DNA of 27,442 nucleotides from Thermoanaerobacterales bacterium UBA4880 (GTDB lineage: Bacteria; Bacillota; Thermoanaerobacteria; Thermoanaerobacterales; UBA4877), in assembly GCA_002399285.1 (NCBI GenBank), contig DHDI01000021.1, positions 1 through 27,442 on the forward strand. The letters run 5' to 3'. Shown here piece by piece: positions 1-27,442 of this stretch. Under the pieces are notes generated by a model that made no database searches, was not told the origin of the DNA, and saw nothing but the letters and a program-made list of their open reading frames with translations. Each line of letters begins with the position of its first letter. Position 1 is the first letter of the stretch. The translations under genes and the position numbers were made by a program.

Positions 1-6
1 ATAAAA

Positions 7-84
7 TGGCGACCCGAAAGGGGATCGAACCCTTGACCTCTAGCGTGACAGGCTAGCGTTCTTAACCAGCTGAACTACCGGGCC
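7..84 (-). tRNA. tRNA-Asp (anticodon GTC)
   Basis: The minus strand folds into a complete cloverleaf. The acceptor stem is GGCCCGG paired with TCGGGTC (two G-U pairs), followed by discriminator G and an encoded CCA. The anticodon stem is CTAGC/GCTAG around the loop CTGTCAC, giving anticodon GTC, which reads Asp codons. The T arm contains GGTTCGATCCC. The encoded CCA end is usual in Firmicutes. The gene may be the last of a tRNA cluster extending beyond the left edge of the window. Confidence 0.96.
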
Positions 85-220
85 ATTTAACATAAAATAG
101 TATAAACGAGATTCAGGATTAAGTCAAAAATACAAAATACCGTTTATAGCAGATTATTCATATATTATATGGATTATCTCAATAATCCTCTTATTTTCGT
201 TCTTACCTGAAACTATCCTT

Positions 221-1093
221 TTACTCAAGCATTTCATACATTTTATCGGACTCGACCCTATATCTCTTTCCGCAAAACTCACAAATGATCTCCAACGGCT
301 CGTTATCCTGCACAAGTTTTTCAATCTCAGTCTTTCCAAGACTACATATGGCCTTTTCCACACGTTCCATATTACAGTCGCATTCGTACGTGGTCTCGAT
401 TCTGTCCAGTATTGCAAGCTCCATGTCGCCAAGCAATAAATTTAATATATACTCCGGGTTTTTGCCAGATCCAAGATGCTTTGTTACGGCAGATAATTTA
501 CCCACCCGCTCCTCTATCATCCCTATCTTTTCCTGCGGAAAACCGGGCATGAGCTGAATGACAAAACCTCCGGCAGCCTTGCATGACCCGTCGACACCCA
601 CCAACACACCCAGACCTACCGATGATGGTATCTGCTCCGATCTGGCATAGTAGTTTGTAAAATCCTCCGCAATTTCACCCGTAATAAGTTGTACCTTACC
701 GATATACGGCTGTTTCAGTCCCATATCGCGTATGACGGTAAGAGTCCCTTCTCTGCCCACGGCACTTCCGACATCCAATTTCCCGTCGGAACGCGGAGGC
801 AGATATATATCGGGGTTGCTTAAATACCCCTTTACTTTAGCCCGCGAATCGGAACATGCTACTATTTTGCCCAGCGGTCCGTTCCCGTTTATCTGTATCG
901 TCACGCTGTCCTTGTCTGATTTAATCATAGCGCCCATCATCCCCGCCATTGTAAGGCACCTTCCTAATGCCGCACAGGCAAGCGGACTTAAGCCGTGTAT
1001 CCTTCGTGCCTCTTCCACCGTATTTTTAGTAGTCGACGCATATGCAAGAAGTGTTCCTCCCATGGCTACTGCCCTTACAATATAGTCATTCAA
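221..1093 (-). CDS. hslO: Hsp33 redox-regulated chaperone HslO
   Basis: Cytoplasmic holdase chaperone activated by oxidative unfolding. The 290-residue product has the usual family length. It starts MNDYIVRAVAMGG, typical of the N-terminal domain, and ends with the redox zinc centre: CDC at residues 238-240 and CEFC at 271-274. Oxidation of the four cysteines releases zinc and switches the chaperone on (family knowledge). The open frame extends five codons upstream to a GTG at 1108. However, that GTG lies inside the ribosome site GGAGGG, while a TTG at 1093 sits 7 nt after it and matches the family N terminus, so TTG is chosen. The gene follows csp, with an intrinsic terminator between them. 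Confidence 0.95.
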   Translation of the reverse strand: MNDYIVRAVAMGGTLLAYASTTKNTVEEARRIHGLSPLACAALGRCLTMAGMMGAMIKSDKDSVTIQINGNGPLGKIVACSDSRAKVKGYLSNPDIYLPPRSDGKLDVGSAVGREGTLTVIRDMGLKQPYIGKVQLITGEIAEDFTNYYARSEQIPSSVGLGVLVGVDGSCKAAGGFVIQLMPGFPQEKIGMIEERVGKLSAVTKHLGSGKNPEYILNLLLGDMELAILDRIETTYECDCNMERVEKAICSLGKTEIEKLVQDNEPLEIICEFCGKRYRVESDKMYEMLE

Positions 1094-1112
1094 GTTATTT
1101 CCCTCCACATAC

Positions 1113-1143
1113 TAAAAACCCTAACACCTTAAGTGTTAGGGTT
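1113..1143 (-). terminator. Intrinsic terminator after csp
   Basis: A perfect 11-bp inverted repeat (AACCCTAACAC at 1117-1127 with GTGTTAGGGTT at 1133-1143) has a 5-nt loop. On the minus strand it is followed by a run of T. It lies 14 nt past the csp stop and just before the hslO ribosome site. It should therefore end most csp transcripts, leaving hslO dependent on read-through or on a promoter not recognised here. Confidence 0.85.
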
Positions 1144-1157
1144 GGATTTTCGGAAGT

Positions 1158-1361
1158 TTAGGCGTTTACAACAGTAACATTAGTAGCCTGCGGCCCCTTT
1201 GCACCTTCAACTATCTCAAACTCCACTGTTTGTCCCTCTTCCAGCGTCTTAAAACCATCCATTGTTATCGCTGAGAAGTGTACAAAGACATCCGGTCCTC
1301 CTTCTCTTTCTATGAAGCCATAACCCTTCTCAGAATTAAACCACTTTACCTTGCCCTTCAT
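1158..1361 (-). CDS. Cold-shock protein, CspA/CspB family
   Basis: A 67-residue single-OB-fold RNA/DNA chaperone, the standard family length. It contains the RNP1-type motif KGYGFIER (residues 12-19) and the RNP2-type motif VFVHFSAI (residues 25-32), which bind single-stranded nucleic acid. The ribosome site GGAGGT sits before the ATG at 1361. It has its own sigma-A-like promoter and terminator, so it is probably a monocistronic, highly expressed gene. The exact Csp paralogue name cannot be assigned from sequence alone. Confidence 0.97.
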
Positions 1362-1408
1362 TTTTTTACCTCCAACTTATAAATTAATCGATTTCTATCG
1401 ACATACTT

Positions 1409-1437
1409 ATAATAGCACAACAAGTAAACATGGTCAA
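1409..1437 (-). promoter_or_regulatory. Sigma-A-type promoter of csp
   Basis: The minus strand reads TTGACC (1437-1432), a 17-nt spacer, then TATTAT (1414-1409). Spacing is ideal and five of six bases match at each box. It lies about 48 nt upstream of the csp start, leaving a short 5' untranslated leader. Confidence 0.8.
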
Positions 1438-1467
1438 GTAAACATACATATACAATCCATATATATT

Positions 1468-3453
1468 TTAAACTTTAAACTTGGAAACGTCTTCAAACAA
1501 TCTTCCGGTCATTGTCTGCAGTTCCTCTAATGATCTTCTTATTTCCTCCAATGCGGCATTCTGCTCTTCCGTGGATGCAGATACCTCTTCGGTAGATGCG
1601 GCAGTCTCTTCGGCAACGGCTGAAATATTATCCGTACCCTCGACCGCTTTTTCCCTCAGTTTATCCATATCATCCATCAAGCTCATAACATTTTGGGTGG
1701 AGTCCATTGCCGTACCCAGTGAATCAGTGATCATTGAAAAAGCATCGGAGGTACTCTTTACGCTTTCGGTAAGCTCTGCATTTATCTTACTCGACTTCTC
1801 GGCACTCAAAACACTGTCGCTGACGTTCTTTTCTATACCTCCTATAAGCTCTTGGACCTGTAAAACAGCCTGCGAAGATTGCTCGGCCAACTTGCGTATC
1901 TCATCGGCCACAACCGCAAACCCTCTTCCTGCCTCTCCCGCCCTTGCCGCCTCTATAGCGGCGTTCAGTGCCAGCAGATTTGTCTGATCGGCGATGGCGT
2001 TTATCGTCTCCACAATGTCTCCTATCTGCTTAGACCTGTCGTTGAGTTCGTTTATAGCATCTATCACGTTTCTGTTTGCCTCCACGTTTTCCTCGTTTTT
2101 CTCGACAAGCGTATTGACAATATTTTTGCCTTCCTGACTCAATAAAAGGGAATCATTAGACATTACGGACACGTTCTCGGCCGCTTCCTTGACATTGCCT
2201 ATGCTATTGGACAGATCCTCCACCACTCCGCTTATTTCCTGTACTTCAGCGGCCTGGGCAGACGCCCCCGATGCCACATCCTGTACCGCCCTGGCTATCT
2301 CTTCGGTAGCCGCCGATGTCTGAGACACAGAAGACGTAAGCGCGTCGGTTTCCTGCTTTACCTTTTCTGCCACACCATGGGCATCATTGATCAATCCTCT
2401 GATACCGTCCATGGCATCATTGAAATATGACGCAAGCTGACCTATTTCGTCCTTTGTCTTGAGATCAGTCAACTGTGAAAAGTCTCCCGATTTCACATAT
2501 GAAAGCGATTCCTTTAGCTTATTTATCGGGCTTACTATACCCTTTGCTATGAAGAAAGCAATAAGCACGCCTATCAAAATAGCTGCTGCTCCCGATGCCG
2601 CAGTACCTTTAAATATGCTGTCGGAGAAAGCAGCTATTTCGCTGTTGGGCAGTGTGGCCACTATTTTCCATCCCAGTCGGTCAATAGTACCATATGTCGC
2701 ATATTTATCCATACCTTCAAAGTTGTAATCGAGTGAACCGGTTTTATCACCATTGATAATTTTTTTGCCCCAGTCATACTGTTTCATGTCCATACCCAGT
2801 TTGCTCGTATCAGAGTGAGCCAACGTTATGCCCTTGCTGTCCATTAAAAACACATAGCCCGTATCTCCGACCTTTATATTGCTCAATTCCTTTGAAAGAT
2901 ATGTAAGATCTACATCAATACCGGCCACACCGATAACGTTGCCCGCATCATCCGTTACCTGTTTAGCTACGGTAACTTCATTCTTATTGCTGGCGGCATC
3001 CTTATAAACGTCGGTCCAAATTGTCTTGCCTGCGGCAGAATCAGCCTTCTTGTACCAATCCTTACCCCTGGGATCATAACCTGCCGGCAGTTCCTGCTGC
3101 GGATAAAGATAAAACCTGCCGTCAGTGGTGGCAATATATAGGTTTACGGCGTTCGGCATAGTCTTTATAAATTTACCGAGATAATTCTGTATCTTACCCT
3201 CTGCTTCACCGGAACCTATTACGCTTGAAATAGCCTCGGAAGATGCAAACTGGTTTAATTGATTTTCGTAGTTGGTAAGCAGTGTATCTATATAATGACC
3301 GGATACATTCAAAACCGCATCTTCTTCGTTCTTTACCTGTTCTGCCATACTCCTGCTGCTCAAATAATAATTGTAATAGCTTGAGGCGCCTATACTGACA
3401 ACAACAAGCAAAGTGATAAAAACGACCAATCTGTTACGAATGTTTTGAATCAT
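1468..3453 (-). CDS. Methyl-accepting chemotaxis protein with dCache_1 sensor
   Basis: A 661-residue transmembrane chemoreceptor that passes ligand signals to CheA/CheW. The order is TM1 (about 9-30), an extracellular double-Cache sensor (about 34-275), TM2 (about 285-308), HAMP (about 306-358) and a long cytoplasmic coiled coil. The highly conserved hairpin tip is at about 489-525, containing [18 protein letters not shown]. Potential methylation segments rich in E/Q/A flank the tip. The sensor has the DPR..DWY and DVDL signatures of dCache_1 domains, but the usual R-x-W-Y arginine of amino-acid-binding members is a lysine (KDWY), so the ligand is uncertain. It is preceded by a good sigma-A-like promoter and no chemotaxis genes are adjacent, so it is an orphan receptor. 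Confidence 0.95.
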
Positions 3454-3488
3454 ATGATCTCCTCTCCTATTCCTCCCAACCCAACATA

Positions 3489-3517
3489 ATTATACTATCC
3501 TCGTCAAAATATGACAA
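3489..3517 (-). promoter_or_regulatory. Sigma-A-type promoter of the chemoreceptor gene
   Basis: The minus strand carries TTGTCA (3517-3512), a 17-nt spacer and a perfect TATAAT (3494-3489), about 36 nt upstream of the start codon. This looks like a housekeeping rather than a sigma-D promoter, which is unusual for a motility-related receptor. Confidence 0.75.
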
Positions 3518-3619
3518 ATAATAAATATTCATCAAAAGTTTTCATTGAATATTTTAAAAAATGCATGCCTTTTTGCAATTTACTTACTAACACCTGACAA
3601 TACAGCCAATCAAATATAT

Positions 3620-3648
3620 TTGACACAGATTAACATAAACGATAATAT
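3620..3648 (+). promoter_or_regulatory. Sigma-A-type promoter of the lysine operon
   Basis: A perfect TTGACA (3620-3625), a 17-nt spacer and TAATAT (3643-3648) lie immediately before the lysine riboswitch. Transcription would start a few bases later, so the aptamer is at the very 5' end of the mRNA. Confidence 0.85.
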
Positions 3649-3663
3649 ATTAGTAAATAGAAG

Positions 3664-3842
3664 ATACGATAGAGGCTGCACCGTCTAAGAGTAAATATCC
3701 CAAGGAAGAGGAAAACTATGAAGGATATTGAAAGGAGCCGGTGCCGAAGGACCGGAAATCCTCAACCCGGCTCCTGGAACCGGGATCAACAGTCCCGGCA
3801 CTGTCATCATATTCTATTATGATGGAGAGCTATCCGGTGGTT
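3664..3842 (+). promoter_or_regulatory. Lysine riboswitch (L-box)
   Basis: This stretch carries the conserved blocks of the lysine aptamer in order: GATAGAGGC (3668-3676), AAGAGTA (3687-3693), GAAAGGAGC followed by GTGCCGAAGG (3730-3750), CACTGTCATC (about 3799-3808) and GGAGAGCTATC (3824-3834). The GATAG (3668-3672) and CTATC (3830-3834) blocks form the closing helix P1. The segment GGTGGTT (3836-3842), just past P1, can pair with AACTACC (3880-3886), the 5' arm of the downstream terminator. It therefore acts as the antiterminator. Lysine binding should favour termination and reduce expression of asd-dapABH. A small GGCG/CGCC hairpin sits inside the antiterminator loop. Confidence 0.93.
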
Positions 3843-3879
3843 ATTCAGGCGCTTTCGCCGCCGTATATAATTTTCAGCA

Positions 3880-3915
3880 AACTACCTGCCGGCTCAAGGG
3901 TAGTTATTTTTATTT
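3880..3915 (+). terminator. Riboswitch-controlled terminator
   Basis: The stem is AACTACC (3880-3886) with GGTAGTT (3899-3905), followed by ATTTTTATTT. It lies between the lysine aptamer and asd. Its 5' arm is shared with the antiterminator, so this is the expression platform. Confidence 0.88.
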
Positions 3916-3929
3916 AAGGAGGAATGTCA

Positions 3930-4916
3930 TTGTACAATGTAGCTGTGGTAGGGGCAACCGGTATGGTCGGCAGGACCTTTATCAAGGTCCTGGAAGAGAG
4001 GAACTTCCCCATTAAAAATCTTTTACTTTTTGCATCCAAAAAATCCGAGGGTACAAATCTCGAATTCAAGGGCAAACCTTATAAAGTGAAGGAATTGAGA
4101 GAGGATTCCTTTGACAGTGGGATAGATATAGCATTGTTTTCGGCCGGTGCCGCCGTCAGCAAGAAATTTGCACCGATAGCGGCTGCCAAGAGATGCACGG
4201 TCATAGATAACAGCAGCTATTGGAGAATGGATGAATCGGTCCCGCTGATAGTCCCGGAGGTAAATCCTCAGGACACCGACTGGCATCACGGTATAATCGC
4301 CAATCCCAACTGCTCTACCATCCAGATGGTAGTTCCGTTAAAACCGCTTCACGACCATTACGGAATAAAGAGGATAGTAGTATCTACATATCAGGCGGTG
4401 TCCGGCGCAGGAAAAAATGGGGTCGATGATCTTAAGAGAACGGCGTGCGGCGAGCAGCCCAAGCAATTCCCTTATCCCATATACAATAATTGCCTGCCTC
4501 ACATCGATGATTTTTTAGACAACGGTTATACTAAGGAAGAAATGAAAATGGTAAATGAAACCAGAAAGATATTCCATGATGAAGATATCAAGGTGACTGC
4601 AACTACAGTCAGGGTACCGGTTGAAAACTGTCACAGCGAATCCATAAACGTGGAATTTGAAAAAGAGTTTGATTTGAAAGATGTGCGCATACTGTTGTCT
4701 GAAGCATCGGGCGTTGTGCTGAGAGACGACCCGGGGAACAATATATATCCGCTGGCAACGGCCGCATCCGGTCATGACGAGGTATATGTGGGAAGGCTTA
4801 GAAGAGATGATACCGTAAACAGCGGGATCAACATGTTTGTCGTTGCGGACAACGTACGAAAAGGAGCCGCAACCAATGCAGTCGAGATAGCAGAATTATT
4901 AATAAGGAGGATATGA
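3930..4916 (+). CDS. asd: Aspartate-semialdehyde dehydrogenase
   Basis: Reduces aspartyl phosphate to aspartate semialdehyde with NADPH, the branch point for lysine, threonine and methionine. The 328-residue product has the nucleotide-binding loop GATGMVG (8-14), the catalytic cysteine in NPNCSTIQ (C128) and the C-terminal dimerisation domain. An ATG lies at 3924 but only 1 nt after the ribosome site AAGGAGG. The TTG at 3930 is 7 nt away and gives the usual N terminus [11 protein letters not shown], so TTG is preferred. It is the first gene of the riboswitch-controlled operon. The aspartokinase gene is not in the window. Confidence 0.96.
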
Positions 4917-4918
4917 CA

Positions 4919-5806
4919 ATGGCTATTTTTAAGGGTTCTGGCGTCGCACTGGTGACGCCTTTTACTGCCGGCGGCGTCAATTATGAGGTTTTGGATAAAC
5001 TTCTGGACTTTCATCTGGAAAACTCCACCGACGCCATAATAGCATGCGGTACTACCGGCGAGGCATCGACCATGACCGATGAGGAAAAGAGTAAGGTCAT
5101 TGAGTTTACGGTAAAAAAGATAAAAAATAAAATACCGGTCATAGCCGGCACCGGCTCGAACGATACCAAGCACAGCATAGAAATGAGCAAAGAGGCTGAG
5201 AGACTCGGAGCAAACGCCCTGTTGGTGATAACTCCATACTATAACAAGACGACGCAGAAGGGTCTTATCGAGCATTTTACAAAGATAGCCGACTCGGTAA
5301 ACATCCCGATAATTATATACAATGTGCCGGGCAGGACGGGACTCAATGTGCTGCCTCAGACCTTAGCGGAGCTCAAAAAGCATCCCAATATAGCGGGTGT
5401 TAAAGAGGCAAGCGGCGATATAAGCCAGATCGCAGAAGTAGCGCGACTGTGTGGAAATGATTTTGCCATATATTCGGGAAACGACGACCAGGTGGTGCCG
5501 ATCATGTCGCTGGGCGGACTGGGAGTTATCTCCGTCACCGCCAACATAATGCCCAAAGAGGTACATGGAATAGCCGCCGCTTTCCTTGAAGGCGATGTAA
5601 AGAGAAGTTGTGAACTTCAGCTGAAACTCAATCCGTTAAACAAAGCAATGTTTATAGAGGTAAACCCGATACCCGTAAAGACGGCAATGAACCTGATAGG
5701 AATGGACGCGGGGCCGCTCAGGCTGCCTTTGACCGATATGGAACCTACAAATTTAAATATTTTAAAATCAAGATTATCCGAATATGGTTTTAAAATAAAA
5801 GGTTAA
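4919..5806 (+). CDS. dapA: 4-hydroxy-tetrahydrodipicolinate synthase
   Basis: Condenses pyruvate with aspartate semialdehyde, the first committed step of the lysine/diaminopimelate pathway. The 295-residue TIM-barrel protein shows GTTGEA (threonine pair of the proton relay), YNVPGRTG (catalytic tyrosine and substrate arginine) and GVKEASGD (Schiff-base lysine). A first ATG at 4913 overlaps the asd stop but is only 2 nt from AAGGAGG. The ATG at 4919 has 8-nt spacing and gives the typical [15 protein letters not shown] start. It is tightly coupled to asd. Confidence 0.97.
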
Positions 5807-5822
5807 TTTTCGAGGTGCAGAT

Positions 5823-6578
5823 ATGCTGAAGATAATAATACAGGGAATAAACGGTAAAATGGGTAAGGCCCTCCTCGAAATGCTTGAGGGCAGTCAAAAA
5901 CATGAGGTAGTGGCTGGAATAAGCAGGAATACGGAAACGCCGAACGGCATACCTGTCTATAGCTCATTGAATGACACGGCAGAGGCTGCAGACGTATGCA
6001 TAGACTTCTCCAATCATGCCGCCGTACATAGTCTGCTGCATGGAGCTATAGACAAAAGGATGCCCCTCGTAATATGTACCACCGGTTTTTCAGATGAGGA
6101 GATTACCGAAATAAAAAAGGCCTCGGCTATAATACCGGTATTTCAGTCGTACAATACTTCCATCGGCGTTGCCGTCATGGACTCCCTTGTAGCGGCAGCC
6201 TCTAAACTGCTTAAAGATTATGATGTTGAAATAATTGAGGCGCATCATAATCAAAAGCAGGATTCACCCAGCGGTACGGCCGTAATGTTGGCAAATACGA
6301 TAATGGAAAATACCCCTGAAAGGGATATCATAAAATATGGCAGACATGGTCATGAAAAGAGAGCCAAGGATGAAATAGGCATTCATTCCATAAGGGGAGG
6401 AAGTATCGCCGGTGAACATTCGGTGATATTCGCAGGAGACGGAGAGATCGTTGAGATAAAACATACGGCACTGTCGCGGGATATTTTTGCGCGGGGCGCA
6501 ATAGCAGCCGCAGAATTTATTGTCGGCAGGCCGCCGGGCCTATACGGAGTAAAAGACCTTATAAGGGAGGACGCATAA
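5823..6578 (+). CDS. dapB: 4-hydroxy-tetrahydrodipicolinate reductase
   Basis: NAD(P)H-dependent reductase that makes tetrahydrodipicolinate from the DapA product. The 251 residues include the dinucleotide-binding motif GINGKMG near the N terminus, CTTGFS, and the substrate-binding and catalytic block [15 protein letters not shown] with its His-His and Lys. The length fits the family. It lies 16 nt after dapA and 1 nt before dapH. Confidence 0.97.
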
Positions 6579-6579
6579 T

Positions 6580-7281
6580 ATGATAACGGATGCCTATGAA
6601 CTGGCAAAATATATCGGCCGGGCCAAAAAGAAAACGCCGGCCAAAGCATATATAAGCGGAGATTTAAATGGTCTCGATTTTGGCGGGATAAGAACGTTCG
6701 GCAGCGGAAACTTTTGGCTGATGATCGGAGAACATAGCGATATCAGTGCCTTTATCGAAGGCCACAGGTATAGGATATCCGACGTATATATAGAGACGGA
6801 CAGACGAAATTCCGCCCTGCCCCTCCTCGACACGGCGGGACTTGACGCCCGCATCGAACCGGGCGCAGTTATCAGGGAACAGGTATCCATAGGAAAAAAT
6901 TCAGTGATCATGATGGGAGCAGTGATAAATATAGGAGCGGTGATAGGCGGCGGCACCATGATAGATATGAACGCCGTGATAGGAGCGCGGGCAGAAATAG
7001 GAGCAAGCTGTCATATAGGCGCCGGTGCTGTGATCGCCGGCGTGCTAGAACCTCCCAGTGCCTCACCGGTCATCATAGGTAATAACGTCCTCATAGGGGC
7101 CAATGCCGTCGTACTGGAAGGCATCGGCATTGGCGAGGGCGCCGTGGTGGCCGCAGGCTCCGTCGTCACAAAAGACGTACCTCCCCATACCGTCGTTGCA
7201 GGCAGCCCGGCCGTAATCATAAAGGATGTAGACCGAAAGACAAGGGATAAGACAAAGATAATGAATGATTTAAGAAAATAG
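6580..7281 (+). CDS. dapH: Tetrahydrodipicolinate N-acetyltransferase
   Basis: Acetyl-CoA-dependent enzyme of the acetylase branch of diaminopimelate synthesis. The 233-residue protein has an N-terminal DapH-type domain (about 1-80) followed by many left-handed beta-helix hexapeptide repeats such as IGKNSV, IGAVIG and IGARAE, ending in the loop [20 protein letters not shown]. The N-terminal domain and size favour DapH over the succinylating DapD. It is the last gene of the operon, and its stop overlaps the start of a bidirectional terminator. The later steps of the pathway (aminotransferase, deacetylase, dapF, lysA) are not in this window. Confidence 0.94.
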
Positions 7282-7303
7282 GCCGAAAACCGGCCTATTT
7301 TTA
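7277..7303. terminator. Bidirectional terminator between dapH and cobO
   Basis: The hairpin pairs AATAGGCCG (7277-7285) with CGGCCTATT (7291-7299). A T run follows on the plus strand, and a shorter TTTT on the minus strand. It overlaps the 3' ends of both convergent genes. Confidence 0.85.
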
Positions 7304-7831
7304 AAATTCTATTCCCTTTCTTGCAGGCAACCCCTTTTCAAAGGGATGCTTGATCATCTTCATCTCCGTGACCAGGTCCGCCGCATCCAGGATCTGCTGC
7401 GGCGCATACCTCCCCGTAAGTATCAGCTCCACATTCTCCGGCTTGTTTTTGAGGAAATCGCATACCTCTTCAACGCTCAAAAGCTTATTATATAGGGCAA
7501 GCATTATTTCGTCCAGAATGATTATATCGACATCGCCGTTTCTACATAGCTCCTTGGCAAAATCAAAGGCCCTGTGCTCGCACCTTTTCATCAGCTCTTT
7601 TTCCTCATCATTTGCCTCCCAGAAGAACTTTTTGCTCTCCTCAAAACGGTATACCTTGAAATTCCCGGCAAATTTCTCCAAGGATTTCAATTCCCCCGTC
7701 GGCGTGGCCTTTAAAAATTGTATCATGGCAACTTTGAAGCCGTCGCCTACCGCACGGATTCCCAGTCCGACAGCCGCCGTGGTCTTTCCCTTTCCATCTC
7801 CCGTATATACCTCTATAATACCGTTCTTCAT
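7301..7831 (-). CDS. cobO: Cob(I)alamin adenosyltransferase, CobO/BtuR type
   Basis: Transfers the adenosyl group of ATP to the cobalt of corrinoids to make adenosylcobalamin. The 176 residues start with the unusual P-loop YTGDGKGKTTA (9-19), which is diagnostic of CobA/CobO/BtuR. They also contain DIIILDEI (Walker B-like) and LILTGRYAP. The frame runs up to a GTG at 7840, but that codon is part of the ribosome site. The ATG at 7831 is 8 nt from AAAGGGG and is chosen. No other cobalamin genes are adjacent, so it may serve salvage of corrinoids. Confidence 0.93.
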   Translation of the reverse strand: MKNGIIEVYTGDGKGKTTAAVGLGIRAVGDGFKVAMIQFLKATPTGELKSLEKFAGNFKVYRFEESKKFFWEANDEEKELMKRCEHRAFDFAKELCRNGDVDIIILDEIMLALYNKLLSVEEVCDFLKNKPENVELILTGRYAPQQILDAADLVTEMKMIKHPFEKGLPARKGIEF

Positions 7832-7877
7832 TCGTTTCACCCCTTTATTTTAAATCGCTTACTATTATATAATTATA

Positions 7878-8507
7878 TTAATCCAATTTCTCCATTTTGG
7901 AAATAGATACCTCATAGGCTGTCCTTGTTATTATGTTCTCTTCGTCGAGCTTTTTTTGATACTCCCTGCTTTGGAATCTCCCCCATAGCCTTATATGTGC
8001 CCCCACCGTGAATTTATCACAGAATCTCGCGTTTCTTCCCCATGCTATACACGGTATGTAGTCAGATTTGTTATACATTCTGTTCACTGCAAGGAGTAAG
8101 TCGCATATCTCTCTTCCGAAGGGCGTTGTCCGATAGACAGGTTTTTTGCACAAAAATCCATCCAGAAATATGTCATTGGGGTTTTTGATATCATCCTCCT
8201 CACCGGTATTTCTGATATCCCTGCAAAATACCGAAAGCAGCAGTCTGCTCTTTCCATTATTGTTCATCCTGTTGTATGACCGTATTTGGCCGGTTACAAA
8301 TACATTCTCCCCTATGTTCAGATCAATGTCATTGAGCAGTCTCTCTGAAATGGTTATAGGCAAACGGTCATATGTATCGGATAGTCTCGGAACGTCGATC
8401 AGAAAATTGTAGAACTGCTCCCCATAGATCTCATGGCTGAAACTCATGTCCGAAGAGATTGTGCCTATCAGGTCGGCAACATTTGTATTTATTATATTCC
8501 CTAGCAT
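7878..8507 (-). CDS. SSB-like protein with two OB-fold regions
   Basis: A 209-residue protein. The C-terminal half (about 115-209) reads like a bacterial single-stranded-DNA-binding protein, with TPFGREICDLLLAVNR, CIAWGRNARFCDKF and RLWGRFQSREY. The N-terminal half (about 8-105) resembles a second, more diverged OB fold with a VFVTGQIRSYN strand. Classical SSBs have one OB fold and an acidic tail ending in a DIPF-like motif. Neither that tail nor its partner-binding tip is visible here. The ATG at 8507 follows GGGAG with 7-nt spacing and is preferred over the upstream TTG at 8525. It lies downstream of a Mur-like gene and may share its transcript. Role unknown; single-strand DNA binding is inferred from the fold. 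Confidence 0.8.
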   Translation of the reverse strand: MLGNIINTNVADLIGTISSDMSFSHEIYGEQFYNFLIDVPRLSDTYDRLPITISERLLNDIDLNIGENVFVTGQIRSYNRMNNNGKSRLLLSVFCRDIRNTGEEDDIKNPNDIFLDGFLCKKPVYRTTPFGREICDLLLAVNRMYNKSDYIPCIAWGRNARFCDKFTVGAHIRLWGRFQSREYQKKLDEENIITRTAYEVSISKMEKLD

Positions 8508-8575
8508 TTTCACTCTCCCTTTCAATCGTAAGTTTTCTATTGATAATCATATTAAAGGGAGCAGGCAAATATACC

Positions 8576-9496
8576 TTATTCTTTGGTAATATTTAAATAG
8601 TCAGACCAGACGGTTTTGATCCTTTCACTGCCGAGTAAAAAGACGTTATCGCCCTTTGCCGCAGTATGCATGATATCTTTGATCGTATTGTACACCTTAT
8701 TCGCTCTATACTCAACCTTCCTCATTTCCAACTGTTTCATAAGATATGATGTCCTGCTTCCGTCATTTTCCATATAAATAGTATAGTTATATACGGGAAG
8801 CCATTCCTGAAGTATATCCGCGATCTTCTTTAACACCCCCGGTTCAAGACCGGCAAAGTCATCCAATACTATGTATATGTTTTTATACTCGTTCTCACTT
8901 TGGCTTTCCAAGACAGAAAAAAACTGATATGGGTTGCTAATCTTATTATATATTACGCTAAAGCCTCCGTCATATATCCTCTCCATATTGCCGCCGAATT
9001 TCAGTCCTGTCAAGACCTTTGAGATCTCCCATTCCCCGATGTCAAAAATCAGAAGAACGGATATTGATGCCAGGGCATTATATATGTTATATTTTCCCGG
9101 TACATCTATCCTGACCGGAAATTCTCTGGGCAGTATCAGCTTTCCTGAAAGAGTCCTAATATCCCTCTGCACACAGCATGTAAAGGTTTGGCATCTCTCT
9201 TCCTGAATTATACTGGATGCGGTTACGGTCGCCTTACTGCTGAGACCATAATCAACGATGGCACATTCATAGGGCATCTTCATACTGTAGTTGGCGTCGG
9301 CGTTGGCGATCACCGCCGATGCATCCGAAAAATACTGCAATTCCTTCCTATAGGGTCTGGCAAGGCCGGCAAGGGCTATCACCTCACACTCCCCGCCGGA
9401 TGCGCCTTCCCATATCTCCACGTCATGCAGCGCTCCCTGCAGCATAGTCTTTATCGTGGTCTTACCCCCACGTCCTATTATAGAAACAGCAGTCAT
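8576..9496 (-). CDS. Minimal Mur-ligase-like ATPase
   Basis: A 306-residue protein that starts almost directly with a Mur-type P-loop (IIGRGGKTTIKTML, about 6-19). It continues with the central-domain landmark GKYNIYNALASI and, at the start of the C-terminal domain, GGNMERIYDG, which corresponds to the GRMER-type motif of Mur ligases. The usual N-terminal UDP-substrate domain is absent, and full-size MurC-F enzymes have about 450-500 residues. It could be a MurT/CapB-like amide ligase or a degenerate paralogue; the substrate cannot be told. The ribosome site lies in a palindrome (GGATAT-TG-ATATCC) just before the ATG, which may dampen translation. Neighbour: an SSB-like gene downstream. Confidence 0.72.
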   Translation of the reverse strand: MTAVSIIGRGGKTTIKTMLQGALHDVEIWEGASGGECEVIALAGLARPYRKELQYFSDASAVIANADANYSMKMPYECAIVDYGLSSKATVTASSIIQEERCQTFTCCVQRDIRTLSGKLILPREFPVRIDVPGKYNIYNALASISVLLIFDIGEWEISKVLTGLKFGGNMERIYDGGFSVIYNKISNPYQFFSVLESQSENEYKNIYIVLDDFAGLEPGVLKKIADILQEWLPVYNYTIYMENDGSRTSYLMKQLEMRKVEYRANKVYNTIKDIMHTAAKGDNVFLLGSERIKTVWSDYLNITKE

Positions 9497-9584
9497 AGGA
9501 TATCAATATCCTTTCTCAAACATATTCTGGAGTCCATATAAATGTTCCTTTTATTATGTTGCACATTAAAAGGCTTTAATATGT

Positions 9585-9608
9585 AAAAAAGGGCTGCACT
9601 AGGCAGCC
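9585..9608 (-). terminator. Terminator of the LysM/SleB-type hydrolase gene
   Basis: The inverted repeat GGCTGC (9592-9597) with GCAGCC (9603-9608), a short loop and a run of six T on the minus strand lie immediately after the hydrolase stop codon at 9611. Confidence 0.85.
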
Positions 9609-9610
9609 TC

Positions 9611-10465
9611 CTATTTGGCAAAAACGTGGTTTCCGATTCTGGTAATTATCGGTCGTGAAAACATCCACTTTGAATTGGTCTTTGCGGGGTTGTAATAATA
9701 TATCGCTCCTCCGCTGGGATCCCATCCTCCGGCCGCAGCCTCCGCCGCCTTCAGTGCCGTTGCATTAGGTTCAAGATACATCTGCCCGTCGCTTACGGCA
9801 GTAAAAGCAAGCGGTTGATAGATCACGCCGGCTAATGTATTGGGAAAATTAGAATTCGTAATCCTATTAAGTACGACCGCCCCTACCGCGACCTGGCCTT
9901 CATAGCTTTCTCCGCGAGCCTCCGCGTTTATTAGTTTTGCAAGAAGGTATATTTCATCTCTGCTAAATCTGGTAGACACACCCCTCGAAGGTAATGCTGC
10001 GGAAGAAGCAGAACCGGCAGTAGATGCAGAAGCAACAGACGTCTTATTGACGGTTGCTTTTACAGTCGTCTTGCCCGAAGGTATTATCAACTTCTGCCCA
10101 GGCATTATACTATCGCTCCAATTATTATTGGCCTGCTTTATTGCACCGACTGAAGTGCCATACCAGCTTGCAATCTTGTACAGGCTCTCTCCTTTGCTCA
10201 CCACATGGACCTTACAGCCCGTTGAACTTGAAGATTTAGACGGAATGGTCAACCTCTGTCCGGGTTTTATATAATCGCTCCAGTAGTTGTTAGCCTTCTT
10301 AATTGAACCGACCGTAGTGCCATACCAGCTTGCAATCTTGTACAGGCTCTCTCCCTTACTCACCACATGAACTTTGCCGGCTGCAAACGCAGTACCGGGC
10401 GCCGAAACGAAACCGGTGACTAATACGAATGCGAGAACGGCAATAAGTGTAGCTAATTTTTTCAT
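9611..10465 (-). CDS. Double-LysM cell-wall hydrolase (SleB/CwlJ type)
   Basis: A secreted peptidoglycan hydrolase, probably acting on spore cortex or cell wall. The 284 residues comprise a signal peptide (1-29, ending TAFAAG), LysM 1 (31-76), LysM 2 (85-130), a Ser/Thr/Ala-rich linker (about 131-165) and a Hydrolase_2 (SleB/CwlJ) domain (about 168-284). The putative catalytic glutamate is E182 in INAEARGE. LysM repeats bind the GlcNAc backbone (family knowledge). B. subtilis SleB carries a different binding domain, so this is a family member rather than a certain SleB orthologue. The ribosome site AAAAGGGTG precedes the ATG. It has its own promoter and terminator. Confidence 0.92.
   Translation of the reverse strand: MKKLATLIAVLAFVLVTGFVSAPGTAFAAGKVHVVSKGESLYKIASWYGTTVGSIKKANNYWSDYIKPGQRLTIPSKSSSSTGCKVHVVSKGESLYKIASWYGTSVGAIKQANNNWSDSIMPGQKLIIPSGKTTVKATVNKTSVASASTAGSASSAALPSRGVSTRFSRDEIYLLAKLINAEARGESYEGQVAVGAVVLNRITNSNFPNTLAGVIYQPLAFTAVSDGQMYLEPNATALKAAEAAAGGWDPSGGAIYYYNPAKTNSKWMFSRPIITRIGNHVFAK
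10155..10369. repeat. 53-nt direct repeat inside the two LysM domains
   Basis: Positions 10155-10207 and 10317-10369 are the same 53 bases apart from about three substitutions, at a 162-nt (54-codon) period. They encode the shared segment VHVVSKGESLYKIASWYGT of the two LysM domains. The near identity at silent sites suggests recent duplication or gene conversion. Confidence 0.85.
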
Positions 10466-10504
10466 GTTATCACCCTTTTCTTTAATGGTTGAAGCGATAA
10501 CATG

Positions 10505-10533
10505 ATTATATTTAATTAGTCGTTTTTTGTCGA
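10505..10533 (-). promoter_or_regulatory. Sigma-A-like promoter of the LysM hydrolase gene
   Basis: The minus strand reads TCGACA (10533-10528), a 17-nt spacer and a perfect TATAAT (10510-10505), 40 nt upstream of the start. A forespore-type sigma-G element was not evident, so expression may not be restricted to spores. Confidence 0.65.
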
Positions 10534-10639
10534 TTTGCCTATTAAGGCCCTATATGTTTCTATCCTTAATGGCATTAGAAACCGATAAATATAAGAAAAT
10601 ATCCTTAGAAATGCTGTACGATACCAACAATTTCATATA

Positions 10640-11419
10640 TTATTGCAGGTTGTCACTTTGCAATATTTGGGTGCCCTTATGATCTATATAATAGTTGTCC
10701 TTATATATCAGGTCTGAAACCCTGACAAATTTATAGCCTCTGCTTTTAAGCTCTCCAAGTATTGTAGGCAATACCTCAGGGGTATACTTTCCATCATTAT
10801 GAAAGAGGATAATAGAACCCTCCTTTGCCTTAGGCAGTATTCTTTGGGCCATGACGTCGGCCGATAGATCCTTCCAGTCCAGCGAGTCCACGTCCCACTG
10901 TATGACCTGGTAGCCAAGACTCCTTGCCGTGACCACCACCCTGTTGTTGTATTCGCCGTACGGCGGCCGAAACAGCCTTACATCCTTGCCTGTCAATTTC
11001 TTTATTTTTTCCGACGTCGTCGACAGCTCTTTCTCTATTTCAGCCTCAGAGAGGCTATTCATATGTGGATGGGTGGAAGAATGGTTGCCTATCTCGTGTC
11101 CGGCAGCGCTTATTTGCTTTACCATATCGGGATAGTCGTCAACCCATATTCCCACCAGGAAAAACGTGGCTTTCGCGTCGTATTTGTCCAGTATATCCAA
11201 TATCTTTTGCGTATTTTCCGCACCCCAGCTTGCATCAAACGTTATCGCCACATTTTTTTCCTTTGTCTCTACATTGTATATAGGGAGTTCCCGCTGTGGG
11301 GCGAAAACAGATATATTGCCCGGATATCCTCCATTATAATAGATGAGAGATATTCCCACCAGTATAAATACAGCGCATACCTTGATGAATCTGTCCCAGC
11401 TGATGAAGAACATATGCAT
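10640..11419 (-). CDS. pdaB: PdaB-like polysaccharide deacetylase
   Basis: A membrane-anchored NodB-family deacetylase of 259 residues with one N-terminal membrane segment (about 11-28). The motifs are TFDASWG (60-66, catalytic base D62), the metal histidines H113 and H117 in HSSTHPHM, RPPYGEYN (151-158), the WDVDSLDW block (175-182) and ILFHND (H207). The second aspartate of the usual TFDDG motif is replaced by alanine, and the ...SWG variant is characteristic of the sporulation deacetylase PdaB, which is needed for spore stability in B. subtilis. A TATAAT at 11470-11465 (minus) may be its -10 box. The ATG at 11419 follows GGGGGG by 5 nt; another ATG at 11413 is possible. Confidence 0.9.
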   Translation of the reverse strand: MHMFFISWDRFIKVCAVFILVGISLIYYNGGYPGNISVFAPQRELPIYNVETKEKNVAITFDASWGAENTQKILDILDKYDAKATFFLVGIWVDDYPDMVKQISAAGHEIGNHSSTHPHMNSLSEAEIEKELSTTSEKIKKLTGKDVRLFRPPYGEYNNRVVVTARSLGYQVIQWDVDSLDWKDLSADVMAQRILPKAKEGSIILFHNDGKYTPEVLPTILGELKSRGYKFVRVSDLIYKDNYYIDHKGTQILQSDNLQ

Positions 11420-11566
11420 AATATCCCCCCTGTTCTTTAATTAATTTATTCTTTAATACGCTTTATTATACTTTTTAACCATAAATTACATTTTATTTAA
11501 TGAATATAAACATGGACATATTTAAAAAATACATATGCAAACAGTATTTGAAAGTAGGTAATAGTT

Positions 11567-13003
11567 ATGGCCTGGGTTTTGATTTTGTTGGTGCTATTTG
11601 CAGTTTGCTTCCTATACCTGAAGTTTTATGACGACAAGGAGCTGTCGCCTGTCGCCGTGCCTGCATCCAAGAACAAGGAAAAGGACCAGAACAGACCTCC
11701 CACCACTTTTAAGGACGTGGCAGGTCTGGATGAAGTAATAGAGGAACTGCATGATCTGGTCGACTATATGAACAATACTCAAAAGTACAAAGCCCTTGGT
11801 GCAAAATTTCCAAAAGGGATAATATTCTATGGGCCTCCCGGCACCGGTAAAACCCTGCTTGCCAGCGCGCTGGCCGGCGAAACAAAAGCCGTATTTTACC
11901 CGGTAAGCGGCTCGGAGTTTGTGGAAAAATACGTAGGCGTAGGCGCCAGCAGAATAAGGGCCCTGTTTCAAAAGGCGCGGAAGAGCGCTCCCAGCGTGAT
12001 ATTTATCGATGAGATCGACGCCGTAGGCAGCCGCAGAAACATAGACAACAACTCTGAAAAGGACCAGACATTAAATCAGCTCCTTGTTGAGATGGATGGT
12101 TTTAATTCCAATGAGGATACCGTAATAGTCATCGGAGCAACCAACCGGCTGGATCTGCTCGATGAGGCGCTGCTGCGGCCGGGCCGTTTTGATCGGCAGA
12201 TATATATCGGCCATCCCAACCTCAGAGCTCGGGAGGAGATACTGCGCGTCCATACCAAGAACAAACCCTTGGAGCCCGCCGTAGATCTTAAGAAGCTGGC
12301 CTCCCGGACATACGGCATGACGGGCGCCCACCTTGCATCTATAGCCAATGAGGCAGCCATATTGGCCGTGAGAAGGAACAAGATGCACATAGGCAACGAT
12401 GAATTTGATGAGGCAATAGAAAGGGTAATAGCGGGTATAGAAAAGAAGAATGCGGACATAATCGAGAAGGAAAAACTCATGGTGGCATACCATGAGGCCG
12501 GTCATGCATTGATCTCCAGCCTGCTTGAAGTCAACTCGGTGGGGAAGATATCCATAAAGCCCCGGGGCCAGGCCCTGGGCTATGTCCTGAACCTTCCCAA
12601 CGAGGATAACTTCCTTCAAACAAAAACTCAGCTGCTGAACAGGATCAAAGTGCTTTTAGGCGGCAGAGCCGCAGAAGAGCTCATATTCGGCGATGTGACA
12701 TCGGGCGCGCTCAACGACCTTAAAGAGGCCACTCAAATAGCATTGACCATGATCACCTCATACGGTATGAGCGACATAGGCAAAAGGGTATACGAAATTC
12801 AAGACGTAAACGACAATGAGACTGTAAACCGGGAGATAAACAAGATCATGGACCAATGCTATGATGAAACAATGGAAGCGCTCCGCATAAATAAGGGACC
12901 ACTGGAAATGATAGTAAAAAAGCTCCTCGAAAAGGATTCATTGAACGGCGGGGAGATCGAAAACATAATCAAAGAGCATAAGGTCATGGTATCTGCTACC
13001 TGA
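11567..13003 (+). CDS. Short FtsH-like AAA metalloprotease A
   Basis: Membrane-anchored ATP-dependent zinc protease of the FtsH family, 478 residues. One N-terminal membrane segment (about 2-19) is followed directly by the AAA module. Walker A is GPPGTGKT (89-96), the pore loop EKYVGVGAS, Walker B VIFIDEID (144-151) and the arginine-finger region RPGRFDR (204-210). The M41 peptidase domain has HEAGH (309-313) and the third zinc ligand in TSGALNDLKEAT. Canonical FtsH has about 600-650 residues, two membrane segments and an extracytoplasmic domain; that domain is missing here. All catalytic motifs are intact, so it is probably active. The ribosome site GTAGGT is modest. It is followed by mecA, also a proteolysis gene. 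Confidence 0.92.
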   Translation: MAWVLILLVLFAVCFLYLKFYDDKELSPVAVPASKNKEKDQNRPPTTFKDVAGLDEVIEELHDLVDYMNNTQKYKALGAKFPKGIIFYGPPGTGKTLLASALAGETKAVFYPVSGSEFVEKYVGVGASRIRALFQKARKSAPSVIFIDEIDAVGSRRNIDNNSEKDQTLNQLLVEMDGFNSNEDTVIVIGATNRLDLLDEALLRPGRFDRQIYIGHPNLRAREEILRVHTKNKPLEPAVDLKKLASRTYGMTGAHLASIANEAAILAVRRNKMHIGNDEFDEAIERVIAGIEKKNADIIEKEKLMVAYHEAGHALISSLLEVNSVGKISIKPRGQALGYVLNLPNEDNFLQTKTQLLNRIKVLLGGRAAEELIFGDVTSGALNDLKEATQIALTMITSYGMSDIGKRVYEIQDVNDNETVNREINKIMDQCYDETMEALRINKGPLEMIVKKLLEKDSLNGGEIENIIKEHKVMVSAT

Positions 13004-13095
13004 GGAGGGGCGTCATTTCTCCTCCTCAGACCGATGCCAAAATCGCGCAAGCGCTAAATTACACAGTATTTTAGCTCGCTGCTGCGTTGGGTGAA
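13000..13095. repeat. Hairpin and possible interspersed repeat downstream of FtsH-like A
   Basis: CTGAGGAGG (13000-13008) pairs with CCTCCTCAG (13021-13029) around the stop codon, but no T run follows, so it is not a clear terminator. The next segment, about 13034-13095, holds an imperfect inverted repeat (GCTAAA at 13053-13058 with TTTAGC at 13070-13075) flanked by GC-rich CGCAAGCG and CGCTGCTGCG. It has no coding potential and looks like a small dispersed intergenic repeat. That reading is a guess from its style. Confidence 0.35.
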
Positions 13096-13165
13096 ATCCA
13101 AACATAATCCGTCTTCCAACTCAAAAAGCAGTATCTGTGTCATCCTATGAAAAGGTATCTCTTTA

Positions 13166-13174
13166 TGGTATAAT
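13166..13174 (+). promoter_or_regulatory. Extended -10 promoter of mecA
   Basis: TGGTATAAT matches the extended -10 form TG-N-TATAAT, about 60 nt before the mecA start. No convincing -35 box is visible, as is common for extended -10 promoters. Confidence 0.5.
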
Positions 13175-13234
13175 TAATAATACCAAGGTGAATGGCATAA
13201 AATTTAATAATCATTAAAGAGAGAGGTGGGCGGG

Positions 13235-13786
13235 ATGAAAATAGAAAAAATCAGCGAGAATAAAATAAGGATTTTGATCACCGCCGCAGATTTAAAGAAA
13301 AAAAACATCGAAATAGACGACCTCTATTATGACAATACAAAGGCACAGTCCCTATTCTGGGAGCTCCTGTACGAGGCGTATATGGAGGAAAGTTTTGATG
13401 TGGAAAATTCAAAATTGATCGTGGAAGTCGCTCCGGTGGCATATGACAGCTTTGTGATCATAGTCACGCGCATTCCCAATACCAAGCCGGTATTGTTCAC
13501 CGGTAAACCTCCCAAAAGCTATCTGAACAACTATTTTCAGTTTGAGTCCTTCGATGAATTTCTGGAGCTCTCTAAAGAAATTGACGGGCTGTTCTCGGGA
13601 GAAAGCAGTCTGTATAAATATCAGCAATGGTACGTTCTTTCCCTGAGCGGATTCCTTACCAAAAAAGCACAGGCCACATTGGAAGAGTACGGAATGAAGG
13701 TAAATACCTCTGCCGGCGTATTGAATGAGCATGGAAAACTCTTGATAAATAAGGATGCGCTGGATGTTATTAATAAATATTTTTAA
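13235..13786 (+). CDS. mecA: MecA-family adaptor of the ClpC protease
   Basis: An adaptor that delivers substrates to ClpC/ClpP and stimulates ClpC assembly (family knowledge). The 183-residue protein has the typical N terminus MKIEKISENKIRILIT, an acidic middle and a C-terminal MecA domain (about 95-183) with FESFDEFLELSKEI and SLYKYQQWYVLSL. It is somewhat shorter than B. subtilis MecA, with a short linker. The frame opens at a GTG at 13226, but the ATG at 13235 follows GAGAGGTG with normal spacing and fits the family start. It lies between two FtsH-like protease genes. Confidence 0.88.
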   Translation: MKIEKISENKIRILITAADLKKKNIEIDDLYYDNTKAQSLFWELLYEAYMEESFDVENSKLIVEVAPVAYDSFVIIVTRIPNTKPVLFTGKPPKSYLNNYFQFESFDEFLELSKEIDGLFSGESSLYKYQQWYVLSLSGFLTKKAQATLEEYGMKVNTSAGVLNEHGKLLINKDALDVINKYF

Positions 13787-13874
13787 ATTAAAAACTTATC
13801 TTGCTTAATTTTGCATCGTTCAGGCCTGCCGCTTTGCCTTGCACATCTTTGCAGTCTGCCGGTTTGTATACAAT

Positions 13875-13904
13875 ATAAGGAGCGATATTTCAATCGCTCC
13901 TTAT
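13875..13904. terminator. Hairpin between mecA and FtsH-like B
   Basis: A 12-bp stem (ATAAGGAGCGAT at 13875-13886 with ATCGCTCCTTAT at 13893-13904) and a 6-nt loop lie between two convergent genes. Tails are AT-rich rather than pure T runs. It probably acts as a bidirectional terminator. Confidence 0.7.
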
Positions 13905-13920
13905 TGATTCATTTACATAT

Positions 13921-15387
13921 TTACGCGGCCACGCTCTTTAAAGAATTTCTCAGCATGTCCCCGGTTATGCTCTCTTCCTTTAAAATTATATCGGACAGGT
14001 ATAAAATTGCATCCCTGTTGCTTTCAATTATGCAGTGCACATCTTCTTCAAGATTCTTTATGATCTCCGATACCGCCATGCTCAAATCTCTTTTCGGTAT
14101 ATCGTTCTTGCTGATTATCCCCAGCTTCGACATGCCCGAGTATATGATATCCTTGGCATATTTTATTGCCTGTTCGAAATCATTGGATGCACCCGTACTT
14201 CTGTCACTCAATATAATTTCTTCGGCCATGGCTCCGCCAAGGCATACCTTTATTTCCTTTTCCAGTTCTTCCTTAGTGTAAAGATAATGATCATCTTTCT
14301 CCGTCTGCCTTACGAATCCGAGGGCATTGCCCCTGGGAGCAATGGTGACGTTAGCCACGCTGCCAGGCATAAGCGTTTCAATGACCACGGCGTGCCCGGT
14401 CTCATGTATGGCGACCCGTTTAAGTTCATCGGGCGTCGGCTTTCTATCCAATTTTTCACCCATGATGACCTTATCGACTGCTTCCGTAAGATATTTTTGC
14501 ATAATGATCTCCGATTTATCACGCAGCGCCAATATGGCCGCTTCATTTGTCAGCGACTCCAAATGCGCGCCGGAAAACCCGAACGTATCCTGCGCTATGG
14601 CTTCCAGATCCACATCGGGAGCCAGCGGCTTTCCCTTGGTATGAATATTGAGTATTTCAAGCCTTCCCTTTTTATCCGGCAGGTCGACCCTTACCTGTCT
14701 GTCAAAACGGCCGGGCCGCAGCAGCGCTTCGTCCAGCATATCCATTCTGTTGGTCGCCGCGATCACCAGTAACTTTATGTCATCCTCCTGATTTGCCCCG
14801 TCCATCTCTACGAGAAGCTGATTTAAAGTCTGATCATACTCCATATGACTCTCATTGCTTCCCCTCTTTACGCCGATTATCTCGATCTCGTCGATGAAGA
14901 CCACAACGCCCTTTTTCCCCTGTCTGGCCGCTTCTGCCTTTGCCGACTCGAACAGCTTTCTTACCCTTTGAGCACCTACTCCGGCATATACCTCTATGAA
15001 TTCACTGCCCGAGGAAGCCACAAACGCCGAATCGGTATATGACGCCGCCGCCTTAGCCAGCAGCGTCTTCCCAGTTCCAGGAGGTCCCCATAGCAGTATT
15101 CCCTTGAGAGGTCTTATACCCAGCTTTTCGATCTCCTTATCATGTATGATAAAATCCAGCGCTTCTTTCAATTCCCTGATGGCAGAGTTCTGCCCCCCGA
15201 TATCTTCAAACTTAACCGTACCCACATCATTTACAGTCTTGAGGTTACCGCCGACCTTACCGTCCAGCAAATAGTTAAGCATAAACAGCATAGCCCCAAT
15301 GAATATTAAAGGGGTAATATCGAAACCCAATATAGCTAGAAATACAGTTACGGCTACCGCAGAGCCTATCAATACCTCCCTAATCAT
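13921..15387 (-). CDS. Short FtsH-like AAA metalloprotease B
   Basis: A second FtsH-family protease, 488 residues. Two hydrophobic segments (about 5-21 and 25-42) are joined by only a few residues, so the extracytoplasmic domain is absent. The AAA module has GPPGTGKT (101-108), the pore loop EVYAGVGAQ, Walker B VVVFIDEIE (161-169) and RPGRFDR (224-230). The peptidase domain has HETGH (328-332) and the zinc aspartate in TGASNDFEQAIKYA. It is only partly similar to protein A (for example IDEIEI in place of IDEIDA and HETGH in place of HEAGH), so the two are old paralogues. The ribosome site AAGGGGGG precedes the ATG. Its start overlaps the end of a small membrane-protein gene by 8 nt, implying coupled translation. 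Confidence 0.92.
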   Translation of the reverse strand: MIREVLIGSAVAVTVFLAILGFDITPLIFIGAMLFMLNYLLDGKVGGNLKTVNDVGTVKFEDIGGQNSAIRELKEALDFIIHDKEIEKLGIRPLKGILLWGPPGTGKTLLAKAAASYTDSAFVASSGSEFIEVYAGVGAQRVRKLFESAKAEAARQGKKGVVVFIDEIEIIGVKRGSNESHMEYDQTLNQLLVEMDGANQEDDIKLLVIAATNRMDMLDEALLRPGRFDRQVRVDLPDKKGRLEILNIHTKGKPLAPDVDLEAIAQDTFGFSGAHLESLTNEAAILALRDKSEIIMQKYLTEAVDKVIMGEKLDRKPTPDELKRVAIHETGHAVVIETLMPGSVANVTIAPRGNALGFVRQTEKDDHYLYTKEELEKEIKVCLGGAMAEEIILSDRSTGASNDFEQAIKYAKDIIYSGMSKLGIISKNDIPKRDLSMAVSEIIKNLEEDVHCIIESNRDAILYLSDIILKEESITGDMLRNSLKSVAA

Positions 15388-15913
15388 TATGTTCCCCCCT
15401 TAATGCCTGTGAGTAGTTTATAACCTTATACAGCGTACTGTCACTATAAGACATAGTCACATAGATATTCTTCTCATCAACCTTAATTGTATAATTTATC
15501 CCGCTTGATTTCAACTTATCCTGAATGCTGCTTATCATTTCGGGGAAATCCCCTTTGATCATTGATTCATATAAATAATACGAAATCCCGTCATATGCGT
15601 TCTCCAACTTTGTATAGGATTTGCCCTTTACATCCTGAATGATGATTACGGACTGCGGAGACTGCTTGTTTATCTCCTTCTCCATTTCAAGGTACAAATT
15701 CTTAAGGTCTGTGTCCTTCTCTATACCGACATATATCTTTTGAGAAACTTTATCCTTGATTATTTTCACAGATTTCACGCCGTCTATGTCCTTGATGTTC
15801 TTCTCAAGACCGCTGTCTGTATATTTCATATAAAGATTAAAGCCTAACATGAGCGCAGCCAACAATACGACCGCTACAATAACCACCACATACAACTTTA
15901 TGCCCTTGAACAT
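15380..15913 (-). CDS. Small membrane-anchored protein coupled to FtsH-like B
   Basis: I do not recognise this 177-residue protein. It has one N-terminal membrane segment (about 7-29), after which the chain should lie mostly outside the membrane. Two lysine-rich alpha/beta stretches follow (about 34-95 and 115-170), each ending in short beta strands such as KIYVGIEKD and NIYVTMSYSD, possibly a repeated fold. It overlaps the FtsH-like B gene by 8 nt. One idea is that it supplies the extracytoplasmic part that the protease lacks, acting as a partner or regulator; this is inference from gene coupling. The ribosome site GGGGAGG precedes the ATG. Confidence 0.75.
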   Translation of the reverse strand: MFKGIKLYVVVIVAVVLLAALMLGFNLYMKYTDSGLEKNIKDIDGVKSVKIIKDKVSQKIYVGIEKDTDLKNLYLEMEKEINKQSPQSVIIIQDVKGKSYTKLENAYDGISYYLYESMIKGDFPEMISSIQDKLKSSGINYTIKVDEKNIYVTMSYSDSTLYKVINYSQALRGEHND

Positions 15914-15945
15914 TTTTTCCTCCCCATGAGATAATATATACGTTG

Positions 15946-15975
15946 ATTATATCACATTCATATATACTATTTCAA
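15946..15975 (-). promoter_or_regulatory. Promoter of the membrane protein/FtsH-like B pair
   Basis: The minus strand has TTGAAA (15975-15970), an 18-nt spacer and a perfect TATAAT (15951-15946) with an upstream TG (TGATATAAT). It overlaps the end of the preceding gene and lies 33 nt from the start codon. Confidence 0.65.
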
Positions 15976-17381
15976 TCAAGGTATCTATAATGATCCAGAA
16001 TACTATTAATACCTTTTATGGCAACGGCTTTCTCAGCATCGTTTGTATCAAACTCTATAGATTTTTTTACAAAGCTCACAAAATCGCTCAGGCTGCTAAA
16101 ATCGGGAGCAACGCTTGACATCACGTCGCTTATCATTATCTTCTTTTCGTCAGGCTTTAATATGTCCAGCTTCACATCAACGTCCCGTATTATACTGTCC
16201 AGAACGTCATAAAGATCATCCGACGTTACGTCATAATAATCGCCGGCATTAAGATCCTCGTTTTCTAACGCGACTATGTTAAGATAATAAAAATAGTTGA
16301 TAAAGTCGACCAACTCATCCGTGAAGAAATCCCCCTCCTCCAGTTCCGAATTGCTCATGTTCTCGATTTTAAGGGAGTATCTTTTCAGTATGTCATACCA
16401 TTTGCGCGCGGCCGGTCTTATCTCATGAAGAATAGCTTTTCCCTCCGTATCCTGCTGTTTATCATCCAGATCCACGACATATCTGTGTGAAGTGTACACG
16501 AGCGGCTCCAGCTCAATAAGCGCCGCATAATCCATATCGAAATCAAGCAAAATTATCATGATCCGATTTAACGCCATTATATACGGCCATATTACTTCAC
16601 AGACCGTGTTCAGTATAAGCGTAAAATGATTCAATTCCTTACAGTATCTGCGCAATTTCCTGCCGGTCATCCTTCTATAATCATTCCCGGCATATGCCTT
16701 AAGGCGCTCGAAGTTCGGATTGCCCGATAAACTCTCGCCCTCATAATAATCTTCGTTTACTATACCATATATATCCGATATTTCCTCCAACACCCCGTCG
16801 GGATCCTCTTCTATCCTGCCCGACAGGGAATCCTGTATATAACTCAGGAAAAAGTCTTTAGTCACCCTCGTTGGAATGACAGATAAAATCTCCCGCTGCA
16901 TACTCTTTATTGTTTTTCCTTCCCTGTTCCTGAGCGAATTATAAAGGCCGCTGTAAAACATCTTTAGATCATACTTATGCCGATAGCGGTCATTTTTATT
17001 GCACCAATACGAATACAGGCGGAATATATGATTGGAATACGCGGATAAGAACCTGTATTCCTCATAGTAATTGAGCAGTGTCCTCTTTATCTGGTAAAGT
17101 TCATATATTTTTTTGCTCTTCAGTGCGCCTTCCATGTTCAAGATATGTTTAAAATTCATTACTATATCGTCGATATATAAAAACCTATCGGTAAGCTCAT
17201 CTTCCATACGGACATTTTCCAATACCCTCAAATTGCGCTTGGCATATACATATTCCTCAAATAGTTCTACCGAGGCGACAACATCGACCGCACCGATAAA
17301 TTTTCTATTTACGTTATTTGCAGCCGATATGTCCTCCGCGAAATACTCATTAAATTTTTTGTCTTTATTTTTTTCCTTCAT
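15972..17381 (-). CDS. Large helical protein of unknown function
   Basis: A 469-residue protein with no family I can name. The sequence is rich in charged and aromatic residues (many Tyr, Asp and Glu), predicted mostly alpha-helical, with no signal peptide. One hydrophobic helix (about 260-285, containing VIWPYIMALNRIMIILLDF) could be buried or membrane-associated. No catalytic motif stands out. It begins at the ATG at 17381 after AGGGGTG, and has its own promoter just downstream of the flagellar operon's terminator. Its neighbours (flagellar chaperones upstream, membrane protease downstream) do not define a role. Confidence 0.8.
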   Translation of the reverse strand: MKEKNKDKKFNEYFAEDISAANNVNRKFIGAVDVVASVELFEEYVYAKRNLRVLENVRMEDELTDRFLYIDDIVMNFKHILNMEGALKSKKIYELYQIKRTLLNYYEEYRFLSAYSNHIFRLYSYWCNKNDRYRHKYDLKMFYSGLYNSLRNREGKTIKSMQREILSVIPTRVTKDFFLSYIQDSLSGRIEEDPDGVLEEISDIYGIVNEDYYEGESLSGNPNFERLKAYAGNDYRRMTGRKLRRYCKELNHFTLILNTVCEVIWPYIMALNRIMIILLDFDMDYAALIELEPLVYTSHRYVVDLDDKQQDTEGKAILHEIRPAARKWYDILKRYSLKIENMSNSELEEGDFFTDELVDFINYFYYLNIVALENEDLNAGDYYDVTSDDLYDVLDSIIRDVDVKLDILKPDEKKIMISDVMSSVAPDFSSLSDFVSFVKKSIEFDTNDAEKAVAIKGINSILDHYRYLD

Positions 17382-17414
17382 GTTGCAAACACCCCTGCAG
17401 CAGATTTTGTCTTT

Positions 17415-17443
17415 AGTTTAGCACAAATTTAATTGACAGGCAA
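17415..17443 (-). promoter_or_regulatory. Promoter of the 469-residue protein gene
   Basis: The minus strand reads TTGCCT (17443-17438), a 17-nt spacer and TAAACT (17420-17415), right after the flagellar operon's terminator and 34 nt before the start codon. Confidence 0.6.
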
Positions 17444-17450
17444 TGACGGT

Positions 17451-17478
17451 AAAAATAAAAAAGGGGCTAACCCCTTTT
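17451..17478 (-). terminator. Terminator of the flagellar operon
   Basis: AAAAGGGG (17459-17466) pairs with CCCCTTTT (17471-17478) around a 4-nt loop that includes the stop codon of the last flagellar gene. On the minus strand a TTTTATTTTT tract follows. Confidence 0.88.
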
Positions 17479-17847
17479 ATCAAGATAGTTGCCCCTGTCT
17501 CCCATGTCTACATATAAAGACTTCATCTGACGCTTTTCCGTCTTTATCAGGCTGATTTTTTTATTCAGCATATCAGCCATATCCATAAGCTTGTTCCGGT
17601 TTCTTTCATCTACGGTCATGATCTTTTTCTGCAGATCCCTCAGATCATCCGTGGCATGCGTAGTCTTATCAACGACATCCTGCACATTCAATAGGTCTAT
17701 TTTATTTATTACTTTCTGTTTCTCTCCTATAAGGGCAGTCAACGAATCAAAATCTGAATTGTCAATAGCTTCTTCCTGTTTCTTCGAGAGCGAATAAAGT
17801 TCCTCAAACAGATCCGCCTTGGTATCCGTCGTCATATTTCCCTCCAC
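17467..17847 (-). CDS. FlgN/FliT-like flagellar chaperone
   Basis: A small helical, coiled-coil protein (126 residues) directly after fliS, the position where FliT- or FlgN-type export chaperones occur. It is rich in Lys, Asp and Glu, with long heptad-like helices (about 10-60 and 70-115) and IGEKQKVINKID, typical of FlgN-like proteins. The family call rests on helical content and position, not a sharp motif. Three starts are possible. ATG 17865 overlaps the fliS stop but has a poor ribosome site. GTG 17847 lies 7 nt after GGAGG (chosen). ATG 17835 lies 4 nt after GGAGGG. Confidence 0.72.
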   Translation of the reverse strand: MEGNMTTDTKADLFEELYSLSKKQEEAIDNSDFDSLTALIGEKQKVINKIDLLNVQDVVDKTTHATDDLRDLQKKIMTVDERNRNKLMDMADMLNKKISLIKTEKRQMKSLYVDMGDRGNYLDKRG

Positions 17848-17861
17848 CGGTATTCCTCCAA

Positions 17862-18224
17862 TCATACCTTTTTTTGCGCCTCAGCCCACGTACCTCTTAA
17901 ATCTTTAATCAACGGCAGTATCTGCAGTAACTTCTCTTTATCTTTTGAAATATTTGCCTGTACCAACATATCTGTAAAAAAGCCGTACAATTTATCCAGA
18001 TCCTCTGATATCTTGTAACTCATATCCAAACTTGAGCGAAGTTCGGTTATTATATTCTCCGCTTTCAATATGTCCATATTGGATTCCTCAAAATCCATAT
18101 TGTCGATCGATGCAGCAGCCCTGTTGATAAATTTTATACATCCGTCATACAGCATTAATATCAACTCTTGCGGCGTGGCTGTCATGACCGAATTATTCAT
18201 ATACTCATTGTAATAATTAAGCAT
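17862..18224 (-). CDS. fliS: Flagellar secretion chaperone FliS
   Basis: Binds flagellin in the cytosol and hands it to the export apparatus. The 120 residues include the typical start YNEYMNNSVMTATPQELILMLYDG (in two parts: 4-15 and 16-27) and the four-helix length of the family. It is 19 nt downstream of fliD with the ribosome site AGGGGGG. A flagellin gene is not in this window. Confidence 0.95.
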   Translation of the reverse strand: MLNYYNEYMNNSVMTATPQELILMLYDGCIKFINRAAASIDNMDFEESNMDILKAENIITELRSSLDMSYKISEDLDKLYGFFTDMLVQANISKDKEKLLQILPLIKDLRGTWAEAQKKV

Positions 18225-18243
18225 GGTGCCCCCCTATCGGCCG

Positions 18244-19728
18244 TTATTGAAACTGTTGACTAAGCCACGCGCTCTGTGCGTTCATCTGGCTTATCATTTG
18301 TTCCATTTGTGTAAACTGGCTGTAATACCTATCCTCGATATCTTTGAGTCTGTCCTGCGTATCTAAAATTCTGTCGTTTAGATCCCTTATCTGGTTGGCC
18401 ATGTAACTCTGATCATATAGATCAGTGCCAAGATAGTCGCCCGAATTCTTTTTTATCTTGCTCAGGCCGTCGTCTATCTGCGTATTCAGACCGCTCATAA
18501 TGTTCTTCATGAGGCTTATAGCTGCATCGGGGTCGCTTTCGACCGCATTCTTGAGTTTATCATCGTCTATGTATAGCTTGCCGTTCTCATACCACTGACC
18601 CGTCGTGACGCCTAAGTCCGTCAGCCTGTCGTATGCCGGATCCGCCCCGTCTACCTTCGAATATATGGATTTCCTCATGGAAGTGAGCAGATTTGACAGT
18701 ATGGAGTCGTTATTTAAAAGGCCGGCTTTTGCTTTTTCCTCCCACTCCTCCTGCTGCTTATCTGAAAGCTGCTCCCTCTGATCGTCTGTCAGAGGCATAC
18801 AATCATTGTCCTTTTTCTCCGAGATCTTTGAATTTATCTCGGCTATAAGGTCGTTATAGTCGTTTAATATACTCTTGATCTGATCGTATATATGACCGTT
18901 ATCGTCATTTACCGTTAACGTAGTTGAGCCCGTACTGCTCAATGAGATACTCAGACCGTTTATCTGAAATGAATTATTTGACTGGGTAAGCGTGGCGCCG
19001 TTGAATTCAAAGACAGCATCCTTTCCCGTTGATGACTCAGGAAGATTCATAATCTGGCTAAGAAAGTCCTTTGCCCCGTCGCTCGTGTCGACGGAAGCGT
19101 CGGTATAACTGAGCACGTTCGAGCTCCCCGTGGTATTGGACATTATGGAGAAGCGGTGTATATTTTCGTCATATGAAGCCGTCACGCCAATGCCGGCCTT
19201 GTTTATCTTGGAAGCCAGCGTAAATACGGTGTCGGTAGAGAAATTCACCGAAATATCTTTGCTGCTTGTCCCATTTGAAATGGCGAACTCACCCGTTTCG
19301 TCGGTTATACCGAACTGTTCAGCCAGCGTCATCACGGTCCCGTCTGATTTATAGGCACTGGGCAAATCATCGGTTCCGGTCATATAAGCCGCCGAGGCCA
19401 GCTGCGATACGTTTATGGCATATGTCCCGTTGACCGCAGACGAGCCTGCCGTTACGCCTGCGACGGTATTGTTGCTTACGCTTACGGTTTTTGCCTTGTA
19501 AGAGGAAGAAAGCTCCATATTGAAAACTTTCTGTTTAAAGGCATATATCTTCTTTGCCAGATCAGTATAATCCTGCTGTTTCCACTGCAAGAGCGTCTTA
19601 TTCTGATTGAGTCTGTCCAGCGGTGCGCTCTGCGCCTTCATAAGGTTTTTGATTATGGTTTCATAATCTATGCCGGAGGCCAGGCCGCTGATCCGGTTAA
19701 AATTGATTGAATCCAATGTGCTGCTCAT
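18244..19728 (-). CDS. fliD: Flagellar filament cap protein FliD
   Basis: Hook-associated protein 2, which caps the filament tip and helps flagellin fold into place. It has 494 residues. The N-terminal region RISGLASGIDYETIIKNLM (12-30) is the conserved FliD_N start. Variable central domains follow, and a C-terminal coiled region (about 380-494) has DRILDTQDRLKDIEDRYY, typical of FliD_C. A central insert (about 295-335, KKDNDCMPLTDDQREQLSDK and following) is rich in charged residues. The ribosome site GAGGGGG is well placed. It lies between flaG and fliS. Confidence 0.96.
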   Translation of the reverse strand: MSSTLDSINFNRISGLASGIDYETIIKNLMKAQSAPLDRLNQNKTLLQWKQQDYTDLAKKIYAFKQKVFNMELSSSYKAKTVSVSNNTVAGVTAGSSAVNGTYAINVSQLASAAYMTGTDDLPSAYKSDGTVMTLAEQFGITDETGEFAISNGTSSKDISVNFSTDTVFTLASKINKAGIGVTASYDENIHRFSIMSNTTGSSNVLSYTDASVDTSDGAKDFLSQIMNLPESSTGKDAVFEFNGATLTQSNNSFQINGLSISLSSTGSTTLTVNDDNGHIYDQIKSILNDYNDLIAEINSKISEKKDNDCMPLTDDQREQLSDKQQEEWEEKAKAGLLNNDSILSNLLTSMRKSIYSKVDGADPAYDRLTDLGVTTGQWYENGKLYIDDDKLKNAVESDPDAAISLMKNIMSGLNTQIDDGLSKIKKNSGDYLGTDLYDQSYMANQIRDLNDRILDTQDRLKDIEDRYYSQFTQMEQMISQMNAQSAWLSQQFQ

Positions 19729-19747
19729 ACTTAAAGCCCCCTCTTCA

Positions 19748-20107
19748 CTATATATAGTTATCCATGACCAGGCCGGCGATCTTCCATATCTCGGCGACCA
19801 GATCCAGAATTTTTTCCGGCGGTATTTCCTTTAGAACCTCATTGGTCTCATCGTCAACTACCTTGACCATTATCTCATGGGTAAACTTGTGCACGGAAAA
19901 TTCCAGATGGGTGCTGTGCCCGATCAGCTCTTCCCTCGCCTTTTCCACATTCTTCTTGTATTGATCCTCGCTGACGAGTTCCCTCTTCACACAACAAATA
20001 TTTTTATTGGCCGCATTATCCGCCATCTCATCATTGAGAGGCTTATTTTTAAATTGAACGGGATTATTTTTTATCATGGAAACGTCACAAGCCATACTTA
20101 TAGCCAT
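19748..20107 (-). CDS. flaG: FlaG-family flagellar protein
   Basis: A 119-residue protein whose C-terminal half (about 65-119) carries the FlaG signature: LEFSVHKFTHEIMVKVVDDETNEVL split around the turn, then EIPPEKILDLVAEIW. FlaG affects filament length in some bacteria; its exact role is poorly known. It is the first gene of the flaG-fliD-fliS operon. The ribosome site AAGGGG is 8 nt from the ATG, with a sigma-D promoter about 35 nt upstream. Confidence 0.92.
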   Translation of the reverse strand: MAISMACDVSMIKNNPVQFKNKPLNDEMADNAANKNICCVKRELVSEDQYKKNVEKAREELIGHSTHLEFSVHKFTHEIMVKVVDDETNEVLKEIPPEKILDLVAEIWKIAGLVMDNYI

Positions 20108-20139
20108 AATAACAACCCCTTATAACATTCTGAATATAT

Positions 20140-20166
20140 ATATCGGCCCAATCATTATTTATTTTA
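20140..20166 (-). promoter_or_regulatory. Sigma-D (sigma-28) flagellar promoter
   Basis: The minus strand reads TAAA (20166-20163), exactly 15 nt, then GCCGATAT (20147-20140). This matches the Firmicute sigma-D consensus (TAAA-N15-GCCGATAA) except for the last base. It lies just upstream of flaG, so the late flagellar genes here should be under sigma-D control. Confidence 0.9.
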
Positions 20167-20249
20167 TATCTATTTTTAAACTCTTTGTTTAAAAAATTAT
20201 TTAAAAGGAGAAACGCCTAAATCGTACGCTGCGAAGCCCTTTTATATCC

Positions 20250-20278
20250 TTACGCTAATGCTGTATATAGTATATAAT
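20250..20278 (+). promoter_or_regulatory. Possible promoter of the DUF4364 gene
   Basis: TTACGC (20250-20255), a 17-nt spacer and a perfect TATAAT (20273-20278), 18 nt from the start codon. The -35 box is weak. Confidence 0.5.
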
Positions 20279-20295
20279 AAAGAAGAGGTGATAGC

Positions 20296-20808
20296 ATGTC
20301 AAATATGCACGAGATAGCCGAAAACAAGCTCATCATTTTATATATGCTGAACAGGGCAAAGAGACCGCTTACACAGGATCAGCTGACCGAGATAATTCAA
20401 AACGGCGGCTACATGAACTACTTCATATTTGTACAAAGCCTGAATGAACTAATAGAAGGGCTTTACGTGGAGAAGATCAGCCAAATGTATAAGATCACCC
20501 TCAGAGGCACGCAGATCTTAAATATGTTTACAAACAGGCTGCCTAAACCGACCATGAGGGATATAGACGAATATGTCGCCCAACACCGTGAATCCTTCAA
20601 AAGGGATACGGAAATATTTGCAGAGTTCTATAAGATATCCGATAAACAGTATATAGCCAATCTTAAGGTGATAGAAAACGAAATGGTATTGATAGAGCTG
20701 AATCTAAACGTACCTACCTCGGAACAGGCGGCACAGATATGCAAGGTGTGGAAGAACAAGGCAAAGGATATATACCCCTATCTGCTGAACAGCCTGGGGA
20801 ATGAATGA
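20296..20808 (+). CDS. DUF4364 family protein (winged-helix-like)
   Basis: A 170-residue protein typical of Clostridia. The N-terminal part (about 8-75) looks like a winged helix: LIILYMLNRAKRPLTQDQL, then YFIFVQSLNELIEGLYVEK, then YKITLRGTQIL. The C-terminal part (about 100-170) is an alpha/beta domain of unknown role. The DUF4364 assignment is from recollection of the family pattern. It probably senses or binds nucleic acid, but no function is established. The ribosome site AGAGGTG precedes the ATG. It converges on the permease gene. Confidence 0.82.
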   Translation: MSNMHEIAENKLIILYMLNRAKRPLTQDQLTEIIQNGGYMNYFIFVQSLNELIEGLYVEKISQMYKITLRGTQILNMFTNRLPKPTMRDIDEYVAQHRESFKRDTEIFAEFYKISDKQYIANLKVIENEMVLIELNLNVPTSEQAAQICKVWKNKAKDIYPYLLNSLGNE

Positions 20809-20846
20809 CATATGGAGGACAAGCGGGACATTGGGCCTTTTAAATC

Positions 20847-22235
20847 TTAGCCGGCAATTTTCCTCTTTTTATAGCGTGTAAAGATCGCATTGCCTATCAA
20901 TCCGAATATGATCGGCCCTCCCGCAACCTCCGACTCATAGATCACTATGTCCCTTGTGCCGAGGCCTGCCAAGGGTATCAGTGGAAGGACTATAGCCAGT
21001 ATTACCGATATGAAGCCCAATGCCGCCACCAAATAAGCACCCGCCATGCCGCCCGGTACGGTAAACGGCCTTTTTATATCTTTGTATTTCCTTCTTAAAG
21101 TAATAAATGCGCCAAACATAAATAAATAGGGAATAAAATATGTAATGGTCGTCATCATTACTAATACCTCATATATATTTTCCACCGACGGCAAAAAGCT
21201 TGTGAATACCACTATCGCACTTACCAATAACGCCTGGATGATCATTGCGTTCTGCGGCATCCCGTCTTTATTCAGTCTGGTAAAATACTCCGGCATGATT
21301 CCACTTTTAGTACTTTCAAAAAACATTTTTATCGGTCCCACGGACCAAACGCTGACCCCTCCAAGATTTCCTATAAAGAGCATGATCACTATCGCAGGAA
21401 CTAAAGCGGGCAAATCAAGTTCTCTGCCGATCACTTCGATAGCCTGCATTATTCCGCTTGCCGCACCGATTTTATCGGGAGAAACCATGAACGTGATCGA
21501 CATGGTCCCCACGATATAGATGACAGATATGATAGCTCCCGATATGAACATAGCCAAGGGAAACGTCCTTTGCGGGTTTTTAGTCTCGCCCGCCAGTGTG
21601 GGAGTCAATTCCATACCGGCCATTGCGAACATTATCGTTGATAAAAATGACACGTTTGCCATTGATCCAAAGTTAGGCATCATATTTGGCAGGGAATATC
21701 TTACCGGCATCGGCTTTTTCCAAACAAATACGGCCACAAAAGACAGTATTATCAGGACTAACCCGGGAAGTATGGTCCCGAATATGCCACTTAAATCTGA
21801 AAGCCACTTGCTGATGTTCATACCGTTAAGATTAAGCAGCGTGACACCCCAAAAAATTATCAGTATGACAGCCGAAATGTAAAGCTTATTATTCTGTAAA
21901 TCGGGATTGATCAAATAGGAACCGGTGACCGCGATAAATGTAAGTAAAGAGGGATAATAAAACAAATTATTTGTCCAGTAAAACCACGACGTAATAAAGC
22001 CCCATTTTTCTCCGTACGCCCTCTCGGCCCACACATACAGGCCGCCCTCCTCAGGCCAGGCCGCCGCAAGCTCCGCGGATACAAGCCCGGATGGAATGAA
22101 AAACATGGCTGCGGCAAATATCCAGAATATAACGGCCGACGGGCCGTAACTCGCTGCGATCGGCAGCCATCTCAGGCCGATTATTGCCGTCACGTTCATC
22201 AAAACTATATCCCATAGACCCATCGTCTTTTTCAT
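20847..22235 (-). CDS. APC-superfamily amino-acid permease
   Basis: Integral membrane transporter of 462 residues with about 12 hydrophobic segments. It starts MKKTMGLWDIVLMNVTAIIG, the usual first helix of APC permeases. It contains the loop AAWPEEGGLYVWAERAYG and later TPTLAGETKNPQRTFP, as seen in the amino-acid antiporter group that includes glutamate:GABA exchangers. The substrate cannot be inferred. The frame extends upstream to 22286, but the ATG at 22235 follows AGGAAGG with good spacing and fits the family. No partner decarboxylase is nearby. It is the last clear chromosomal gene before the accessory region. Confidence 0.9.
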   Translation of the reverse strand: MKKTMGLWDIVLMNVTAIIGLRWLPIAASYGPSAVIFWIFAAAMFFIPSGLVSAELAAAWPEEGGLYVWAERAYGEKWGFITSWFYWTNNLFYYPSLLTFIAVTGSYLINPDLQNNKLYISAVILIIFWGVTLLNLNGMNISKWLSDLSGIFGTILPGLVLIILSFVAVFVWKKPMPVRYSLPNMMPNFGSMANVSFLSTIMFAMAGMELTPTLAGETKNPQRTFPLAMFISGAIISVIYIVGTMSITFMVSPDKIGAASGIMQAIEVIGRELDLPALVPAIVIMLFIGNLGGVSVWSVGPIKMFFESTKSGIMPEYFTRLNKDGMPQNAMIIQALLVSAIVVFTSFLPSVENIYEVLVMMTTITYFIPYLFMFGAFITLRRKYKDIKRPFTVPGGMAGAYLVAALGFISVILAIVLPLIPLAGLGTRDIVIYESEVAGGPIIFGLIGNAIFTRYKKRKIAG

Positions 22236-22676
22236 ATATATCCCTTCCTCTGCATAATGAGCGATATAAACAATGGGACGCATCATATCAACAAGTCTTA
22301 TCTATTTATGCCCTATTTTGACAAAAAAAATCACCTATCTTTACTGACAATAGTGTGATCCGCATTTTCCATGTATTGATTTTATCATATAAAAATATTA
22401 ATGTTCGGAGTGGAATTATAGGACTTGAAAAAACACAGTAATATCAATGGTTTGCAGGCAATCGGCAAGTGGTATTTCCATTAAAAATCTAATTTGAGCA
22501 TAGACGCCGCCCAAAGGAGAGACTATGGGCGGCGTTTCTATATAGACTTTATAAACTAAAATATTGTGTAAACGATTATGTTGGGTCCCCGAGCCCATCG
22601 GTCACATACCTACGTAAATATAATAGGCCGCAGAAATACGCATCAATACATAGATAACCTTATCATTCAAATATGA
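22236..22676. other. Noncoding junction between permease and accessory operon
   Basis: No credible gene is seen in these 441 bases. They contain the permease leader, an AT-rich stretch (about 22290-22410), and the left copy of the accessory-region hairpin (22501-22545). A low-information tail to the nuclease stop follows. A chromosome/element boundary probably lies here, but I could not identify an attachment core or recombinase remnant. Confidence 0.5.
22501..22545. repeat. Left copy of ICE-leader hairpin repeat
   Basis: CGCCGCCC (22505-22512) pairs perfectly with GGGCGGCG (22527-22534). The loop contains AAAGGAGAG, and GTTTCTATATA follows. The sequence matches 25124-25166 in the same orientation, apart from a few substitutions and a 2-nt length difference in the loop. 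The two copies bracket the winged-helix/nuclease operon. Confidence 0.85.
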
Positions 22677-23405
22677 TTATTCTTCGGAACGTTTAAGTGT
22701 TTTACGCTTTTTGGATGGAGCAATCGGATTAATTTTTATAAAAAAGCAATGGATCAAATGACCATTATTATGTATGTCATATATCTCCGTGCCTTGGGCT
22801 GCGACAACAATATTATCTCTCTGAGTATTATCAAAAATAAGATAATAACCTGCGTTATAGCCTTGTGAATCAAGATAGGATGACAACTCGACTATGCCGT
22901 CGTGATAACGCTCTTGATCATGCCATATCTTTGTTTCGATAATCGTTTCTTCTGTTGGATATATTAAATCTGAATTGCCACCGGACATCTGAGCTTCACG
23001 AAAGCCCCTAGGGCGTAGATAAGTTTGTACAAGAGATCGTCCTGTTTCCTCTTGAGGATTTTTCGACACCTGAAAGGCCGGATAAACACTACCCTCAACA
23101 AATACCTTAAAGTTAGATATTGCGGTATATATATCAGGTTTTGCAGGTATGTATGCTTCATTATCGCATATTTCAGTTATTATATTAACCGCCAATTTTT
23201 CCTCATTAAGGTCATTACCCGCCATAAATGATTTGTACTTCTTGAGGGCTTTCTTTATAGCATCAACAGATAGAGTATTATCCTGAAGCATTTTCGCACA
23301 TTGCGAGCCAAAAGCTAAAGCGAATTTTTCGCTTTCAAACACATAGCCTCTCTTATTGCAATAGTCCTGCACTAAACTAATAAGAAACTTCGTGTTATCC
23401 CTCAT
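22677..23405 (-). CDS. Putative PD-(D/E)XK-family nuclease
   Basis: A 242-residue protein, last in the five-gene operon. Residues 119-195 show the layout of the PD-(D/E)XK fold: an acidic helix (E119/E120), GGNSD with D146, then E157-T-K159 in TIIETKIW, and a following helix GIVELSSYLDSQGYNAGYYL. The 'ETKIW...ELSSYL...GYYLIFD' pattern resembles the nuclease domain attached to AAA-ATPase/DUF1703-type proteins. The N-terminal part (1-115) is helical and unassigned, and the C-terminal tail is Lys/Arg-rich (SKKRKTLKRSEE). Its start overlaps the preceding winged-helix gene by 4 nt (ATGA), indicating coupled translation. Nuclease activity is inferred; no methyltransferase or helicase is adjacent. 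Confidence 0.72.
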   Translation of the reverse strand: MRDNTKFLISLVQDYCNKRGYVFESEKFALAFGSQCAKMLQDNTLSVDAIKKALKKYKSFMAGNDLNEEKLAVNIITEICDNEAYIPAKPDIYTAISNFKVFVEGSVYPAFQVSKNPQEETGRSLVQTYLRPRGFREAQMSGGNSDLIYPTEETIIETKIWHDQERYHDGIVELSSYLDSQGYNAGYYLIFDNTQRDNIVVAAQGTEIYDIHNNGHLIHCFFIKINPIAPSKKRKTLKRSEE

Positions 23406-23773
23406 TTTGAAGTTTCCTTTTTTAGCTGCCGTGAAATCTTAAAAATCGTTTCCATCTTTGTATGTTGAAATATTTTGCCACTATTATTATATCTGACTAA
23501 CTCAATTAAATCGAGTTCTTCAAGCCGCTTGGTTTTACCAGTAACAGTAGCATTACTTTTTCCGATTGCTTCTGCAATTTGTTGTTGGGTTTTCGATCCA
23601 TCAACTTCAAGATATACCTGCTTTAAAACTGGATCAAGGCCTAACTGCTCAAGGTAATCGGCAAGCATAGCTTTACCATTTACTCTAAGCAACCGTTCCA
23701 GTGTTCTATCCATAGAATCAACTTTATATTTTATATGGCCGATTGCGGCGCTGAGTTCATCTGATTCTGCCAT
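23402..23773 (-). CDS. Winged-helix protein 4 of the nuclease operon
   Basis: 123 residues. An N-terminal amphipathic helix (about 5-40, with IGHIKYKVDSMDRTLERLL) is followed by a MarR/ArsR-like winged helix (about 48-97: KQVYLEVDGSKTQQQIAEAI, then GKSNATVTGKTKRLEELDLI) and a basic tail. It shares architecture with the other three winged-helix proteins of the operon but is the most diverged. A good ribosome site (GGAGGTG) precedes the ATG. It lies 15 nt after gene 3 and overlaps the nuclease gene by 4 nt, so it may be the subunit that pairs most closely with the nuclease (inference). Confidence 0.82.
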   Translation of the reverse strand: MAESDELSAAIGHIKYKVDSMDRTLERLLRVNGKAMLADYLEQLGLDPVLKQVYLEVDGSKTQQQIAEAIGKSNATVTGKTKRLEELDLIELVRYNNSGKIFQHTKMETIFKISRQLKKETSK

Positions 23774-23788
23774 GCAAACACCTCCTTA

Positions 23789-24094
23789 CTAAAATACTCG
23801 TTTTGGATTCTTTGCCTTACCATTAAGCTCTACGAATTCAATAAGACCAACTTTTTCAAGCTGTACGGCAAACTTCCTGACGGCCTCAGAGGACACTTTA
23901 ACAGTATCGGCAATAACCTTATAAGGGTTTTCTCCGTCAAACATATCATACATTTGTCGTCTTTGGTCAGTCGTAAGATACGTTCTTTCAATATTTTCAT
24001 TGAAACTCTGGAGCTTGTCCTGCGAAAGAATAGTCAAAAGTTTACGAACCTGCGTGAGTTCATCAAGTATTTGCTTTGCAATGTAATCGTCCAT
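23789..24094 (-). CDS. Winged-helix protein 3 of the nuclease operon
   Basis: 101 residues. An N-terminal helix (about 5-38, with KQILDELTQVRKLLTIL) is followed by a winged helix (about 40-90) containing TDQRRQMYDMFDGENPYKVI and SSEAVRKFAVQLEKVGLIEF. The TDQRR-x2-Y-x3-DGE block is nearly the same as in protein 1, showing common ancestry. It ends soon after the wing. Its ATG overlaps the stop of gene 2 by one base (TAATG), with GGAGGTGAGG upstream. Confidence 0.83.
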   Translation of the reverse strand: MDDYIAKQILDELTQVRKLLTILSQDKLQSFNENIERTYLTTDQRRQMYDMFDGENPYKVIADTVKVSSEAVRKFAVQLEKVGLIEFVELNGKAKNPKRVF

Positions 24095-24429
24095 TATCCC
24101 TCACCTCCTTGTTCATCGACACTAATTACAGATAGACCATACTCGGCAGGATCAAATGCTGCCTTAAATCTACCTTTTCGTTGGGCAGGTACTACTATTC
24201 CTTTCAGGGCCCATTGCTTCCAATAACTCGTTATTGTCGATATGGATATTCCGGCCACTTTTGCTATATCACGTGTAGTGTTTTCTCCGTTAGACAACTC
24301 ATAAACAATTTTCCTCGTCTTGTCACTGAGTTCTGTATTAAGAGCAGCCATAATTTGAGGATGGTTAATGAATTTATATATTTTTAGAAATTCAGCAAAC
24401 ATTTCCTGAAGCCGATCATTGTCACCCAT
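24094..24429 (-). CDS. Winged-helix protein 2 of the nuclease operon
   Basis: 111 residues from the ATG at 24429, which follows GGAGGTGGAG; the open frame extends further upstream to 24468 but that part overlaps gene 1 heavily. It has an N-terminal helix (about 5-30, LQEMFAEFLKIYKFI), then a winged helix (about 34-82) with LSDKTRKIVYELSNGENTTR and ISISTITSYWKQWALKGIV. The third helix STITSYWKQW is a plausible DNA-reading helix. The C-terminal tail (83-111) is unique to this member. The start overlaps gene 1 by 8 nt. Confidence 0.8.
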   Translation of the reverse strand: MGDNDRLQEMFAEFLKIYKFINHPQIMAALNTELSDKTRKIVYELSNGENTTRDIAKVAGISISTITSYWKQWALKGIVVPAQRKGRFKAAFDPAEYGLSVISVDEQGGEG

Positions 24430-24784
24430 TGACTCCACCTCCTGCATTAATAATATCGAGCCGAGCATAATATGTAGCGATTTTTGATACGGATTTGCAT
24501 GGAATAAAAGATTTTGACCGTTTACTTACATCAATCAAATCTTTTTCCTGTAATTCCTTGATAAGGAGTTGCACTGTGCGAGCCGAACATCCCACGGCAT
24601 CTGCCAACGCTTGAGAGTCCTTTTCCCCGTCGATAGCCTCATAGATACTACGTCGCTGATCCGTACCAAGAATTTCAGACTGAAATTTCACCAACGCCGT
24701 TGCTTTTATTGTCGAAGTAAGCAACTCCAATTCCGAAAGGATACGTTCCGCAAGGGCTATTAAAGTCTTGTTTTGATCTTCCAT
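24422..24784 (-). CDS. Winged-helix protein 1 of the nuclease operon
   Basis: 120 residues and first gene of the operon. An N-terminal helical segment (about 3-38, with LIALAERILSELELLTSTIK) may dimerise. The winged helix (about 39-88) has TDQRRSIYEAIDGEKDSQAL and CSARTVQLLIKELQEKDLI. A C-terminal extension follows (89-120). The ribosome site GGAGGTG precedes the ATG, and a strong promoter lies about 23 nt upstream. It may autoregulate, since the promoter is directly adjacent to genes for DNA-binding proteins (inference). Confidence 0.85.
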   Translation of the reverse strand: MEDQNKTLIALAERILSELELLTSTIKATALVKFQSEILGTDQRRSIYEAIDGEKDSQALADAVGCSARTVQLLIKELQEKDLIDVSKRSKSFIPCKSVSKIATYYARLDIINAGGGVNG

Positions 24785-24806
24785 ATATTCACACCTCCAT
24801 ATTTGG

Positions 24807-24835
24807 ATTATATATCGTGATCAAAGATTTGTAAA
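24807..24835 (-). promoter_or_regulatory. Promoter of the winged-helix/nuclease operon
   Basis: The minus strand has TTTACA (24835-24830), a 17-nt spacer and a perfect TATAAT (24812-24807). A TGATCA palindrome sits inside the spacer and could be part of an operator. All five genes downstream lack obvious internal promoters or terminators. Confidence 0.8.
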
Positions 24836-25196
24836 TATATTTTGTTGCTGCGGTTGTGCATTTTTTTCGTTTTATTCAATTTTACCAATCCATATGGCTA
24901 TATTATGGCGATTATTAAAAGGAAAATGAATTTAAATGCGACGAAAATCAACTCACAAAAAACAAATTCTCTATTATCTACTGATATTGGGCTTTAAATT
25001 GTTTGTTTGTTCGCGGCGTCTGTTTAAAATAAGTTGTAATTAAAGCGTTTCTAAATGACAGAGATAGGATCGTTCATATCGGTACAGAAGATAAAAAACA
25101 AAAAATAGACTGCCATCCAGATATAGGTGCCGCCCAAAGGAGACTCCGGGCGGCGTTTCTATATAAAACCGCATAGCGGAAGGAGGGATTCTTGCC
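24836..25196. other. Noncoding region between nuclease operon and ICE genes
   Basis: No gene is supported here. The first part is AT-rich and low in information. From about 25050 the style changes, and the right hairpin copy (25124-25166) leads into the GC-rich ICE genes. A TTGTT-type -35 and TAAAAT near 25005-25030 could be an ICE promoter, but this is weak. Confidence 0.45.
25124..25166. repeat. Right copy of ICE-leader hairpin repeat
   Basis: GCCGCCC (25129-25135) pairs with GGGCGGC (25148-25154). The 12-nt loop contains AAAGGAG, and GTTTCTATATA follows. It matches 22501-22545 in the same orientation. It lies about 90 nt before the ParB-like gene, so it is probably the leader of the ICE transcript, possibly an attenuator. 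Confidence 0.85.
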
Positions 25197-25235
25197 GTGG
25201 CCAAGCGAGAGGTTTGGTCTTTTTTTATGCCATGA
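25197..25235 (+). CDS. Possible 12-residue leader peptide
   Basis: A GTG start 9 nt after GGAGGG opens a 12-codon frame, MAKREVWSFFMP, ending in TGA at 25233-25235. The ribosome site of the ParB-like gene (AAAAGGAGG) follows directly. Position and size suggest a leader peptide that couples or attenuates translation of the ParB-like gene. With such a short frame this remains tentative. Confidence 0.4.
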   Translation: MAKREVWSFFMP

Positions 25236-25253
25236 AAAAGGAGGTAAAACTGA

Positions 25254-26540
25254 ATGGCAGACAACAAACAGCCCACGGGCCCCGATGAACATATCACCCC
25301 CGAGGCCACCGCGCCGGATATGCCGGGCCCTATTCCCGAAGCGCAAAAGCCGGAATGGGAAAGGCCGCTTGCGGATTTGGAGGCTGAAAAGCCTACGCCG
25401 CGCCGGGGCCGCTCCCCGAAAGCGGATAAAGCGGAGCCCGCTGCGCCGAGTAAAGAAAAAACGCAGGAGGCGGCAAGGCCCCGCAGGGGCCGCCCGTCTC
25501 AGGTTGACAAGGCGGCCCCCGACGGGGCCAAGCCGCCCAAGCGGGACAAAACGTCCCAAAGTAAAAAAGCCGCCGAGAAGCCTGCCCCCGCCAAGGGGGA
25601 GGCTCCCGCACAGTGGCCGGAAATGCCCCCGGAACCCGCAATCCCGCCCCGTCCTGTTGAGGAAGGCAAGATTGTCTATCTGAAAATGGCCGAACTGCAT
25701 CCGTTCCATACATTCCGCGATCACCCCTACAAGGTGCAGGATGACGCGAAAATGACGGAACTGGTGGGGACGATCAAGGTACACGGCATTATGACCCCCG
25801 CCACCGTCCGGCCCGAAAAGGACGGAAACGGCTATGAGATCATCGCGGGGCACCGCCGCCGCCGTGGTGGTGAGCTTGCCGGTCTTGATGAAATCCCCTG
25901 TATCGTCCGCAACATGACCGACCTTGAGGCTGTCCGGGAAATGAAGATCAGCAACAAGCAGCGCGGCGATCCCCTGCCCAGCGAGCTTGCGAAACTACTG
26001 GATTTGGAAATGGAGGCCATCAAGCATCAGGGAGCCCGCCCCGCCGATATGGACGAAAAGGACGCGGGGAAACGCTCTGCGGAGATCGTCGGTGAAAACA
26101 ACGGCATGAACTACAAAAAGGTCATGCGGTATATCCGGCTCAATTCGCTTGTCCCGGAGCTCCTGAATATGGTGGACGATAAAAAGATGGGATTTATGCC
26201 CGCTGTGGAGCTCTCGTTCATCAGGCCCAAAAATCAGCGGCTTATCGCCGTTTCTATCGAGGGAGAGCAGACTACGCCCTCGCTGTCCCAGGCACAGAAG
26301 CTCCGGGAACTGGATAAGGATGGCAAGCTCAACGGCGACGTGATCGACGGTATTTTAAGCCAGGAGAAAAAGGAGGTAGACAAGGTGATCATTTCTACTG
26401 CGGAACTCAACAATTATTTTGGCAAGGAGGCCACCCCTCGGGAAATGAAGGATCAGATCATCGCCCTGTTGGACGATTGGAAAGCCAAACAGCCGCCCGA
26501 GCTTGCAAAGCCCGAGAAAAAGGCTGATCTGGAAAAGTAA
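25254..26540 (+). CDS. ParB/Spo0J-like DNA-binding protein of the ICE
   Basis: A 428-residue protein. Residues 1-135 form a disordered Pro/Lys/Ala-rich tail with two AT-hook-like blocks (TPRRGRSPK at 48-56 and RPRRGRPSQ at 75-83). Residues 138-235 are a ParB N-terminal domain, with VYLKMAELHP, VHGIMTPATVRP and the box GHRRRRGGELAG (199-210), which stands where CTP-binding ParB proteins have GERR. A helix-turn-helix region (about 265-310, with LVPELLNMVDDKKMGFMPAV) follows, and the C terminus is charged. It probably binds element DNA for maintenance or transfer control. The ribosome site AAAAGGAGG is 8 nt from the ATG. Confidence 0.9.
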   Translation: MADNKQPTGPDEHITPEATAPDMPGPIPEAQKPEWERPLADLEAEKPTPRRGRSPKADKAEPAAPSKEKTQEAARPRRGRPSQVDKAAPDGAKPPKRDKTSQSKKAAEKPAPAKGEAPAQWPEMPPEPAIPPRPVEEGKIVYLKMAELHPFHTFRDHPYKVQDDAKMTELVGTIKVHGIMTPATVRPEKDGNGYEIIAGHRRRRGGELAGLDEIPCIVRNMTDLEAVREMKISNKQRGDPLPSELAKLLDLEMEAIKHQGARPADMDEKDAGKRSAEIVGENNGMNYKKVMRYIRLNSLVPELLNMVDDKKMGFMPAVELSFIRPKNQRLIAVSIEGEQTTPSLSQAQKLRELDKDGKLNGDVIDGILSQEKKEVDKVIISTAELNNYFGKEATPREMKDQIIALLDDWKAKQPPELAKPEKKADLEK

Positions 26541-26550
26541 CCGGGCCCCG

Positions 26551-26576
26551 ACTTCGAGACACTTTGTCCCGAGGAG
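26551..26576 (+). promoter_or_regulatory. Hairpin overlapping a ribosome site, copy 1
   Basis: The stem of CTTCGAGACA (26552-26561) with TGTCCCGAGG (26565-26574) has one mismatch and one G-T pair. Its 3' arm runs into GAGGAGGG, a Shine-Dalgarno sequence. The same 26-nt sequence recurs at 26973-26998 with one change. It may hide the ribosome site or end transcription weakly. Confidence 0.6.
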
Positions 26577-26593
26577 GGCCGCGCCCCTTATAC

Positions 26594-26971
26594 ATGGCTC
26601 GGGTGGCATATCCCCCGTCGCCGCATATCCCACGGCACAGCCGGGAGTTGCCTGTCAAGAGTGCGTATGCACCGCCGCTTGCGGCGGCTTGCTCTTGACG
26701 GGCCGTGTATGAGGCGGGTTTCTCCCCTATCTGCCCGGCGCTGTATCTGCCCTTGATTTTGGACGACGCGATCCCCGAGGAGCATAAGAACGGCATCGAC
26801 ATGGGCCGCGATCTGCTTCGGCGTTCTCATGTGCTGGTGGTGTGCGGCCATACCGTCACCGAGTCCATGAAAAACGACATCGCCGTGGCCCAGCGGCTGG
26901 GGATCACCGCGACCACGCTGGAGGGCATCCTTACGGTCAAAGGGCAGGGCCGCAGGAGCTCCGGGCGCTGA
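26594..26971 (+). pseudogene. DUF7768-like gene interrupted by an in-frame TGA
   Basis: The frame starts MARVAY (26594-26611) and, after a stop at 26696-26698, continues in the same frame with RAVYEAGFSPICPALYLPLI through the stop at 26969-26971. The second part has the nucleoside-hydrolase-like features of DUF7768/DUF4406 proteins, such as GIDMGRDLLRRSHVLVVCG. The expected N-terminal block around SPYRGD is missing. In its place are 87 bases (26612-26698) encoding an unrelated Pro/Ala-rich stretch, a strong hairpin and the stop. A GTG at 26705 lacks a ribosome site. It is most simply a disrupted gene. The family is from recollection. Confidence 0.6.
26651..26702. repeat. Nested inverted repeat inside the interrupted gene
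   Basis: The outer arms CCTGTCAAGAG (26651-26661) and CTCTTGACGGG (26692-26702) pair with one wobble. Inside them, CCGCCGC (26672-26678) pairs with GCGGCGG (26681-26687) across TT. The TGA stop lies in the outer right arm. It may be a small inserted repeat or a recombination or regulatory hairpin. Confidence 0.75.
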
Positions 26972-26972
26972 C

Positions 26973-26998
26973 ACTTCGAGACATTTTGTCCCGAGGAG
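26973..26998 (+). promoter_or_regulatory. Hairpin overlapping a ribosome site, copy 2
   Basis: The same hairpin as at 26551-26576, with one base changed in the loop. Its 3' arm again includes GAGGAGG (26993-26999), here the ribosome site of the PcfB-like gene. Repetition before two successive genes argues for a shared translational control element in the ICE. Confidence 0.65.
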
Positions 26999-27007
26999 GT
27001 GGTTTGA

Positions 27008-27442
27008 CTGATTGATGAAGATGTTTCTCGGCGCACGATTGCAATTTCTGTGAAAGCGTCCAAGCTCACGGCTCGGGGCCTCGCGTATGTGCTCCGGGCC
27101 GTGGGCAGAAAAATCGCCAAAGAATACCGAGCCAAGCAGACGCCCCACGGCAAGCAGAGCGTAAAAAAGCTCATGGCCCACAGCGGGGAAAAGAACAGCA
27201 TCGAGCTCTCCGGGGACAACCAGGAGACAAGGCTCTTTGATAGGGTGGCTCGGAAGTGGAATGTTGACTACGCCTTTTATCAGACCGGGCCGGACAAATA
27301 TCTGCTGTTCTTCAAGTCACAACAGGCCGACGCCCTCACCGCTTGCTTTGCAGAATATTCCAAGCGGGTGCTGAGTAAATCCAAATCCCGGCGCGTCCCC
27401 ATCCGGGAACAGCTCAAACGGGCGGCGGATCAGCTTACCAAG
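27008..27442 (+). CDS. PcfB/DUF3801-like conjugation protein (partial)
   Basis: An open frame of 145 codons runs to the right edge without a stop. It begins after an in-frame TGA with CTG ATT GAT, so the start appears to be CTG at 27008, 8 nt after GAGGAGG. The product begins LIDEDVSRRTIAISVKASKL and contains TPHGKQSVKKLM, RVARKWNVDYAFYQ and YLLFFKSQQADALTACFAEY, the pattern of DUF3801/PcfB proteins that precede the VirD4 coupling-protein gene in Firmicute conjugative elements (family knowledge). The C terminus is missing because the window ends. Confidence 0.82.
   Translation, partial: MIDEDVSRRTIAISVKASKLTARGLAYVLRAVGRKIAKEYRAKQTPHGKQSVKKLMAHSGEKNSIELSGDNQETRLFDRVARKWNVDYAFYQTGPDKYLLFFKSQQADALTACFAEYSKRVLSKSKSRRVPIREQLKRAADQLTK

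What the first reader, a model, noticed from the sequence alone, without database searches (positions are those of the whole stretch)
22677..24784. Candidate undescribed system: four winged-helix paralogues plus a PD-(D/E)XK-like nuclease
Five genes on one strand, with overlaps of 8, 1 and 4 nt plus one 15-nt gap, lie behind one strong promoter. The first four encode small winged-helix proteins of about 100-123 residues with the same layout. The fifth has D146, E157-x-K159 and the helix pattern of a PD-(D/E)XK nuclease. The operon sits next to ICE genes, where defence and anti-plasmid systems accumulate. I do not recognise this gene set. A plausible model is that the four proteins form a hetero-oligomeric DNA or ligand sensor that controls or positions the nuclease. 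No methyltransferase is present, so self-protection would have to come from regulation rather than modification.
Basis: partly seen in the sequence, partly recalled or inferred. Interest (0 to 1): 0.9.

Follow-up and report, generated by a model that had tools for sequence, protein, structure and literature searches.

The report
HTH-protein quartet with exchangeable effector gene
Some gut bacteria carry a conserved set of four small winged-helix-type proteins next to one exchangeable partner, either a DNA-cutting-type enzyme or a membrane protein, which looks like an undescribed modular defence system against phages or rival mobile DNA.

Summary
The five genes are real and their junctions are as described. 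The order wA-wB-wC-wD-nuclease recurs in five other Clostridia whose nuclease is 30-61% identical (one has an interrupted wA). The fifth protein has a predicted PD-(D/E)XK domain (invariant E119, D146, E157-x-K159); the window's copy has no significant library match. wA and wC are clear paralogues; wB and wD share at least the HTH core. In two further genomes wA-wB-wC are kept, but the fourth gene and the nuclease are replaced together by an unrelated pair: another small protein with a weak HTH signal and a 219-aa membrane protein. In four of the eight loci an AbiL (RloA/RloB) pair lies directly upstream. dN/dS is 0.01-0.21 in all 14 gene comparisons. Best reading: a modular abortive-infection-like system in which a conserved HTH-protein core controls an interchangeable adaptor-effector pair. 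Defence, complex formation, DNA binding and nuclease activity are inferred, not shown. Main rival: the small proteins are repressors in a toxin-antitoxin-like operon. No described system with this gene set was recognised in PADLOC 2023, Pfam, NCBIfam, PHROGs or the listings of nine open-access literature searches.

The parts
24422..24784 (-). wA, 120 aa, small HTH-type protein, clear paralogue of wC
   Evidence: ORF and RBS; present in all 8 loci, interrupted in L006; wA-wC hhalign E 3e-20
24094..24429 (-). wB, 111 aa (longest start 24468, 124 aa), small HTH-type protein
   Evidence: present in all 8 loci
23789..24094 (-). wC, 101 aa, the most conserved member of the core
   Evidence: 54-69% identical in L001, L003-L006; 352 database relatives; present in all 8 loci
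23402..23773 (-). wD, 123 aa, wHTH protein that is exchanged together with the effector
   Evidence: Pfam HTH_24/MarR above cut-off; 6 of 8 loci have it, 2 have an unrelated 137-aa protein in its place
22677..23405 (-). Nuc, 242 aa: helical N-terminal part (1-84) and PD-(D/E)XK-like nuclease domain (about 90-228); predicted effector
   Evidence: model pLDDT 82; fold matches McrC, BstYI, BamHI, BglII; invariant E119, D146, E157, K159
24807..24835 (-). Predicted sigma-70-type promoter of the operon (TTTACA-17-TATAAT)
   Evidence: 11 of 12; aligned boxes in L001 and L003
22500..22544 (.). Left copy of a hairpin-bearing direct repeat that flanks the cassette
25123..25165 (.). Right copy of the same repeat

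Best explanation
This is one form of a modular, mobile, abortive-infection-like system of gut Clostridia. A conserved trio of small HTH-type proteins (wA, wB, wC) acts as a sensor or switch. It works on an exchangeable two-gene module: a fourth small protein fitted to the effector, and the effector itself, normally held inactive. When a phage or competing mobile element is sensed (by its DNA or by a product), the effector is released or positioned: here a PD-(D/E)XK nuclease that would cut DNA, elsewhere a membrane protein that would damage the membrane. In some genomes an AbiL pair (RloA ATPase and RloB) is part of the same gene cluster, as an extra sensor or second arm. Shown: conserved gene set and order, purifying selection, predicted nuclease fold with conserved catalytic residues, exchange of fourth gene plus effector as a unit, mobile neighbours in most loci. 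Inferred: complex formation, sensing, an inhibitory or adaptor role of wD, toxicity of the effectors, and defence.
For: Same five-gene order in 5 of the 6 nuclease loci found in a scan of 84,980 species genomes. 10 of 16 short-form nuclease homologues share the exact length of their longest contig with a listed wC homologue, 0 of 8 long forms (same contig inferred from length). wA-wB-wC kept with a different fourth gene and effector in L037 and L038: L004 against L037 gives AbiLi 85, AbiLii 73, wA 43, wB 49, wC 66, fourth gene 19 (shuffle z 1.2), effector 15 (z -0.6) percent identity. AbiL pair 3-4 nt upstream of wA in 4 of 8 loci. TnpV, serine recombinase or ICE-type genes near 6 of 8 loci. 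dN/dS 0.01-0.21 in 14 comparisons. Nuclease fold with invariant E119, D146, E157, K159.
Confidence: 0.5

Rival explanations
1. Toxin-antitoxin-like or stress-controlled operon: the small HTH proteins are DNA-bound repressors or antitoxins. Derepression, or loss of a labile HTH protein, lets the nuclease or membrane protein act. It maintains its mobile element or kills after damage, without sensing phage directly.
For: wD passes Pfam MarR/HTH_24 cut-offs; wD and effector are exchanged as a pair and overlap by 4 nt in 6 of 8 loci (gaps of 4 and 15 nt in L003 and L006), as antitoxin-toxin pairs often do (recalled); short inverted repeats lie upstream of the operon in L001 and L003. Precedent for repressors of immune operons and their co-option into a toxin-antitoxin system: CapK/CapS (PMC13373217, abstract).
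Against: Four different HTH-type proteins kept together is more than a simple repressor needs (inference). Only an 8-nt palindrome was found near the window's promoter. AbiL adjacency in 4 of 8 loci points to phage defence.
Confidence: 0.25
2. Element-versus-element weapon: a mobile-element cargo that blocks plasmids or competing integrative elements rather than phages, with the same sensor-effector mechanics.
For: ICE-type ParB and DUF3801 genes beside the window operon, TnpV near L003, L006, L038, serine recombinases near L004, L005, L006; flanking direct repeats in the window.
Against: AbiL, the neighbour in four loci, is described as a phage abortive-infection mechanism (PMC10440598, passages); most defence genes also ride on such elements (recalled), so the setting does not discriminate.
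Confidence: 0.12
3. A housekeeping or DNA-metabolism complex (repair or replication of the host element), not a conflict system.
For: Weak matches of the small proteins to replication-initiation HTH families in PHROGs; strong conservation of wC.
Against: Patchy distribution: strong wC hits in 7 genomes over nine overlapping draws, five of them known beforehand; exchange of the effector for a membrane protein.
Confidence: 0.06

Closest known systems
AbiL (AbiLi/AbiLii = RloA/RloB) and AAA + OLD-TOPRIM pairs such as PARIS
   Same: An AbiL pair lies directly upstream of wA on the same strand in L004, L005, L037, L038 (PADLOC AbiLi E 6e-89, AbiLii 3e-19, Pfam RloB 3e-32, run on L037). Abortive-infection logic, as told in passages of PMC10440598.
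   Different: No AbiL pair in the window, L001, L003, L006; the HTH quartet and the effectors are not part of AbiL in PADLOC 2023.
PD-(D/E)XK restriction-type nucleases (McrC, BstYI, BamHI, BglII) and PADLOC Aga_Helical-REase / Pfam DpnII-MboI
   Different: About 10% identity in the fold matches; the window protein itself has no hit; no methyltransferase or Argonaute recognised nearby; own helical N-terminal part.
Modular sensor-effector immune systems with interchangeable effectors (CBASS, Avs, Lamassu; recalled)
   Same: A conserved part with nuclease or membrane effectors.
   Different: No NTPase, cyclase or NLR in the window form; the conserved part is three small HTH-type proteins.
Regulators of immune operons (CapK/CapS; WYL BrxR)
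   Same: DNA-binding-type proteins next to immune genes (PMC13373217 abstract; BrxR papers seen in listings only).
   Different: Those are one or two regulators placed before diverse operons; here four HTH-type genes are part of the operon and one is exchanged with the effector.
CARF-wHTH and CasR/Csa3 regulators of CRISPR loci
   Same: Weak PADLOC matches of the wHTH part of wA, wB, wD (best E about 1e-5).
   Different: Matches cover the HTH only; the proteins are 101-123 aa with no CARF-sized domain; the NCBIfam Csa3 match is far below its cut-off.

Membership tests
PD-(D/E)XK nuclease superfamily (Nuc) | Catalytic D ... (D/E)-x-K with core fold | tested here: met
PD-(D/E)XK nuclease superfamily (Nuc) | Metal-dependent DNA cleavage | not testable with these tools
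   needs an enzyme assay
Winged-helix proteins (wA-wD) | wHTH fold in each protein | tested here: inconclusive
   met by sequence for wD (Pfam cut-off); wA, wB sub-threshold; wC by homology to wA, its model too poor
AbiL | AbiLi ATPase and AbiLii/RloB genes present | tested here: not met
   absent among the ORFs around the window operon by reading; present in L004, L005, L037, L038
Restriction-modification | Cognate methyltransferase next to the nuclease | tested here: not met
   none recognised by reading the ORFs of the window around the operon; not searched with a methyltransferase profile
Any system in PADLOC 2023 | Significant match of the effector | tested here: not met
   Nuc of the window: 0 families at E<=1; 4 of 25 homologues hit Aga_Helical-REase at best 1e-4; the 219-aa membrane protein: 0 families at E<=0.1
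Abortive-infection system | Protection of a population from phage with death or arrest of infected cells | not testable with these tools
   needs phage challenge
Toxin-antitoxin | Toxicity of the effector relieved by the partner gene | not testable with these tools
   needs expression assays; gene pairing is compatible

The most novel reading that the evidence does not exclude
A new class of bacterial immune system in which a hetero-oligomer of three small winged-helix-type proteins is the invader sensor, and a fourth small protein is a plug that fits one of several interchangeable effectors (a PD-(D/E)XK nuclease or a membrane protein). It can also be wired to an AbiL-type ATPase/RloB pair.
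Probability: 0.4. Interest if true: 0.9.

Novelty: categorically new. Interest (0 to 1): 0.78.

Why it matters
If right, small winged-helix proteins, usually annotated as transcription regulators and passed over, form the sensing core of a modular defence system in gut Clostridia; 352 wC-family proteins were found. It would give a sharply defined swap point between wC and wD that can be tested directly, a new nuclease family, and a link between AbiL and other effectors.

Tried and rejected
Family libraries: the window's Nuc had no Pfam, NCBIfam or PADLOC hit at E<=1 and only phrog_28498 at 0.23. PDB sequence searches with the Nuc and wC profiles gave nothing that I could connect to them: best E 0.07 (Flp recombinase) and 0.003 (outer surface protein A).

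Phages, plasmids and IMG/VR: no relative of Nuc, wC or the membrane protein was found: Nuc, wC, membrane protein (phages and plasmids only).

More loci: wC profile searches in nine overlapping genome draws (391, 397, 345, 51, 197, 121, 118, 95, 269 genomes) gave strong hits only in G001, G003, G004, G005, G006, G016 and G167; the first five were already known from the nuclease scan. The first four draws also gave 13 weak hits outside the system (E 7e-5 to 9e-4); all 13 stretches of about 3 kb were read (9, 4). They looked like generic HTH regulators or unrelated ORFs and were dropped.

Idea dropped: the recognition helix as a fast-changing specificity element. L004/L005 show a local burst of silent and replacement changes in the HTH part of wA and wC, but 42 independent close wC pairs do not show faster change in the recognition helix (0.070 per site and pair, against 0.081 overall).

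Idea not upheld: the hairpin repeats as general borders. No direct repeats of 24 nt or more were found around the operon in L001, L006 and L037; the others were not looked at. The repeat pattern had no match in viral contigs or, as an exact 14-mer, in the 46 loci then held.

Four equal paralogues: weakened. Only wA and wC stand out above generic HTH proteins.

Long-form nucleases: 8 of 24 database hits, and L002, have a different N-terminal half. No wA-wD profile hit at E<=0.01 in the 15.7 kb of L002. They are relatives of the nuclease domain, not of the system.

Literature: nine searches of a CC-licensed PMC library; I saw listings only, except passages of PMC10440598 and the abstract and outline of PMC13373217. 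One search matched 1,973 papers and listed 15; one search matched none. bioRxiv and most subscription papers were not searched, and DefenseFinder models were not available.

Full report
OBSERVATION. The five minus-strand genes at 22677-24784 are real ORFs with the stated junctions (overlap 8, overlap 1, gap 15, overlap 4), each with a ribosome-binding site. I call them wA (24784-24422), wB (24429-24094), wC (24094-23789), wD (23773-23402) and Nuc (23405-22677). A TTTACA-17-TATAAT promoter lies at 24835-24807, and similar boxes align upstream of the operon in L001 and L003. The cassette has 38.6% G+C, against 58.4% in the ICE-type stretch beyond 25166 and 44.1% in 1-20200. A direct repeat of about 45 nt with a strong hairpin lies on both sides (22500-22544 and 25123-25165); the flank alignment scores 67, the best of 300 shuffles 50. 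No direct repeats of this size were found around L001, L006 or L037, so this may be specific to the window.

THE SMALL PROTEINS. wD has a clear wHTH match; wA and wB only sub-threshold ones; wC none below E 0.03. hhalign gives wA-wC E 3e-20 over 93 columns. The other pairs give wA-wB 2e-9, wB-wC 2e-8, wD-wA 5e-9, wD-wC 4e-8, wD-wB 3e-7 (wD alignment without the replacement protein). These cover 47-73 columns. Generic HTH proteins that the wC profile had picked as weak hits score similarly with the wC and wD profiles. So wA and wC are clear paralogues, and wB and wD share at least the HTH core. wC is the most conserved: QDK, LTT, MYxxFDG and a C-terminal KxKxPKRxF are nearly invariant in 125 aligned sequences. 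Its structure model is too poor to use (pLDDT 58).

CONSERVED GENE SET. A nuclease search gave 24 database homologues: 16 of 236-250 aa and 8 of 335-375 aa with a different N-terminal half. A pattern scan of 84,980 species genomes gave six loci. Five of the six (L001, L003, L004, L005, L006) have wA-wB-wC-wD-Nuc in the same order, although Nuc is only 30-61% identical to the window's. In L006 wA is interrupted by a stop. The sixth, L002, is a long-form nuclease with no wA-wD hit in its 15.7 kb. In the protein database, 10 of the 16 short-form homologues have a longest contig of exactly the same length as a listed wC homologue's, and none of the 8 long forms does; that the contigs are the same is inferred from length. 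A wC profile finds 352 proteins, of which the best 120 were listed; one cluster, P0113 (a source names Roseburia), is listed with 1000 contigs.

EFFECTOR EXCHANGE. The wC profile found two further genomes, G167 and G016 (regions L037 and L038). There wA-wB-wC are kept (wC 60% identical to the window's). The fourth gene (137 aa, weak HTH signal, Pfam HTH_27 E 9e-4, below its cut-off) is not hit by the wD profile at E<=0.01. The fifth is a 219-aa protein with four hydrophobic segments and no Pfam or PADLOC match. Comparing L004 (nuclease) with L037 (membrane protein), identity runs AbiLi 85, AbiLii 73, wA 43, wB 49, wC 66, fourth gene 19 (shuffle z 1.2), effector 15 (z -0.6). The break falls between wC and the fourth gene. 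The fourth gene overlaps the effector by 4 nt in six of the eight loci, both forms included (window, L001, L004, L005, L037, L038); the gaps are 4 nt in L003 and 15 nt in L006. Fourth gene and effector therefore appear to travel as a pair. L037 and L038 are 90-98% identical to each other, so this may be a single event.

NEIGHBOURS. In L004, L005, L037 and L038 an AbiLi/AbiLii (RloA/RloB) pair lies 3-4 nt upstream of wA on the same strand (families run on the L037 copy). The window, L001, L003 and L006 lack it in the stretches read. TnpV genes lie near the operon in L003, L006 and L038, large serine recombinases in L004, L005 and L006, and ParB and DUF3801 genes beside the window operon (Pfam, recombinases of L005 and L006 only). 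In L001 and L037 I saw no clear mobile gene.

SELECTION. Between L004 and L005 and between L037 and L038, all 14 gene comparisons (AbiLi, AbiLii, the four small genes and the effector of each pair) have dN/dS of 0.01-0.21, so these are maintained proteins. In L004/L005 the HTH part of wA and wC has unusually high silent divergence, which suggests local recombination, but 42 close wC pairs do not show faster change in the recognition helix.

MECHANISM. The constant part is three small HTH-type proteins; the variable part is a fourth small protein with its own effector; the two effectors seen are a nuclease and a membrane protein. That is the logic of sensor-effector immune systems that kill or stall the infected cell (recalled). 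I infer that wA-wB-wC sense or switch, and that the fourth protein couples them to, and restrains, the effector. Without a methyltransferase, self-protection would come from keeping the effector off. The main rival is that the small proteins are repressors or antitoxins of a toxin operon, which the paired exchange of fourth gene and effector also fits. CapK/CapS is a precedent for regulators of immune operons and for their co-option into a toxin-antitoxin system (PMC13373217, abstract). The near-neutral or acidic pI of wA-wC (5.5-6.6; wD 8.8) and the lack of more than an 8-nt palindrome at the window's promoter argue mildly against repression; short inverted repeats upstream of L001 and L003 argue mildly for it.

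COMPARISON. No library named the set; some nuclease homologues have weak matches to Aga_Helical-REase and DpnII-MboI. Nine literature searches listed nothing that I recognised as this system. AbiL is the closest named system by neighbourhood, but it is absent from four of the eight loci, the window included, so the window operon is not an AbiL system. The general logic is shared with modular defence systems; the parts, as far as tested, are not. I rate the architecture as categorically new, with defence itself unproven.

Noticed in passing
22500-22544 and 25123-25165: Near-identical hairpin-bearing direct repeats about 2.6 kb apart bracket the whole cassette, as if it were a discrete inserted unit.
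   Followed up: partly
L004:6669-7624 and L005:4666-5621: In two closely related copies the HTH halves of wA and wC have near-saturated silent divergence while the rest is much less diverged, which suggests local recombination.
   Followed up: partly
L002:6651-7718: A stand-alone 355-aa relative of the nuclease with another N-terminal half and no wA-wD genes nearby; 8 of 24 database homologues are of this long form.
   Followed up: partly
L006:6215-7000: wA is interrupted by an in-frame stop in Eubacterium sp. 14-2; a YhcG-type (DUF1016) nuclease gene lies just upstream at 5157-6215.
   Followed up: no
L004:8700-9542 and L005:6697-7539: A sixth gene, a 280-aa protein with hydrophobic segments near its N-terminus, starts directly after the nuclease stop codon; no Pfam or PADLOC match for the L004 copy beyond a sub-threshold CARDB.
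   Followed up: no
11567-13003 and 13921-15387: Two FtsH-like AAA-protease-like genes face each other across a short gene (reading of ORFs; the family is recalled from motifs, not searched).
   Followed up: no
26551-26577 and 26973-26999: A 27-nt direct repeat (96%) lies in the ICE-type stretch, with a related inverted copy at 25542-25562.
   Followed up: no
3662-3840: Lysine riboswitch (Rfam RF00168) upstream of what look like lysine-pathway genes; ordinary.
   Followed up: no
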